Source of the DNA: Limimaricola hongkongensis DSM 17492
GTDB taxonomy: Bacteria > Pseudomonadota > Alphaproteobacteria > Rhodobacterales > Rhodobacteraceae
Length of the DNA: 64,000 nucleotides
Direction: 5' to 3'
NCBI RefSeq assembly: GCF_000600975.2
Contig: NZ_KK088653.1
Location: forward strand, 744,501-808,500
The notes under the pieces were generated by a model. The model was not told where the DNA came from. It did not search any database and saw only the letters and a program-made list of their open reading frames with translations. This document shows, piece by piece, positions 1 to 64,000 of this stretch. The first letter of the stretch is position 1. The number at the start of each line of letters is the position of its first letter. The translations under genes and the position numbers were made by a program.

Positions 1-553
1 CGATATTGAACGCCCTGAGCCGCCGCGGCTCGGACAAAAGCCGCCGCAGGCCTTGGCCCAGCACCGTCCACAGCCCTGCCGACAGCGTGCCCATCGCCGC
101 GAAGACCGTCACCACGACCGCCACTCCGAGGATACCGGCATCGCCGACATAGGCGCTGGTCGCGGTCACCGCCATCGCCCAGGCCTTGGGGTTGACCCAT
201 TGGAACGCGGCCGCCTGCAGGAAGGTGAGCGGCGTGCCTTTGGTTTCGGGCGCGTCGGCGGCGCGGGGGGCCGCGGTGGCGATCTTCCATGCCAGCCATA
301 ATAAAAACAGGATCGAGACCCCGCGCAGCACCACGGTCAGCGCGGGCCAGATGTCGAACACCTGCGCCAGCCCCAGCCCGACCAGCCCCGCCATGCCCGC
401 GAATCCCAGCGCCACCCCCGCCATGTGCGGCACCGATCGGCGCAACCCGAAATTGGCCCCCGATGCCATCAGCATCAGGTTGTTGGGCCCCGGTGTGAAC
501 AGGGTGACGAGGGCGAAGCCCATCAGGGCGGGCAGGAGCGAAAACACGGTCAT
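1..553 (-). CDS. LysE/RhtB-family amino-acid exporter (3' end outside window)
   Basis: This is the N-terminal 184 residues of a small inner-membrane exporter; the gene runs off the left edge. The reading starts MTVFSLLPALMGFALVTLFT and carries PGPNNLM at about residues 22-28, the hallmark of the LysE/RhtB family that exports amino acids or homoserine lactones. Hydrophobic segments follow at about residues 40-65, 72-90 and 135-165. A second conserved block, QWVNPKAW, lies near residue 118. The start is an ATG without an obvious Shine-Dalgarno sequence, 52 bases past the last hairpin of the CcsR array on the same strand. It could therefore be reached by read-through of that operon. The substrate cannot be told from sequence. 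Confidence 0.85.
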   Translation of the reverse strand, partial: MTVFSLLPALMGFALVTLFTPGPNNLMLMASGANFGLRRSVPHMAGVALGFAGMAGLVGLGLAQVFDIWPALTVVLRGVSILFLLWLAWKIATAAPRAADAPETKGTPLTFLQAAAFQWVNPKAWAMAVTATSAYVGDAGILGVAVVVTVFAAMGTLSAGLWTVLGQGLRRLLSEPRRLRAFNI

Positions 554-587
554 GGCGCCAATCTGCACCGCCGGGCGGAAATGAAAA

Positions 588-638
588 GTCCCAAAAACGA
601 GAAACGGCGACGCCCAGGGAGGAGGAGGGGCGCCGCCG
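588..638 (-). terminator. Rho-independent terminator ending the CcsR array
   Basis: The last array hairpin (605-638 as read on the plus strand) has an 11-bp GC-rich stem containing one G-U pair. On the minus strand it is followed at once by TTTCTCGTTTTT. The CCTCCTCC motif is in its loop, so this hairpin is both the final sRNA element and the terminator. Confidence 0.7.
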
Positions 639-686
639 CTGTGTTCCGAACCGCGGATCCTCAGGGAGGAGGAGGAGAACCCGTGG
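605..686 (-). ncRNA. CcsR unit (hairpins 2 and 1)
   Basis: This is the distal two-hairpin unit. Hairpin 655-682 pairs over 8 bp with two G-U pairs on the minus strand, and hairpin 605-638 pairs over 11 bp. The unit begins with CCACGGG on the minus strand. Its second hairpin is also the terminator. Confidence 0.65.
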
Positions 687-697
687 TCGTCTCGGTC

Positions 698-776
698 GAC
701 CGGCTTGGCCAGGGAGGAGGAGGGCCCGGCCGGTCCATGCAACGGATGCCTGATTGGGAGGAGAGCATCCGTATTC
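698..776 (-). ncRNA. CcsR unit (hairpins 4 and 3), first loop degenerate
   Basis: Hairpin 743-771 has a 7-bp stem and a shortened loop motif (GGGAGGAG on plus, one repeat fewer, preceded by TGATT). Hairpin 698-735 has a 13-base stem with a two-base internal mismatch. The unit begins with AATACGG on the minus strand. Confidence 0.6.
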
Positions 777-778
777 TG

Positions 779-823
779 TGCGACCGGCAGGGTCAGGGAG
801 GAGGAGGACCCTGCCGGTCTGAT
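779..823. repeat. 45-base direct repeat, copy 1
   Basis: These 45 bases are identical to 956-1000. They span a complete CcsR hairpin with its flanks, which points to recent duplication within the array. Confidence 0.95.
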
Positions 824-862
824 GCGCGCCGTTCCAGGGAGGAGGAGGGAACGGCCCGTATT
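782..862 (-). ncRNA. CcsR unit (hairpins 6 and 5)
   Basis: Hairpin 828-855 has an 8-bp perfect stem. Hairpin 782-819 has a perfect 13-bp stem. The second hairpin is part of the 45-base sequence that recurs at 956-1000. The unit begins with ATACGGGCC on the minus strand. Confidence 0.65.
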
Positions 863-873
863 CGAATTCCTGC

Positions 874-952
874 GAGCGACGGGGCAGGGAGGAGGAGGCC
901 CCGTCGCTCTGTGGTCCGCGTGCGCTCCAAGGGAGGAGGAGAAGCGCCCGTG
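874..952 (-). ncRNA. CcsR unit (hairpins 8 and 7)
   Basis: Hairpin 922-947 pairs over 7 bp with a G-U pair on the minus strand. Hairpin 874-909 has a perfect 12-bp stem. The unit begins with CCACGGGC on the minus strand. Confidence 0.65.
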
Positions 953-955
953 GCA

Positions 956-1000
956 TGCGACCGGCAGGGTCAGGGAGGAGGAGGACCCTGCCGGTCTGAT
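956..1000. repeat. 45-base direct repeat, copy 2
   Basis: Identical to 779-823; the two copies are 177 bases apart, two array units. Confidence 0.95.
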
Positions 1001-1040
1001 CTACGCGCGCGCCCCAGGGAGGAGGAGAGGGCGGCCCGTA
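959..1040 (-). ncRNA. CcsR unit (hairpins 10 and 9)
   Basis: Hairpin 1008-1036 has a short GC stem. Hairpin 959-996 has a perfect 13-bp stem identical to that at 782-819. On the minus strand an AT-richer linker, TTTGATAGTTTCCC, precedes the ATACGGGCC start of the unit. That linker is a plausible RNase E processing site. Confidence 0.65.
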
Positions 1041-1058
1041 TCTCGGGAAACTATCAAA

Positions 1059-1170
1059 GCGACGGCATCAGGGAGGAGGAAGATGCCGTCGCCTTGTTGC
1101 GGGCCGCCCAGGGAGGAGGAGGGGCGGGACCGCGGCTCGCGATCGGTTCAGGGAGGAGGAGGAACCGGTC
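1059..1170 (-). ncRNA. Promoter-proximal CcsR hairpins 13, 12 and 11
   Basis: Three hairpins lie closest to the DUF1127 gene: 1141-1170 (9-base arms with one mismatch), 1099-1132 (6-bp core stem) and 1059-1092 (perfect 11-bp stem; its loop motif ends GGAAG instead of GGAGG on plus). They lack the ACGGG start seen in the five distal units, so how they group into mature RNAs is unclear. Confidence 0.55.
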
Positions 1171-1184
1171 GGGATGCGGGAAAC

Positions 1185-1394
1185 TTACTTGGCTTCGCTG
1201 GCCTCGATCGCGATCCGCTTGATCATCGAGCGGCTGATGCCGAGATCGGCGAGGTCGCGGTCGGTCAGCGCCTGCAGCTCGTTGAAGGTCGTGCGGTAGA
1301 TCTTGCTCTTCGCGACCCGGTCGGCCAGGCTGGCACGAAGGGCGGCGATGCGCTGGCCGAGGCCGGCGCTGCGGGTGTCGGTGGTGTATGCCAT
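1185..1394 (-). CDS. ccaF1: DUF1127 small RNA-binding protein (CcaF1-like) heading the CcsR array
   Basis: The protein is 69 residues. A basic, alanine-rich amphipathic N-terminal helix is followed by the DUF1127 core (IYRTTFNELQALTDRDLADL, then GISRSMIKRIA). The ATG at 1394 is chosen because AAAGAGG lies eight bases upstream and the protein starts MAYTTDTR, as usual for the family. In Rhodobacter sphaeroides the equivalent protein, CcaF1, binds RNA and aids maturation and turnover of the downstream CcsR sRNAs. The same arrangement is seen here, with the first hairpin 14 bases after the stop. The family and synteny are clear. RNA binding in this organism is inferred. The 5' untranslated region contains a GC hairpin at about 1417-1434. 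Confidence 0.9.
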   Translation of the reverse strand: MAYTTDTRSAGLGQRIAALRASLADRVAKSKIYRTTFNELQALTDRDLADLGISRSMIKRIAIEASEAK

Positions 1395-1510
1395 GGTGCA
1401 TACCTCTTTCATTCGGGGCCCCAGTCGGGGGGCCGGCTCTGCTGATCTGGTCGATCCCAGACTGCGGGACCGGACGTCGTCGAAGCCGCCGTATTGCGTC
1501 TTCGAGATCC

Positions 1511-1538
1511 AAAATAGGCTTGTGCCGCAGATGCACAA
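1511..1538 (-). promoter_or_regulatory. Candidate promoter for the DUF1127-CcsR operon
   Basis: On the minus strand TTGTGC and TATTTT are separated by 16 bases, about 115 bases upstream of the DUF1127 start. The match to sigma-70-like boxes is only fair. By analogy with R. sphaeroides an RpoH-type promoter would be expected, and I do not see a clear one. The rest of 1395-1727 holds no gene. Confidence 0.3.
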
Positions 1539-1554
1539 TCCCTCGGATCGGCAA

Positions 1555-1569
1555 TGCTGCTATGCAGCA
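1555..1569. promoter_or_regulatory. Inverted repeat upstream of the DUF1127 promoter region
   Basis: TGCTGC-TAT-GCAGCA is a perfect 6-base inverted repeat with a 3-base spacer, about 17 bases upstream of the candidate -35 box. It could be an operator. No regulator is assigned. Confidence 0.3.
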
Positions 1570-1727
1570 AACGCATGGTAAAAGTTTCATGAAAACACAG
1601 TCTTACCTAGGGTAATCCAAGTTTTCGCGGGCCGCTTGCGCTTTGGGCGACAAAGCGCGACCCTTGCGCGGAATTCGGGCGGGACGTGAAGCGAGGCCCG
1701 AAAAAGAGACCAGGAAACGGACCCCAG

Positions 1728-2831
1728 ATGACCCTGACGCGCGACCATATTCTCGACGAACTGCGCCGTATCGGGCTGCCAGATGGCGGCGATCTTGTCT
1801 CGCGCGACATGATCCGCGCGCTGGGCCTTGAAGGCGACAAGGTGCGGTTCGTCATCGAGGCGCCCGATGCCGATACCGCCCGCAGGATGGAGCCGGTGCG
1901 TCGCGCCGCAGAGGCCGCGGTGGCAGCGTTGCCGGGAGTCGCGTCGGTCAGCGTGGTGCTGACCGCGCATGGGCCGGCGAGCCCGGCGGCGAAAAAGGCG
2001 CCCGAGGGCGAGGCGCCCTCGCTCAAGATCGGCCGCCACCCGACGCCGCAGGCTCCGGGCCAGACCGGGCCGCAGCGCGTGGCCGGGATCGACCGCATTC
2101 TCGCGGTCGGGTCGGGCAAGGGCGGCGTCGGCAAATCCACGGTCGCCTCGAACCTCGCCGTGGCGCTGGCGCGCGAGGGGCGGCGCGTGGGGCTGCTCGA
2201 TGCCGATATCTACGGCCCCTCGCAGCCGCGCATGATGGGGGTGAGCAAGCGCCCCGGATCGCCCGACGGCAAGACGATCGAACCGCTCAAGGCGCATGGC
2301 GTCACGATGATGTCGATCGGGTTGATGATGGACCCCGACAAGGCGGTGGTCTGGCGCGGCCCGATGCTGATGGGGGCGTTGCAGCAGCTGATCGGCCAGG
2401 TGGCCTGGGGCGAACTCGACGTGTTGATCGTGGACCTGCCTCCCGGCACGGGCGACGTGCAGCTGACGTTGTGCCAGCGCACGCATCTGACCGGCGCGAT
2501 CGTGGTGTCGACCCCGCAGGATGTGGCGCTGCTCGACGCGCGCAAGGCGATCGACATGTTCCACACGCTCAAGACCCCGGTTCTGGGGCTGATCGAGAAC
2601 ATGTCTCTTTATGTCTGCCCCGAATGCGGGCACGAGGCGCATATCTTCGGACATGGCGGCGTCAGCGCCGAGGCCGAGCGCCTCAAGGCGCCGCTGCTGG
2701 GCAGCCTGCCGATCGATCTCGACACGCGGCTCGGTGGCGATGCCGGCACGCCGATCGCGGCGGGCGAAGGCGTGATGTCCGATGCCTATCGCCAGATCGC
2801 GCGCGGGCTGGTCGCGGGCGGTATGGCCTGA
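1728..2831 (+). CDS. apbC: Mrp/NBP35-type iron-sulfur cluster carrier P-loop ATPase
   Basis: The 367-residue protein has an N-terminal MIP18-like domain (about 1-80), a Pro/Ala-rich linker, then a MinD-like ATPase domain with the deviant Walker A GKGGVGKST at residues 130-138. A CPEC pair (Cys297 and Cys300) supplies the ligands with which Mrp dimers hold a transferable 4Fe-4S cluster. The start is the ATG at 1728, preceded by AGGAAA. An upstream in-frame GTG at 1686 would add 14 residues with no homology-like content. It is probably cytosolic and works in Fe-S protein maturation. It stands alone on the plus strand, divergent from the DUF1127 operon. Confidence 0.93.
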   Translation: MTLTRDHILDELRRIGLPDGGDLVSRDMIRALGLEGDKVRFVIEAPDADTARRMEPVRRAAEAAVAALPGVASVSVVLTAHGPASPAAKKAPEGEAPSLKIGRHPTPQAPGQTGPQRVAGIDRILAVGSGKGGVGKSTVASNLAVALAREGRRVGLLDADIYGPSQPRMMGVSKRPGSPDGKTIEPLKAHGVTMMSIGLMMDPDKAVVWRGPMLMGALQQLIGQVAWGELDVLIVDLPPGTGDVQLTLCQRTHLTGAIVVSTPQDVALLDARKAIDMFHTLKTPVLGLIENMSLYVCPECGHEAHIFGHGGVSAEAERLKAPLLGSLPIDLDTRLGGDAGTPIAAGEGVMSDAYRQIARGLVAGGMA

Positions 2832-2842
2832 CCGGTCATTCC

Positions 2843-2884
2843 GGCCCGGGATCTCATGGCACCCGGGCCGGGAACTCATGGCAC
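2843..2884. repeat. Inverted and direct repeats downstream of mrp
   Basis: GGCCCGGG and CCCGGGCC form an 8-bp inverted repeat (2843-2850 and 2862-2869). A 17-base direct repeat with one mismatch overlaps it (2846-2862 and 2868-2884). There is no T-run, so this is not a standard intrinsic terminator. Confidence 0.5.
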
Positions 2885-2934
2885 ATTTCGGAAGTTGATC
2901 GAATCGAACCCGTCGATTCGAGCTGCATCGCAGC

Positions 2935-2955
2935 TTATCCTCGTCCTTATCCACA
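2935..2955 (+). promoter_or_regulatory. DnaA-box pair between mrp and mraZ
   Basis: A perfect consensus DnaA box TTATCCACA at 2947-2955 is preceded 12 bases earlier by TTATCCTCG (7 of 9) at 2935-2943. The sites lie in the 663-base gene-free stretch upstream of the division cluster. Confidence 0.45.
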
Positions 2956-2997
2956 GCTTAGAGCCTGTTTCGAAGATTCCGGGCTTTTCCGCTTCCT

Positions 2998-3021
2998 GCT
3001 TCGGCGGAGCTCCGCCGAAGC
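2998..3021. repeat. Perfect 24-base palindrome
   Basis: Twelve bases starting GCTTCGGCGG are followed immediately by their exact complement, with no spacer. It is followed by a second small inverted repeat (CGGGC-CTG-CCCG region, 3021-3033) and then GGTTGGGTTTTTA. It lies mid-intergenic and its function is unknown. The stretch 2832-3494 otherwise contains no convincing gene. Confidence 0.6.
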
Positions 3022-3205
3022 CGGGCCTGCCCGGCGCGTCGGCGGTTGGGTTTTTACGCCACATCACCATCGCACCATATATTGATTAAAATTCAAAGAA
3101 CAATCTACATGATGTGTTTTTCTCGCTCTGGTGGAGTGGTTCTCCCGTGGCGCTGGGAAAACACACTCTGCCGAAGCGTCATTTCGAGCCTAAAATTTGT
3201 TGCCT

Positions 3206-3229
3206 CCCATGAATTCCCATGGCATCCCT
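3206..3229 (-). promoter_or_regulatory. MraZ boxes (three direct repeats, 10-base period)
   Basis: On the minus strand GGG, TGGG and TGGG recur with an exact 10-base period (plus-strand CCC at 3206, 3216 and 3226). This is the spacing of the TGGG repeats bound by MraZ to repress its own promoter in other bacteria. The position, about 265 bases upstream of mraZ, fits autoregulation of the dcw cluster. Confidence 0.6.
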
Positions 3230-3494
3230 GTGGCCAAGGAAACGGTGGACAGACGGACTAGGGGCACCAAGACCCCATCGGCAAAATATAGCAGGTTCAT
3301 ACAGGCAACCCGCTGTTTTCTAATTAGAGATCCGGCGCGCGAGCGAGCAGACATCCCCCCAGGTGGCGCGCGCGATCGGACATCCCGGAAACGGGACGAT
3401 GCGGCGGATCGAGCAGTGGCAGCAGCTCGGTCCGCCGTTTTCGTATCATGAGGTCTGAGGACCTGGGCGGGCATGGGCAAGGGTCGCGAACGGC

Positions 3495-3989
3495 GTGCTG
3501 GGGTTTACCGGAGAGTATCCGCAGAAGATCGACGGGAAAGGACGCATGTCCATTCCGGCAGACTTCCGCCGCGTGCTCGAAGCCGGTGACCCGGACTGGA
3601 CCGAAGGGCTTTCTCCCAAGCTTTACCTGCAGTTCGGCGACCATCTTAAAGACAATCTGCGGGTCTATTCGGTCGAGGAATTCGACCGCATCGCCGCCCA
3701 GATCCGCGCCATGCCCGCCGGCTCCAAGCAAAAGCAGATGGTGAGCCGGCTCTATCTCGGGCAATCGATGAAGCTCGAGATCGACCGCGACGGCCGCATC
3801 GTCATGCCGATCCGCCAGCGCCGCAAGCTCGGGCTGGAACAGGGCGAGGTGCTGTTCATGGGCGTCGGCGACTATTTCGAGATCTGGAAGGCCGATACCT
3901 TCGAGACCACCGTGGGCCAGGAGGTCACCGACTGGCTCGAGGAGCAGCCCGAGGGCTTCGACCCGCTCAGCCTCGTGGAAGGGCTCTGA
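3495..3989 (+). CDS. mraZ: Transcriptional regulator MraZ
   Basis: First gene of the division and cell-wall cluster. The 164-residue protein contains two AbrB-like SpoVT/MraZ repeats: YPQKIDGKGRMSIPADFRRV near residues 8-27 and LEIDRDGRIVMPIRQRRKLG near residues 94-113. MraZ assembles into rings that bind TGGG repeats upstream of its own gene; such repeats are present at 3206-3229. The start is a GTG, chosen because the first repeat begins eight residues in and no ATG lies in frame upstream. AAGG lies about 11 bases before it. The stop is three bases before rsmH, so the two are cotranscribed. Confidence 0.92.
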   Translation: MLGFTGEYPQKIDGKGRMSIPADFRRVLEAGDPDWTEGLSPKLYLQFGDHLKDNLRVYSVEEFDRIAAQIRAMPAGSKQKQMVSRLYLGQSMKLEIDRDGRIVMPIRQRRKLGLEQGEVLFMGVGDYFEIWKADTFETTVGQEVTDWLEEQPEGFDPLSLVEGL

Positions 3990-3992
3990 TCC

Positions 3993-4967
3993 ATGACAGA
4001 CGCACCCCATGTTCCCGTCCTGCTGCGGCCCCTGATCGCGGCGCTGGCCCCGATCGAGGGCATCTGGCTCGACGGCACCTTCGGCGCGGGCGGCTATACG
4101 CGCGCCTTGCTCGACGCCGGCGCGGACAAGGTCTTCGCGGTGGACCGCGACCCTTCGACCCATCAGATGGCGCAGGCCTGGGCCGGGCAATACGGTGACC
4201 GGCTGCAAATGCGCGAGGGCCGGTTTTCGCAGCTCGACACGCTCGCGGGCGAAATGCTCGACGGGGTCGTGCTCGATCTCGGCGTCTCCTCGATGCAGAT
4301 CGACCAGGCCGAGCGCGGGTTCTCTTTCCAGAAGGACGGCCCGCTCGACATGCGCATGGGCACGACCGGTCCCTCCGCCGCCGACATCGTCAACGAGGCC
4401 GAGGAGTCGCATCTGGCGCGGATCCTGTTCCTGTACGGCGAAGAACGGCAAAGCCGCCGCATCGCCCGCGCCATCGTCGCCGCGCGGCCCGTCACCACGA
4501 CGCTGCAGCTCGCGGAGATCATCGCGCGTTGCCTGCCGCGGCCCAAGCCGGGCCAGTCGAACCCCGCCACCCGCAGCTTTCAGGCGCTGCGCATCGCGGT
4601 GAACGAGGAATATGACGAGCTCTACGAAGGTCTCGCCGCGGCAGAGCGCGCGCTCAAGCCGGGCGGGCTCTTGGGCGTCGTGACCTTCCACTCGGTCGAG
4701 GACCGGATGGTCAAGCGTTTCATGCAGCTGCGCGCCGGTGCCACCGGCAACGCCAACCGCTTCGCGCCCGAAATCGAGGGGCCGCCGCCTGCCTTCGAGC
4801 TCAAGGGGCGCAAGGCCGTGGGCCCCGATGACGAAGAGCTCGCCGCCAATCCGCGCGCCCGCTCGGCGCGGCTTCGGGTGGCGCGGCGCACCGACGCCCC
4901 GGCGGGGCGGGCCGATCCGGCCGCGCTGGGCATGCCTATTCTGAACAAGGGGGAGACACGGCGATGA
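3993..4967 (+). CDS. rsmH: 16S rRNA (cytosine-1402-N4)-methyltransferase RsmH
   Basis: The 324-residue SAM-dependent methyltransferase modifies C1402 in the ribosomal decoding centre. Visible family blocks are [10 protein letters not shown] at the N-terminus, the SAM-binding [14 protein letters not shown] near residue 28, [10 protein letters not shown] near residue 96 and the C-terminal [15 protein letters not shown]. Length and order match the family (formerly MraW). It overlaps ftsL by four bases (ATGA), the usual tight coupling in this cluster. Confidence 0.97.
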
Positions 4968-5323
4968 AGGGCGTGATCTACGTGCTGTCGGCGCTGGCCG
5001 TCGTGGGTCTGGGCTTCTGGGCCTATCAGGAGAACTACGCCACGCAGCAATCCTTGCGCGAGGTGCGCCAACTTTATGCGCGGATCGGCGCGGCGCATGC
5101 CCGGCTCGGCATGCTCAACGCCGAATGGGCCTATCTCAACCGCCCCGACCGGCTGCGCGATCTCGCCGATCTGAACTTCGACCGGCTCGGTCTGCTGCCG
5201 CTGCGCCCCGAGGCCTTCGGCCGGATCGAACAGGTCGGGTTTCCGCCCGAAATGCTGCCGCCGATCATGAACCCGGTCGAGGTGTCGTCGGCCTTCATGA
5301 ACACCGACGAGGAACCCCTGTGA
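4964..5323 (+). CDS. ftsL: Cell division protein FtsL
   Basis: A 119-residue bitopic membrane protein. A short cytoplasmic tail is followed by one transmembrane helix (about residues 4-22) and a periplasmic coiled coil (about 28-60, with [20 protein letters not shown]). Position between rsmH and ftsI, size and topology identify it; sequence conservation of FtsL is low. It forms the FtsQLB scaffold that activates FtsWI at the septum. It overlaps both neighbours (ATGA and GTGA), indicating translational coupling. Confidence 0.88.
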
Positions 5324-7104
5324 TCCGACGGCCGCTGCGTCCGCTGGCGCGAATCCTCAAGGCGCGCGAGCGCGGCGAGAACCCCGATGCGATCGAACGC
5401 GAAAACCTGCGGCTGCGCCACGAGGAGAGCCGCGACCGCGCCCGCAGCCGCGCCGAGGGGCGGCTTCTGGTGCTGGGCGGCTTCTTCTTTCTCGCCTTCA
5501 TCACGATCGGGCTGAAGATGGGCAGCATGGCGGGCGCCCCCGCCGAAGAGCCGCGCGCCTCCGCCTCGGGCAACCCGATCATCGCCCAGCGCGCCGATAT
5601 CACCGACCGGCAGGGCCGGATTCTCGCCACCAATCTCGACACCTACGCGCTGTATGCGCAGCCGCCGCAGATGATCGACCCCGCCCGCTCGGCCGCCGAG
5701 CTGGTGCGGATCTTCCCCGAGCTCGACGCGCAGGAGCTGCTTGCCGATTTCACCGGCCCGCGCAAATTCCTGTGGATCCGCAAGCAGATCAGCCCCGAGC
5801 AGCGGCAGGCCGTGCACGACATCGGCGATCCGGGGCTGCTGTTCGGCCCGCGCGAGATGCGGATCTATCCCAACGGCCCCGTCGCCGCGCACATCCTCGG
5901 CGGCGCGAGCTATGGCCGCGAGGGCGTCTCCTCGGCCGAGGTGATCGGCGTGGCCGGGGTGGAGCGGCGGTTCGACGCCTATCTGCGCGATCCGGCCAAT
6001 GAAGGCGCGCCGCTGAAGCTGTCGCTCGACCTGACCGTGCAGTCGGCGGTCGAGGAGGTGCTGGCGGGCGGCATGAACCTGCTCAACGCGCGCGGTGCCG
6101 CGGCGGTGCTGATGGAGGCCAAGACCGGCGAGATCGTCGCCATGGCCAGCCTGCCGGATTTCGACCCCAATAACCGGCCCCGGCCGCTGCTGACCGGATC
6201 GCCCGGCGACAGCCCGCTTTTCAACCGCATGGTGCAGGGCGTCTACGAGCTCGGTTCGGTGTTCAAGATTTTCACGGTGGCGCAGGCGCTCGACATGGGG
6301 CTGGTGCAGCCTTCCACCATGGTCGAGACTAAGGGCCCGTTGACATGGGGCCGGTTCCGCATCCGCGATTTCCACAATTACGGCCCCGAGCTGTCGGTCA
6401 CCGACGTGATCGTCGAATCCTCGAACATCGGCACCTCGCGCATGGCGATGATGATCGGCGCCGAGAAGCAGCGCGAGTTTCTGGGCCAGCTCGGCATGTT
6501 CGAGCCGACCGAGGTCGAGATGGTCGAGGCGCCGACAGGGCGCCCCTTGCTGCCGGCGCAATGGTCCGAGATCTCGACCATGACGATTTCCTACGGGCAC
6601 GGTCTGTCGGTCTCGCCGCTGCATCTCGCCGCCGGGTACGCGATGCTGGCCAATGGCGGGCGCAAGGTCGCGCCGACCTTGCTGCACAAGGGCGCACGCG
6701 CGCCCGGTGAGCGTATCGTCAGCGAACAGACCGCCGCCGCGACCCGCGCCATGCTGCGCGCCGTGGTCAGCCGCGGTACCGCCAGCCTCGGCGATGTCGA
6801 AGGCTACGAGGTGGGTGGCAAGACCGGCACCGCCGACAAGCCGCGCGAGAATGGCGGCGGCTATTATGACGACAAGGTGATCGCCACCTTCGCCGGCATG
6901 TTCCCGGCGACCGATCCCGAATACGTGATCATCGTCACGCTCGACGAGCCGGTGGAAACCACGGGCTCGCGGCCCCGCCGCACCGCCGGCTGGACCGCTG
7001 TTCCGGTGGCCGCCGAGATGATCCGGCGCGCGGCGCCGCTGCTCGGCCTCAGACCGCAGGTTGAAGGCGCGCCCTTCGAGGGTATATCGCTGGCCGCGAA
7101 CTGA
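5320..7104 (+). CDS. ftsI: Septal peptidoglycan transpeptidase FtsI (PBP3)
   Basis: The 594-residue class B penicillin-binding protein cross-links septal peptidoglycan. It has a cytoplasmic tail, one membrane anchor at about residues 49-66, a pedestal domain and a transpeptidase domain. The active-site motifs are SVFK (Ser313 nucleophile, Lys316), SSN (367-369) and KTG (501-503). The GTG start at 5320 overlaps the ftsL stop and is preceded by GAGGA. Starting further upstream would run through ftsL in another frame. It acts with FtsW, encoded later in the cluster. Confidence 0.96.
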   Translation: MIRRPLRPLARILKARERGENPDAIERENLRLRHEESRDRARSRAEGRLLVLGGFFFLAFITIGLKMGSMAGAPAEEPRASASGNPIIAQRADITDRQGRILATNLDTYALYAQPPQMIDPARSAAELVRIFPELDAQELLADFTGPRKFLWIRKQISPEQRQAVHDIGDPGLLFGPREMRIYPNGPVAAHILGGASYGREGVSSAEVIGVAGVERRFDAYLRDPANEGAPLKLSLDLTVQSAVEEVLAGGMNLLNARGAAAVLMEAKTGEIVAMASLPDFDPNNRPRPLLTGSPGDSPLFNRMVQGVYELGSVFKIFTVAQALDMGLVQPSTMVETKGPLTWGRFRIRDFHNYGPELSVTDVIVESSNIGTSRMAMMIGAEKQREFLGQLGMFEPTEVEMVEAPTGRPLLPAQWSEISTMTISYGHGLSVSPLHLAAGYAMLANGGRKVAPTLLHKGARAPGERIVSEQTAAATRAMLRAVVSRGTASLGDVEGYEVGGKTGTADKPRENGGGYYDDKVIATFAGMFPATDPEYVIIVTLDEPVETTGSRPRRTAGWTAVPVAAEMIRRAAPLLGLRPQVEGAPFEGISLAAN

Positions 7105-7122
7105 GGGCGGCGAGGGGCTGAC

Positions 7123-8625
7123 ATGGACGGCAAACAGGCCACGCTGGCCGAACTGGGGCTGACGGCGCAGGGCGGTCGCGACACGCGGATCACGGGGCTT
7201 TCGGTGGACAGCCGCGACGTGCGCGAGGGCCATCTCTTCGCGGCGCTGCCCGGCAGCGTCGCGCATGGCGCGGGCTTTGTCGAGTTGGCGCTCGAGGCTG
7301 GCGCCGCGGCGATTCTCACCGATGCGGAGGGCGCGCGCATCGTCGCGCCCGCGCTGGCGGGCCGCGCGGCGGCGCTCGTCGTGGCCGAAGAGCCGCGGCA
7401 GGCGCTGGCGCGCGCCGCGGCGCTGTGGTTCGGGCCCGCCCCGGAAACGGTGGTCGCCGTCACCGGCACCAACGGCAAGACCTCCGTGTCGACCTTCGCG
7501 CGCCAGATCTGGACCGCGATGGGGCGGCGCGCGGTCAATCTCGGCACCACCGGGGTCGAGGGCGCATGGACCTATCCGCTGCGCCACACCACGCCCGAGC
7601 CGATCACCCTGCACCGGGCGCTGGCCTTGGCCGCGCGCGAAGGTGTCACGCATGTGGCGATGGAGGCCTCGTCGCACGGGCTCGACCAGCACCGGCTCGA
7701 CGGGGTGATCCCGGCGGCGGCGGGCTTCACCAATTTCAGCCAGGATCATCTCGACTACCACGAAAGCTTCGAGGCCTATTTCGAGGCCAAGCTGGCGCTG
7801 TTCGACCGGGTGCTGCCCGAGGAAGGCGTGGTCGCTACCAATCTCGACGATCCCAAGGGCGCCGAGATCGCCCGCCGCTGTGCCGCGCGCGGGCAGGAGG
7901 TGATCGGCGTGGGCCGGGCCGACGGCGCGCGGCTGCGGCTGCTGGCGCAGCGCTTCGACGCCACCGGGCAGGAGCTGCGATTCGCGTGGCAGGGCACGGC
8001 GCGGATGTGCCGGCTCGATCTCGTCGGCGGGTTTCAGGCCGAAAACGTGCTTCTGGCGGCGGCGCTGGTGATCGGCGCGGGCGAGGACCCCGACGAGGTG
8101 TTCCGCGCGCTGCCCGAGCTGACCACCGTGCGGGGCCGGATGCAGCTTGCGGCGCGGCGTGGCCATGGCGCGACGGTCTTCGTCGATTACGCCCACACCC
8201 CGGACGCGGTGGAGACGGCGCTGAAGGCGCTGCGCCCGCATGTGATGGGGCGCATCGTCGCCCTTGTCGGCGCGGGCGGCGACCGCGATCGCTCCAAGCG
8301 GCCGCTGATGGGGGCTGCGGCGGCGCATAACGCCGACGCGGTGATCGTGACCGACGACAACCCCCGCACCGAGGATCCCGCCGCGATCCGCGCCGCCGTG
8401 CTCGACGGCGCGCGCGGCGTCGTCGGCGGGGCCGAGAGCGTGATCGAGACCGGCGACCGGGCCGAGGCGATCCTGCGCGGAGTCGACGCGCTGGGGCCGG
8501 GGGATGCGCTGCTGATCTGCGGCAAGGGCCACGAGACCGGCCAGATCGTGGGCCATGACGTGCTGCCCTTCGACGATGCCGAGCAGGCCTCGGTCGCCGT
8601 GGCGGCGCTGGAGGGGCAGGCATGA
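7123..8625 (+). CDS. murE: UDP-MurNAc-L-Ala-D-Glu:meso-diaminopimelate ligase MurE
   Basis: The cytosolic Mur ligase adds the third residue of the stem peptide. It has 500 residues in three domains. The ATP-binding motif TGTNGKTS starts at residue 114. The DDNPR motif at 411-415 is characteristic of enzymes selecting meso-diaminopimelate rather than lysine, consistent with a Gram-negative wall. Its stop overlaps the murF start (ATGA), so the two are coupled. Confidence 0.97.
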   Translation: MDGKQATLAELGLTAQGGRDTRITGLSVDSRDVREGHLFAALPGSVAHGAGFVELALEAGAAAILTDAEGARIVAPALAGRAAALVVAEEPRQALARAAALWFGPAPETVVAVTGTNGKTSVSTFARQIWTAMGRRAVNLGTTGVEGAWTYPLRHTTPEPITLHRALALAAREGVTHVAMEASSHGLDQHRLDGVIPAAAGFTNFSQDHLDYHESFEAYFEAKLALFDRVLPEEGVVATNLDDPKGAEIARRCAARGQEVIGVGRADGARLRLLAQRFDATGQELRFAWQGTARMCRLDLVGGFQAENVLLAAALVIGAGEDPDEVFRALPELTTVRGRMQLAARRGHGATVFVDYAHTPDAVETALKALRPHVMGRIVALVGAGGDRDRSKRPLMGAAAAHNADAVIVTDDNPRTEDPAAIRAAVLDGARGVVGGAESVIETGDRAEAILRGVDALGPGDALLICGKGHETGQIVGHDVLPFDDAEQASVAVAALEGQA

Positions 8626-10064
8626 CGCTCTGGACCGCACAGGACGCCGCCGCCGCGACCGGCGGGCGCGCCACGCGCGACTGGGCCGCCACCGGCGTTT
8701 CCATCGACACGCGCACGATCCGGCCCGGCGATCTCTTCGTGGCGCTCGAAGCGGCGCGCGACGGGCATGACTTCGTGGCGCAGGCGCTTGAAAAGGGCGC
8801 CGCCGCCGCGATGGTGACCCGCATCCCCGCGGGCGTCCCGGACGATGCGCCGCTGCTGCTGGTCGACGCGGTGCTTCCGGCGCTGGAGCGGCTGGGCCGC
8901 GCCGGGCGCGCGCGCAGCAAGGCCCGCGTCGCCGCGATCACCGGCTCGGTCGGCAAGACGTCGACCAAGGAAATGCTGCGCGCCGCGCTCGAAGGGCAGG
9001 GCCGCGTCCACGCCGCCGAGGCAAGCTACAACAACCATTGGGGCGTGCCGCTCACATTGGCCCGGATGCCCGCCGACACCGATTTCGCGGTGATCGAGAT
9101 CGGCATGAACCATCCCGGCGAAATCGCGCCGCTGGCGCGCATGGCCCGCCCGCATGTGGCAATGATCACCACGGTGGCGGCGGTGCATCTGGAGGCCTTC
9201 GAGAGTGTCGAGGGCATCGCGCATGAAAAGGCGTCGATCTTCGAGGGGCTGGAGCCCGGTGGCTGCGCGGTGGTCAATGGTGATCTCGCGGTCAGCCCGA
9301 TCCTCCGCGCCGCGGCCCGCGCGGCGGGCGCGAAGATCATCGGCTTCGGCAATGGGATCAGCAATCACCACCGGCTGCGCGAGGCGCATCTGCGCGGCGG
9401 CGCGACCGTGGGCAAGGCGCGGCTGTGGCGTACCGAGGTGATGCTCAAGGTCGCGACCGAAGGCCGGCATTTCATGGTCAACGCGCTGGGCGTGATCGCC
9501 GTGGCGCAGGCCATGGGCGCCGACCGGGCGCGGGCGATCTGCAACCTCTCCGCATGGGCACCGCCCGCCGGGCGCGGCACGCGCGAGACGGTGGTGATCG
9601 ACCCCGCCCGCGACGGCGACACGCTCGAGCTGATCGATGACAGCTTCAACGCCAACCCCACCTCGCTTTCGGCGTCGCTCGCGGTGCTGGCCGCCGCGCC
9701 GACCCGCGACGGGGTGGGCCGGGTGCATCGCGGCCGCCGCATCGCGATCCTTGGCGACATGCTGGAGCTGGGCCCGCGCGAGCGCGAGATGCATGCCGAG
9801 ATGGCCGAAGACCCCGCGATGCCGGCGATCGGATGCGTGCATTGCGTGGGCCCGCGGATGCGGGCGCTGCACGACGCGCTGCCGCCCGAGCGGCGCGGCC
9901 GCTGGGTCGAAAAGGTCGAGGATCTGATCCCCGACACGGCCCGGATCGTCGATTCCGGCGATGTTGTGCTGGTCAAGGGCTCGAAAGGCAGCCATGTGAG
10001 CCGCCTCGTTGACGCGATCCGCAAACTGGGGCAACGGACCCCCTCCGGCGACAAGGAGGCCTGA
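8622..10064 (+). CDS. murF: UDP-MurNAc-tripeptide:D-Ala-D-Ala ligase MurF
   Basis: The 480-residue Mur ligase adds the D-Ala-D-Ala made by Ddl (encoded at 18902) to complete the UDP-MurNAc pentapeptide. It shows the ligase P-loop [14 protein letters not shown] near residue 107, the [10 protein letters not shown] block, and the C-terminal [10 protein letters not shown] motif. Start and stop overlap or abut murE and mraY (six bases to mraY). Confidence 0.96.
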
Positions 10065-10069
10065 GGCCC

Positions 10070-11152
10070 ATGCTCTATCTGCTGACGCTGCTGTCCGACG
10101 GCGGCGACCTGTTCAACCTGTTCCGCTACATCACCTTCCGCGCGGGCGGGGCCTTCCTGACGTCGCTGCTGTTCGGTTTCCTGTTCGGGCCGCCGCTGAT
10201 CAACGTGCTGCGCCGCACCCAGGGGAAAGGCCAGCCGATCCGCGCCGACGGCCCCGAGGGGCACATCGCCAAGGCGGGTACGCCGACCATGGGCGGGCTG
10301 TTGATCGTCGGCGCGGTGGTCACCTCGACGGTGCTCTGGGCGCGGCTCGACAATCCCTACGTGCTGATGGTGCTGTTCGTGACGCTGGGCTTCGCGCTGA
10401 TCGGCTTTGCCGACGACTATGCCAAGGTCCGCAAGCAGAACACCGACGGCGTGTCGGGCAAGCTGCGTCTTGCGATCGGCTTTTCGATCGCCGCGCTCGC
10501 GGGCTGGTGGGCGGCGATGTACCACCCCGACAACCTGACCAACCAACTGGCCTTTCCGGTCTATAACGAGATGCTGCTCAACCTCGGCATCCTGTTCGTG
10601 CCCTTTGCGATGATCGTCATCGTCGGCGCGGCCAACGCGGTGAACCTGACCGACGGTCTCGACGGGCTGGCCATCATGCCGGTGATGATCGCCGCGGGCG
10701 CCTTCGGCATCATCGCCTATGCGGTGGGCCGCACCGATTTCACCGAGTATCTCGGCGTGCACTACGTTCCCGACACCGGCGAGATCCTCATTTTCACCAT
10801 GGGGCTGATCGGCGGGGGCCTCGGGTTCCTGTGGTACAACGCCCCGCCCGCCGCCGTCTTCATGGGCGACACCGGCTCCCTCGCGCTTGGCGGCGGTCTC
10901 GGCGCCATCGCTGTCGCCACCAAGCACGAGATCGTGCTGTCGATCGTCGGCGGGCTGTTCGTGGTCGAGGCGCTTTCGGTGATCGTGCAGGTGCTCTACT
11001 TCAAGCGCACCGGGCGCCGCGTCTTCTTGATGGCGCCGATCCATCACCACTATGAGAAGAAGGGCTGGTCCGAGCCACAGATCGTCATCCGCTTCTGGAT
11101 CATCTCGCTGATCCTCGCGATGATCGGGCTGGCCACGCTCAAGCTGCGCTGA
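10070..11152 (+). CDS. mraY: Phospho-MurNAc-pentapeptide translocase MraY
   Basis: The integral membrane enzyme transfers phospho-MurNAc-pentapeptide from UDP to undecaprenyl phosphate, forming lipid I. The 360-residue protein has about ten transmembrane segments. Diagnostic blocks are KAGTPTMGG (about residue 66), FADDYAKV (about residue 115), [13 protein letters not shown] (about residue 190) and the [13 protein letters not shown] histidine motif (about residue 322). Confidence 0.97.
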
Positions 11153-11170
11153 GTTTCACGGAGAGAGATT

Positions 11171-12569
11171 ATGATCCCGGTTCGCGGACATGAGGGCCAG
11201 ACCGTCGCCGTTCTCGGCCTTGGCCGCTCGGGCCGGGCCACGGCGGCGGCGCTCAAGGCGGGCGGTGCGCAGGTCATCGCATGGGATGATGGCCCCTCGG
11301 GCCGCGAGGCGGCCGAGGCCGAGGGCATCGAGCTGCGCGACCTGACGCGGGCCTCGGCCTATGAGGGCGTGTCGCTGCTCGTCACCTCGCCAGGCATCCC
11401 GCATCTCTACCCGGCGCCGCATGCCGCCATTCAGGCGGCATGGGAGGCCGGGGTGCCGGTCGACAACGATATCGGCCTGTTCTTTCGCAGCTTCGCGACC
11501 GAAGGGTTCGACCAGTTCGACACGCTGCCGCGCATCGTCGCCGTGACCGGCTCGAATGGCAAATCGACCACCTCGGCGCTGATCCACCACATCCTGACCG
11601 AGAACGGGCGCGCGGCGCAGCTTGCGGGCAATATCGGCCGTGGCGTGCTCGATCTCGAACCGCCGCATGACGGCGAGGTCGTGGTGCTGGAGCTGTCGAG
11701 CTACCAGACGGAGCTTGCGCGCGCGCTGACACCCGACATCGCGGTGCTGACCAACCTGTCGCCCGACCATCTCGACCGACATGCCGGGCCGGGCGGCTAT
11801 TTCGCGGCCAAGCGGCGGCTGTTTTCCGAAGGCGGGCCGGACCGCGCCGTGATCGGCGTCGACGAGAACGAAGGCCGCTACCTCGCCAACCAGCTTGCCA
11901 CCGCGGCCGCCGACGACCGGGTCATCGCCATCTCCTCGGGCCGCAAGCTCACCGGGCCGGGCTGGAACGTCTTTGCCCGCAAGGGCTTTCTCGCCGAATA
12001 CCGCAAGGGCCGTCAGGTCGCCTCGGTCGATCTGCGCGACATCCCCGGCCTGCCGGGCGCGCACAACCACCAGAATGCCTGCGCCGCATGGGCGACCGCG
12101 CGGGCGCTGGGCCTCGGGCCGCGCGGCATCGAGGCGGCGCTGCGCTCCTATCCCGGCCTGCCGCATCGTTCGCAGCGCGTGGCCGAAAAAGGACGGCGTG
12201 GCCTTCGTCAACGACAGCAAGGCCACCAATGTCGACGCCGCCGCCAAGGCGCTCGCGGCCTTTCCGCGTATCCGCTGGATCTGCGGCGGGCTGGAGAAGG
12301 AAGGCGGGGTCTCGGGGCTCGGCGCGGGGTTGGAACATGTGGCCAAGGCCTATGTGATCGGGCGCGAGGCCGAGGCCTTCGCGGTGAAGCTGCCGGGCGT
12401 CGAGGCCGAGGTTTGCGGCACTATGGCCCGCGCCGTGGAGCGGGCCATGGCCGAGGCGGAGCCGGGCGACACGGTGCTTCTGGCGCCGGCGGCGGCGAGC
12501 TTCGATCAATACGACAATTTCGAGAAGCGCGGCGATGATTTCGTGGCCCAGGTGCGCGACCGGCTTTGA
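11171..12569 (+). pseudogene. murD: UDP-MurNAc-L-alanine:D-glutamate ligase MurD, single-base frameshift
   Basis: Read as one frame plus one correction, this is a full-length MurD of about 465 residues. It has an N-terminal Rossmann domain ([13 protein letters not shown]), the ATP loop TGSNGKST at residue 126, the SSYQTE and LSPDHLDRH blocks and a C-terminal domain with NDSKATN. The frame breaks after GTGGCCGA: a run of five A at 12186-12190 should be four, giving GAA AAG GAC. The true C-terminus continues in the next frame to 12569. MurD is essential and no second copy is in the window, so a sequencing or assembly error is the most likely cause. The Mur ligase adds D-glutamate as the second stem residue. 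Confidence 0.9.
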
Positions 12570-12584
12570 AGAGGTGCGGGGCGG

Positions 12585-13775
12585 TCAGCCGCCCTGCGCG
12601 ATCGCCGTGCCTGCGGCAAAGCCCGACGCCCATGCCCATTGGAAATTGTAGCCGCCGAGCCAGCCGGTCACGTCGACGCATTCGCCGATGAAATGCAGCC
12701 CCGGCACCGATTTCGCCGCCATCGTCTTGGACGACAGCGCGTCGGTCGACACGCCGCCCAGCGTCACCTCCGCCGTGCGGTAGCCTTCGGTCCCCGACGG
12801 TGTCAGCCGCCAGTCGCGCAAGGCGCCGCACAGCGCGTCGATGGCGCGATCGGACTGGTCGGCCATGTTGCCCGGCATCGGGTGGTCTTCGGCCCATGCC
12901 TCGACCAGCCGCGCGGGCAGGTGCTGCGCCAGGACCGTCTTGACCGCCTTCTTGCCATCGCTGCGCCGCGCCACCCGTAGCGCCTCTGCAAGCTGCCCGC
13001 CGGGGGCGAGATCGAGCCGGATTTCCCCGCCCTCGCGCCAATAGGACGAGGCCTGCAGGATCGCCGGACCCGACAGCCCGCGATGCGTGAACAAAAGCGC
13101 CTCCTCGAAGGCCGGGCCGTCCGCCTGCGCGCGGACGGGGAGCGCCACGCCCGACAGGCCCGAGAACCGGTCGGGAAAGGTCAGCGGCACGAGGCCGGGA
13201 CGGGTGTCGGTGACGGCGATGCCGAACTGCTCGGCGATGCGGTAGGCGAGGCCGGTCGCGCCCATTTTCGGGATCGACTTGCCGCCTGTGGCCACGACGA
13301 CATGGGCGGCGCGGATCGTCTCGCGTCGGCCCGACCGTTCGATCACCGCGCGAAAGCCTCTGTCGTCGCGCGCGATCTCGACCAGCGCGGTGTCCAGCGC
13401 CACCTGCGCCCCGGCATCGCGCGCCTCCTCCATCAACATGGCGACGATCTGCGTGGCCTTGCCGTCGCAGAACAGCTGGCCCAGCGTCTTTTCGTGCCAG
13501 GCGATGCCGTGTTTCTTCACGAGGTCGAGAAAATCCCATGGGGTGTAGCGCGCCAGCGCCGATTTGTGGAAATGGGGATTCGCGCCGAGGAAGCATTCGG
13601 GCCCGGTGCGGATATTCGTGAAGTTGCATCGCCCGCCACCAGAGATGCGAATCTTCTCGCCGGGGTTGCGCGCGTGGTCGATCACCAGCGTGTCGCCCCC
13701 CGCATGCATGGCCGCGAAAAGCCCCGCGGCGCCGGCGCCGAGGACCAGTGTGTTGATATGCCGGGTGTTGTTCAT
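12585..13775 (-). CDS. HI0933/BaiN-family FAD-dependent oxidoreductase
   Basis: A 396-residue flavoprotein starting MNNTRHINTLVLGAGAAGLF, a Rossmann dinucleotide-binding fold with GAGAAG. The RISGGGRCNFTN block is diagnostic of the HI0933/TIGR00275 family. The C-terminal ECVDVTGWLGGYNFQWAWAS block completes the FAD site. An alternative GTG start at 13802 would add nine residues. The ATG at 13775 is preferred because the Rossmann strand begins directly after it. The gene is convergent with murD and divergent from ftsW, splitting the dcw cluster. The physiological substrate of the family is not established. Confidence 0.88.
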   Translation of the reverse strand: MNNTRHINTLVLGAGAAGLFAAMHAGGDTLVIDHARNPGEKIRISGGGRCNFTNIRTGPECFLGANPHFHKSALARYTPWDFLDLVKKHGIAWHEKTLGQLFCDGKATQIVAMLMEEARDAGAQVALDTALVEIARDDRGFRAVIERSGRRETIRAAHVVVATGGKSIPKMGATGLAYRIAEQFGIAVTDTRPGLVPLTFPDRFSGLSGVALPVRAQADGPAFEEALLFTHRGLSGPAILQASSYWREGGEIRLDLAPGGQLAEALRVARRSDGKKAVKTVLAQHLPARLVEAWAEDHPMPGNMADQSDRAIDALCGALRDWRLTPSGTEGYRTAEVTLGGVSTDALSSKTMAAKSVPGLHFIGECVDVTGWLGGYNFQWAWASGFAAGTAIAQGG

Positions 13776-13844
13776 GCCCGCGACCTGCCGCTTTTCTGCC
13801 ACGGGCTCAAGCCTTGTTGACGCCGGGACTGGACGTTATTTTCA

Positions 13845-13873
13845 TGGTCAATCTACTACTTTCGCGCTAGTAT
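13845..13873 (+). promoter_or_regulatory. Candidate promoter for ftsW
   Basis: TGGTCA and TAGTAT, each four of six to consensus, are 17 bases apart and lie about 55 bases before the ftsW start. A promoter is expected here because the convergent flavoprotein gene interrupts the plus-strand operon. Confidence 0.35.
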
Positions 13874-13927
13874 CTCCCACAGACCCGCACAAAGCGGGCA
13901 GGGCAGAGACAATCAGGCAGCAAGTTC

Positions 13928-15094
13928 ATGACCGAAATGGTGCATGGAGCGGTCCCGGTTCGGACCGTCGATCCAATTCTCCCGCGCTGGTGGCGCACCA
14001 TCGATGTCTGGACCATGTCCTGCATCCTGCTGCTGTTCGCGATCGGCATCCTGCTGGGTCTCGCGGCCTCGCCGCCGCTAGCGGCGCGCAACGGGCTCGA
14101 CCCGTTCTACTATGTCAGCCGCCAGGCGTTTTTCGGCCTCTTGTCGCTCGGCGTGATGATGGGTGTGTCGATGATGACGCCGCAGCTTGTGCGCCGTCTC
14201 GCGGTGCTGGGCTTTGCGGGCGCCTTCGTGGCGCTGGCGCTGCTGCCGGTCTTCGGCACCGATTTCGGCAAGGGCGCGGTGCGCTGGTATTCTTTCGGCT
14301 TCGCAAGCGTGCAGCCCTCCGAGTTCCTCAAGCCCGGCTTCGTCGTCGTGGCGGCGTGGTTCATGGCGGCGGGGATGGAGCCCTCCGGTCCTCCGGGACG
14401 GATCTGGTCCTTCGCGCTGGCTTTCACCATCGTCATGTTCCTCGCGCTGCAGCCCGATTTCGGCCAGGCGGCGCTGGTGCTGTTTTCCTGGGGCGTGATG
14501 TATTTCGTCGGCGGCGCGCCGATGGTGCTGCTTCTGGGGCTCGCGGGCGTGGTCGTGCTGGCCGGCACCTTCGCCTATAACAACTCCGAACACTTCGCGC
14601 GGCGCATCGACGGCTTTCTCTCCGCCGAGGTCGATCCCACCACCCAGCTCGGCTACGCCACCAACGCGATCCGCGAAGGCGGCTTCTTCGGCGTCGGCGT
14701 CGGCGAGGGGCAGGTGAAATGGTCGCTGCCCGACGCGCATACCGATTTCATCATCGCGGTGGCGGCCGAGGAATACGGGCTGGTCTGCGTCATGGTGATC
14801 ATCGCGCTCTACGCCACGATCGTGGTGCGGTCGCTGCTGCGGCTGATGCGCGAGCGCGACACCTTCATCCGGCTGGCGGGCACCGGTCTCGCCTGCGCCT
14901 TCGGCGTGCAGGCGATGATCAACATGGGCGTCGCGGTGCGGCTGCTGCCCGCCAAGGGCATGACGCTGCCCTTCGTGAGCTATGGTGGCTCATCGGTGAT
15001 CGCGAGCGGAATCGCGCTCGGCATGCTGCTGGCCTTCACCCGCACCCGTCCGCAGGGCGGCATCGGCGACATCCTGCTGCGGCGGGGCCGCTGA
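13928..15094 (+). CDS. ftsW: Septal peptidoglycan glycosyltransferase FtsW
   Basis: A 388-residue SEDS-family membrane protein with about ten transmembrane helices. It polymerises lipid II into glycan strands at the septum in complex with FtsI. Family blocks are [20 protein letters not shown] (about residue 117), LQPDFGQA (about residue 175), the periplasmic [17 protein letters not shown] loop (about residue 270) and the C-terminal [13 protein letters not shown]. Its stop overlaps the murG start by one base (TGATG). Confidence 0.96.
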
Positions 15095-16200
15095 TGGCCG
15101 CGCCGCTTCTCGTCATCGCCGCCGGGGGCACCGGCGGGCACATGTTCCCGGCGCAGGCGCTGGCCGAGCTGATGCTGACCCGTGGCTGGCGGGTGAAGCT
15201 GTCCACGGATGCGCGCGGCGCGCGCTACACGCAGAATTTCCCTCGCGAGGTCGAAATCGAACAGGTCGGTTCGGGCACCTTCGCGCGGGGCGGTCTGTCG
15301 GCGCGGGCGCTGGCGCCGGCGCGGATCGGCTGCGGCATCGTGGCGGCGGTGACGCGGATGATGCGCGACCGGCCCGCCGTGGTGGTGGGGTTCGGCGGCT
15401 ACCCGTCGATCCCGGCACTGGCCGCGGCGACGATCCTCAAGCTGCCGCGCATGATCCACGAGCAGAACGGCGTTCTGGGCCGGGTCAACGCGCTGTTCGC
15501 GCGCCGCGTCCACGCGGTGGCCTGCGGCACATGGCCGACCGAGCTGCCCTCGGGCGTCGAGGCGATCCACACCGGCAACCCGGTGCGCCGCTCGGTGCTG
15601 GACCGCTCCGGCGCGGCCTATATCCCGCCGGGCGACTACCCGATGTCGGTTCTGGTGATCGGCGGCAGCCAGGGCGCGCGCATTCTCAGCGACGTGGTGC
15701 CGCCCGCGATCGCGGGGCTGCCCGCCGCGCTGCGCCGCCAGGTCCGGGTCAGCCACCAGGCCCGTGAGGAGGACGTGCAGCGCGTCTCCACCTATTACTC
15801 CGACGAAGGCATCGACGCCGACGTGCAGACCTTCTTTGCCGACCTGCCGACCCGGATGAGCGAGGCGCAGCTGGTGATCTGCCGCTCGGGCGCCTCGACC
15901 ATCGCGGATCTGAGCGTGATCGGCCGGCCCTCGGTGCTCGTGCCCTTTGCCGCCGCCGCCGCCGATCACCAGACCGCCAATGCGCGCGGTCTTGTCGGGG
16001 CCGGGGCCGCGATCATGTTCCCCGAAAGCCGGTTCCACGTGGAGACACTCACCGAGCAGGTGGCGCTGGTGCTGGGCAACAGCGACGGCGCGATGCGCAT
16101 GGCGCATGCCGCGCGCGGCGCGGGCGTGCCCGACGCGGCGGAGAGGCTTGCGGGGGTTGTCGAACGCCTCGCGGAAGGACAGAAGGAGCCGGATTCTTGA
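15094..16200 (+). CDS. murG: UDP-GlcNAc:undecaprenyl-PP-MurNAc-pentapeptide GlcNAc transferase MurG
   Basis: The peripheral membrane enzyme converts lipid I to lipid II. The 368-residue GT-B fold starts [20 protein letters not shown], with the G-loop at residues 11-15. [11 protein letters not shown] and the [11 protein letters not shown] block follow. A second glycine loop, [10 protein letters not shown], is near residue 188, and the donor-binding [11 protein letters not shown] is near residue 265. The start at 15094 overlaps the ftsW stop. Confidence 0.96.
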
Positions 16201-17621
16201 TGGACGGGACGCAAACCATGAACGCCGCCACGAAACTGCCGCTCGATGTCGGACCTATTCATTTCGTGGGGATCGGCGGCATCGGGATGTCCGGTATCGC
16301 CGAGGTGCTGCTCAATCTGGGCTATACCGTCCAGGGGTCGGACCTGAAGGGCTCCAGGATCACCGCCCGGCTCGAAGAGCTGGGCGCGCGCATCTTCGTC
16401 GGCCAGTCGGGCGAGAACCTCGACGGCGCGCAGGTCGTGGTGATCTCCACCGCCATCAAGCCGGGCAATCCCGAGCTCGACGAGGCGCGCAGGCGGGGCC
16501 TGCCGGTGGTGCGCCGGGCCGAAATGCTGGCCGAGCTGATGCGGCTGCGCTCGAACGTCGCGGTGGGCGGCACGCATGGCAAGACCACCACCACGACCAT
16601 GGTGGCGACGCTGCTCGATGCGGGGCATTTCGACCCGACCGTGATCAATGGCGGCATCATCCATGCCTATGGCTCGAACGCCCGGATGGGGCAGGGCGAA
16701 TGGATGGTGGTCGAGGCCGACGAAAGCGACGGCACCTTCAACCGGCTGCCCGCGACCATCGCCATCGTCACCAATATCGACCCCGAGCACATGGATCACT
16801 GGGGCTCGATCGAGGGGCTCAGGAAGGGCTTTCTCGATTTCGTGTCGAACATCCCGTTCTATGGCCTCGCCGTGTGCTGCACCGACCACCCCGAGGTGCA
16901 GGCGCTGGTGGGCCGGGTCACCGACCGTCGGGTCACCACCTTCGGCTTCAACGCGCAGGCCGATGTGCGTGCCGCCAACCTGACCTACAAGGGCGGCATC
17001 GCGCATTTCGACATCGTGCTCAGGGCCGAGGACGCGGTGATCGAAGGTTGCACCCTGCCGATGCCAGGCGACCACAATGTCTCCAACGCGCTGGCCGCCG
17101 TGGCCGTGGCGCGTCACTTGGGCATGAAGCGCGACGAAATCCGCGCCGCGCTGGCCGCTTTCGGCGGCGTCAACCGGCGCTTCACCAAGGTCGGCGAATG
17201 GAACGGCGTCACGGTGATCGACGATTACGGCCACCACCCGGTCGAGATCGCCGCCGTGTTGCGCGCCGCGCGGCAGGCAAGCGAGGGCCGCGTGATCGCG
17301 GTGCACCAGCCGCATCGCTACACGCGCCTCGCCTCGCTGTTCGAGGATTTCTGCACCTGTTTCAACGACGCCGACGTGGTCGGCATTTCCGACATCTACG
17401 CCGCTGGCGAAGAGCCGATCGCGGGCGCGGGCCGGGACGATCTGGTGGCCGGGCTGATCCGCCACGGCCATCGCCAGGCCCATGCCGTGGACTCCGAGGA
17501 GGCGCTGACCGAGCTGGTGCGTCACGAGGCGAAGCCCGGCGACATCGTGGTCTGTCTCGGCGCCGGCACGATCAGCGCCTGGGCCGGGGCGCTGCCCGCG
17601 CGGCTGGAGCAGGGCGGATGA
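16200..17621 (+). CDS. murC: UDP-N-acetylmuramate:L-alanine ligase MurC
   Basis: The first Mur ligase, adding L-alanine to UDP-MurNAc. The 473-residue protein has an N-terminal [17 protein letters not shown] nucleotide-binding fold, the ATP loop [11 protein letters not shown] from residue 123, the EADESDGTF block and [10 protein letters not shown] in the C-terminal part. The ATG at 16200 is chosen because AAGGAG lies 11 bases upstream. A TTG three bases earlier is possible. The start overlaps the murG stop by one base and the stop overlaps the next gene (ATGA). Confidence 0.96.
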
Positions 17622-17872
17622 GCGCGCAGCAGCTTTTGCCGATTGCCGCCGCCTGCCTGTGGCTGGTCGCGGCGAACCTCGTCGTGATGCTGCCGTCGCG
17701 CGACAATCATCGCAGCTGCGCCACGATCCTCGTGGTGATCGGCGTGCCGCTGCTGGGCTGGGTCACCTTCGCTTTCGGCCCGGTGGCCGGGGTGGTGCTG
17801 ATGGCCGCCGGCGTATCGGTGCTGCGTTGGCCGCTGATGCTTCTGGGGCGGCTGCGGCGGCCATGGGGGTGA
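17618..17872 (+). CDS. DUF2484 small membrane protein
   Basis: An 84-residue protein with two or three hydrophobic segments (about residues 4-24, 33-52 and 54-75) and a basic C-terminus ([10 protein letters not shown]). DUF2484 proteins occur between murC and murB in Rhodobacteraceae, exactly as here. The start overlaps the murC stop (ATGA) and the stop is six bases before the murB ATG, so it is translated as part of the operon. Its function is unknown. The location suggests a role tied to envelope synthesis, which is inference only. Confidence 0.85.
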
Positions 17873-17877
17873 GCGCG

Positions 17878-18804
17878 ATGACCGATCTTCCGCAGGTGCG
17901 CGGCCGGCTGACGCCGGACCGCCCGCTCTCCGATCTGACATGGCTGCGCGTGGGCGGCCCGGCCCAATGGTTGTTCCAGCCCGCCGACCGCGAGGATCTG
18001 GCGGCATTCCTGCGCGATCTCGATCCGTCGGTGCCGGTGTTTCCGATGGGCGTCGGCTCCAACCTGATCGTGCGCGACGGCGGCGTGCGCGGCGTGGTGA
18101 TCCGGCTGGGACGCGGCTTCAACGGCATCGAGATCGCCGAAGATGGCCGCGTGACGGCGGGCGCCGCCGCGCTCGACGCGCATGTCGCGCGTAAGGCGGC
18201 GCAGGCAGGGCGCGACCTGACCTTCCTGCGCACCATTCCCGGCGCGATCGGCGGGGCGGTGCGGATGAATGCCGGCTGCTATGGCTCTTATGTCGCCGAC
18301 GCGCTGCGCGAGGTCACGGTGATCCACCGCGACGGCCGGACCGTGACGCTGCCCGCCTCAGCGCTGGAGCTGGCCTACCGCTCCAGCCGCCTGCCCGAGG
18401 GCGCGGTGATCGTGGAGGCGGTGTTCGACGCCCCCGAAGGCGATCCGGCGGCGCTCGAGGCGCGCATGGCCGAGCAGATCGAGAAGCGCGACGCCAGCCA
18501 GCCGACCAAGGACCGGACGGCGGGATCGACCTTCCGCAACCCGGCCGGGTTCTCCTCGACCGGGCGCGCCGATGACAGCCACGAGTTGAAGGCCTGGAAG
18601 GTGATCGAGGAGGCGGGGATGCGCGGCGCCCGGCTCGGCGGCGCGGTGATGAACGAAAAGCACCCGAATTTCCTCACCAATGCCGGCGAAGCCAGCGCCG
18701 CCGACCTCGAAGCGCTGGGCGAGAAGGTCCGGAAAAGGGTTTACGAGCATTCGGGCCTGACGCTAGAATGGGAAATCATGCGGGTCGGACAGCCGGACGC
18801 CTGA
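17878..18804 (+). CDS. murB: UDP-N-acetylenolpyruvoylglucosamine reductase MurB
   Basis: The FAD-dependent reductase completes UDP-MurNAc synthesis. The 308-residue protein shows the FAD-binding block [16 protein letters not shown] (about residue 55), the conserved [17 protein letters not shown] (about residue 119), the substrate-reducing serine in GSTFRNP (about residue 217) and the C-terminal [10 protein letters not shown]. The ATG at 17878 is used. A GTG at 17869 overlapping the DUF2484 stop would add three residues. Confidence 0.96.
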
Positions 18805-18901
18805 CAAGCGGAAAATTAGATCTTCGCAAAGCGGAGAAAGCCCGAAACGGGCTATAACAATGACGCGCCGTCCAGCGGCGCGCGAATGAGGCAGTGCGGG
18901 A

Positions 18902-19816
18902 ATGTCGAGCGGGACACATCCCAAGGTTGTCGTGGTGATGGGCGGACCCTCGGCCGAGCGCGAGGTCTCGCTCTCCACGGGGCGCGAATGCGCGGCGGCC
19001 TTGCGGCAGGCGGGATTTGAGGCGATCGAGGTCGATGCCGGCCCCGACCTGATCGACCGACTGCGCACGCACGCCCCCGACGTGGTCTTCAACGCCCTGC
19101 ACGGCCCCCGCGGCGAGGATGGTTGCATCCAAGGCCTGCTGGAATGGCTGCGCATCCCCTACACCCATTCGGGCGTGCTCGCCTCGGCTCTCGCGATGGA
19201 CAAGGAGGCGACCAAGGCGGTGTTTCGCGCCGAAGCGCTGCCTGTGGCCGACAGCCGTCTCGCCACGAAGGCCGAGGTCATGGCCGGTCACGTCATGCCG
19301 CCGCCCTATGTGGTGAAGCCCTACAACGAAGGGTCGAGCGTCGGCGTCTATATCGTGCCAGAGGGCGCGGAGGCGCCGCCGCAGCTGGCGGAGGACATGC
19401 CCGAGACGGTGATGGTCGAAGCCTACCTGCCGGGGCGCGAGCTGACCACCACGGTGCTGGGCGACCGCGCGCTTACCGTGACCGACATCGTCACGAGCGG
19501 CTGGTACGACTACGACGCCAAGTACAAGACCGGCGGCTCGCGTCACGTGGTGCCGGCCGATATTCCGCAGGAGATCTTCGAGGCCTGCCTAGATTACGCG
19601 CTGCGCGCCCATCGCGTGCTGGGCTGCCGCGGCCTGACCCGCACCGATTTTCGCTGGGACGAGGCCAAGGGGCTCGGCGGTCTGGTGCTGCTCGAAACCA
19701 ACACCCAGCCGGGCATGACCCCGACCTCGCTCGCGCCCGAGCAGGCGGCCTCGGTCGGGATTTCCTTTCCCGAGCTGTGCGGCTGGCTGGTGGAGGACGC
19801 GTCATGCGATCGCTGA
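18902..19816 (+). CDS. ddl: D-alanine:D-alanine ligase
   Basis: The ATP-grasp ligase makes the D-Ala-D-Ala used by MurF. The 304-residue protein has the N-terminal [37 protein letters not shown] (about residue 64), [11 protein letters not shown] (about residue 140) and the metal-binding [15 protein letters not shown] near the C-terminus. It begins 97 bases after murB. That gap holds a possible -10 box TATAAC at 18853 but no good -35 partner, and a short AGCCCG-AAA-CGGGCT hairpin. Its stop overlaps ftsQ by 13 bases. Confidence 0.95.
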
Positions 19817-20691
19817 AATCGCTTTTGCGGCGCGAGCCGCAATACGGCATGCGCCGCGATCCCGCGCCGACGCGCTGGGGCTACCGCTACCAGCGGCTGA
19901 TGCTCACGCCCGCCTTCAGGATCGGCATGCGGTTCGGGTTGCCGGTGCTGGGCGTGGCGCTGGTCGGCGGGATCTGGTTCGGGCAGGCCGACAACCGCGC
20001 CGCCTTTGCCGCGCAGCTGGACCGCATCAAGGCGACGATCCAGCAGCGCCCCGAATTCATGGTCGGCGCGGTCGAGATCGACGGCGCCGAGCCCGCGCTC
20101 GCCGCCGCGATCAAGTCGTTCCTGCCCGAAACCATGCCGATCTCCTCCTTCGATCTGGACCTGCCCGAGATCCGCACCCGGATCCGCGAGCTGACGGCGG
20201 TGGCCGACGCCACCGTGCGGGTGCAGCCCGGCGGCACGCTGGAGATCGCGGTGACGCAGCGCGTGCCGGTGGCGGTCTGGCGTTATGTCGACGGGCTGCG
20301 GCTAGTCGATGCCAAGGGGGTGATGACCGGCATGATCGGGCAGCGTTCCGACCGCGCCGACCTGCCGCTGATCGCGGGCGACGGCGCGCGCGAGAAGATC
20401 GACGAGGCGCTGGCGTTGTTCGCCGCCGCCGCGCCGGTGGCCGATCGGGTGCGCGGGCTGGTGCGGATGGGCGAACGGCGCTGGGATCTGGTGCTCGACC
20501 GCGACCAGCGCATCCTCTTGCCCGCCGCGAACCCGGTGCCGGCGCTTGAACGGGTGATGGCGCTCGACGGGGCCGAGGACATGCTGGCGCGCGACATCGC
20601 GGCGGTGGACATCAGGAACGAGGATCGGCCGACCATAAGGCTGACCGAGCAGGCACTGGTGCGGCTTCGCCGTGTCAGCGACAACAACTAA
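19804..20691 (+). CDS. ftsQ: Cell division protein FtsQ
   Basis: A 295-residue bitopic protein. A basic cytoplasmic tail of about 40 residues is followed by one transmembrane helix (about 44-64), a POTRA domain (about 78-150) and the FtsQ beta domain. It nucleates the FtsQLB complex. The identification rests on topology, length and position between ddl and ftsA, and on typical alphaproteobacterial blocks ([25 protein letters not shown]). It overlaps the end of ddl by 13 bases. Confidence 0.93.
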
Positions 20692-20712
20692 AAAACGGGA
20701 GCGGGACGGAAA

Positions 20713-22041
20713 ATGGGGCAGCTCTACCAGACCCAGCGGGCGATGCGCCACATGCGCAAGGCGGCGATGCAGCGTGGCGTGATCGCCATTCTCGATGTCG
20801 GCACCTCGAAGATCGCCTGCCTGGTGCTGCGCTTCGACGGCGACGCGCCCGCGCTCGAAGGCGTGGGCTCGATGGCCGGGCAGTCCAATTTCCGCATCAT
20901 CGGCGCCGCCACCACCCGCTCGCGCGGGGTCTCCTTCGGCGAGGTCGCGGCCATGGCCGAGACCGAGCGCGCGATCCGCACCGCGGTGCAGGCGGCGCAG
21001 AAGATGGCCGGCGTCCGGGTCGACCACGTGATCGCCACGCTATCGGGCGCGCGCCCGCGCAGCTACGGGCTCGACGGCGAGGTCGAGGTCGAGGCGGGGC
21101 AGGTCACGGGCGGCGATATCGGCCGCGTGCTCGCGGCCTGCGAGATGCCCGATTACGGCGATGGCCGCGAGGTGCTGCACGCCCAACCGGTGAACTTCGC
21201 GCTCGATCACCGTTCCGGTCTCGCCGATCCGCGCGGCCAGATCGGCCAGCGGCTGACCACCGACATGCACCTGCTCACCGTCGATGCCACCGCGATCGAG
21301 AACCTGCTCTATTGCATCAAGCGCTGCGATCTCGAGGTCGCGGGGCTGGCGTCGTCGGCCTATGTGTCGGGCGTCTCGTCGTTGGTGGAGGACGAGCAGG
21401 AGCTGGGCGCGGCCTGCATCGACATGGGCGGCGGCTCGACCGGCATCTCGGTCTTCATCCGCAAGCACATGATCTATGCCGACAGCGTCCGCATGGGCGG
21501 CGATCACGTCACCTCGGACATCTCGATGGGGCTGCAGGTGCCGATGGCCACGGCCGAGCGGATCAAGACCTTCTATGGCGGCGTCGTCGCCACCGGCATG
21601 GACGACCGCGAGATGATCGAGATCGGCGGCGACACCGGCGACTGGGAGCACGACCGCCGCACCGTCAGCCGGGCCGAGCTGATCGGCATCATGCGCCCGC
21701 GGGTCGAGGAGATCCTCGAGGAGGTGCGCCAGCGGCTCGACGCGGCGGGGTTCGAGCATCTGCCATCCCAGCAGATCGTGCTCACCGGCGGCGGCAGCCA
21801 GATCCCCGGCCTCGACGGGCTGGCGACGCGGATTCTCGGCCAACAGGTGCGTCTGGGCCGCCCGCTCCGGGTGCAGGGGCTGCCGCAGGCGGCCACGGGG
21901 CCGGCTTTTGCCGGGTCGGTGGGATTGTGTCTGTTCGCGGCACACCCGCAGGATGAATGGTGGGATTTCGATGTCCCGGCAGAGAAGTATCCGGCCCGGT
22001 CGTTCAAGCGGGCCTTCAAGTGGTTCAAGGACAACTGGTGA
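20713..22041 (+). CDS. ftsA: Cell division protein FtsA
   Basis: The actin-like ATPase tethers FtsZ filaments to the membrane. The 442-residue protein has phosphate-1 IAILDVGTSKIACLVL (about residue 24), the SHS2-type 1C subdomain, CIDMGGGSTGISVF (about residue 236), LTGGGSQIPGLDG (about residue 357) and a C-terminal amphipathic targeting helix (FKRAFKWFKDNW). It follows ftsQ by 21 bases. Confidence 0.96.
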   Translation: MGQLYQTQRAMRHMRKAAMQRGVIAILDVGTSKIACLVLRFDGDAPALEGVGSMAGQSNFRIIGAATTRSRGVSFGEVAAMAETERAIRTAVQAAQKMAGVRVDHVIATLSGARPRSYGLDGEVEVEAGQVTGGDIGRVLAACEMPDYGDGREVLHAQPVNFALDHRSGLADPRGQIGQRLTTDMHLLTVDATAIENLLYCIKRCDLEVAGLASSAYVSGVSSLVEDEQELGAACIDMGGGSTGISVFIRKHMIYADSVRMGGDHVTSDISMGLQVPMATAERIKTFYGGVVATGMDDREMIEIGGDTGDWEHDRRTVSRAELIGIMRPRVEEILEEVRQRLDAAGFEHLPSQQIVLTGGGSQIPGLDGLATRILGQQVRLGRPLRVQGLPQAATGPAFAGSVGLCLFAAHPQDEWWDFDVPAEKYPARSFKRAFKWFKDNW

Positions 22042-22089
22042 TACGCAAGATATCGCTTACCGCGACGTCGGCGGGCGATTTTCCAGTGC

Positions 22090-22200
22090 GAATCCGGCGA
22101 AAATAAGTACGAACGCCCGAGTTTCCCCGTGACGATGCGGACGCGCGCGGATAGTTTGGCCAGATAATGGCAAATACGCCCGGCGGGACGGGCCAGATTC
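22090..22200 (+). promoter_or_regulatory. ftsZ leader region with two GANTC sites
   Basis: The 176 bases between ftsA and ftsZ contain GAATC (22090-22094) and GATTC (22196-22200). GANTC is the CcrM methylation site, and in alphaproteobacteria such sites in the ftsZ promoter link its expression to DNA methylation and GcrA. The motif is short and can occur by chance. Confidence 0.35.
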
Positions 22201-22217
22201 AGGACAGGCAGACAGCG

Positions 22218-23939
22218 ATGGCACTCAACCTCTCTCTGCCGGGGCAGGAAGATCTCAAGCCCCGGATCACCGTCTTCGGCGTGGGCGGCGCTGGTGGCAA
22301 CGCGGTCAACAACATGATCGAGAAGGAACTCGACGGAGTCGAGTTCGTGGTTGCCAACACCGATGCGCAGGCGCTGCAGCAGTCGCGCGCGCAGGCCAAG
22401 ATCCAGATGGGCGTGAAGGTCACCGAAGGCCTGGGCGCTGGCGCCCGCGCCACCGTCGGTGCCGCCGCGGCCGAGGAATCGATCGAGGAGATCGTCGATC
22501 ACCTCGCTGGCGCGCATATGTGCTTCATCACCGCCGGCATGGGCGGCGGCACCGGCACCGGCGCCGCGCCGATCATCGCCCAGGCGGCCCGTGAACTCGG
22601 CGTGCTGACCGTCGGCGTCGTCACCAAGCCGTTCCAGTTCGAGGGCGGCAAGCGCATGAAGCAGGCCGAGGCCGGCGTCGAGGCGCTGCAGAAGGTGGTC
22701 GACACCCTCATCATCATCCCGAACCAGAACCTGTTCCGCCTCGCCAACGAGAACACCACCTTCACCGAAGCCTTCGCGCTCGCCGACGACGTGCTCTATC
22801 AGGGCGTGAAGGGCGTGACCGACCTGATGGTGCGCCCCGGCCTGATCAACCTCGACTTCGCCGACGTGCGCGCGGTGATGGACGAGATGGGCAAGGCGAT
22901 GATGGGCACCGGCGAAGCCGATGGCGAGGATCGCGCCGTGCAGGCCGCCGAGAAGGCGATAGCGAACCCGCTGCTCGACGAGATCAGCCTCGAGGGCGCC
23001 AAGGGCGTGCTGATCAACATCACCGGCGGCTACGACCTGACGCTGTTCGAGCTCGACGAAGCCGCGAACAAGATCCGCGAGAAGGTCGATCCCGAAGCCA
23101 ACATCATCGTCGGCTCGACGCTCGACACCGGCATGGAAGGCCGGATGCGCGTCTCCGTCGTCGCCACCGGCATCGACGCGGTCGCCAAGATCGAGGACAC
23201 CCCAGTGCCGCGCCGCAAGATGAGCGAGCCGCTGCGCGAGCGCGTCTCGGCCGAGGACGAGGCGCCCGCCGCCCCGGTGCCGCCGCGCCGCGAGGCGCCC
23301 CAGCAGCAGCCTGCCCGCGCCCAGGCCCCGGCCGCCCCGCGTCGCGAGGCGCCGCAGGCCCGTCCCGAGCCCGAGCAGCCCGCCTATGAGGACGACTTCG
23401 CGGGCGGTTTCGACACCCGCCGCACCGCCCCGCGCGAAGAGCCGCAGCAGCGGTTCCAGCCGCAGCAGGACGACGACCTGCCGCCGCCCGCCTACGAGCC
23501 GCGCCGCGAGGCGCCGCAGGCCGAATCCGCGCCCGAAAGCTTCGTGGCGCCCGCGCCGCGCGCCGGTGGCGAACGGTCGCCCGAGCAGATGGCACGCCTG
23601 CGCGCCGCGGCCCAGAACCAGCCGCGCCAGCAGCAGCCCGAGCGCGCCGAGATGCCGCGCGCCGAGCCGCGCAGCCCCGCCGCACCGACCCGTGGCGCCG
23701 AAGCCGACCGCCAGCAGCCGCGCTTCGGCATCAATTCGCTCATCAACCGGATGACCGGTCAGGGCGAACAGCCGGCCAGCCCGGCGGCGCAGCCGCGCCA
23801 GCAACCGCAGGCCCAGCGTCCGCAGCCGCAGCAGCCCAGCGGCCCGCGTCAGGCGCCCAACTGGTCCGATGACGGCGAGACCGATCCCGAGCAGGAGCGC
23901 ATCGAGATCCCCGCCTTCCTGCGGCGTCAGGCCAACTGA
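22218..23939 (+). CDS. ftsZ: Cell division GTPase FtsZ
   Basis: The tubulin homologue that forms the Z ring. The protein has 573 residues. The GTPase domain spans about 1-320, with [14 protein letters not shown] at residue 20 and the tubulin signature [10 protein letters not shown] at 109-118. A Pro/Gln/Arg-rich disordered linker of about 200 residues follows, interrupted by [13 protein letters not shown] near residue 508. The C-terminal peptide [11 protein letters not shown] binds FtsA and other partners. An ATG at 22167 would add 17 residues. The ATG at 22218 is chosen because relatives begin directly with the [14 protein letters not shown] block. A strong terminator follows. Confidence 0.96.
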
Positions 23940-23965
23940 TCGATCCCCGCACAACAGCTGTGCGA

Positions 23966-23998
23966 AAAGGGCCGCCCTTCGGGTGGCCCTTTGTTTTT
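23966..23998 (+). terminator. Rho-independent terminator after ftsZ
   Basis: AAAGGGCC and GGCCCTTT form an 8-bp stem around an 11-base loop, followed by GTTTTTC. It separates the dcw operon from lpxC. Confidence 0.9.
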
Positions 23999-24062
23999 CA
24001 AAGCCAATTCACCGCCGATGCGTGTCCGGGGCCACATGTTTCACGCTGTCGCAAAGAGTGAA

Positions 24063-24091
24063 TTGTGACCCGGCGGCCAAGCTCCTAGGTC
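24063..24091 (+). promoter_or_regulatory. Weak promoter candidate for lpxC
   Basis: TTGTGA is followed after 17 bases by TAGGTC, about 40 bases before the lpxC start. The -35 box is good and the -10 box poor. A TTCAC/GTGAA inverted repeat lies immediately upstream (24041-24062). Confidence 0.3.
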
Positions 24092-24130
24092 ACTGGGTAA
24101 CAAATTCATAACGCATTCGGGCGAAGAGAC

Positions 24131-25066
24131 GTGCAGACAACCGTGTTCACAAAAGTCGGCTTCAGCGGCATCGGGCTTCATACGGGGCGGCCGGTCCGGC
24201 TGACCCTGCGCCCGGCGTCGGCCGGACACGGCATCGTTTTCCGCCGCACCGACGTGGTCGGCATCGACGCCCGCGTGCCTGCCCGCTGGGATCTCGTGCA
24301 GATCTCGCCGCTCAACACCCGCATCGTCAATGCCGCCGGTGTCACGGTCTCGACCATCGAACACCTGATGGCCGCTCTGGCGGGCTGTGGCGTTCACAAT
24401 GTTCTGGTCGAGATCGACGGGCCGGAGGTGCCGATCCTCGATGGCAGCGCCGCGGGTTTCGCACGGGCCATTCTCGGCGTCGGGCTGCGGCGGCTCGATG
24501 CGCCTCTGCGCGCGATCGAGGTGCTGGCCCCGGTCGAGGTGGCGCAGAATGGGGCCGTGGCGCGGCTGCGTCCGCAGCAGGAGGGCGAGCCGCGCGGTCT
24601 GCGCATCGATTTCGGGATCGACTTCCCCGATCCGGCGATCGGGCGCCAGCACCGCGTGCTCGACATGGCCAACGGCGCCTTCCTGCGCGAGCTGTGCGAC
24701 AGCCGCACCTTCTGCCGCCTGTCCGACGTGGAGGCGATGCAGAGCCAGGGTCTTGCCCTGGGCGGCACCTACGAGAACGCGGTGGTGATCGACGGCGACC
24801 GGGTGCTGAGCCCGGGCGGACTGCGCCATGCCGATGAGGCGGTGCGCCACAAGATGCTCGACGCGCTTGGCGACCTCACCACCGCGGGCCTGCCGATTCT
24901 CGGCGTCTACGAGGGGCGGCGCGCGGGTCATGCAATGACCAACCACCTGCTGCGCGCGCTGTTCGCGCAGCCCGACGCGTGGCGCATCGTGGAGTGCGAC
25001 GCGGCGCTCGCCGCGCGCCTGCCCGGCGGGCGCCTGAAGCCCGCGGATCTTGCCGCCGTCGCCTGA
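24131..25066 (+). CDS. lpxC: UDP-3-O-acyl-N-acetylglucosamine deacetylase LpxC
   Basis: The zinc hydrolase catalyses the committed step of lipid A synthesis. The 311-residue protein begins QTTVFTKVGFSGIGLHTGRP. Zinc-ligand regions are STIEHLMAAL (His at about residue 79) and RHKMLDALGDL, and GHAMTNHL carries the catalytic histidine. The start is GTG, with GAAGAGAC just upstream. It lies between a terminator and bamD, the usual place at the end of the dcw cluster. Confidence 0.95.
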   Translation: MQTTVFTKVGFSGIGLHTGRPVRLTLRPASAGHGIVFRRTDVVGIDARVPARWDLVQISPLNTRIVNAAGVTVSTIEHLMAALAGCGVHNVLVEIDGPEVPILDGSAAGFARAILGVGLRRLDAPLRAIEVLAPVEVAQNGAVARLRPQQEGEPRGLRIDFGIDFPDPAIGRQHRVLDMANGAFLRELCDSRTFCRLSDVEAMQSQGLALGGTYENAVVIDGDRVLSPGGLRHADEAVRHKMLDALGDLTTAGLPILGVYEGRRAGHAMTNHLLRALFAQPDAWRIVECDAALAARLPGGRLKPADLAAVA

Positions 25067-25197
25067 CCCCCGCCGCGTAGCCGGCCCGGCGAAGGCTCCG
25101 GGAAAAGCCGTTTTGCCCCCGATTTTTTCATGCTAGACCGAAGCCCGAGCGGCCCCGGTGCGGGGCGTGAACGGGGCGTTGACCCCGGGATGGGCAG

Positions 25198-26067
25198 ATG
25201 ACCGACAGGATGCAGGACGCGCGGATGGCAGGCAGCGGAACACGGGTCAGCTTGGGCCTGATACTGGCCCTGGGGCTTCTCGGGGCCTGCGGGGCCACCA
25301 GCAACCGTCTGGCGCCCGCCGCGCTCGAAGAGCTGAGCGCCGCGCAGATCTACGATCAGGGCGAGACCAGCCTCGATGGTGGCAACGCCGAGGACGCGGC
25401 CTTCTATTTCGGCGAAATCGAACGTCTTTACCCCTATTCCGAATGGGCCAAGCGCGGCCTGATCATGCAGGCCTTCGCCCATCACAAGGGCCGCGCCTAT
25501 GACGAAAGCCGCGCCAGCGCGCAGCGCTATCTCGATTTCTACCCCGCCGATCAGGATGCGGCCTATGCGCAGTACCTGCTGGCGCTGAGCTATTACGACC
25601 AGATCGACGACATCGGTCGCGATCAGGGGCTCACCTTTCAGGCGCTGCAATCGCTGCGCGCCGTGATCGAGCAATATCCCGACAGCAGCTATGCCGCCGA
25701 GGCCAAGCTGAAATTCGACCTCGCCTTCGACCACCTCGCGGGCAAGGAAATGGAGATCGGGCGCTATTACCTCAAGCGCGGCCATTACGCCGCCGCCGCC
25801 CGGCGCTTCCGCGTCGTTGTCGAGGAATTCCAGACCACGACCCACACCGCCGAGGCGCTGCACCGGCTGGTCGAATCCTATCTCTCGCTCGGCCTCGTCG
25901 ACGAGGCGCAAACCGCTGGCGCGATCCTGGGCTACAACTACCGCGGCACGGATTGGTACGAGGACAGCTACAAGCTGCTGACCGGGCGCGGGCTGGAGCT
26001 GGCCGCCGCGGGCGACAACTGGCTGGCCGCGATCTATCGCCAGCTGGTGCGCGGCGAGTGGATCTGA
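25198..26067 (+). CDS. bamD: Outer-membrane assembly lipoprotein BamD
   Basis: An essential part of the BAM complex that inserts beta-barrel proteins. The 289-residue precursor has a hydrophobic signal ending in the lipobox LGAC (Cys at about residue 31), then TPR repeats with the family blocks IYDQGETSLDGGNAEDAAFY and DQIDDIGRDQ. The N-terminal extension before the hydrophobic core means that an internal ATG (25210 or 25225) may be the true start. It is followed 38 bases later by recN. Confidence 0.92.
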   Translation: MTDRMQDARMAGSGTRVSLGLILALGLLGACGATSNRLAPAALEELSAAQIYDQGETSLDGGNAEDAAFYFGEIERLYPYSEWAKRGLIMQAFAHHKGRAYDESRASAQRYLDFYPADQDAAYAQYLLALSYYDQIDDIGRDQGLTFQALQSLRAVIEQYPDSSYAAEAKLKFDLAFDHLAGKEMEIGRYYLKRGHYAAAARRFRVVVEEFQTTTHTAEALHRLVESYLSLGLVDEAQTAGAILGYNYRGTDWYEDSYKLLTGRGLELAAAGDNWLAAIYRQLVRGEWI

Positions 26068-26105
26068 TGTGGTCGCGCTGACGTTCCGCTCCGGGGGATA
26101 GACCT

Positions 26106-27782
26106 ATGCTGCGCGCGCTCGACATCCGGGACATGCTGATCATCGACAGGCTGGAGTTGGACTTCCAGCCCGGTCTCAACGTGCTGACCGGCGAAACCGG
26201 GGCGGGCAAGTCGATCCTGCTCGATTCGCTGGGCTTCGTGCTGGGCTGGCGCGGCCGGGCCGAGCTGGTGCGCGCGGGCGCGCGCCAGGGCGAGGTGACG
26301 GCGGTGTTCGAGCTGGCGCCGGATCATCCGGCCCGCCGGGTGCTGGCCGAGGCCGGGATCGAGGCGGAGGCCGAGCTGATCCTGCGCCGCGTCAACACCG
26401 AAAGCGGACGCAAGACAGCTTGGGTCAACGATCGCCGCGTCTCGGGTGAGGTGCTGCGCGCGCTGTCCGACGAGCTTCTCGAGCTGCATGGCCAGCATGA
26501 CGATCGCGGCCTGCTCGATCCGCGCGGTCACCGGCTGATGCTCGACGAGTTCGCGCAGGCGGGCCCGGCCATCGCCCGGACCCGCGCCGCGTGGGCCGCG
26601 CGCCGCGAGGCGCGCAAGGCGCTTGGCGTGGCGCAGGAGCAGATCGCGGCGCTTCGGGCGGAGGAGGACTACCTGCGCCATGCGGTGGCCGAGCTCGACG
26701 GGCTCGACCCGCAGCCCGGCGAGGAGGCCGAGCTCGACGCGACCCGGCGCCGGATGCAGGGCGCCGAGCGGGTGCGCGGCGACATCGCGCGGGCGCATCA
26801 GGTGATCTCGGGGGGAGGGGGCCGAGGGGCTCGTCGCCGATGCCATGCGCTGGCTCGACGGCGCGGTCGAGGCGGCGGAAGGCCGGCTCGATCCGGTGAT
26901 GGAGGCGCTGACCCGCGCGCTCGACGCGCTGGGCGAAGCCGAAGGCGGTGTGCGCGATGCGCTCGACGCCATGGAGGTCGACCCCCGTGCGCTCGAAGCG
27001 GCGGAAGAGCGGCTCTTTGCCCTGCGCGGTCTCGCGCGCAAGCACGACGTGATGGTCGACGAGCTGGCCGAGTTCGCCGATCGGCTGCGGCTTCGGCTGC
27101 GGGCGCTCGATGCCTCAGAGGGCGACATGGCCGATCTCGAGGCGGCGGTGCGGCAGGCGGATGCCGCCTATGACGCGGCGGCCGAAACGCTGAGCGCGCT
27201 GCGCGCCGAGGCGGGAGGGGCGGCTCTCGACCGCGATGGCCGCCGAGCTGGCGCCGCTCAAGCTCGACCGCGCAGTGTTCGAGGTGGCGCTCGCCCCCGC
27301 CGATCCCGGCCCCGAGGGGCGCGACGAGGTCATGCTTTCGCGTGGCCACCAACCCCGGCGCGCCCTCGGGGCCGCTGTCGCGGATCGCCTCGGGGGGCGA
27401 GCTGTCGCGCTTTCTGCTCGCGCTCAAGGTCTGCCTGACCGGCGACAATGCCGGCAAGACGCTGATCTTCGACGAGATCGACCGCGGCCTCGGCGGCGCC
27501 ACGGCGAACGCGGTGGGGCGGCGCCTGTCGCGCCTCGCCTCGGGCGCGCAGGTGCTCGTGGTGACCCATTCGCCGCAGGTCGCGGCACTCGGGGCGCATC
27601 ACTGGCGGGTCGAGAAATCGGTGAGCGCCGGGCCTTCGGGCGAGGTCACGACCTCGCGCGTGGTGCCGCTCGGGGCGTCCGACCGGATCGACGAGATCGC
27701 GCGCATGCTGGCGGGTGACACCGTCACAGAGGCCGCGCGCGGCGCGGCGCGCGTGCTGCTCGAGGGTGCCGACGCGGCCTGA
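26106..27782 (+). pseudogene. recN: DNA repair protein RecN, three single-base frameshifts
   Basis: Joined across frames this is a complete RecN of about 557 residues. It has an N-terminal SMC-like ATPase half (Walker A GETGAGKS at 29-36), an ELHGQHDDRGLLD block, a coiled-coil middle, and a C-terminal half with RIASGGELSRFLLALK (ABC signature), IFDEIDRGLGG (Walker B) and VVTHSPQVAALG. Frames change at 26810-26815 (six G where five fit), around 27213-27220 (one extra G) and around 27334-27339 (one extra base before TTTCGCGTGGCC). All three are +1 and otherwise the protein is well conserved. Sequencing error is therefore as likely as recent inactivation. RecN acts early in recombinational double-strand-break repair. 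Confidence 0.88.
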
Positions 27783-28013
27783 GACAGCGCGGCGTCGGTC
27801 GAACCCGCAAAAGAAAAGGGCGATGCGAGACCCTGGAACTTCCAAGGCAACGCACCGCCGCAGTTCGGCATTGCCCGGCCGGTCGGGTCGTCAAATGTAT
27901 CATGCCTCCGGCGGCCACTCACCTCCGCCATCGGCCCAAGATCCATACCGCGTCGTGATGCGGTGAATATCTCTGGACAATAACTCACACTACCGCAACG
28001 GGCATTGTCACGT

Positions 28014-28033
28014 CATACCTCATTTGAGGTATG
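28014..28033. promoter_or_regulatory. Perfect 20-base palindrome with 2-base spacer
   Basis: CATACCTCA-TT-TGAGGTATG is a perfect 9-base inverted repeat in the 270-base region between recN and the LuxR-type gene, 20 bases past the latter's stop. No T-run follows on either strand, so it resembles a protein-binding site or an mRNA end hairpin rather than an intrinsic terminator. Confidence 0.5.
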
Positions 28034-28052
28034 CGGTCACGGCAAAGTGCAA

Positions 28053-29756
28053 TCATGCGTATAGGTCGAGAAAGTCCAGCGCATCCCGCCACTTGTCGTA
28101 AAACAGCAGCTGCCCGGCATCGGGATAACGGCGCAGCTTGATCCATGGATGATCGCGCTGATGCTCGTCGAGGGTTGCGGGCGGCATCTGTGGATCCTGC
28201 GTCCCGGAGAGAAAATGCGCCGGGATGCTGCGCAGCGCCGCGAGCGAGGGCCGCCAATCCATCACCGACCGGCGGGTCAGTTCCTGCGACAGCCCCGCCG
28301 TCGTGCTGGCCTGCCGGGCCAGCAACAGCCCCCTGATCTCCGGGTCTTCGAGCAGCGCGAGATCCGCCGGGCTGTCGGCATAGACCTCGCGCAAGAGCCG
28401 CGCACCGTCGCTGCCGTTCAGCCGCGCCATCCCCGCCTCGATCAGAACCGGCAGCAATTGCGGCGTGTAGCGCGCCGCGCCGAGCATGGCGCGGTGCCAT
28501 TTGTGCATCCGCTCGATCTGCTCGGGCCGGGTGACCGGCAGCGTCCCGGCGCAGGCGACCAGCGCGCTGACCCGGCGCGGATGCGCCCGGTGCAGTCCCA
28601 TGGCGACGAGGCTCTCTCCCCCGAGGCTGAGCACCGGCACCGGGTCGCGCACGAGATGATCGAGCAGCGCCGCGACATCGTGGATGAACTGGCGCACCGG
28701 GTCGGCATAGGGCGGCGGCGGCGCCGTGCCGCCCTGACCGGGCCGAAGCGGCACGATGACGCACAGGCCCTTGTGGCTTGCCGCCGCCTCGACCGCGGCG
28801 GGCCAGCGGGCCGGGCCGTAGAGCGGCGGCAGGAACAGGCAGGGGCGGCCCGTCGGGGCGCCGAGCAGGTGATAATCGAGCCGCCGCCCGTCGGGCAGCC
28901 GCATCCGCCGCAGAACGACGTCAGGCGCGGGCGGCGCGGGGGCGGGCGTCGCCGGGTCCGCCGGGACCATGTCGAACATCGACAGCACGAGCCGGACAAG
29001 CTCGGGCTGGCTGCGGGTGTCGGTCTTGCCCATGATCGATTTGAGCTGCGCGCGCACCGTGTCGAGGCTGCGTCCGCGGCTGCTGGCGATCGCCGGCAAG
29101 GCCGCGCCGCGCGCCAGCTCGCGCAGCACCCCGATCTCCGCCGGCGTCAGCCCGAACGCCGCGCGCAGCATCTCCGGCAGGGCGACGGGCCAACCTGTTT
29201 CGGACGTGATCACCACGATCTGCGGCGCCGGGCCGCCGGACAAAAGCCGCAGCGACAGCAAAAGCGCCCGCGTCCCGTCGCGTGTCCTGCCGTGCAGCGT
29301 GACGGTCGGGGCCGTGCCGGCGTCGAACATGGCCCGCGCCCGCGCCACGAGGGCCGCGCTCTCCGCCGGGCCAAAGCGCAGCCGCTCTAGGCCGTCCCCC
29401 GGCGTCAGCCCCAGGCTGCGGGTGGCGGCAGCGTTGACAGCCGTCACGATGAGGTCCGGCCCGATCACGAAGGCGGCGGCGCGCTCGATTCCGGCCAACG
29501 CGGCGGGCGCGACCGGTCGGGCCGCGCCGTCGAGCAGCCGCCTGAGCCGCACCACGTGCCGGTCGAAGGGGTGCAGCCCCCGCCTGTCGCCGGCGTGCAC
29601 CGCGCGGCGCAGCGGCGCCATCACCGGCTCCCACCGATCGATCAGCGCACCGAGCCGGTCCGGCTCCACCGCCGCGTCATACAGCAGGTCGATCAGCGCC
29701 TCGACCTCGGCCGGTGGCGGCGCGGCGGTCGGGACATGTCGCACGTGATCGGCCAT
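28053..29756 (-). CDS. LuxR-type HTH regulator fused to an alpha/beta-hydrolase-fold domain
   Basis: The 567-residue protein has three parts. Residues about 85-190 look like a PAS-type sensor region (IERAAAFVIGPDLIVTAVNA). Residues 203-260 form a LuxR/FixJ helix-turn-helix (LTPAEIGVLRELARG, then LDTVRAQLKSIMGKT). Residues about 280-567 form an alpha/beta-hydrolase fold. In the hydrolase part a nucleophile-elbow serine (LGGES, Ser382) and an acid (GTQDP, Asp521) are present. The catalytic histidine position in the usual GAGH-LL motif reads DAGQLLFYD (Gln549), so it may be a ligand sensor rather than an enzyme. The ATG at 29756 is chosen for GGAGG seven bases upstream. It is divergent from the ClC gene. 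Confidence 0.82.
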   Translation of the reverse strand: MADHVRHVPTAAPPPAEVEALIDLLYDAAVEPDRLGALIDRWEPVMAPLRRAVHAGDRRGLHPFDRHVVRLRRLLDGAARPVAPAALAGIERAAAFVIGPDLIVTAVNAAATRSLGLTPGDGLERLRFGPAESAALVARARAMFDAGTAPTVTLHGRTRDGTRALLLSLRLLSGGPAPQIVVITSETGWPVALPEMLRAAFGLTPAEIGVLRELARGAALPAIASSRGRSLDTVRAQLKSIMGKTDTRSQPELVRLVLSMFDMVPADPATPAPAPPAPDVVLRRMRLPDGRRLDYHLLGAPTGRPCLFLPPLYGPARWPAAVEAAASHKGLCVIVPLRPGQGGTAPPPPYADPVRQFIHDVAALLDHLVRDPVPVLSLGGESLVAMGLHRAHPRRVSALVACAGTLPVTRPEQIERMHKWHRAMLGAARYTPQLLPVLIEAGMARLNGSDGARLLREVYADSPADLALLEDPEIRGLLLARQASTTAGLSQELTRRSVMDWRPSLAALRSIPAHFLSGTQDPQMPPATLDEHQRDHPWIKLRRYPDAGQLLFYDKWRDALDFLDLYA

Positions 29757-29899
29757 GCCGTGCCTCCGCCCTTGGTCTCGCCTCGATTGTACCCGCCCGC
29801 GTCCCGCATGGCGAGGCACCGCGCCCGTCCGCATGGCTTCAACCGGGCAGGATTCTTCCCTAGAACGAATGCAGGCGGGGATGGAGCACGACAGGAGCG

Positions 29900-31592
29900 A
29901 TGAGCGGCACCGAACAGCAGCAGGCCAAGACCCCCTGGCATGGCCGGGTCCGGGCCGCGTGGCGCGAAGGTTGGGCCCTGATCCGCAGCCATGGGCCGAG
30001 CCAGGTCCAGTTCTGGTTCATCGCGCTGGCGCTGGGCAGCGCGGCGGGGATCGCGGCGATCGGCTTTCGTGCCGGGATCGAGCTGTTGCAGGCCATGCTC
30101 TATGGCACCGACGACGTGGCGATGCTGCACAGCTTCGCGGCCTCGCTGCCGTGGTACTGGCTGCTGGGCCTGCCGGTGGCGGGCGGGCTCGTGGTCGGGC
30201 TGCTGCTCGACCGGTTCACCGAGGATGCGCGCGTGCGCTCCGTGGCCGAGGTGATCGAGGGCGCGGCGCTGCGCGAGGGCCGGGTGGAGCGCAAGCGCGG
30301 GCTGGTCTCGGCGCTGGCCTCGATGATCACCCTGTCGACCGGCGGCTCCACGGGGCGCGAGGGGCCGGTGGTGCATCTCGCCTCGGTCTTCGCCACCTAT
30401 GTGTCGAGCTGGATTCGCGCCGACGGCATCACCGGTCGCGATCTTCTGGGCTGCGCCGTCGCCGCCGCCGTGTCGGCCAGCTTCAACGCGCCGATCGCGG
30501 GCGCGCTCTTCGCGCTGGAGGTGGTGCTGCGGCATTTCGCGGTGCATGCGTTTGCCCCCATCGCCATCGCCAGCGTGGCGGGCACGGTGCTGGGCCGGCT
30601 GGTCTGGGGCGACGTGACCGAGTTCACCCTGCCCGACAAGAACGCCCTGGCTTTCTATGTCGAGCTGCCCGCCTTCGTGCTGCTGGGCCTTTTGTGCGGT
30701 GTCGTGGCGGTGGTGCTGATGCGCGCGATCTTCTGGACCGACGACCTGGCCAATCGGATGCAGGCGCGGTTCGGTGGGCCGCGCTGGCTCAGGCCCACCG
30801 CCACGGGGCTGATCCTCGGCGTGATCGCAATCTTCTTTCCGCACATCATCGGCGTGGGATACGAGACCACCTCGGCGGCGCTTCAGGGCAGCCTCGCCTT
30901 CGATCTCGCGGTGATCTTCGTGGTGGTCAAGGTGGCGGCGGTGGCGATCACCATGGCGGGCCGGATGGGCGGCGGCGTCTTTTCGCCCTCGCTGATGGTC
31001 GGCGCTCTGACCGGACTCGCCTTCGGCACGGTCGCCACCGGCATCGCGCCGGAGTTTTCGGGCGAGGGCACGCTTTATGCGCTGGCGGGCATGGGGGCGG
31101 TGGCGGCCGCCGTGCTGGGCGCGCCGATCTCGACCACGCTGATCGTGTTCGAGCTGACCGGGGACTGGCAGACCGGGCTCGCGGTGATGGTGGCGGTCTC
31201 GCTCGCCTCGGCGGTGGCGTCGCGGCTGGTACAGCGGTCCTTCTTTTTGACGCAGCTGGCCCGGCGCGGCGTGCATCTCGCCGCCGGGCCGCAGGCCTGG
31301 CTGTCGGGCACGATCCGGGTCGAGACGGTGATGCGCGCGATCGGCGCGCCGCGCGCGGCCCCCCGAAGAGGCGCTTCGGCAGATGATGAAGGAGGGGGTG
31401 TTCCTGCAGTCGGGCGCGACGCTGGAAGAGGCGATGCCACTTTTCGAGGCGACGGGATCGAGCTTCATCCCGGTGGTGCGCTTTGGCCGCGACGATGCGG
31501 GGCCGGAGCTGTGGGGAGCGCTGTTCCAGGTGGACAGCCTGCGCGCGCTCAATCGTGCGCTGACGCGGATGGCGGCCGAGGAGCATTCCTAG
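29900..31592 (+). pseudogene. ClC-family chloride channel/antiporter, single-base frameshift
   Basis: A polytopic membrane protein of about 563 residues once the frame is corrected. ClC signatures are GSTGREGPVVH (about residue 153, with the gating glutamate), the GVFSPSLMVGA selectivity block (about residue 357) and GAPISTTLIVFELTG (about residue 410). A cytoplasmic C-terminal tail of CBS type ends VDSLRALNRALTRM. The frame breaks in a run of six C at 31359-31364: with five, PRAAPEEALRQMMKEG reads through into the correct C-terminus. Only the tail would be lost if the shift is real. Confidence 0.87.
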
Positions 31593-31609
31593 GCCGCCAT
31601 GAGAGGCGG

Positions 31610-31951
31610 TCAGACCTGTTCGACCGCGACCTTGTTCTTGTAGAAGGCGAGACAGCCCTTGATCTGCTCCATGCCTTCCTTGGGGTCTTCGTAGGACCAG
31701 ACCGCGTCCTCGATCGCGCCGCTCTTGGCGATGATGTGGTAGTAGTGCGCATCGCCCTTCCAAGGGCAGTGCGAGCGGGTCTTGGACGCATCGAGAAAGG
31801 CCATCGCGATGTCCTCGCGCGGGAAGTAGATCACCGGGGGGTAATCGCCCTCGACCAGCTCCAGCGCGCGGCTGCTCTCGCCCAGGACCGCTCCGCCGGC
31901 GCGCACCACCCAGGTGCCCTCGGCGGGGCGGATCGTGATGTGATCGCTCAT
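31610..31951 (-). CDS. DUF427 domain protein
   Basis: A 113-residue single-domain protein. Family blocks are YFPREDIAMAFL and the CPWKGDAHYYHI motif, followed by DAVWSYEDP. The family is widespread, small and cytosolic, and its biochemical activity is not established. It ends 17 bases from the convergent ClC gene and begins 32 bases after the stop of the aminopeptidase P gene, so it is probably the last gene of that minus-strand operon. Confidence 0.88.
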   Translation of the reverse strand: MSDHITIRPAEGTWVVRAGGAVLGESSRALELVEGDYPPVIYFPREDIAMAFLDASKTRSHCPWKGDAHYYHIIAKSGAIEDAVWSYEDPKEGMEQIKGCLAFYKNKVAVEQV

Positions 31952-31983
31952 TCAGTTCTGCTCCCTGTGAGTGGACCCCACCA

Positions 31984-33801
31984 TCAAAGCGGCGCGCAGG
32001 CGGCCTTCAGCCAATCTCGCGCCGCACCGTCGAGATGCGGGGTAATCGTGTCGAGTGTAGTCGCGTGATAGGCATCGATCCAGTCCCGCTCGACCGCGGA
32101 GAGCATTGACGCGACGATCAGTCGCCGCTCCAGCGGCACGTAGGTCAGGGTTTCGAAATCATACATCTCGCGGTCGTCGGCGCCGGGCAGGGCCGGGGCC
32201 TCGCGGGTGACGATCAGGTTCTCGATCCGGATGCCGAAATGCCCCTCGCGGTAATAGCCCGGCTCGTTCGACAGGATCATGCCCGGCTCGATCCGTGTCT
32301 CGGAGCCCTTGGAGATCCGCTGCGGCCCTTCATGCACCGACAGGTAGGCGCCGACCCCGTGGCCGGTGCCATGGTCGTAATCGAGCCCGGCGGTCCAGAG
32401 CGGGAACCGCGCCAGCGCGTCGAGATCGCGCCCCGCCAGCCCCTTCGGGAAACGCGCGCGGCTCAGCGCGATCATCCCCTGCAGCACGCGGGTGTAGCAT
32501 TCGGCGGCGTCTTCGGGCGGCGTGCCGATGGCGATGGTGCGGGTGATGTCGGTGGTACCGTCGAGATACTGTCCGCCCGAATCGACGAGCAGCAGCTCAC
32601 CGGGGCGCACCGCGCGGTCGGTGTTCTCGGTGACGCGGTAATGGGTGATCGCGCCATGCTCGCCCGCGCCGGCGATGGTCTCGAAACTGATGCCGCGCAG
32701 CTCGCCGGTCTCGCGGCGGAACCCTTCGAGCGCGGTGACGACGCCGATCTCGGTCAGGCCGTGGCCGGGATCCCCGGCCAGCATCTCGGCCTCTTCGTCG
32801 AGCCAGTGCAGAAAGCGGCAGACGGCGGTGGCATCGCGCAGATGCGCGGCCCGCGCGCCCGCGATCTCGGCGTCGTTCTTGCGCGCCTTGGGCAGGATGC
32901 AGGGGTCTTCGGCCTCGGCGATCCGGATGTCCCAGTCGCGCAGCGTCGTCTCGACGATCGAGGGGGCGGATTTGGGATCGATCCGCACCGGCCCCGACAG
33001 CTGGCCCAGCGCGCCGAGAAAGGCGTCGATCTCGAGCAGGTCGACATCCGCGCCGAGGTGATCACGCAGATCATCGGCCTTGCCCTTCGGACAGAACAGC
33101 TCGCAGCGCCCGGTGTCGTCGATGATCGCGAAGCTCAGCGGCACCGGGGTCGAGGGCACGTCGTCGCCACGGATGTTGAGCAGCCACGCGATGGAATCGG
33201 GCAGGGTGAGGACGGCGCAGCGCTGGCCCGCCTCGCGCAGCAGCGCCGCGATCTCGGCCCGCTTCTCGGCATGGGTCCGGCCCGCATAGGTCTCGGGCCA
33301 GACGATGAAGGGCGCGGGCGGCGGGGCGGGGCGGTCCTCCCAGATGGCGTCGACGAGATTGTCGCAGGGCTTCAGCCCGATGCCCTTGGGCTGAAGTTTT
33401 TCCTTCAGCTCGCGGATCTCTTCGGGCGTGTGCAGCCATGCGTCATAGCCCACCGTGCCGCCTTCGGGCAGCTCGGCGATCAGCCAGTCGGCCAGCTTGG
33501 TGCCGGGCCAGTCGACGGGGGTGAAGTCGGAGGCGACCTCGGACTTGATCTGGATCTTGTAGCGGCCGTCGATGAACACGCCCGCCTTGTGATCGAGGAT
33601 CGCGGCGAAGCCCGCCGAGCCGGTGAACCCGGTGAGCCAGGCCAGCCGCTCGTCGCGAGCACGCACGTTTTCGCCGCGCCACGTGTCGCCGCGCGGCACG
33701 ATCCAGCCATCGAGGCTCTCGGCCTTCATGATTTCGCGCAGCTTGGCGAGCCGGGGCGGCCCCTGTTCGGGGGAGGCGGTGGAGACGAAATTCTGGTACA
33801 T
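31984..33801 (-). CDS. Xaa-Pro aminopeptidase (M24 family, long form)
   Basis: The 605-residue aminopeptidase P-like metallopeptidase has two creatinase N-terminal domains and a pita-bread catalytic domain. Metal ligands are in LLVDSGGQYLDGTTDITRT (two Asp), GTGHGVGAYLSVHEGP (His), SNEPGYY (Glu) and IRIENLIV (Glu). The extra middle domain matches the eukaryote-like three-domain type. It removes N-terminal residues preceding proline. Its ATG overlaps the cobT stop by one base (TGATG), so the two are translationally coupled. A functional link to cobalt chelation is not evident. Confidence 0.92.
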   Translation of the reverse strand: MYQNFVSTASPEQGPPRLAKLREIMKAESLDGWIVPRGDTWRGENVRARDERLAWLTGFTGSAGFAAILDHKAGVFIDGRYKIQIKSEVASDFTPVDWPGTKLADWLIAELPEGGTVGYDAWLHTPEEIRELKEKLQPKGIGLKPCDNLVDAIWEDRPAPPPAPFIVWPETYAGRTHAEKRAEIAALLREAGQRCAVLTLPDSIAWLLNIRGDDVPSTPVPLSFAIIDDTGRCELFCPKGKADDLRDHLGADVDLLEIDAFLGALGQLSGPVRIDPKSAPSIVETTLRDWDIRIAEAEDPCILPKARKNDAEIAGARAAHLRDATAVCRFLHWLDEEAEMLAGDPGHGLTEIGVVTALEGFRRETGELRGISFETIAGAGEHGAITHYRVTENTDRAVRPGELLLVDSGGQYLDGTTDITRTIAIGTPPEDAAECYTRVLQGMIALSRARFPKGLAGRDLDALARFPLWTAGLDYDHGTGHGVGAYLSVHEGPQRISKGSETRIEPGMILSNEPGYYREGHFGIRIENLIVTREAPALPGADDREMYDFETLTYVPLERRLIVASMLSAVERDWIDAYHATTLDTITPHLDGAARDWLKAACAPL

Positions 33802-35672
33802 CAGGCGACCCTGTTCATTCCGAGGACGCGGGCCCGCTTGCGCGGATCGGCGTCGAAAAGTGAGGCGAGCTGCTCGGTCATCGCGCCCGCCAGCTGATCC
33901 ACGTCGGTGATCGTCACCGCGCGGTCGTAATAGCGCGTCACGTCATGGCCGATGCCGATCGCGGCAAGCTCGACGGCGCGGCGCTTTTCGACCATGGCGA
34001 TCACGTCGCGCAGGTGTTTTTCGAGGTAGTTGGCCGGGTTCACCGACAGCGTGCTGTCATCGACCGGCGCACCGTCGGAAATCACCATCAGCACCTTGCG
34101 TGCTTCGCGCCGCGCCATGAGTCTGCGGTGCGCCCATTCGAGCGCCTCGCCGTCGATGTTCTCCTTCAGCAGGCCTTCCTTCATCATCAGCCCGAGATTG
34201 TCGCGGGTGCGCCGCCACGGCGCGTCGGCCCGCTTGTAGATGATGTGACGCAGGTCGTTGAGCCGTCCGGGCCCCGCCGGGCGACCGGCGGCGAGCCAAT
34301 CCTCGCGGCTCTGCCCGCCCTTCCACGCCCGCGTGGTAAAGCCGAGAATCTCGACCTTGACCGAGCAGCGCTCCAGCGTGCGGGCCAGCACGTCGGCGCA
34401 GATCGCGGCGATCGAGATCGGCCGCCCGCGCATCGAGCCGGAATTGTCCAGAAGCAGCGTCACGACCGTGTCGCGGAACTCGGTGTCCTTCTCGACCTTG
34501 AACGACAGCGGCGTGGTCGGGTTTGCCACCACGCGGGCGAGGCGGCCCGCATCGAGGATGCCTTCCTCGCGGTCGAACTCCCACGAGCGGTTCTGCTGCG
34601 CCTGCAGACGGCGCTGCAGCTTGTTGGCAAGGCGGCTGACCGCGCCCTTCAGGGGGTCGAGCTGCTGGTCGAGATAGGCGCGCAGCCGCTCCAGCTCGGC
34701 CGGGTCGGCCAGCTCCTCGGCCCCGATCTCCTCGTCATGCTTGGTGTCGAAGACGAGATAGTTCGGATCGGCATCCGAGGCGGCGGGCGGGGGCGGGTCT
34801 TGCGGCGCCTCGCCCTCGGGCATGTCCTGCTCCTCGGCGTCCTCGGCCTCGGCCTGCTCGTCCATCGAGACCTGCGCCTGGCTCTGGTCCTGTTGCTGGT
34901 CCTGGCTCTGCTCGGGCGAGCTGTCCTGCTCTTCGTCCTCCTGGTCGTCCTCGCCGGTCGAATCCGGCTCCTGGTCGTCCTCTTCCTCGGAGGCCTCGTC
35001 CTCCTGGTCGGGGTCTTCCATGTCCGGGTCGTCGCCGAGCTGGTCGCCATAGCCCAGATCGCGGATCAGTTCGCGCGCGAAGCGGGCAAAGCTCTTCTGG
35101 TCGTGCAGCGCCTGCGACAGCTCCTCGAGCCGTTCGCCGCCCATCTCCTCGATGAAGCCGCGCCACAGCTCGAGAACGTTGTCGGCCCCCTGCGGCAGGT
35201 CGCGCCCGGTGGCGAGGTGACGGATCAGGTAGCCCGCGGCGACGGAGAGCGGCGCGTCGGCCTTGTCGCGGATCTGGTCATACCCCTTGCGCCGGGCCTC
35301 GGCGCCGATCTTGGCGTCGATGTTGCTGGCGGTGCCGGGCATGTATTTCGCCCCCACCGCTTCAATGCGCGCGCCCTCCATCGCGTCGTAAAGATCGCGG
35401 GCGATCCCTGCCTGCGGCTGGTAGCGCGCGTTGACGCCCGCGTCGTGGTAGCGGTGCCGCAGCGCCAGCGCGTCGGCGGTGCCGCGCGCGAGCAGCACCT
35501 CTTCGCGGGTCATGCGGCGGCTGACCTGTGGCAGGCGCACATTGTCGTGGCTGAGACCCGGCGGATCGACCGAGAAGCTGACATTGAGCTCGCGGTCATC
35601 GGCCATGACGCGGGTGGCCTCGGTCAGGGCCTTCTTGAACGGGTCGGCGGGGTTGTCGGAGTTGGGGCTCAT
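33801..35672 (-). CDS. cobT: Cobaltochelatase subunit CobT
   Basis: CobT pairs with the AAA+ subunit CobS to drive ATP-dependent cobalt insertion into hydrogenobyrinic acid diamide by CobN in aerobic cobalamin synthesis. The 623-residue protein has an N-terminal helical domain, a long acidic low-complexity stretch (about residues 210-290, rich in D, E, Q and S), and a C-terminal von Willebrand A domain with the MIDAS motif DNSGS starting at residue 409. This is the aerobic chelatase CobT, not the nucleotide-loop phosphoribosyltransferase of the same name. It lies 100 bases downstream of cobS. No cobN is in the window. Confidence 0.94.
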
Positions 35673-35717
35673 AAGAAATGTATCCCACTGGCGGCAGGGG
35701 GCGGCAAGGGCATGCCG

Positions 35718-35753
35718 GAAAACGAAAGGCCCGGCTCTTTCGATCCGGGCCTT
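35718..35753 (-). terminator. Intrinsic terminator between cobS and cobT
   Basis: On the minus strand AAGGCCCGG and CCGGGCCTT form a perfect 9-bp stem around a 10-base loop, followed by TCGTTTTCC. It would attenuate transcription from cobS into cobT. Confidence 0.7.
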
Positions 35754-35772
35754 CGCGCGACGTCCAATGGGC

Positions 35773-36759
35773 TCAGCGCCCGGCGGTGCTCACCGCGCTT
35801 TCGGGCAGCTCCTCGTCGAAGCAGCGCTGGTAGAACTCGGCCACGGTCTGGCGCTCCAGCTCGTCGCACTTGTTGAGGAACGACAGCCGGAAGGCATAGC
35901 CCACGTCGCGGAAGATCTCGGCGTTCTGGGCCCAGTTGATCACCGTGCGCGGGCTCATCACCGTCGACAGGTCGCCGTTCATGAAGGCGGTGCGGGTGAG
36001 ATCGGCCACCGCGACCATCTGGCTCACCTGCTGGCGGCCCTCGGCGGTGTTGTAATGCGGCGCCTTCGACAGCACGATCGCGGCCTCGGCGTCATGGCTG
36101 AGATAGTTCAGCGTTGCGACGAGCGACCAGCGGTCCATCTGCGCCTGGTTGATCTGCTGGGTGCCGTGATAAAGCCCGGTGGTGTCGCCCAGGCCCACCG
36201 TGTTGGCGGTGGCGAAGAGCCGGAAATAGGGGTTCGGCGTCAGCACCTGGTTCTGGTCCATCAGGGTGAGCTTGCCGTCGGTCTCCAGCACCCTCTGGAT
36301 CACGAACATCACGTCGGCCCGGCCCGCATCGTATTCGTCGAACACGATGGCGCAGGGGTGGCGCAGCGCCCAGGGCAGGATGCCTTCGGCGAACTCGGTC
36401 ACCTGCTTGCCGTCTTTCAGCTTGATCGCGTCCTTGCCGATCAGGTCGATGCGGGAGATGTGGCTGTCGAGGTTGACGCGCACGCAGGGCCAGTTGAGCC
36501 GGGCCGCGACCTGTTCGATATGGGTCGACTTGCCGGTGCCGTGATAGCCCTGCACCATGACCCGGCGATTGGCCGAGAAGCCCGCGAGAATGGCGCGGGT
36601 GGTGTCGGGGTCGAACTTGTAGGTCGGGTCGATGTCGGGCACCCGGTCGGAGCGGTCGGCAAAGCCCTTGACCTTCATGGCGCTGTCGAAGCCGAAGGTC
36701 TCGCGGATGTCGATTTCCTCGGTCGGGCGGGCGTTGAGGTCGGTCTGGGCGTTGGCCAT
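35773..36759 (-). CDS. cobS: Cobaltochelatase AAA+ subunit CobS
   Basis: The 328-residue MoxR-like AAA+ ATPase has Walker [10 protein letters not shown] at 71-79, Walker [10 protein letters not shown] near 138-146 and a sensor motif [11 protein letters not shown] near residue 192. It forms a hexamer with CobT that energises the CobN chelatase. It is divergent from the ECF sigma gene. Length and N-terminal sequence ([20 protein letters not shown]) match the alphaproteobacterial family. Confidence 0.95.
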
Positions 36760-36935
36760 GGTGATCCTTTCGCGTGCGGGCGAGAAGCCCTCATTTGCGG
36801 TCGCGCCAAGTGATGGAGCATCGCGCGGCGGGGTTCAAGGGCCACGCGGCGCGGGCATCGGCCGGGGCCCGCTTGCCTTTTCGCGCGCGGGCGTCATTGT
36901 CCGGCCATGCCCATGCCACAGGACACCGCATCACC

Positions 36936-37490
36936 ATGTCGCGCCTGACCGAGATCGAAACGATGATCGGCCGGGTCGCGCTGGGCGACCGGGCGGCCTT
37001 CGGCGCGCTTTACGACGCGACCTCGGCGAAACTCTTCGGGATCTGCCTGCGTGTCTTGGACAACCGCGCAGAAGCGGAGGACGCGCTGCAGGAGGTGTTC
37101 GTGAAAGTGTGGCACAATGCCGGGCGTTATCAGGTCAACGGGCTGAGCCCGATGACATGGCTCATCACCATCGCCCGCAACCATGCCATCGACCGGTTGC
37201 GGATGCGGCGCAAGTCCGAGCGGCGCGCGGGCGGCGACATGAACGCGGTGGCCGAGATGGCGGATTCCGCACCCGGCCCCGAAGCGCGCGCCGTCGCGGC
37301 CTCCGAGAACGCCCGGATCGGGCGTTGCCTGACCGAGCTCGACCCCGACCGGGCGGAAGCGGTGCGCGGTGCCTATCTGGCAGGCGAAAGCTATGCCGAG
37401 CTGGCGACGCGGTTCGGCGTGCCGCTCAACACCATGCGGACATGGCTGCGGCGCAGCCTGATGCGGCTTAAGGAGTGCCTGACGCGATGA
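36936..37490 (+). CDS. ECF-type RNA polymerase sigma factor
   Basis: The 184-residue protein has sigma region 2 (about residues 12-85, with DAEDALQEVFVKVWHNAGRY-like sequence EDALQEVFVKVWH and PMTWLITIARNHAIDRLR) and region 4 (about 125-180, with GESYAELATRFGVPLNTMRT). The ATG at 36936 has only a weak AGG upstream. The next gene overlaps it by four bases and encodes a matching membrane anti-sigma factor. Group members of this type respond to oxidative or envelope stress, but the signal here is not deducible. Confidence 0.92.
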   Translation: MSRLTEIETMIGRVALGDRAAFGALYDATSAKLFGICLRVLDNRAEAEDALQEVFVKVWHNAGRYQVNGLSPMTWLITIARNHAIDRLRMRRKSERRAGGDMNAVAEMADSAPGPEARAVAASENARIGRCLTELDPDRAEAVRGAYLAGESYAELATRFGVPLNTMRTWLRRSLMRLKECLTR

Positions 37491-38179
37491 CCGGGGCCGG
37501 CGATCACCATGACGACGACAGCGCCCTGGCCGCCGAGCACGTGCTCGGGCTTCTGGAAGGCGATGAGCTGGCGCGGGCCGAAAAACGGCTGGAAAGCGAC
37601 ACGGCCTACCGCGCGCTTCATGCCGACTGGACCGAGGAGCTGAGCGCGATCGCGGACGGCATCGCCCCCGAAACACCGCCCGCACGGGTCAGGCGCGCGA
37701 TCGACAGGCGCCTGTTCGGCGCCCGGCGCGAGGGGCTGTTGCGCCGGCTCGGGCTGTGGCCCGCGCTGGGGGCGGCGGCGCTGGCGGCGGGGAGCTACGC
37801 GGTGGTCACCAATCTCGACATGCTGCGTCCCGACCCCGCCGGGCCGGGGCTTCGGGCCGAGATCGCGGCCGAGGATCGCAGTCTCGTGGTGCAGGTGGCC
37901 TATGATCCGGCCGCGCCCGACGCGCTGCGCGTCTCGCGGCCCAGCGGCGAGGCGGCGCCGGGCCGGTCCTTGGAGCTGTGGCTGATCGCGGGCGAGGCGG
38001 CGCCGATTTCGCTCGGCCTGCTGCCCGACGACCGCGAGGGCCGCCTGACCGTGCCCGAAGAGCTGCGCCCGCTCTTGCCGCAGGCGGTGCTCGCGGTGTC
38101 CGACGAGCCGGCGGGCGGCTCGCCCGAGGCGGGGCCCACCGGCCCGGTGGTGGCGGCGGGACCGGTCACGACCCTCTGA
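37487..38179 (+). CDS. Membrane-bound anti-sigma factor (RskA-like)
   Basis: The 230-residue protein has an N-terminal sigma-binding helical domain (AAEHVLGLLEGDELARAEKR; no zinc-binding His/Cys set), one transmembrane helix (about residues 88-108) and a periplasmic C-terminal RskA-type domain (LELWLIAGEAAPISLGLLP). The ATG at 37487 overlaps the sigma factor stop (ATGA). AAGGAG lies 12 bases upstream, inside the sigma gene. It presumably sequesters the sigma factor at the membrane until a signal triggers release. Confidence 0.88.
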   Translation: MTGAGDHHDDDSALAAEHVLGLLEGDELARAEKRLESDTAYRALHADWTEELSAIADGIAPETPPARVRRAIDRRLFGARREGLLRRLGLWPALGAAALAAGSYAVVTNLDMLRPDPAGPGLRAEIAAEDRSLVVQVAYDPAAPDALRVSRPSGEAAPGRSLELWLIAGEAAPISLGLLPDDREGRLTVPEELRPLLPQAVLAVSDEPAGGSPEAGPTGPVVAAGPVTTL

Positions 38180-38203
38180 CCGGCTGCCGGGGGCGCGCCG
38201 CCT

Positions 38204-38233
38204 CCCTTCACCATTCCCCAAATACGCAAATCC
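38204..38233. repeat. Short intergenic repeat, copy A (convergent 3' ends)
   Basis: A 30-base element containing TTCACCATTCCCCAAATACG lies between the convergent anti-sigma and J-domain genes. It is 27 of 30 identical to the element at 58880-58909, which sits in an equivalent convergent gap. Confidence 0.75.
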
Positions 38234-38275
38234 CCCCGGCGGCCGCCACGCGCGGCGCCGGGCCTTCTCGCGCGA

Positions 38276-38926
38276 TCAGTCCTTGTCGCGGAAGGACTTG
38301 CTGTCCTTGATCTGGTCCCAGGCCCAGACCACCTCGGAGAGCTGCTCCTCCTGGCTGCGATCGCCGCCGTTCATGTCGGGGTGCAGCACCTTGATCAGCG
38401 CCTTGTAGGATTTGCGGATCTCGGCCTTGGACCAGCTGTCCTTGGCGTCGAGCACCTCGAGTGCGCGGCGTTCGGTCGCGGGCAGACGGCGGGTATGACC
38501 GCCCTGCTGGGCGGCGTTGCGGCCGGGGTTGCGGGTGGCGTTCTCGCCCAGCACCTGGTGCGGGTCGTCGACGCCTAGGCGCGCCCATGCCCGCTGTTCC
38601 TCGCTGCGCTTGCCAAAGGGCTTGGTCGAGCGGCCCCAGACCCGGTCGGTGTCGACCTGCTCGGCATATTCCGCTTCGGTCGAGCCGTCGAAGAAATTCC
38701 ACTTCAGATTGTATTCGCGCACGTGGTCTTTGCAGAACCAGAAATAGTCGTCGAGGATGTCGGGCGATTTCGGGGCGCGGTACTTGCCCGCCTCTTCGCA
38801 ACCGGGGTGGTCGCAGACCCGTGTCGAGGTCTCGAAGGCGCCGGACATCCCGCGTCTGCCGCGCGGGTTTTTCTTCTTCGATGCCGATACCGACATATCG
38901 AAACCGAAGGGGTCGTTCTTTGCCAT
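38276..38926 (-). CDS. J-domain (DnaJ-like) protein
   Basis: A 216-residue protein with a J domain at the C-terminus rather than the N-terminus (about residues 160-216). It includes the invariant HPD in KVLHPDMNGGD, which stimulates DnaK ATPase. The N-terminal part has a CDHPGCEEAG block (two Cys) and a further Cys in DYFWFCKDH, a possible metal-binding cluster. The ATG at 38926 is used because GAGG lies six bases upstream. The client is unknown. This domain order is common in alphaproteobacteria. Confidence 0.88.
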   Translation of the reverse strand: MAKNDPFGFDMSVSASKKKNPRGRRGMSGAFETSTRVCDHPGCEEAGKYRAPKSPDILDDYFWFCKDHVREYNLKWNFFDGSTEAEYAEQVDTDRVWGRSTKPFGKRSEEQRAWARLGVDDPHQVLGENATRNPGRNAAQQGGHTRRLPATERRALEVLDAKDSWSKAEIRKSYKALIKVLHPDMNGGDRSQEEQLSEVVWAWDQIKDSKSFRDKD

Positions 38927-39031
38927 GCTCTGCCTCATCCTTTCGAGTCGGACGCGGCAGTTTAGTCCAAAGCGCCGGAGATTGAAGGGGCGGAGGGCAT
39001 TTTGTGCCTCTTCGGCGCCGCCCCGCCGGGG

Positions 39032-39445
39032 TCAGTCGCCGCTTTTGGCGGTGACCTGCGGCGCGGGACGATCGGGGATGTCCTGCGCCTCTCGGGCGCT
39101 GGGCACGGCGCGCGAGGCGGCGGGCATTTCGTCGCGGCTGGCGCTCAGCCCCTGCTTGCCTTGCGGGGTGGCCATGGGTTCTGCGGCGACGGGCGTGGCG
39201 GGGGCCGCCTGCGCCGTGGCGCGGCGGAACACCAGCACCGAATGGTGGACGATGCTGCGCCCGCGCAGCCCGTGCCGCTCTTCGCACGGCAGGGTTTCGG
39301 CGCGCAGGTATTCCCAGCCCTTGGCGCCCAGCTCGTTGATCGTACCTTGCAGCGCGTGGGCGTAGCGGTCCTCGGGCGTCTTGAGGCCGCGTTCCTTCTG
39401 GCCGCGCCTTGGGGCGGGGACGACGCGGTATTCAAAGGCGGTCAT
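39032..39445 (-). CDS. DUF4177 domain protein
   Basis: The 137-residue protein has an N-terminal DUF4177 domain (FEYRVVPAPRRG, then INELGAKGWEYLRAE and SVLVFRR, residues about 1-75) and a disordered Ala/Pro-rich tail. It starts 21 bases after gatB on the same strand and is probably cotranscribed. The role is unknown. Confidence 0.8.
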   Translation of the reverse strand: MTAFEYRVVPAPRRGQKERGLKTPEDRYAHALQGTINELGAKGWEYLRAETLPCEERHGLRGRSIVHHSVLVFRRATAQAAPATPVAAEPMATPQGKQGLSASRDEMPAASRAVPSAREAQDIPDRPAPQVTAKSGD

Positions 39446-39466
39446 GGCGCTCTCCTGTGGCCGGGC

Positions 39467-40990
39467 TCAGAGCCCGAGCTTCTGGGTGACGATCTGGTTG
39501 ACGGCGGCGGGGTTGGCCTTGCCGCCGGTGGATTTCATCACCTGGCCGACGAACCAGCCCGCGAGCTTGGGGTTCTGCTTGGCCTTTTCGACCTGCGCGG
39601 GGTTCTGGGCGATGATCTCGTCGACCGCCGCCTCGATGGCGCCGGTATCGGTGACCTGCTTCATGCCGCGTTCCTCGACGATCTTCGCCGGCTCGCCGCC
39701 TTCGGTATAGACGATCTCGAACAGGTCCTTGGCGATCTTGCCCGAAATGTCGCCCTTGGCGATGAGCGCCACGATATCGCCGAGCTGGCCGGGGCTGACC
39801 GGGCTCGCTTCGATGCCCAGATCGTCCTTCTTGAGCCGTCCGAACAGCTCGTTGATGACCCAGTTGGCGGCCAGCTTGCCATCCTTGGCGCTGTCGAGAT
39901 GGTTCACCACCGCCTCGAAATAGACGGCGTTGGCGAGTTCCGCCGTCAGCACGCCCGCGTCGTAATCCGACAGGCCCATATCGGCCATGAAGCGCGCCTT
40001 CTTGGCGTCGGGCAGCTCGGGCAGGTGGGCGGCGATGTCGTCGACCCAGGACTGCTCGATCTCGAGCGGCAGCAGGTCGGGATCGGGGAAGTAGCGGTAG
40101 TCATGCGCCTCTTCCTTGGAGCGCATGGAGCGGGTCTCGTTCTTGTCCGGGTCGTAAAGCCGGGTTTCCTGGACGACCTCGCCGCCATCTTCGAGGATGG
40201 CGATCTGGCGCCGCGCCTCGAAATCGATCGCGGCCTGGATGAAGCGCATGGAGTTCATGTTCTTGATCTCGCAGCGCGTGCCGAGATGGTCGAAATCCTG
40301 CGTCTCCTGATACTTCTCGTAATCGCCCGGACGGCAGACCGAGACGTTGACGTCGGCGCGCAGGTTGCCGTTCTGCATGTTGCCATCGCAGGTCCCGAGG
40401 TAGCGCAGGATCTGGCGCAGCTTGCCGACATAGGCCGCCGCCTCCTCGGGGCCGCGGATGTCGGGGCGCGAGACGATCTCCATCAGCGCCACGCCGGTGC
40501 GGTTGAGATCGACGAAGGACATGTTGGGGTCCATGTCGTGGATCGACTTGCCCGCGTCCTGCTCGAGGTGGATGCGCTCGATGCGGACCTTGCGGGCCAC
40601 GCCCGCCCCCATCTCGACGATCACCTCGCCCTCGCCGACGATCGGGTGGTAGAGCTGGCTGATCTGGTAGCCCTGCGGCAGGTCCGGGTAGAAGTAGTTC
40701 TTGCGGTCGAAGGCCGAGCGCAGGTTGATTTCGGCCTTCAGGCCCAGACCGGTGCGCACGGCCTGCGCCACGCAGCCCTCGTTGATCACCGGCAGCATGC
40801 CGGGCATGCCCGCGTCGATGAAAGACACGTTGGAGTTCGGCTCGGCGCCAAATTCGGTCGAGGCGCCGGAGAACAGCTTGGCGCGGGTTGCGACCTGCGC
40901 ATGCACCTCGAGGCCGATCACCAGCTCCCAGTCGCCCTGCGCGCCCGCGATCACCTTGGGGGCGGGGGCCTCGTATGTCAGGTCCAGCAT
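39467..40990 (-). CDS. gatB: Asp-tRNA(Asn)/Glu-tRNA(Gln) amidotransferase subunit GatB
   Basis: The subunit of GatCAB that binds misacylated tRNA and transfers ammonia to Glu-tRNA(Gln) or Asp-tRNA(Asn). The protein has 507 residues. The N-terminal cradle has [20 protein letters not shown] and the [11 protein letters not shown] and [14 protein letters not shown] blocks. The C-terminal YqeY-like tail ends [20 protein letters not shown]. The ATG at 40990 is chosen because AAGGAGAGG lies just upstream. GatA and GatC are not in the window. Confidence 0.96.
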
Positions 40991-41215
40991 GGGAGCCTCT
41001 CCTTGCAGGTTTGTCGGCATATTGTCGCGGCCTGATTAGGCGCGAACGGGCCGGTCTTCAAGGGTCGGGAAGCGGGGGCAGGGATCGGCATCCTCGCGGC
41101 ATGACTGCGCGGCAACCCGCCCAAATCCGGGGTATCGCGTCCGGCGGACTCGACACGAGGCCGCCCGCGAAGGCAGACAAAGCGCAGTTGCTGCCACAAC
41201 GGACCAAAACCCGAC

Positions 41216-41872
41216 ATGTTCCCGACAATCGTTTCCGCGCGCCTGCGCCGTCTCCTGCCGATCGCTCTGCTCAGCCTCGGCGCCGCCTGCGCGCAGGTTC
41301 CCGAACCCGAAGCCCGTGTCGCCACGCCCGCCGCGCTGCCGGTGATGGCCTGGGACCACCGCCCCGAAAGCGCCGAATGGACCGACGCGACGCTCGCCGC
41401 GCTCAAATCACATGGCGCGCCGCTGCTGAGCCAGGTGCCCGGCGACATCGACACCTGGTGCCCCGGCTATGCCGAGGCCAGCGAGGACGAGCGCGCCGCC
41501 TTCTGGGCGGGGATGCTGTCGGCGTTGGCCAAGCATGAAAGCACCTGGAACCCGGCGGCGGTCGGCGGCGGCGGCAAATGGTTCGGCCTCGTGCAGATCG
41601 CGCCCGCCACCGCGCGCGGCTATGGCTGTGCCGCGGGCAGCGGCTCGGCGCTCAAGGACGGGGTGGCCAACCTGTCCTGCGCGGTGCGGATCGCCGCGCG
41701 CACGGTGCGCCGCGACGGTGTCGTCTCGGCGGGCATGCGGGGCCTCGCGGCGGATTGGGGCCCGTTCCACAGCGCCCGCAAGCGGTCCGAGATGGTGAAC
41801 TGGACCCGCAGCCAGAGCTATTGCCAGCCGCGCCAGGCCGCGTCGGACGACCCGGCCAGATCGGCGGGTTGA
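41216..41872 (+). CDS. Lysozyme-like (SLT-fold) lipoprotein, tandem paralogue 1
   Basis: A 218-residue secreted protein. The signal peptide ends in a lipobox (LSLGAACAQ, Cys at about residue 26), suggesting a lipoprotein. The transglycosylase-like domain has a candidate catalytic glutamate in AKHESTWNP, then GKWFGLVQIAPATARGYGC and RGLAADWGPF. Four cysteines (WCP, YGC, LSC, SYC) are shared with the next gene. It is probably active on, or binding, peptidoglycan in the periplasm. It may be cotranscribed with the paralogue 113 bases downstream. Confidence 0.8.
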   Translation: MFPTIVSARLRRLLPIALLSLGAACAQVPEPEARVATPAALPVMAWDHRPESAEWTDATLAALKSHGAPLLSQVPGDIDTWCPGYAEASEDERAAFWAGMLSALAKHESTWNPAAVGGGGKWFGLVQIAPATARGYGCAAGSGSALKDGVANLSCAVRIAARTVRRDGVVSAGMRGLAADWGPFHSARKRSEMVNWTRSQSYCQPRQAASDDPARSAG

Positions 41873-41985
41873 TCCCGATGCCTGTCGCCGCCGCGACACA
41901 GGGGCGGGGTCACGACGGCCAAGCGCGCGGCGATACGCCATTTTCGCGTTGCATCGTGTCTTTGCGACGGTGCAGTTATCCCCCT

Positions 41986-42843
41986 ATGCTCGTGGCTTTG
42001 ACGTTCCTGGGGGGATCGATGGCCGTGATGCCGGGTTCGATGGTCCACGCCGAGCCGTCGGACCCGGCCGAATTTTCCGTCTCGACCGACACGGCCCCAT
42101 CCACGCCCACGCCGCCCTTCATGGGGCCAAGCGCGCCTCGGATCGTGGTGCCGCCATCGCCCGCGCCGAAGCTTCAGATCGACCCGCGCCCCGTCGCCGG
42201 ATTGCGTCCCATGCCGCGCCCCGCGACACTGGCGGCGGCGCCGGTTTCGCCGCGATCCGGCCTGCGCCCGGCCGCGCGCGATCCTTTCCTTCCCTCCGCC
42301 CGCTGGGACGGCAAGCCCGGCACCGGGATCTGGACCCGCGGGCTGATGGCGGCGCTGCGCGGCCCGGCCTCGGATCTGGCCGGGGTCGTGCCCGGCGACA
42401 TCGCGACATGGTGCCCGGCCTATGCGCAGAACCCGCCCGAGCTGCGCCGCGCCTTCTGGGTCGGGGTGATGTCGGCGCTGTCGCGTCTTGAGAGCCGTCA
42501 CCGGGCGGACGCGGTGGGCGGCGGCGGTCTCTATCACGGGCTGTTGCAGATCCTGCCCGGCACGGCGCGCGGCTATGGCTGCGTGGCGCGGAACGGGACG
42601 ATGCTGCGCGATCCGGTCCGCAACCTGAGCTGTGCCGCGCGGATCATGGCGCGCACGGTCAAGCGCGATCGCGCCGTCGCGCTGAAAGATGGTCGGCGGG
42701 CCGGGATCGCCGCCGATTGGGGCCCGATGACCAAGCCCGCGATGCGCGCCGAGATGGCGGCCTGGACCCGCGAGCAGAGCTATTGCCGCCCCACGGCGCA
42801 GCTGTCGGTGCCGCGCCCCAAGGCCCGACCCGCCGCGGGCTGA
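41986..42843 (+). CDS. Lysozyme-like (SLT-fold) secreted protein, tandem paralogue 2
   Basis: A 285-residue protein. The hydrophobic signal (LVALTFLGG... to VHA) is followed by a Pro-rich stretch of about 90 residues and a domain closely similar to the preceding gene: VPGDIATWCPAYA, SRLESRHRADAVGGGG with the candidate catalytic Glu, GLLQILPGTARGYGC, AGIAADWGP and EQSYC. It lacks a clear lipobox, unlike paralogue 1. The start is uncertain. A GTG at 41956 would add a positively charged signal-peptide N-region (SLRRCSYPP). The stop is four bases from the convergent acyltransferase gene. Confidence 0.78.
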   Translation: MLVALTFLGGSMAVMPGSMVHAEPSDPAEFSVSTDTAPSTPTPPFMGPSAPRIVVPPSPAPKLQIDPRPVAGLRPMPRPATLAAAPVSPRSGLRPAARDPFLPSARWDGKPGTGIWTRGLMAALRGPASDLAGVVPGDIATWCPAYAQNPPELRRAFWVGVMSALSRLESRHRADAVGGGGLYHGLLQILPGTARGYGCVARNGTMLRDPVRNLSCAARIMARTVKRDRAVALKDGRRAGIAADWGPMTKPAMRAEMAAWTREQSYCRPTAQLSVPRPKARPAAG

Positions 42844-42847
42844 GACG

Positions 42848-43711
42848 TCAGACCTTGGGGCGCAGCGGCGACCGTGTGGAGCGCACGAGGCTGACCGTCG
42901 GCGCGTCGCGGCCGCCCAGCGCCAGCGTGGCGCGGCGCAGCATCTCGATCCCGCCCTCGGAACTCGTGGGCAGCGAGGCGGGCGAGATCTCCTCGCCCAC
43001 GGTCACCACATAAGGCTGGCGATCCTTGTTCAGCATCTCGTGGAACAGGGTGATGTCGCGCAGCGTCGGATGGATCAGGTCGAACAGGTAGAACAGCGCC
43101 GAGTTGCGGGCACGGATGTTCACCGGGATCACCGGCAGGTCGAACTTGCGCGCTAGCATCGCCGCCGAGGGCATCCAAGGGCGTTCATGCAGCTGCAGGC
43201 CGCGCCGCTTGGCAAGCCGGCCCGAGGGGAAGATGACGCCGAGCCGCCCGTCCTTCACCGCCTGCCGGGTCAGGTCCATCGTCACCTTGGTCTTGGCGTG
43301 GCTGCGCTTTTCCTTGCGCCATTCCACCGGCAGGATCAGGTCCTCCATCTGCGGCAGCACCCGCAGGATGTCGCCATTGGCATAGATGAAGAGGTCGGGC
43401 CGGATCGTCTTGAGCGCGTGGTAGAGCATGATCCCGTCGGCGATGCCGGTGGGGTGATTGGCGACGATGAGCGCCGGGCCGTGGCGCGGCACGTTGTCGA
43501 GACCGGTCACCGTGAGATGCTTGGCCAGCATGTCGCCCATGTCGCCCATGATCCGCGCGGTCGGCTCGTCGCGCAGCTCGGTGCCGATGGCGACGGTGCG
43601 GTCATAGGACAGGGCAAGGTGCAAAAGACCGCGCAACGGCCTCACGAGAGGCGATTGCCGGAACATCCAGGGCGCACGTTCGGCAATCAGCGGGTCAATG
43701 CGGTCTTTCAT
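42848..43711 (-). CDS. Lysophospholipid acyltransferase (PlsC-like)
   Basis: The 287-residue acyltransferase has motif I NHPTGIAD (the NHx4D catalytic pair, about residue 85). Motif III reads FPSGRLAKR instead of the common FPEGT, about residue 160, as in the hemolysin/OlsA-like branch. VIPVNIRARNS follows. It probably acylates glycerophospholipid or ornithine-lipid precursors at the inner membrane; the substrate is unclear. Upstream of its ATG is an 11-bp inverted repeat (43723-43783). Confidence 0.83.
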   Translation of the reverse strand: MKDRIDPLIAERAPWMFRQSPLVRPLRGLLHLALSYDRTVAIGTELRDEPTARIMGDMGDMLAKHLTVTGLDNVPRHGPALIVANHPTGIADGIMLYHALKTIRPDLFIYANGDILRVLPQMEDLILPVEWRKEKRSHAKTKVTMDLTRQAVKDGRLGVIFPSGRLAKRRGLQLHERPWMPSAAMLARKFDLPVIPVNIRARNSALFYLFDLIHPTLRDITLFHEMLNKDRQPYVVTVGEEISPASLPTSSEGGIEMLRRATLALGGRDAPTVSLVRSTRSPLRPKV

Positions 43712-43722
43712 GAAGCTTCAAT

Positions 43723-43783
43723 AACCATTGCCACGAGACAGTTCCGTGACATTTGCGGGATCGGCGGGCATTTGGCAATGGTT
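43723..43783. promoter_or_regulatory. 11-base inverted repeat upstream of the acyltransferase gene
   Basis: AACCATTGCCA (43723-43733) and TGGCAATGGTT (43773-43783) are perfect complements 39 bases apart, starting 12 bases upstream of the acyltransferase ATG. This arrangement fits a paired operator or a leader hairpin. Confidence 0.4.
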
Positions 43784-43869
43784 GCACCCACCCGAGGGGC
43801 CGTGCAGCGGCGGGGCGCTGCAACCCTGAATGGGCGCGGCGGAGAGCCGCCGCACCCTCGGGGTGTCGC

Positions 43870-44430
43870 TCAGGCCGCCTTGCGCGGGTGTTTTCCTTCG
43901 CGCACCTCTTCGATGATCTTGGCCACGAAGGCATCGAGATCGTCGGGATTGCGGCTGGTGATGATGCCTTGATCGGTCGCGACCTCGCGGTCGACCACGC
44001 GGGCGCCTGCGTTCTTCAGGTCCGTACGGATCGAGGGATAGGAGGTCATCTCGCGATCGCGCACGACATCGGCCTCGATCAGCATCCATGGCCCGTGGCA
44101 GATCGCGGCGACGATCTTGCCCGCGGCGGTGAAGTCCTTCACCAGCTGCACCGCCTCGGGCTTGGTGCGCAGGATGTCGGGGTTGATCTGGCCACCCGGC
44201 AGAACGATCGCGTGGTAATCCTCGACCCGTGCCTCCGAGATCTTCAGATCGACATCGGCCTTGGGGCCCCAGTCGGTTTCGTCCCAGCTTTTGATGGGTT
44301 CGCCGTCGGGGCTTGCCACATGCACGGTGGCGCCGGCCTCGCGCAGCTTGTCGCGCGGCACCTCCAGCTCGACCCTTTCGAAGCCGTCGGTGGAAATGAT
44401 CAGGATCTTCGCGTCGGTGATGTCGGTCAT
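43870..44430 (-). CDS. DJ-1/PfpI family protein
   Basis: A 186-residue class I glutamine-amidotransferase-like protein of the PfpI/YhbO type. The nucleophile elbow is in AAICHGPWML (Cys near residue 105, followed by His), and a glutamate near residue 15 in GFERVELEVP completes the typical triad. Related proteins are deglycases or stress chaperones acting on glyoxal damage; which applies here is unknown. The ATG at 44430 is chosen because AAGGAG lies six bases upstream. That ribosome-binding site is enclosed in a long hairpin (44437-44477). It lies 84 bases downstream of pepN on the same strand. Confidence 0.88.
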   Translation of the reverse strand: MTDITDAKILIISTDGFERVELEVPRDKLREAGATVHVASPDGEPIKSWDETDWGPKADVDLKISEARVEDYHAIVLPGGQINPDILRTKPEAVQLVKDFTAAGKIVAAICHGPWMLIEADVVRDREMTSYPSIRTDLKNAGARVVDREVATDQGIITSRNPDDLDAFVAKIIEEVREGKHPRKAA

Positions 44431-44436
44431 GTCCGT

Positions 44437-44477
44437 CTCCTTGCGGTTCGGGTGTTCGATGCCCAAACCGCAAGGAG
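44437..44477 (-). promoter_or_regulatory. Hairpin sequestering the ribosome-binding site of the DJ-1/PfpI gene
   Basis: On the minus strand CTCCTTGCGGTTTGGG pairs with CCCGAACCGCAAGGAG: 16 bp with a single U-G pair and a 9-base loop. The 3' arm ends in AAGGAG, the Shine-Dalgarno sequence of the gene starting at 44430. No T-run follows, so it is not an intrinsic terminator for pepN. It should strongly limit translation unless melted, displaced or opened by a trans factor. Confidence 0.75.
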
Positions 44478-44514
44478 GGGGGAGGTGTTCCGCGACGCGG
44501 TGTCGCGGGGCAGG

Positions 44515-47067
44515 TCAGTCGGCCAGCATCCGCCCGACCATCTCGGAGGTGTCGCGGCTCAACCCGTCGGTGCCCGCGATCCGCTCCAGCTCCGCCCGGA
44601 TCAGCCCGCGACGGTCTTCGTCATAGCGCTTCCAGGTCGAGAAGGCCTGCGTCATCCGCGCCGTGGTCTGCGGGTTCAGCGGATCGAGCTTCAAAAGCCA
44701 GTCGGCGAGCAGCCGGTAGCCCGCGCCGGAGGGGTGATGAAAGCCCGCCGCGTTGCCCGAAAGCGCGCCGAAGACGGCCCGGAAGCGGTTGGGGTTCTTC
44801 CAGTCGAAGGCGGGATGCCGGGTCAGCCTCTCGGCGGTCTCGGCGGCGTCGTCGGGCTGGGCCGCGCCGACCTGCAGTCCGAACCACTTGTTCATCACCA
44901 GCCGCTCGTGGCTCCACTGATCCTCGAAGGCTTTCAGCTCGGCCGCGCCTTCGCCGATCTTCAAAAGCGCGCCCAGCGCCGCGATCTGCTGGGTCATGTT
45001 GTCGGCGGCGCGGAACTGGTTGCGGGCCCGGTTGCCGCCCTCGGTCAGCGACAGCAGCGACAGCGCGGCATTGGTGAGCGACCGGCGGCCCGCATCCCCG
45101 GCCTTCGGGCTGTAGGCGCCGGTGACCTGATGCGTGTCGTAAAGGCGCGACAGCAGGTCGCCCAACCGGTCCGCGATGGCGTGGCGCAGCCCCTCGCGGG
45201 CCTCGTGGATCGCCGAGGGGTCGGGGGCCTGGCCGGTCTCGAAGATCGCCTGCGCCAGCTCGTCCTCGCCGGGCAGTGCCAGAAGCTGCGCCCGGAAAGC
45301 CGGGTCGAGGCTCTCATCCGCGATGCCGCGGCCCAGCGCGTCGATGTAGCCCGCATGCGGGCCGTCGCCGCTCTGGATCATCGCCAGAAGTCCGGTCCGG
45401 GCGAGGTCGCGTCCGGCTTCCCATTTGTTGAACGGATCGGTGTCATGGGCGAGCAGGAAGGCGCGGGTCTCGTCGGTCTGCTCCTGCTTGAGGATCACCG
45501 GTGCCGAGAAACCGCGAAGGATCGAGGGCACCGGCCTGGCCGACAGCCCGTCGAAGGCAAAGCTCTGCTCGGTCTCTGTCAGCTCAAGCACCTTCGTCGG
45601 CAGCACCTCGTCGCCATTGGGGTTCAGAAGACCCACGGCGACGGGGATCACCACCGGCTGCTTGTCGCTCTGGCCGGGCGTGGCGGGCGTTTCCTGCCGG
45701 AGCGTCAGGGTATAGCGCCCGTCGGTCCAGTCCTCGGCGACATGGACGCGCGGGGTTCCGGCCTGATGATACCAACGGGCGAACTGACCCAGATCGCGGC
45801 CCGTCGCCTCCTCGAACACCTTCAGCCAGTCCTCGATCGTCACGGCCTGCCCGTCATGGCGTTCGAAATAGAGGTCGAGCGCCTTGCGGTAGCCTTTGTC
45901 GCCGACAAGCCGCTTCAGCATGCCGACGATCTCGGCGCCCTTCTCATAGACGGTGACGGTGTAGAAATTGTTGATCTCGACGAAGCTTTCGGGCCGCACG
46001 GGGTGCGCGAGCGGGCCGTTGTCCTCGCGGAACTGCGCCGCGCGCAACAGCATCGCGTCGTCGATCCGCTTGACCGCGTGGGACCGCATGTCGCCGGTAA
46101 ACTGCTGGTCGCGGAACACCGTGAGGCCCTCCTTGAGGCACAGCTGGAACCAGTCGCGGCAGGTGACGCGGTTGCCGGTCCAGTTGTGGAAGTATTCATG
46201 CGCGATGATCGCCTCGATCCGCTCGAAATCGGCGTCGGTCGCGGTGGCGGGGGAGGCCAGCACGGCGGAGGAGTTGAAGATGTTCAGCCCCTTGTTCTCC
46301 ATCGCGCCCATGTTGAAATCATCGACCGCGACGATGTTGAACACGTCGAGGTCGTATTCGCGCCCATAGGTCCGTTCGTCCCAGGTCATCGACTTCTTCA
46401 GCGCCTCCATCCCGAAGGCGCATTTGTCGATATCGGCCTCGCGCACCCACAGGTTCAGCGCGACCTCGCGGCCCGACATGGTGGTGAAGCTGTCGGAATG
46501 CGCGACCAGATCGCCCGCGACGAGCGCGAAAAGATAGGCCGGCTTGGGCCAGGGGTCGTTCCATTCGGCAAAGCCCGGCCCCGAGGCGCCGGGGTTGCCG
46601 TTCGACAACAGCACCGGCTCGTCGCTTTCGATGCGCACGTGGAACGGCGCCATGACATCGGGCCGGTCGGGATAGAAGGTGATCTTGCGAAAGCCCTCGG
46701 CCTCGCATTGCGTGCAATACATGCCGCCCGAACGGTAGAGCCCCTCGAGCGCGGTGTTGTGCTCGGGGTCGATCTCGACCTCGGCTTCGAAGGTGAAGGG
46801 CGCGTCGGGCGCCTCGAGCCTGAGCCCGCCCTCGACCAGCACGGGCTGCACGGCCTTGCCGTCGACATGCGCGGAGATCAGCTTCAGCTGTTCGCCATGC
46901 AAGAAGAAGTCGCGGCTCGCGGCGTCGGGGTTGGGGCGGAACCGGATCTCGGAGAGCACCCGCGTGGCCTCGGGGGCGAGGCGGAAGGTCAGGCGCACCT
47001 CGTCGACGAGATAGGCGGGCGGCGTGTAGTCCTTCAGATAGACGGTGCGGGGGTCGTGCTGTGTCAT
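44515..47067 (-). CDS. pepN: Aminopeptidase N (M1 family)
   Basis: The 850-residue zinc aminopeptidase has the substrate-binding GAMEN motif (MGAMENKGLN), the zinc motif HEYFHNWTGN (HExxH with a downstream Glu in LKEGLTVF), and the DUF3458 and C-terminal helical domains typical of the bacterial PepN type. It trims N-terminal residues from peptides in the cytosol. Length matches the family (about 850-880). It is divergent from the small membrane protein gene at 47193. Confidence 0.95.
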   Translation of the reverse strand: MTQHDPRTVYLKDYTPPAYLVDEVRLTFRLAPEATRVLSEIRFRPNPDAASRDFFLHGEQLKLISAHVDGKAVQPVLVEGGLRLEAPDAPFTFEAEVEIDPEHNTALEGLYRSGGMYCTQCEAEGFRKITFYPDRPDVMAPFHVRIESDEPVLLSNGNPGASGPGFAEWNDPWPKPAYLFALVAGDLVAHSDSFTTMSGREVALNLWVREADIDKCAFGMEALKKSMTWDERTYGREYDLDVFNIVAVDDFNMGAMENKGLNIFNSSAVLASPATATDADFERIEAIIAHEYFHNWTGNRVTCRDWFQLCLKEGLTVFRDQQFTGDMRSHAVKRIDDAMLLRAAQFREDNGPLAHPVRPESFVEINNFYTVTVYEKGAEIVGMLKRLVGDKGYRKALDLYFERHDGQAVTIEDWLKVFEEATGRDLGQFARWYHQAGTPRVHVAEDWTDGRYTLTLRQETPATPGQSDKQPVVIPVAVGLLNPNGDEVLPTKVLELTETEQSFAFDGLSARPVPSILRGFSAPVILKQEQTDETRAFLLAHDTDPFNKWEAGRDLARTGLLAMIQSGDGPHAGYIDALGRGIADESLDPAFRAQLLALPGEDELAQAIFETGQAPDPSAIHEAREGLRHAIADRLGDLLSRLYDTHQVTGAYSPKAGDAGRRSLTNAALSLLSLTEGGNRARNQFRAADNMTQQIAALGALLKIGEGAAELKAFEDQWSHERLVMNKWFGLQVGAAQPDDAAETAERLTRHPAFDWKNPNRFRAVFGALSGNAAGFHHPSGAGYRLLADWLLKLDPLNPQTTARMTQAFSTWKRYDEDRRGLIRAELERIAGTDGLSRDTSEMVGRMLAD

Positions 47068-47192
47068 GTCCGTGGACCTTTCGCTGAACCTTCGGGGCGC
47101 GCCGAACGTTAGGGCCGCAAGAGGGGGCCTTCAAGCGCGCCCCCGACCGCGACCGCCAGTTCCGGCGCGGCAACCTCGCGAGGAGAAGTGAC

Positions 47193-47453
47193 ATGTCCGC
47201 CCCACAAACAGACGTCGAGAAACAGGAAAAACGCCACAAGGGTCCGCTGACCGGGATGGCCGTCGTGGCCGGGTTCGGCGTGCTGCTGATCCTGTTTCTC
47301 GTGTTCATCGGCTTTGGCCAGGGCAACGAGCCCGAAGCCGAAAGCACCGTCGAGGCCGTCGGCAGCGACGAGGCCGAGACGACCGACGATGCCGGGATCG
47401 TCGCGGCGCCCGAGCAGATCAACGACGAGGCCGGCGCCGTCGTGCAGCAGTGA
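47193..47453 (+). CDS. Small single-pass membrane protein, function unknown
   Basis: An 86-residue protein: a basic N-terminus, one transmembrane helix (about residues 20-41, [20 protein letters not shown]), then an acidic tail rich in E, D and A (theoretical pI clearly low). I do not recognise a named family. The gene has normal codon use and GAGGAG seven bases upstream of its ATG. It stands between pepN (divergent) and glcB, and two strong hairpins follow it. Confidence 0.75.
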
Positions 47454-47455
47454 CA

Positions 47456-47507
47456 CCGCCACCGGTGGTGGCGGAGAGGGGCGCGGATCGCGGGATCCGC
47501 GCCCCTC
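47456..47507 (+). other. Two adjacent strong hairpins after the small membrane protein gene
   Basis: CCGCCACC-GGT-GGTGGCGG (47456-47474) is followed two bases on by a perfect 14-bp hairpin with arms 47476-47489 and 47494-47507. Neither is followed by a T-run. They may stabilise the transcript end or act with Rho. Confidence 0.55.
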
Positions 47508-47589
47508 GTGCAATCCGCCCGGATCGAGTTGCCGCCCCTGCCGGGATGGATTAGCCATTTGCCAACGGAATTCGAGGAGGAGAAGACGG

Positions 47590-49758
47590 ATGGCCGACAG
47601 GATCGACAAGCATGGGCTGCTGGTGGCGCCCGAGCTGGCAGGCTTCATCGAGAACGAGGCGCTTCCGGGGACGGGGATCGACGCCGCCGCCTTCTGGAAA
47701 GGCTTCGCGGGGCTGGAGGCCGAGTTCGGACCGCGCATCCGCGATGCGCTGGCGCAGCGCGCATCCATGCAAGAGCAGATCGACGCCTGGCATGTGGAGC
47801 GCAAGGGCCAGCAGATCGACGCCGCCGCCTATCGCGAGATGCTCACGGAGATCGGCTACCTCGTGGCCGAAGGCGATGACTTCGAGATCGGCACCGAGAA
47901 CACCGACCCCGAGATCGCGACCACGCCGGGCCCGCAGCTCGTCGTGCCGATCACCAATGCGCGCTTCGCGCTCAACGCCGCGAACGCGCGCTGGGGCAGC
48001 CTTTATGACGCGCTTTACGGCACCGACGCGCTGGGCAGCCTGCCGCAAGGCAAGGGCTATGACGAGGCGCGCGGCGCGCAGGTGATCGCGCGGGGCCGCG
48101 CGCATCTCGACGCGGTCGCGCCGCTCGACGGCGCCTCCTGGGCCGAGATCGACCGGATCGAGATCAAGGGCGGCACGCTCGTCGCGTGCAAGGCCGATGC
48201 CGAGCATGGCCTGCGCGAGCCCGAGCAGTTCGCGGGCTCCACCACCGCCGGCGATGCCGACCTGCAGGTGCTTTTGGAAAAGAACGGCCTGCTGATCGAG
48301 ATCGTGGTCGACCCGTCGAGCCGGATCGGCGGCACCGACCGCGCCGGCATCTCCGACATCCGTCTCGAAAGCGCCGTCTCGACCATCATGGATTGCGAGG
48401 ATTCCGTCGCCGCGGTGGATGCCGAGGACAAGGTGCTCGCCTATCGCAACTGGCTTGGCCTGATGCAGGGGTCGCTTTCGGCCACCTTCCGCAAGGGTGG
48501 CGAGGAGATGACCCGCCGCATGGAGGGCGACCGCGCCTTTACCGCGCCCGACGGGTCCACCAGGACCGTCAAGGGCCGCTCGCTCATGCTGGTGCGCAAT
48601 GTCGGCCACCTGATGACCAACCCCGCGATCATCGGAAAGGCGGACGATCACGAGATCTCCGAAGGGCTGATGGACGCGGCGATCACCGTGCTGATCGCGA
48701 TGCACGACCTGAAGAAGACCAAAGGGCCGCGCAACTCGGTGCATGGCTCGGTCTACGTGGTGAAGCCCAAGATGCACGGCCCCGACGAGGTGAAGCTCTC
48801 CGACGAGATGTTCTCGGCGGTCGAAGAGATGCTCGGCCTGCCGCAATACACCGTCAAGCTCGGCATCATGGACGAGGAGCGCCGCACCTCCGCCAACCTC
48901 AAGGAGTGCATCCGCGCCGCGAAGAACCGGGTCGCCTTCATCAACACCGGCTTCCTCGACCGCACCGGCGACGAGATCCACACCTCGATGGAAGCCGGCC
49001 CGATGATCCCCAAGGGCGAGATGAAATCCTCGGCCTGGATCCAGTCCTACGAGGATCGCAACGTCGATATCGGGCTTGCCTGCGGTCTCAAGGGCAAGGC
49101 CCAGATCGGCAAGGGGATGTGGGCCATGCCCGACCGGATGGCCGACATGCTGGAGGCCAAGATCGGCCACCCGAAATCTGGCGCCACCTGCGCCTGGGTG
49201 CCGTCGCCGACCGCCGCGACGCTGCACGCGACGCATTACCACCAGGTCGACGTGATGGCGCGGCAGGAGGAGATCGCCAAGGGCGGGGCGCGCGGCACGC
49301 TCGAGGATCTGCTGACGATCCCGCTGGCGACGGGCCGCAATTTCGACGCGGCCGAGGTCACGCGCGAAATCGAGAACAACGCGCAGGGCATCCTCGGCTA
49401 TGTCGTGCGCTGGATCGATCAGGGCGTCGGCTGTTCCAAGGTGCCCGACATCAACGATGTCGGCCTGATGGAGGATCGCGCGACCTGCCGGATCAGCTCG
49501 CAGGCGCTGGCCAACTGGCTGCATCATGGCGTCGTGTCCCGCGATCAGGTCATGGCGGCGATGAAGAAGATGGCCGAAGTGGTGGATCGCCAGAACGACG
49601 GTGATGCCACCTACACGCCGATGGCGCCGAATTTCGACGGGCTCGCCTTCAAGGCGGCCTGCGATCTCGTCTTCGAGGGCCGCCAGCAGCCCTCGGGCTA
49701 CACCGAACCGGTGCTGCACCGGCGCCGCCTCGAACTGAAGAACATGGAGACCGCATGA
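47590..49758 (+). CDS. glcB: Malate synthase G
   Basis: Condenses glyoxylate with acetyl-CoA to malate. The 722-residue length is typical of isoform G. Conserved blocks include [52 protein letters not shown] (catalytic-region Glu), [17 protein letters not shown] and the C-terminal [19 protein letters not shown]. The start ATG is preceded by GAGGAGGAG. Its stop overlaps the next gene, a GlcG-like protein, as in glycolate operons elsewhere. Confidence 0.97.
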
Positions 49759-50186
49759 TGTCCAAGCTTACCATCGATGCCGCCCGCACCATCATCCGCG
49801 AAACGCTCGCCAAGGCGCATGACATGGGGCTCAAGCCGATGTCGGTGATCGTGCTCGACGCGGGCGGCCACCCGCTCGCCTTCGAGCGCGAGGACGGCGC
49901 GGCCCCGGGCCGCTACGCCATCGCCGAGGGCAAGGCCTACGGCGCCGTGATGCTGGGCATGCCCGGCTCGGCGCAAATGGCCCGCGCCGAGGCGCAGCAT
50001 TACTTCATGACGGCGGCCAACGGCGCCTTCGGCGGCAAGGTCGTGCCGGTGCCGGGCGGCGTGATCCTGCGCGGCGATGATGGCGAGATCCTCGGCGGCG
50101 TCGGCGTCACCGGCGACACCTCCGACAACGACGCCGAGGCGGCGCTGGCGGGGATCGCGGCGGCGGGGCTCAAGGGCGACGCCTGA
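49755..50186 (+). CDS. glcG: GlcG/HbpS-family protein
   Basis: The 143-residue protein has the GlcG/HbpS fold: [20 protein letters not shown], then GKAYGAVML and the glycine-rich [20 protein letters not shown]. Relatives bind haem or are encoded with glycolate oxidase. Here the start overlaps the glcB stop (ATGA), supporting a role around glyoxylate/glycolate metabolism. Its molecular function is not established. An intrinsic terminator follows. Confidence 0.85.
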
Positions 50187-50250
50187 CCCCGATAACCGGG
50201 GGCATCCGTCACGGGCGCCCCCGATGTGCCCCCATCGAGGGGTACATGTG

Positions 50251-50287
50251 CGCGCGGCCCGGAGCTTCCGGGCCGCGCGGCGCTTTT
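50251..50287 (+). terminator. Rho-independent terminator after glcB-glcG
   Basis: A perfect 13-bp GC stem (50251-50263 with 50267-50279) around a 3-base loop is followed by GCGCTTTT. Confidence 0.8.
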
Positions 50288-50336
50288 CAGGAGGCTGCCG
50301 GCCCTATATCTGTAGAGAGCAGCAACCGGAGCGATC

Positions 50337-51119
50337 ATGACCCGTCCCGTCATCGGCATCATCGGCAACAACCACGTCATCGACGGCCATTACGTCACCC
50401 ATGGAGGCGGCGCGATGAACTCCTCGGCGGTGTCGCAGGTCTCGGGCGGCCTGCCGCTGGTGATTCCCGCCGACCCCAAACTCGTCTCGGTCGAGGAGCT
50501 TCTGGAGGCCTGCGACGGCTTCCTGCTCACCGGGGGGCGCCCGAATGTCCATCCCGACGAATACGGCGAAGCCGAGACCCCGGCGCATGGGGCGTTCGAC
50601 CGGTCGCGCGATGCGATCACCCTGCCGCTGGTGCGTGCCTGCGTCGAGCGCGGCCAGCCCTTCATGGGCATCTGCCGCGGCTTTCAGGAGGTGAACGTGG
50701 CGATGGGCGGCACGCTCCACCCGGAGATCCGTGACCTGCCGGGGCGGACCAACCACCGGATGCCGCCCGATGGCACGCTCGAGGAGAAGTTCGCGCTGCG
50801 CCATGTCGTGACGCTCTCCGAGGATGGCCCGTTCCACCGGCTGTTCGGCGCGCGCGAGGTGATGACCAACACGCTGCACGGGCAGGGGGTCAAGACGCCG
50901 GGCCGCCGCATCGTGATCGATGGCCACGCTCCCGACGGCACGCCCGAGGCGCTCTATGTCAAGGACGCGCCGGGCTTCACCCTGTCGGTGCAGTGGCATC
51001 CCGAATGGAACGCGGGCGCCGACCCGGTGTCGCGACCGCTGTTCGAGGCCTTTGGCGAGGCCGCCCGGACATGGGCCGCCAAGTCGCAGCCGCTCGCGCA
51101 GGCGCGCCGCAGCGCCTGA
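50337..51119 (+). CDS. Class I glutamine-amidotransferase-like hydrolase (PuuD/gamma-glutamyl-GABA hydrolase family)
   Basis: The 260-residue protein has the peptidase C26 nucleophile elbow GICRGFQEVNVAMGG (Cys near residue 117) and the His-Glu pair QWHPEWN near residue 220. It also shows TLHGQGVKTPG and LLTGGRPNVHP. It probably hydrolyses a gamma-glutamyl amide, for example in putrescine breakdown. The window also holds a decarboxylase that could make putrescine (59767), but the two are far apart. It is monocistronic between two gaps. Confidence 0.87.
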   Translation: MTRPVIGIIGNNHVIDGHYVTHGGGAMNSSAVSQVSGGLPLVIPADPKLVSVEELLEACDGFLLTGGRPNVHPDEYGEAETPAHGAFDRSRDAITLPLVRACVERGQPFMGICRGFQEVNVAMGGTLHPEIRDLPGRTNHRMPPDGTLEEKFALRHVVTLSEDGPFHRLFGAREVMTNTLHGQGVKTPGRRIVIDGHAPDGTPEALYVKDAPGFTLSVQWHPEWNAGADPVSRPLFEAFGEAARTWAAKSQPLAQARRSA

Positions 51120-51212
51120 CCCCCTGCCGCCCGTCCTGCCCGCGCGGCGGGATGAAAGTTGCACTGCGCGCGGCGCTGCGGCACCTTTGCGGCCGAAAGC
51201 AGAGGGAGCGCC

Positions 51213-52538
51213 ATGCGACAGATCGTGATCCGCCTTGCCGCGATGGCCGTCATCTGCTGGCCGGGCATCAGCCCGGCGCAAAACCTGCCCGCGCCGCTGG
51301 ATGATGCGGCATGGCCGCCGGTCGATCCCGCCGAGGCGGCGCTGGGGCAATTGCTGTTCTACGACCCGATCCTGTCGGGCAACCGCGAGGTCGCCTGCGC
51401 GACCTGCCATCACCCGGCCTTCGGCACCTCCGACGGGCTGTCGCTGTCGCTTGGGGATGGCGGCCATGGGCTCGGGCCCGCGCGCAGGGTCGACCCCGGC
51501 AATCCGCCCGAACAGCGCGTCCCGCGCAACAGCCCGGCGCTGTGGAATGTCGGCGCGGTCGAATATGTCTCGATGTTCCATGACGGCCGGATCGAGCTGG
51601 ACGCCTCCGCCCCGGGCGGCATGCGCACGCCGCTCGATGCCGACATGGTCGCGGGGTTTGCCTCCATGCTGTCGGCGCAGACCATGTTCCCGGTGCTCAG
51701 CCCCGACGAGATGGCGGGCCATTACAGCGAGAACGAGGTGGCGCAGGCGGTGCGGCAGGGGCGGCTGACCGGGCCGGGCGGCGCGTGGGATCTGATCGCG
51801 CGGCGCGTGGCGCAGGTCCCGGCCTATGCCGCGCGCTTCGAGGCGGTGCGCGGGCTTGCGCCCGGCGAGATCGGCTTTACCGACATCTCCGACGCCATCG
51901 CCGCCTTCATGACCTTCGAGTTTCGCTCCGACACCAGCCCGTTCGATGCGCGGTTGCGGCAGGGCACGCTCCTCTCCCCCGAGGCCGAGGCCGGGCTGGC
52001 GCTGTTTTACGGCGCGGCGGGCTGTTCGGACTGCCATTCCGGGCCGTTCCAGACCGATCACGGATTCCATGCCATGGGGGTGCCGCAGATCGGCCCCGGC
52101 AAGGCGGCGCGGTTCGAAAGCCACGCCCGCGACGAGGGACGGTTTCGCGTCACCGGGCGGGCCGAGGATCTTCACGCCTTTCGCACGCCGTCCTTGCGCA
52201 ACGTGGCGCTGACCGCGCCATATGGCCATGCCGGCAGCCATGCGACGCTGCGCGGCTTCGTGGCCGACCACCTCGACCCGGCGGCGGGCTGGCAAAGCTA
52301 TGACCGGACGCAGGCGGTGCTGCCCGAGATGCCGGTGGCGGACTGGCGCATCCTCGACGACCCGGCCCAGAGCGCCGCCATCGCGGCGGCGGTGACGCGG
52401 CCGTCTGTGGCGCTTTTCCCCGAGGAGATCGACGCGCTGGTGGCGTTTCTTGCCGCGCTGACCGACCCGGTGGCGCGCGACGGGCGGCTCGGGGTGCCGG
52501 ACACGGTGCCCAGCGGGCTGCCGGTGCCGCAGCCCTGA
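51213..52538 (+). CDS. Periplasmic dihaem cytochrome c peroxidase/MauG-family protein
   Basis: The 441-residue precursor has a signal peptide (MRQIVIRLAAMAVICWPGIS, cut near AQN) and two haem c sites, CATCH (Cys62-His66) and CSDCH (Cys271-His275). The FRTPSLRNVALTAPYGHAG block is typical of the CcpA/MauG family, which reduces peroxide or oxidises a partner protein. The start ATG has GAGGGAG upstream. An earlier in-frame ATG would add 18 residues without signal-like character. No mau genes are nearby, so a peroxidase-like role is as likely as a maturation role. Confidence 0.9.
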   Translation: MRQIVIRLAAMAVICWPGISPAQNLPAPLDDAAWPPVDPAEAALGQLLFYDPILSGNREVACATCHHPAFGTSDGLSLSLGDGGHGLGPARRVDPGNPPEQRVPRNSPALWNVGAVEYVSMFHDGRIELDASAPGGMRTPLDADMVAGFASMLSAQTMFPVLSPDEMAGHYSENEVAQAVRQGRLTGPGGAWDLIARRVAQVPAYAARFEAVRGLAPGEIGFTDISDAIAAFMTFEFRSDTSPFDARLRQGTLLSPEAEAGLALFYGAAGCSDCHSGPFQTDHGFHAMGVPQIGPGKAARFESHARDEGRFRVTGRAEDLHAFRTPSLRNVALTAPYGHAGSHATLRGFVADHLDPAAGWQSYDRTQAVLPEMPVADWRILDDPAQSAAIAAAVTRPSVALFPEEIDALVAFLAALTDPVARDGRLGVPDTVPSGLPVPQP

Positions 52539-52557
52539 GCCGCCCATGGCTCGCCGT

Positions 52558-53751
52558 TCAGGTCACGGCGGCGCGGGCGTGGAATTCGGGACGGTCCCAG
52601 CTTTTGTCGCGCAGGATCGCGGCGAGGACGTCGACCGCGCGGTCGATGTCGCCTTCGGAGAGATAGAGCGGCGTGATGCCGAAGCGCAGGATGTCGGGCG
52701 CGCGGAAATCGCCGATGACGCCCTGCGCGATCAGCGCCTGCATCACGGCATAGCCCTGCGGATGGCGGAACGAGACCTGGCTGCCGCGCTGCGCGTGTTC
52801 ACGCGGCGTGGCCAGCTCCAGCTCGGGGCAGGCGGCCTCGACGCCCGCGATGAACCGGTCGCCCAGCGCCAATGACGCGGCGCGCAGGTCGGTCATGTCG
52901 ACGCCGTCCCAGATGTCGAGCGCCGTCTCCAGCGCCGCCATCGCCAGAACGGGCGGCGTGCCGACCCGCATCCGCGCGATGGCGGGGCCGGGGCGGTAGC
53001 CCGGCTCGAAGGCGAAGGGATCGGCATGGCCGAGCCAGCCCGACAGCGCGGGCTGCACCTCGTCGATCAGCCGCGGCGCGACATGGATGAAGGCGGGCGC
53101 GCCGGGGCCGCCATTGAGAAACTTGTAGGTGCAGCCCACCGCGAAATCGGTGTCGGCGGCGGCCACGTCGACATCCACCGCTCCCGCAGAATGCGCGAGA
53201 TCCCAGATCGCGAGCGCGCCCGCCGCATGGGCCTTTGCGATCAGCGCGGGCATGTCGTGGCGCCGACCGGTGCGGTAATCGACCTCGGTGATCATCGTCA
53301 CGGCGACGTCTTCGTCGATCGCCGCCTCGACCTCCTCTGGCGCCACGACGCGCAGCTCATGGCCGCGCCCGAGCTGCTCGACCAGCCCCTGCGCCATGTA
53401 GAGATCCGAAGGGAAATTGCCGCTGTCGCTGAGGATCACCCGGCGCTCGGGGCGCAGCGCCAGTGCCGCGGCGAGCGCCTGGTGCACCTTGATCGACAGC
53501 GTGTCGCCGAGCACGGTGGTGCCCTCCGGCGCGCCGATCAGCCTGCCGATCCGGTCGCCGAGCCGCGCGGGCTGATCCATCCAGCCGGCCTTGTTCCAAC
53601 CGGTGATCAGCATCTCGCCCCATTCGCCGCGCATCGCGCGCGCCATGCGTTCGGGGGCGGCGGCGGGCAGGGGGCCGAGCGAGTTGCCGTCGAGATAGGT
53701 GACGCCGTCGGGCAGGTCGAACATCGCCCTCGTGGCTTGGAAATCGGTCAT
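52558..53751 (-). CDS. kynU: Kynureninase
   Basis: The PLP-dependent hydrolase cleaves kynurenine to anthranilate and alanine in tryptophan degradation. The 397-residue fold-type I protein shows TYLDGNSLGPLP, DSGNFPSDLYMAQG, IWDLAHSAGAVDVD (cofactor Asp), the PLP lysine in CTYKFLNGGPG, and LSGWLGHADPFAFEPGY. The ATG at 53751 is chosen because GAGGAGGAG lies just upstream. The companion genes of the pathway (kynA, kynB) are not in the window. Confidence 0.95.
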   Translation of the reverse strand: MTDFQATRAMFDLPDGVTYLDGNSLGPLPAAAPERMARAMRGEWGEMLITGWNKAGWMDQPARLGDRIGRLIGAPEGTTVLGDTLSIKVHQALAAALALRPERRVILSDSGNFPSDLYMAQGLVEQLGRGHELRVVAPEEVEAAIDEDVAVTMITEVDYRTGRRHDMPALIAKAHAAGALAIWDLAHSAGAVDVDVAAADTDFAVGCTYKFLNGGPGAPAFIHVAPRLIDEVQPALSGWLGHADPFAFEPGYRPGPAIARMRVGTPPVLAMAALETALDIWDGVDMTDLRAASLALGDRFIAGVEAACPELELATPREHAQRGSQVSFRHPQGYAVMQALIAQGVIGDFRAPDILRFGITPLYLSEGDIDRAVDVLAAILRDKSWDRPEFHARAAVT

Positions 53752-53864
53752 CTCGGCGCTCCTCCTCGCGTTCCTCCGCGACGTTGTGGCAGCAAGGCTG
53801 TCCTTGCGCAACTGCGCGCGACGGGGGCGTGACAGCGCGGCGCGGGCGGGGCAGAGATGGGGAC

Positions 53865-54311
53865 ATGACCCGGATCGACCTGCCCCCCGTCTGGACCGCC
53901 CTCGGCCTTGCCGCCGCTTGGGTATTGTCGCGCATCGAGCCGGAATGGTTCGGTTTCGGGGACTGGCACGCGGTGCCGGGATGGGGCGCGGTCGCGGCGG
54001 GGCTCGGGCTGATGATCTGGGCCGTGATCGCGATGCTGGGTGCGCGTACCCAGGTCATGCCGCGCCGCGATGCGGCGGCGCTGGTGACGCAGGGCCCGTT
54101 CCGTTTTTCGCGCAACCCGATCTATCTGGGCGACCTTCTGTTGCTGGCGGGCGGCGCCGCGCTGTTCGACGCTCCCTCGGCGCTTCTGCTGGTGCCGGTG
54201 CTGGCCGCGATCCTGCAACGCCGCTTCATCCTGGGCGAGGAAGCGATGCTGCGCGCGCGTTTCGGAGCGGATTTCGAGCGATGGTCGAACCGGGTGCGGC
54301 GCTGGATTTGA
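53865..54311 (+). CDS. Isoprenylcysteine carboxyl methyltransferase-family membrane protein
   Basis: A 148-residue protein with four hydrophobic segments. The family signature is GPFRFSRNPIYLGDLLLLAG (about residues 71-90), followed by FILGEEAMLRARFGADFERW, which forms the SAM-binding C-terminal part of ICMT/PEMT-like methyltransferases. Bacterial members often methylate small or lipid substrates that are mostly unknown. It is divergent from kynU and 103 bases before pntA. Confidence 0.85.
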   Translation: MTRIDLPPVWTALGLAAAWVLSRIEPEWFGFGDWHAVPGWGAVAAGLGLMIWAVIAMLGARTQVMPRRDAAALVTQGPFRFSRNPIYLGDLLLLAGGAALFDAPSALLLVPVLAAILQRRFILGEEAMLRARFGADFERWSNRVRRWI

Positions 54312-54414
54312 GGCCCGTATAACCCAGCGGCAGCAAAGCTCCCTGCTGCCCTTGTGAAACATTCTTTCCCTCGATACTGATTTGCGGACGCAGAATGACC
54401 GGAGGGAACGTGGC

Positions 54415-55986
54415 GTGAGGATAGGGGCACCAAAGGAACTCCATGGGGGGGAAGCGCGGGTCGCGATGACCCCGACTTCGGCGAAGGATTTGCAGAAACT
54501 GGGCCATGACTGCCTGATCGAGGCGGGGGCCGGCCTGGCCGCGGGCTTTACCGACGCGGCCTATGAGGCGGCGGGCGTGACCGTCGTGCCGGATGCCGAC
54601 ACGCTGTGGCGCGAGGCGCAGATCGTCACCAAGGTGCGCCCGCCGCTGCCCGAGGAAAGCGCGCGGCTGCGCGACGGGCAAACGCTCATTTCGATGGTCT
54701 ACCCTGGCCAGAACGCCGAGTTGCTGGACACCGCCAAGCAGGCGGGCGCGACCGTGGTCGCGATGGACATGGTGCCGCGCATTTCGCGCGCCCAGAAGAT
54801 GGACGCGCTGTCGTCGATGGCCAATATCGCGGGCTACCGCGCGGTGATCGAGGCGGGTTCCAATTTCGGCCGCTTCTTCACCGGGCAGGTGACCGCCGCC
54901 GGCAAGGTGCCGCCCGCCCGCGTGCTGGTGATCGGCGCGGGTGTCGCCGGTCTCGCCGCGATCGGCACCGCGACCTCGCTGGGGGCCGTGACGCTCGCGT
55001 TCGACGTGCGTCCCGAGGTGGCCGAGCAGATCGAGAGCATGGGCGCGGAGTTCGTCTTTCTCGATTTCGAGGACAGCCAGGACAGTTCCGCCACCGGCGG
55101 CTATGCCGCCCCTTCCAGCCCCGAATTTCGCGAAAAGCAGCTCGCCAAGTTCCGCGAACTGGCGCCCGACATCGACATCGTCATTTCCACCGCGCTGATC
55201 CCGGGCCGCGACGCGCCCGTGCTGTGGACAGCTGACATGGTCGAGGCGATGAAGCCCGGCTCGGTGATCGTCGATCTCGCCGCCGAGCGGGGCGGCAATT
55301 GCGAGCTGACGGTGCCCGAGGAGAAGATCGTCACCGACAACGGCGTCACCATCGTCGGCTATACCGATTTCCCGAGCCGCATGGCGACGCAGTCCTCGAC
55401 GCTCTACGCCACCAATATCCGCCACATGCTGGCCGATCTGACGCCTGCCAAGGACGGCGTGATCGATCACGACATGGAGGACGACGTGATCCGCGGCGCC
55501 ACGGCGACGCATGGCGGTGAGATCACCTTCCCGCCGCCCAAGCCCAAGACCGCCGCCATCGCCGCCGCCCCCAAGAAGGAGAAGGCGCGCGAGCTGACGG
55601 TCGAGGAAAAGCGCGGACAGGAGATCGCCGCCTTCAAGAAGCAGACCAAGGATCAGGTTGGTCTTCTGGCGGCGGGTGCTTTGGTGATGCTGCTGATCGG
55701 TGCGGTGGCGCCAGCAAGTTTCATGAGCCATTTCATCGTCTTCGCGCTGGCCTGCTTCGTCGGCTTCCAGGTGATCTGGGGCGTGAGCCACAGCCTGCAC
55801 ACGCCCTTGATGGCGGTGACCAACGCGATCTCTGGCATCGTGATCCTGGGCGCGCTGTTGCAGATCGGCTCGGGCAACTGGCTCGTCGTGTTCCTGTCCT
55901 TCATCGCGGTGCTGATCGCTTCGATCAACGTCGTCGGCGGTTTTCTGGTCACGCGCCGGATGCTCGCCATGTTCCGCAAGTCGTAA
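54415..55986 (+). CDS. pntA: Proton-translocating NAD(P) transhydrogenase subunit alpha
   Basis: PntA and PntB couple hydride transfer from NADH to NADP+ to proton re-entry, supplying NADPH. The 523-residue alpha subunit has an alanine-dehydrogenase-like N-terminus ([18 protein letters not shown]), the NAD-binding loop [15 protein letters not shown] (about residue 176), a charged linker, and four C-terminal transmembrane helices (about residues 415-520). It is thus the E. coli-like fused form rather than split PntAA/PntAB. The start is GTG with GGAGGG upstream. pntB follows after 12 bases. Confidence 0.95.
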
Positions 55987-55998
55987 GGGGGCCGGATC

Positions 55999-57498
55999 AT
56001 GAGCATCGGCATCGTTTCGGCCGCCTATATCGTCGCGGCCATTCTCTTCATCCTGTCGCTCGGGGGCCTGTCGAACCAGGAAAGCGCCAAGCGCGCGGTC
56101 TGGTACGGCATCGCGGGCATGGCGGTGGCGGTCTTCGTCACCGTGTTCGGCCCCGGCGTGCACAATCTCTTTCTCATCCTGATCGCCATCGCGGCGGGCG
56201 GCTTTGCCGGCTATGTCGTCGCGGGCCGGGTGCAGATGACCGAAATGCCGCAGCTGGTCGCGGCGCTGCACAGCTTCGTGGGCCTCGCCGCGGTGTTCAT
56301 CGGTCTCAACGCCGACATCATGCTGCACGACATCAACGGCGTGCTGGCGGCCAACGGCCTTGATCGCGCGGGACTGGCGCTGCTGGACCCGACCGAGCTG
56401 TCCGTGGCGGGCGGCGGATTTTTCGGCGAACTGACCGGTTTCGGCAAGAAGCTCGCGCTCAAGGATGCGACCGAGATCGGCATTCTCAAGGTCGAGGTGT
56501 TCTTGGGCATCTTCATCGGCGCGGTGACCTTCACCGGTTCGGTCGTGGCCTTCGGCAAGCTTGCCGGCAAGGTGGATGGCAAGCCCAAGAAGCTGCCGGG
56601 CGGCCACATGCTCAACGCCGCGGCGTTGGCGCTGTGTCTCGCGCTGGGTCTTCTCTACCTGACCGGGTCGGGCATCTGGACCATGGTGCTGGTGACGCTG
56701 ATCGCGGGCTTCATCGGCTGGCACCTGATCATGGGCATCGGCGGCGCCGACATGCCGGTGGTGGTGTCGATGCTGAACTCCTATTCGGGCTGGGCCGCCG
56801 CGGCGATCGGCTTCACGCTGGGCAACGACCTTCTGATCGTGACCGGCGCGCTGGTCGGCTCCTCGGGTGCGATCCTGTCCTACATCATGTGCAAGGCGAT
56901 GAACCGCAAGTTCGTGAGCGTGATCTTGGGCGGCTTCGGCGGCAGTTCGGGCCCGGCGATGGAGGTCGAAGGCGAGCAGGTGGCGATCGACGCCGACGGC
57001 GTGGCGCAGGCGCTCGACGATGCCGACAGCGTGGTGATCATCCCCGGCTACGGCATGGCGGTGGCGCAGGCGCAGCAATCGGTGTCCGAGCTGACCCGGC
57101 GGCTGCGCGCGCAGGGCAAGTCCGTGCGTTTCGCGATCCACCCGGTGGCGGGGCGTCTGCCCGGCCACATGAACGTGCTTCTGGCCGAGGCGCGGGTGCC
57201 GTATGACATCGTGCTGGAGATGGACGAGATCAACGACGACTTCCCCGAAACGGATGTCGCCATCGTCATCGGGTCGAACGACATCGTGAACCCGGCGGCG
57301 CAGGACGACCCGAATTCACCCATCGCCGGGATGCCGGTGCTCGAGGTGTGGAAGGCCAAGCAGGTCTTCGTGTCCAAACGCGGGCAGGGCACCGGCTATT
57401 CGGGCATCGAGAACCCGCTGTTCTTCAAGGACAACACGCGGATGTTCTACGGCGACGCCAAGAAGTCGCTCGACGATCTGCTCGCCAAGATCGCCTGA
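55999..57498 (+). CDS. pntB: Proton-translocating NAD(P) transhydrogenase subunit beta
   Basis: The 499-residue beta subunit has eight or nine transmembrane helices in about residues 1-290, then the NADP-binding domain III with [13 protein letters not shown] and [21 protein letters not shown] and the C-terminal [17 protein letters not shown]. It is about 35 residues longer than E. coli PntB, mostly in loops of the membrane part (around [20 protein letters not shown]). An intrinsic terminator follows the stop. Confidence 0.96.
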
Positions 57499-57515
57499 TC
57501 GCGCCGACAGTTCCG

Positions 57516-57544
57516 AAAGGCCCCGCCCGTGTGCGGGGCCTTTT
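57516..57544 (+). terminator. Rho-independent terminator after pntAB
   Basis: AAAGGCCCCGC and GCGGGGCCTTT form a perfect 11-bp stem around a 6-base loop, ending in TTTT. Confidence 0.9.
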
Positions 57545-57582
57545 GCGTTGCGGGACCGTGATCCATGGGCGAGGGTCGCGGC

Positions 57583-58479
57583 ATGACGTCCCGCACCCCC
57601 CTGACCGGCATCGGGCTGAGGCTTCTGGCCGCGTGTCTCATCACCGCGATGTCGGCGATGGTGGCGGTGGCGACGCGCGAGGTCGGGCTGGGGCAGATCG
57701 TGTTCTGGCGTTCTGCCGTCGCGCTGGTCCCGATCTGCGCCTACATGGCGCTGTGCCGCGAATTTCCCGCCGCGATCGCCACGCGCCGCCCCGGCCTGCA
57801 CCTGACGCGCAGCCTGTTCGGGGCGCTGTCGATGGCGTTGTCCTTCCTGTCGCTCGCCTACCTGCCGGTCGCGAACGCGCAGGCTCTGGGCTATCTCGCC
57901 CCGGTGCTGACGCTGCCGCTGGCGGCATGGCTATTGGGAGAGCGGATCGGCCCCGCCGTCTGGGGTGCCGCGGCGCTGGGCTTCGCGGGCGTGGCGCTGA
58001 TGCTCGGCGCCGCGCTGGAGGCACCGGGGCAGGGGGCGTTGATCGGTGTCGCGGCGGGGCTTGGCTATGCCATCACGATGGCCTTCGTGCGGGTGCATAT
58101 CAAATCGATGACGACAAGCGAGCGGCCCGCGACCATCGCCTTCTGGTTCGCTGCCGTCTCGGCTCTCGCGGGGCTGGCGACGCTGCCTTTCGGCTGGAAC
58201 GCCCCCTCTGGCGAGATGATGATCTGGCTGATCGGCGCGGGGCTTACCGGCGGTCTTGCGCATGTCGCGGCGACCGAGGCGGTGGCGCGCGCGCCGGTCG
58301 CGGTGCTGGCGCCGTTCGACTTCACCGGGCTGGTCTGGGCGCTTGGCTTCGACGCGGTGCTGTTCGGGGTGATGCCGGACGAGCTTGGCCTCGCGGGGGT
58401 GGCGGCGATCACGGGGGCGGCGCTTATGGTGACCTTCGCCACGTGGCGGCCGGGCCCGCGCGGGGCGCCGTCGCGCTGA
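57583..58479 (+). CDS. EamA/DMT-superfamily transporter
   Basis: A 298-residue membrane protein with ten predicted transmembrane helices in two EamA repeats (LSLAYLPVANAQALGYLAPV in the first; VAPFDFTGLVWALGF-like sequence in the second). The family exports amino acids, metabolites or drugs; the substrate is unknown. The ATG at 57583 is preferred to 57565 because GAGGG lies eight bases upstream of it. It follows the pntAB terminator. Confidence 0.88.
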   Translation: MTSRTPLTGIGLRLLAACLITAMSAMVAVATREVGLGQIVFWRSAVALVPICAYMALCREFPAAIATRRPGLHLTRSLFGALSMALSFLSLAYLPVANAQALGYLAPVLTLPLAAWLLGERIGPAVWGAAALGFAGVALMLGAALEAPGQGALIGVAAGLGYAITMAFVRVHIKSMTTSERPATIAFWFAAVSALAGLATLPFGWNAPSGEMMIWLIGAGLTGGLAHVAATEAVARAPVAVLAPFDFTGLVWALGFDAVLFGVMPDELGLAGVAAITGAALMVTFATWRPGPRGAPSR

Positions 58480-58519
58480 GAATGTGCTAGGATTCTTGTG
58501 ACAGCGAAAGGGTCACGAG

Positions 58520-58876
58520 ATGGAAAAGGCGACCGGCATCGGCGGCATGTTCTTTCGGGCGCGCGATCCCGAAGCGCTGGCGAAATGGTATCTCGATCAC
58601 CTGGGGATCGAGGGCCCCGGCCCGTCGATCTGGCGGCAGGAAGCGGGGCCGACGGTATTGATGCCGTTCGACCGCGACACCGACTACTTCGGCCGCCCCG
58701 AACAGCAATGGATGATCAATTTCCGCGTCGCCGATCTCGACGCGATGGTGGCGCAGCTCACGGCGGCGGGCATCGCGGTGGAGCGCCGTGACGAATGGGA
58801 CAGCGCGGTCGGCCGCTTCGCGCGCATCCACGATCCCGAGGGCAACCCGATCGAGCTGTGGCAGCCCGCCGGGTGA
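58520..58876 (+). CDS. VOC-family (glyoxalase/bleomycin resistance) protein
   Basis: A 118-residue single vicinal-oxygen-chelate module: GGMFFRARDPEALAKWYLDH at the N-terminus, NFRVADLDAMVAQLTAAG in the middle and the C-terminal metal-ligand block IHDPEGNPIELWQP (Glu). The first ligand is not the usual His/Gln at the start strand, so the activity is uncertain. It is convergent with rluE, with a repeated element in the gap. Confidence 0.85.
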   Translation: MEKATGIGGMFFRARDPEALAKWYLDHLGIEGPGPSIWRQEAGPTVLMPFDRDTDYFGRPEQQWMINFRVADLDAMVAQLTAAGIAVERRDEWDSAVGRFARIHDPEGNPIELWQPAG

Positions 58877-58879
58877 TCC

Positions 58880-58909
58880 CCTTTCACCATTCTCCAAATA
58901 CGCAGATCC
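58880..58909. repeat. Short intergenic repeat, copy B (convergent 3' ends)
   Basis: A 30-base element with TTCACCATTCTCCAAATACG between the convergent VOC and rluE genes, 27 of 30 identical to 38204-38233. Confidence 0.75.
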
Positions 58910-58928
58910 GACGCCAGCCGTACGCGGT

Positions 58929-59477
58929 TCAGACGACGATCTCGCGCCATTCCCCCGGTGCCAGCCCGTCGAGCGCCCAGTCGCCGATGCGCCAGCGCAC
59001 CAGCCTGAGCGTGGGAAACCCGGCGGCGGCGGTCATCCGGCGCACCTGCCTGTTTCGCCCCTCGCGGATCGAGATTTCGATCCACGCGTCGGGCACCGAT
59101 TTGCGAAACCGCACCGGCGGGTCGCGCTCCCAAAGCTCGGGCGCATCGATCAGCCGGGCACGGGCGGGTTTGGTCGGCCCATCCTTGAGCGTGAGCCCTT
59201 GGCGCAACGGCTCCAGCTCGGCCTCGGTCGGCGCGCCTTCGACCTGCACGAGATAGGTCTTTTCCATCTTGTGCCTAGGATCGGCGATCCGCGCCTGCAG
59301 CCGCCCGTCATCGGTGAGCAGCATCAGCCCTTCGCTGTCGCGATCGAGACGCCCCGCGGGATAGACGCCGGGCCGGTCGATGAAGTCCGACAGCGTGGCG
59401 CGCGGCGAGGGGCTTTTCGCATCGGTGAACTGCGACAACACGTTCATCGGCTTGTTGAACAGGACAAGACGCGGCAT
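58929..59477 (-). CDS. rluE: 23S rRNA pseudouridine synthase (RluE/RsuA family)
   Basis: The 182-residue enzyme starts [17 protein letters not shown] and lacks an S4 domain, as in RluE, which modifies U2457 of 23S rRNA. The catalytic aspartate is in [28 protein letters not shown] and [11 protein letters not shown] are further signatures. The ATG at 59477 has AGAGGA upstream. A well-formed sigma-70-type promoter lies at 59505-59533. Confidence 0.92.
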
Positions 59478-59504
59478 GGGGGTCCTCTGGGATTGCGATG
59501 AACC

Positions 59505-59533
59505 CCTATAGAACAAGGGGGATCGGGGTGCAA
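59505..59533 (-). promoter_or_regulatory. Promoter of rluE
   Basis: On the minus strand TTGCAC and TATAGG are separated by exactly 17 bases, with the start codon about 28 bases downstream of the -10 box. This is the best sigma-70-like promoter seen in the window. Confidence 0.65.
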
Positions 59534-59548
59534 AACGCGGGCGGGAAA

Positions 59549-59766
59549 AAATCTCGATTTATCGGAGATTTCCTCTTGATCCGACTCGGACTTTGCCCCA
59601 AATGCCCCCTCAAGACGCCAACGCACGCGCCTCTGGCCACGCCTGGACGCACGCCTCTTCCGAGGGGCCTACGCACAGACCCAGCACGCGTTTATGCAGC
59701 GACGGTAACGTCTCCCTTGGAACCGCCGGCCCTCTCCGGGCCCCCGTCAGTCTATCGGAGATGCAC
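59549..59766 (+). promoter_or_regulatory. Structured leader of the ornithine/lysine decarboxylase gene (speF-type candidate)
   Basis: The decarboxylase is preceded by a long leader. AAATCTC (59549-59555) pairs with GAGATTT (59565-59571), forming a hairpin that contains TATCGGAGAT (59560-59569). The same ten bases recur at 59753-59762 as the ribosome-binding site of the gene. The upstream arm ATCTCGAT can therefore pair with either copy, which is the geometry of a translational switch. A further small hairpin is at 59728-59742. An open frame from 59577 (TTG after a GGAG) ends in a TGA that overlaps the decarboxylase ATG, so a coupled leader peptide is possible. Alphaproteobacterial decarboxylases of this type are known to carry the speF RNA motif. 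I cannot confirm a covariance match. Confidence 0.5.
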
Positions 59767-60936
59767 ATGACTGCATATTTTGCGGGCGCCAGCGCCCCCT
59801 CTTTCGCCGTCGATTCCCGTCTGGAGGCCTATGCCGCCACCGCCGAGTTCGACCGGCCGACGCTGGTGATCGACGTGGACCGGGTCGAGACGCAGTTCGA
59901 GGCGCTTCGCGCCGGTCTCGGTCGCGCCGACATCCATTATGCCGTGAAGGCCAACCCGCATCCCGCGATCATCGAGCGTCTCGTGCAGCTCGGTTCGCAT
60001 TTCGACGCCGCTTCGCGCGCCGAGATCGAGCTGTGCCTGTCCCAGGGCGCGCGGCCCGAGCATGTCTCCTTCGGCAACACCATCAAGCGCGTCTCCGACA
60101 TCGCCTTTGCGCACAACGCGGGCATCCGCATGTTCGCGGTCGATGCCGAGGAGGAGCTGGAGAAGATCGCCGAGCACGCGCCGGGCGCGCAGGTCTATGT
60201 CCGGCTGATCGTCGAGACCTCGACCGCCGACTGGCCGCTCACCCGCAAGTTCGGCTGCGACCGCGACATGGCGCTCAAGCTGCTGGATCGCGCGACCGAG
60301 CTGGGGCTGGAGCCGCTGGGCTTTTCGTTCCATGTCGGCTCGCAGACGCGGCACGCCGAAATGTGGGCGCCGGTGCTCGACGAGCTGTCGCGCATCTGGG
60401 CGGCGGCCAAGGCGGCCGGTCACGACCTCGAGCTTCTGAACATCGGCGGCGGTTTCCCGGCCTTCTACGGCGAGGAAATCCAGGCGCCCACCGACTACGC
60501 CGCCGCCGTCATGGAGCTGGTCGAGGACCGTTTCCCGGGCGCGCGTCGCGTCATGGCCGAGCCGGGCCGCGGCATGGTCGCCGAGGCCGGTGTCATCGCC
60601 TGCGAGGTGATGCTCACCTCGCGCAAGTCCGAGCGCGACATGCACCGCTGGGTGTACCTGTCGATCGGCCGCTTTTCGGGGCTGGCCGAGACCGAGGGCG
60701 AGGCGATCCGCTACCAGTTCGTGACCCCGCATGACGGCGAGACCACCGGCCCGTGCATTCTTGCCGGTCCGTCCTGCGACAGCGCCGACGTGCTCTATGA
60801 AAAGCGCCCGATGAACCTGCCGCTCAGCCTCAAATCGGGCGACCGGGTGCTGATCCGCAACACCGGGGCCTATACCTCGACCTATTCCTCGGTCTGCTTC
60901 AACGGCTTCCCGCCGCTGGACGTCGTGGTCATCTGA
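59767..60936 (+). CDS. Fold-type III PLP-dependent ornithine/lysine decarboxylase
   Basis: The 389-residue eukaryote-like decarboxylase is expected to make putrescine (or cadaverine). The PLP lysine is Lys61 in HYAVKANPHP. The glycine-rich phosphate site is LLNIGGGFPAFYG. The catalytic cysteine from the neighbouring subunit is Cys337 in GPSCDSADVL. The specificity region reads STADWPLTRKFGC. The ATG at 59767 is chosen over that at 59761 because GGAG is six bases upstream. A structured leader precedes it and two hairpins follow it. Confidence 0.93.
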   Translation: MTAYFAGASAPSFAVDSRLEAYAATAEFDRPTLVIDVDRVETQFEALRAGLGRADIHYAVKANPHPAIIERLVQLGSHFDAASRAEIELCLSQGARPEHVSFGNTIKRVSDIAFAHNAGIRMFAVDAEEELEKIAEHAPGAQVYVRLIVETSTADWPLTRKFGCDRDMALKLLDRATELGLEPLGFSFHVGSQTRHAEMWAPVLDELSRIWAAAKAAGHDLELLNIGGGFPAFYGEEIQAPTDYAAAVMELVEDRFPGARRVMAEPGRGMVAEAGVIACEVMLTSRKSERDMHRWVYLSIGRFSGLAETEGEAIRYQFVTPHDGETTGPCILAGPSCDSADVLYEKRPMNLPLSLKSGDRVLIRNTGAYTSTYSSVCFNGFPPLDVVVI

Positions 60937-60941
60937 TCGTT

Positions 60942-60966
60942 TCCGGGCGGCCCGTCGCCGCCCGGA
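60942..60966 (+). other. Hairpin immediately after the decarboxylase stop
   Basis: TCCGGGCGGC and GCCGCCCGGA form a perfect 10-bp stem with a 5-base loop, six bases past the stop. It lies just before the bidirectional terminator and may protect the transcript end. Confidence 0.5.
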
Positions 60967-60969
60967 TCG

Positions 60970-61009
60970 AAAACGCGCCCGCCTTGGTTCAGGCCAGGGC
61001 GGGCGTTTT
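60970..61009. terminator. Bidirectional terminator between the decarboxylase and the luciferase-like gene
   Basis: GCCCGCC (60977-60983) pairs with GGCGGGC (60998-61004). It is followed by GTTTTC on plus, and the A-run before it gives a T-run on minus. On the minus strand it overlaps the last codons and stop of the convergent gene. Confidence 0.75.
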
Positions 61010-61993
61010 CATGTCCGACAGCACCTCCGCGCCGATCTCGAAGCTGCGCTTGCGCGCCTGTGCATCGTACATCATGCCGGTAAGCATCAGCTCGTCGGGC
61101 TGGTAGCGGTCGATCAGCTCGCGCAGCTGGCGGCGTACCGTATCGGGGCCGCCCGTGGCCGAGACCGACATCGCCGCTTCGGCGCCCGCGATGGCGCTGG
61201 CGGGCACGTGGTCGGCGACGTTCTCGACGGGGCGCGACAGGCGGCCCGGCGTGCCGGTGCGCAGCCGCGCAAAGGACAGGATCTGCGAGGAGCGGTGATA
61301 CTGCGCCTCTGCGTCTGTGTCGGCGGCGTGCAGCCCGGCGGCCATCATGAAATGGGGCTTGTCCAACCGTTCCGACGGGCGGAACCCGTCGCGATAGGCC
61401 TTGATCGCAGGTTCCAGCATCTGCGGCGCGAAATGCGAGGCAAAGGCGTAGGGCAGGCCCAGATAGGCCGCAAGCTGCGCGCCGAAGGTCGAAGAGCCCA
61501 GAATCCAGACCGGCAGATGGGATCCCATGCCGGGCACGGCGCGCACCGGGCCACGGCCCTCGTCATCGTCGAGATAGCCGATCAGCTCCACCACGTCCTG
61601 CGGAAAGGCGTCCGCCGATTGATTGTAGCGGCGCAGCGCCTGTGCCGTGGCACCGTCGGTGCCGGGCGCGCGTCCGAGCCCGAGGTCGATGCGCCCCGGA
61701 TGCAGCGCGTCAAGCGTGCCGAATTGCTCGGCCACGACCAGCGGCGCGTGGTTGGGCAACATGATGCCGCCCGCGCCGACGCGGATGGTGCGCGTCGCCT
61801 GCGCGACATGGCCGATCGCCACGGCGGTCGCGGCCGAGGCGATGCCGGGCATGCTGTGATGCTCGGCCAGCCAGTAGCGGTGATAGCCCAGATCTTCGGC
61901 GTGCCGCGCGAGATCGGTGGCATGGGCGAGCGCCTGCGCGGGTGTTTCGTCTTCGGTCACCGGGGCGAGGTCGAGTAGGGAGTAGTTCTGCAT
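60989..61993 (-). CDS. Luciferase-like (LLM-class) flavin-dependent monooxygenase
   Basis: The 334-residue TIM-barrel FMNH2 or F420-type enzyme belongs to the MsnO8/YhbW-like subgroup. It shows [54 protein letters not shown]-like sequence ([14 protein letters not shown]), [14 protein letters not shown] and [14 protein letters not shown]. The substrate is unknown. The ATG at 61993 is used since AGGAG lies seven bases upstream. Longer in-frame starts add unrelated sequence. It is divergent from the DUF3422 gene. Confidence 0.9.
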
Positions 61994-62180
61994 GTCGGGC
62001 TCCTGGCGTTCGACCCCCGATATGGGGCGTGGGTGCAAAGACGAAAACCGCCCCGCCCGCACAGCCCCGTCGCGGTATGCGAACTCATGCGCCAACATGG
62101 TGTCATCGTGGAATTTTCGGGTGTTTACAGGGAGCTTGGCTCCGGTCATCCTGCCGCAACGTCAGTCGCCCGGAGCCGCC

Positions 62181-63452
62181 ATGAGCCTTGTCGATCACCC
62201 GCTGCGCCAGGAGCTGGCCAACGAGCTGCACGCGCGGCCCTTTCCGCGGCTGGGCGCGCCGGGGCAGGCGGCCTTTCTCGCGATCGGGCCGGTGCCGGGC
62301 ACGCCCCGCGATGCAGAGGCCGAGCGGGCGCATCTCGTGGCGCTGCTCGACTGGTTCGGTGCCCCGCATCCGCAGCCCGGCGCCACGCATTGGTCGGGAC
62401 AGATAGGGCGGTACCGGCTGAAATGGGAGAGCCATACCGAGTTTGCCAGCTACATGCTGCTCAGCGACGGCGCCTCCGAGCCGCCGTTCCGCGAGGGGCT
62501 TTCGGGCTTTCCCGCCGAATGGCTCGACGCGATGCCGGGCCAGAGGCTCACCTCGGCGCTGATCCGGGTCGAACTGGCGGCGGGCGAGGAGGAAATCGCG
62601 CGTCGGGCAGGGGCGTGGTTCGTGGCCGAAAGCATGGCGGTGAGCCGCGTGCTCGACGACCAGTTGATCGTCGCGGGCGATTTCCGCATCGATCCGGCAG
62701 GGCACATGCGCTTTGCCGTCTTTGCCCGCCCCGGCACCGGGGAACGGCGGATCGGCCGGGTGGTACAGCGGCTGTGCGAGATCGAGACCTACAAGACCAT
62801 GGCGATGCTCGGCCTGTCGCAGGCGCGGAGCATGGGGCCGCGCATCGGCGCGCTGGAGGCACGCGTGTCGGATCTCGTGGCCGAGATGGCGGCGGGGCCG
62901 GGCGATGCGGCGGCAACGCTGGCGGGGCTGCTCGAGGTATCGGCGGAGCTGGAGAAGCTGCGTGCGCAATCGGGGTTCCGCAGCGGCGCCACGCGCGCCT
63001 ATGAGACGCTGGTGAACCAGCGCATCGGCATCCTGCGCGAGACCCGCTTTGGCGGGCGGCAGAGTTTTGCCGAGTTCATGATGCGCCGCTTCGATCCGGC
63101 GATGCGCACGGTCGAATCGACCGACCGGCGCCTGTCTTCGGTGTCCGACCGCGCGGCGCGGGCGGGCGACCTGCTGCGCACCCGCGTCGATGTCGAACGC
63201 TCGGCCCAGAACCAGGCGCTGCTGGCGTCGATGGACCGGCGCGCCGATGCGCAGCTTCGCCTGCAGCACACGGTCGAGGGGCTGAGCGTCGTGGCGATCA
63301 GCTATTACGCGGTGAGCCTTGCCACCTACCTGTTCGGCCCGGTGGCCTATCCGCTGGGCATCGACAAGACGGCGCTGACGGCGGCGCTGGTGCTGCCGGT
63401 CGTGGCGTTGGTCTGGCTGATGCTGCGCCGGATCAGGAAGCGTCTCCACTAG
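62181..63452 (+). CDS. DUF3422 family protein with two C-terminal membrane helices
   Basis: The 423-residue protein starts HPLRQELANELHARPFPRL, the DUF3422 N-terminal signature. A central segment (about residues 210-360) is rich in heptad-like helices. Two hydrophobic helices (about residues 370-390 and 397-415) and a basic tail follow. The topology, long cytosolic helical region plus a terminal hairpin anchor, recalls CorA-like membrane proteins, but the function is unknown. GGAG lies upstream of the ATG. Confidence 0.87.
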   Translation: MSLVDHPLRQELANELHARPFPRLGAPGQAAFLAIGPVPGTPRDAEAERAHLVALLDWFGAPHPQPGATHWSGQIGRYRLKWESHTEFASYMLLSDGASEPPFREGLSGFPAEWLDAMPGQRLTSALIRVELAAGEEEIARRAGAWFVAESMAVSRVLDDQLIVAGDFRIDPAGHMRFAVFARPGTGERRIGRVVQRLCEIETYKTMAMLGLSQARSMGPRIGALEARVSDLVAEMAAGPGDAAATLAGLLEVSAELEKLRAQSGFRSGATRAYETLVNQRIGILRETRFGGRQSFAEFMMRRFDPAMRTVESTDRRLSSVSDRAARAGDLLRTRVDVERSAQNQALLASMDRRADAQLRLQHTVEGLSVVAISYYAVSLATYLFGPVAYPLGIDKTALTAALVLPVVALVWLMLRRIRKRLH

Positions 63453-64000
63453 GGTCGCGCTCGCCCGCCGTGATGGCGGCCTCAACCCGGTTTTCCGGAG
63501 GCGCCAGCGGACAGACCCAGTCGGGGCTCCAGGCGCAGGAGGGGGTGTAGGCGAAGTTGAAATCGAGGATCAGCCGGCCCGACGCCGCGAGGCCGAGATC
63601 CGAGGATTTGATCGCGTCGATCGCATAGCGCCCGCCGCCATAGCTCCCCGCGCCGCAGGTCGCGTCGCGAAACGGCAGGAACAGCCCGCCGCCATAGCCA
63701 CCGATCCACCAGAGCGTCAGCTCCGCGCCGAGTCCTTGCTTCAGCCCGTCGGTGCGTGCCACGGGGCGGGCGCGCATCGTGCCATCCGTGCCCAGTTCGA
63801 AATCGATGGTCGGGCCCTGTTGCGCCACGAGATCCACCTCGAAGCGCAAGGCGGGGTCGTAAGGCCAGACGGTGATGGCGTCGAAACAGGCTTTTTGCGT
63901 TTCGGAAAGCGGCGAGGCGGGGTGGTCGCGAAACAGGCGCGAGCGGGTTTTGTGCCAGAGCCGCCAGCCGGTTTCGGGATTCGGCTCGGCGCGGATTGCG
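63433..64000 (-). CDS. DUF1684 family protein (5' end outside window)
   Basis: The C-terminal 189 residues of a DUF1684 protein; the gene begins beyond the right edge. Diagnostic blocks are WWIGGYGGGLFLPFRDAT, GSYGGGRYAIDAIK, LDFNFAYTPSCAWSPDW and PLAPPENRVEAAITAGE. Members are small soluble proteins of unknown function. Its 3' end overlaps the end of the convergent DUF3422 gene by 20 bases. Confidence 0.88.
   Translation of the reverse strand, partial: AIRAEPNPETGWRLWHKTRSRLFRDHPASPLSETQKACFDAITVWPYDPALRFEVDLVAQQGPTIDFELGTDGTMRARPVARTDGLKQGLGAELTLWWIGGYGGGLFLPFRDATCGAGSYGGGRYAIDAIKSSDLGLAASGRLILDFNFAYTPSCAWSPDWVCPLAPPENRVEAAITAGERDPSGDAS

Follow-up and report, generated by a model that had tools for sequence, protein, structure and literature searches.

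What is a run of hairpins that share a loop and follow a DUF1127 gene, and which genes might it control? The question was raised by a 64,000-nucleotide stretch of the genome of Limimaricola hongkongensis DSM 17492 (here called the window, to which positions refer), in which a hairpin finder placed 13 hairpins on the minus strand, from 1174 to 603, downstream of the DUF1127 gene. The source genome (label G000) comprises 3.19 Mb in 8 contigs. The locus is of a known kind, enlarged, for which we infer transcription and targets, and our explanation as a whole, a DUF1127-CcsR operon that would silence solute-binding-protein genes, has in our estimate a probability of about 0.7. The features are as follows.

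1555 to 1569, no strand: palindrome TGCTGCATAGCAGCA, upstream of the promoter-like site; CTGC-N3-GCAG form in relatives
1512 to 1539, minus: promoter-like ATTGTG-N15-CCTATTT, from genus conservation; in part RpoH-like
1185 to 1394, minus: DUF1127 gene (1394-1188 plus stop), 69 aa, CcaF1-like (PF06568, 44.3 bits)
1137 to 1174, minus: H1, single leading hairpin (hairpin finder, as for all hairpins below)
1055 to 1127, minus: H2 (1127-1104) and H3 (1096-1055), paired by lag similarity
959 to 1033, minus: H4 (1033-1010) and H5 (996-959), paired by lag similarity
874 to 953, minus: H6 (953-916) and H7 (909-874), paired by lag similarity
782 to 858, minus: H8 (858-825) and H9 (819-782), paired by lag similarity; H9 identical to H5
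698 to 772, minus: H10 (772-742, variant loop) and H11 (735-698), paired by lag similarity
603 to 688, minus: H12 (688-649) and H13 (640-603), paired by lag similarity
585 to 602, minus: T-rich tail past H13, TTTCTCGTTTTT on the minus strand, from the sequence; possible terminator

Structure, family and upstream region

The observation of the earlier note, 13 hairpins following a DUF1127 gene on the same strand, was upheld: when the pyrimidine loops were fixed and the stretches between them randomised (n = 2000), the shuffled sequences contained a mean of 3.1 and a maximum of 7 hairpins, the sum of stem scores was 351 for the array versus a shuffled maximum of 139, and the fold of 596 to 1180 on the minus strand had z = -9.4, with none of 100 shuffles equally good. 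The loop that had been described as constant is so in its core, CUCCUCCC, which is present in all 13 loops, but CCUCCUCC, the form originally read, occurs in only 12, the exception being H10. Similarly, CCUCCUCCC was found in 12 of the 13 loops, on variable stems, and the predicted probability of the loop core being unpaired was at least 0.90 in 11 of the 13. Within the tail past H13, TTTCTCGTTT is kept in two relatives; a terminator scan, which takes only loops of 3-8 bases, did not return H13.

The locus, in a Limimaricola genome, is very probably of the CIN1 type, a DUF1127 gene accompanied by anti-Shine-Dalgarno RNAs of the CcsR/cuckoo kind. According to an excerpt of PMC10253847, DUF1127 proteins are frequently linked with CcsR-like RNAs in Alphaproteobacteria, an association termed CIN1. 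A search of the window against Rfam at the gathering threshold gave no match. By E-value, however, four matches each were obtained for RF02344 (ar14; best 54.9 bits, E = 6e-9, gathering score 58.8) and RF02791 (CcsR1; best 43.2 bits, E = 5.6e-9, gathering score 65.3), all on the minus strand, so that the covariance-model search proposed earlier gave clear matches to both families while missing both gathering scores. These matches, the adjoining DUF1127 gene and the linkage in 31 of 38 named loci (see below) bear out the earlier assignment to the DUF1127-CcsR/cuckoo family. At E 0.01 the CcsR1 model had matches in 24 of 41 genomes (own included), none above the cut-off, and a single-hairpin model built in this analysis (R1), which is biased to Limimaricola and to 12-base loops, gave hits at E 0.1 in 155 of the 248 family genomes, with 12 matches in the source genome and a top count of 15 in genome G248. 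R1 matches lay on more than one contig or far apart in G117, G157, G176 and G248, which may thus have several array loci.

The DUF1127 protein is 87% identical to those of L. variabilis and L. cinnabarinus and 77% identical to that of L. pyoseonensis, its closest named relatives. Upstream, six of the eight genus sequences carry ATTGTG-N15-CCTATTT exactly, and the remaining two deviate from it at one base. The RpoH consensus, given in an excerpt of PMC4843759 as CTTGAA or CTTGCC, N15-16, CCTATAT or CCTATCT, shares only TTG with the -35 part of this putative promoter; for the ccaF1-CcsR operon of Rhodobacter sphaeroides, an RpoHI/RpoHII promoter has been reported (PMC10253847, in part). A promoter scan found no sigma-70 site, and the CTTG-type promoter pattern had one match among 35 other loci. 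The palindrome is more widely shared, CTGC-N3-GCAG being present within 350 bases upstream in 21 of 31 hairpin-bearing DUF1127 loci versus 1 and 0 in control windows; in several related loci it lies about 28 bases ahead of TTGTGCA. The genome has a single copy of the form CTGCATNGCAGCA. PhaR is a speculative candidate for the protein that binds the palindrome; the term for its site was absent from the literature examined. A gene for an Mrp/NUBPL-type P-loop ATPase (PF10609, PF01883) at 1728 to 2831 on the plus strand is divergent from the operon.

Array size, units and strand among relatives

Named DUF1127 loci numbered 66, and our counts use the best 38 of these (L059-L096), among which at least two hairpins lay downstream of DUF1127 in 31, at least 13 were present in four (three Limimaricola and one Wenxinia), and 19 of the 28 other hairpin-bearing loci had 6-9; the lower 28 of the 66 (L097-L124) had no more than two on the strand of DUF1127. 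On that strand, the genus arrays contained 13 hairpins in G000, 13 in G001, 8 in G002, 16 in L. variabilis (G003), 17 in L. pyoseonensis (G004), 13 in L. cinnabarinus (G005), 16 in G006 and 17 in G007, and Paracoccus lutimaris had 11. Since the eight Limimaricola genomes span 8-17, an array of 13 is ordinary for the genus, although large for the family, and we rejected the idea that it is unusually large for its genus. The earlier term "expanded" is therefore apt in comparison with R. sphaeroides but describes the usual state in Limimaricola, and the family has a larger array (17 hairpins in Wenxinia marina). With natural arrays that range up to 17 hairpins, the related loci lend themselves to a comparison of dose and regulon size. 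Another locus (L054, G014:C6:18500-25000) combines four DUF1127-matching ORFs with 11 same-strand hairpins.

The source genome also has a second DUF1127 gene with two hairpins, on the minus strand at about G000:C7 640,934-641,279, approximately 104 kb from the array (L041, 639000-643000: 1935-2280). One of these hairpins has a CUCCCUCCUCCCC-type loop, and the fold has z = -7.6. The genome thus pairs a small locus of the same kind with the large array.

Similarity among the window hairpins (loops excluded) peaked at lag 2 and lag 4 (0.8% and 0.6% of 500 permutations as high, respectively). Both lags were also prominent in L. cinnabarinus, G001 and L. pyoseonensis, with lag 2 only in L. variabilis (2.4%), lag 4 and a weak lag 2 (9-10%) in G006 and G007, and neither in G002. 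Units were therefore drawn as the pairs H2-H3 to H12-H13 with H1 alone, suggesting an array of six two-hairpin units plus H1, in place of the five two-hairpin units and three extra hairpins proposed before. In some relatives the similarity pattern suggests duplication of four-hairpin blocks, and in Wenxinia, where the peaks were at lag 3 (0 of 500 permutations as high) and lag 6, it suggests three-hairpin units. The array of W. marina DSM 24838 (L067, 4244-5012) has a period of three in spacing as well as in similarity.

The window array aligns in register with those of L. cinnabarinus and G001, the mean column identity being 95%. Relative to the window, differences were found at 4 of 157 loop sites in each (2.5%), at 22 and 25 of 300 stem sites (7-8%) and at 21 of 144 and 27 of 143 linker sites (15-19%), respectively. 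Of the 143 window pairs, three were broken in each relative, with changes on one side in 11 and 12, changes on both sides in 2 and 3, and a gap in 1. For a wider view, we compiled 89 distinct hairpins with 12-base loops, of which the window supplied 11, five other genus arrays 44 and other loci 34. Paired cells made up 77.5% versus 49.6% after shuffling and 43-44% when the partner was slid by one column, and double-change cells numbered 346 versus 151 (0 of 500 shuffles as high), counts that lean towards structure because the rows were picked by a stem finder. One of the five covariation measures, the number of pairs with changes on both sides, gave no excess (13 versus 12.4 shuffled, 210 of 500 as high). 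The tandem arrangement of the hairpins and the identity of H5 and H9 would also fit a REP-like or mobile repeat at the DNA level that merely resembles an RNA array. We rejected this very unlikely reading, because all nine genome occurrences of CCTCCTCCTCCCTG lie within the array, the register is kept in three species, compensatory changes are present in the stems and DUF1127 linkage recurs in 31 of the best 38 loci.

As to the strand, G-U pairs forming only on the minus strand had been held to fix it. Within the window alone they do not discriminate (six G-U versus five A-C, and a finder treating both alike recovers 12 of the 13 hairpins), but the argument holds over related loci, with 70 versus 33 in the eight genus arrays (window included) and 194 versus 46 in the best 38 named loci. 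Fold energy was likewise rejected as a guide, the plus strand (-302.8 kcal/mol) folding slightly better than the minus strand (-289.8 kcal/mol). This slightly stronger folding, together with plus-strand loops reading GGAGGAGG, would suit a CsrB-like sponge transcribed from the plus strand, with GGA loops binding CsrA; we discarded this most improbable alternative, since CsrA (PF02599) was found in 0 of 26 genomes, own included (3 of 14 control genomes were positive), the G-U excess over the 38 loci is on the DUF1127 strand, and the arrays of the named loci sit on that strand. The orientation of DUF1127, the G-U excess in relatives and the lack of CsrA together make the minus strand the likely RNA strand.

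Predicted targets at solute-binding-protein genes

GGGAGGAG, the exact complement of the loop core, offered a simple search pattern. The form GGGAGGAG-N3-9-ATG occurred at 22 genome sites versus 2 for the reversed control: one in the array itself (L143), four at ORFs of at most 30 aa and 17 at ORFs of at least 60 aa. Nine of these 17 ORFs encode solute-binding proteins (three SBP_bac_1, four DctP, one SBP_bac_5 and one Peripla_BP_6), and the other eight comprise a SoxA-like protein, MOFRL, a hydrolase, a luciferase-like protein, methylmalonyl-CoA mutase and three proteins with no family assigned. The control form GAAAGGAG had 14 sites and 13 ORFs of at least 60 aa, none for a solute-binding protein and one for a transporter ATPase. 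In the sister species L. cinnabarinus and L. pyoseonensis there were 73 GGGAGGAG-N3-9-ATG sites; from the 30 that were examined, less two array sites, one duplicate and three ORFs shorter than 60 aa, 24 ORFs remained, seven for solute-binding proteins and 17 for others. Exact copies of three of the 17 ribosome-binding strings are present in the sister set, at four of its 30 loci (L141-L196, L144-L188, and L145-L186 and L207), and three further strings recur by site lists, which does not imply correspondence of the genes.

We also drew up a list independent of the pattern, consisting of all genome matches of DctP (13) and SBP_bac_1 (12), families chosen after the hits were known. These 25 genes were framed from the Pfam match, and all were kept, some with doubtful starts (e.g. 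L209, L220 and L230); the background was 328 genes from 464 kb, selected with a simple ORF filter by GC at third positions. GGGAGGAG preceded 7 of the 25 genes and 0 of the 328 (Fisher 3.8e-9). GGGAGG preceded 12 of 25, being absent in 13, versus 12 of 328 (Fisher 1.4e-9).

With an assumed sequence of the 16S rRNA 3' end, the DctP/SBP_bac_1 genes had a median pairing energy of -10.8 versus -8.3 for the background (p 4e-4). Because these genes pair more strongly with that end, the match may be due in part to the strength of their Shine-Dalgarno sites. The whole solute-binding match would be such a by-product if the same operon acted on a few regulators (e.g. flhR), together with the DUF1127 protein and Hfq, and an excerpt of PMC8307010 does name flhR mRNA as a target of CcsR1-4, which it says also influence the glutathione pool and interact with Hfq. 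We regard this alternative as unlikely, because GGAGG preceded by A, C or T was not enriched (3 of 25 versus 40 of 328) as GGGAGG was, because GGGAGG remained enriched once the seven genes with the 8-mer were left out (5 of 18 versus 12 of 328, p 9e-4), and because the loop energy of the DctP/SBP_bac_1 genes was still lower after regression on the 16S energy (p 2e-4). Solute-binding-protein genes may be read as the target class of the array, a proposal drawn from sequence matches to which we give slightly less than even odds. The literature search found no paper joining Limimaricola and small RNA, and within the literature searched the CcsR target rule is new. It supplies the DUF1127-CcsR operon with a testable rule, namely GGGAGGAG ribosome-binding sites, many of them at transporter binding-protein genes.

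Proposed role and comparison with known systems

The analysis itself shows the structure, its conservation, the linkage to DUF1127, loops predicted to be open and an enrichment of the matching Shine-Dalgarno form. On the reading we prefer, a DUF1127-CcsR operon directed at solute-binding-protein genes, we infer transcription, processing, pairing, repression and a benefit of copy number as follows. A promoter approximately 120-145 bases upstream of the CcaF1-like gene would drive minus-strand transcription, and the transcript would run through the gene and all 13 hairpins and stop at or close to H13. As reported for R. sphaeroides, RNase E would probably process the tail of this transcript to short RNAs, each with about two hairpins. 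Each stem would present one CUCCUCCC loop, which would pair with a GGGAGGAG Shine-Dalgarno sequence and block translation, and the thirteen copies would provide more silencing loops per transcript. Since the GGGAGGAG form is concentrated in this genome on genes for ABC and TRAP periplasmic solute-binding proteins, the array would lower nutrient uptake in stress. NfeR1, an ar14 RNA, offers a precedent: it has three hairpins with the loop motif of the array and uses redundant motifs to pair at the start of ntrB translation, silencing the gene (PMC10746234, in part), and its first two validated targets were periplasmic binding proteins (PMC8844928, in part). By analogy with this related RNA, stress-induced silencing of nutrient uptake is the likely role of the array.

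A further reading, which we hold to be doubtful, is that GGGAGGAG is a shared address of transporter binding-protein genes and the array its copy-number-amplified reader. If true, one stress transcript would free at least 13 identical loops and shut nutrient uptake as a class, and blocks of hairpins would duplicate to adjust the length of the array (8-17 in the genus), the stems drifting under pairing alone; the length series would then be built of pairs here and of apparent triplets in Wenxinia.

Several known systems resemble the locus. AbcR1/2 (alpha-r15) likewise carry anti-Shine-Dalgarno motifs and repress mRNAs of ABC-transporter binding proteins, but they are RNAs of 114-121 bases with two distinct motifs, located elsewhere and not arrayed (PMC8844928, in part). 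The ar14/NfeR1 RNA of Sinorhizobium, whose family gave the best Rfam match here, has the same loop motif on variable stems and pairs at translation starts to silence periplasmic-binding-protein targets; according to the excerpts available, however, it stands alone, with three hairpins and a promoter of its own, and acts independently of Hfq, and the excerpts mention no DUF1127 gene. The cuckoo family or CIN1 (Reinkensmeier and Giegerich 2015, as represented in excerpts of citing papers) shares neighbouring hairpins, unconserved helices, a conserved loop and DUF1127, but is quoted with 2-4 hairpins (PMC4504443) versus the 13 here. In the ccaF1-CcsR1-4 operon of R. sphaeroides, a DUF1127 gene is followed, as here, by same-strand hairpins with CCUCCUCCC loops, the difference being that four CcsR RNAs are present there and 13 hairpins in the Limimaricola array.
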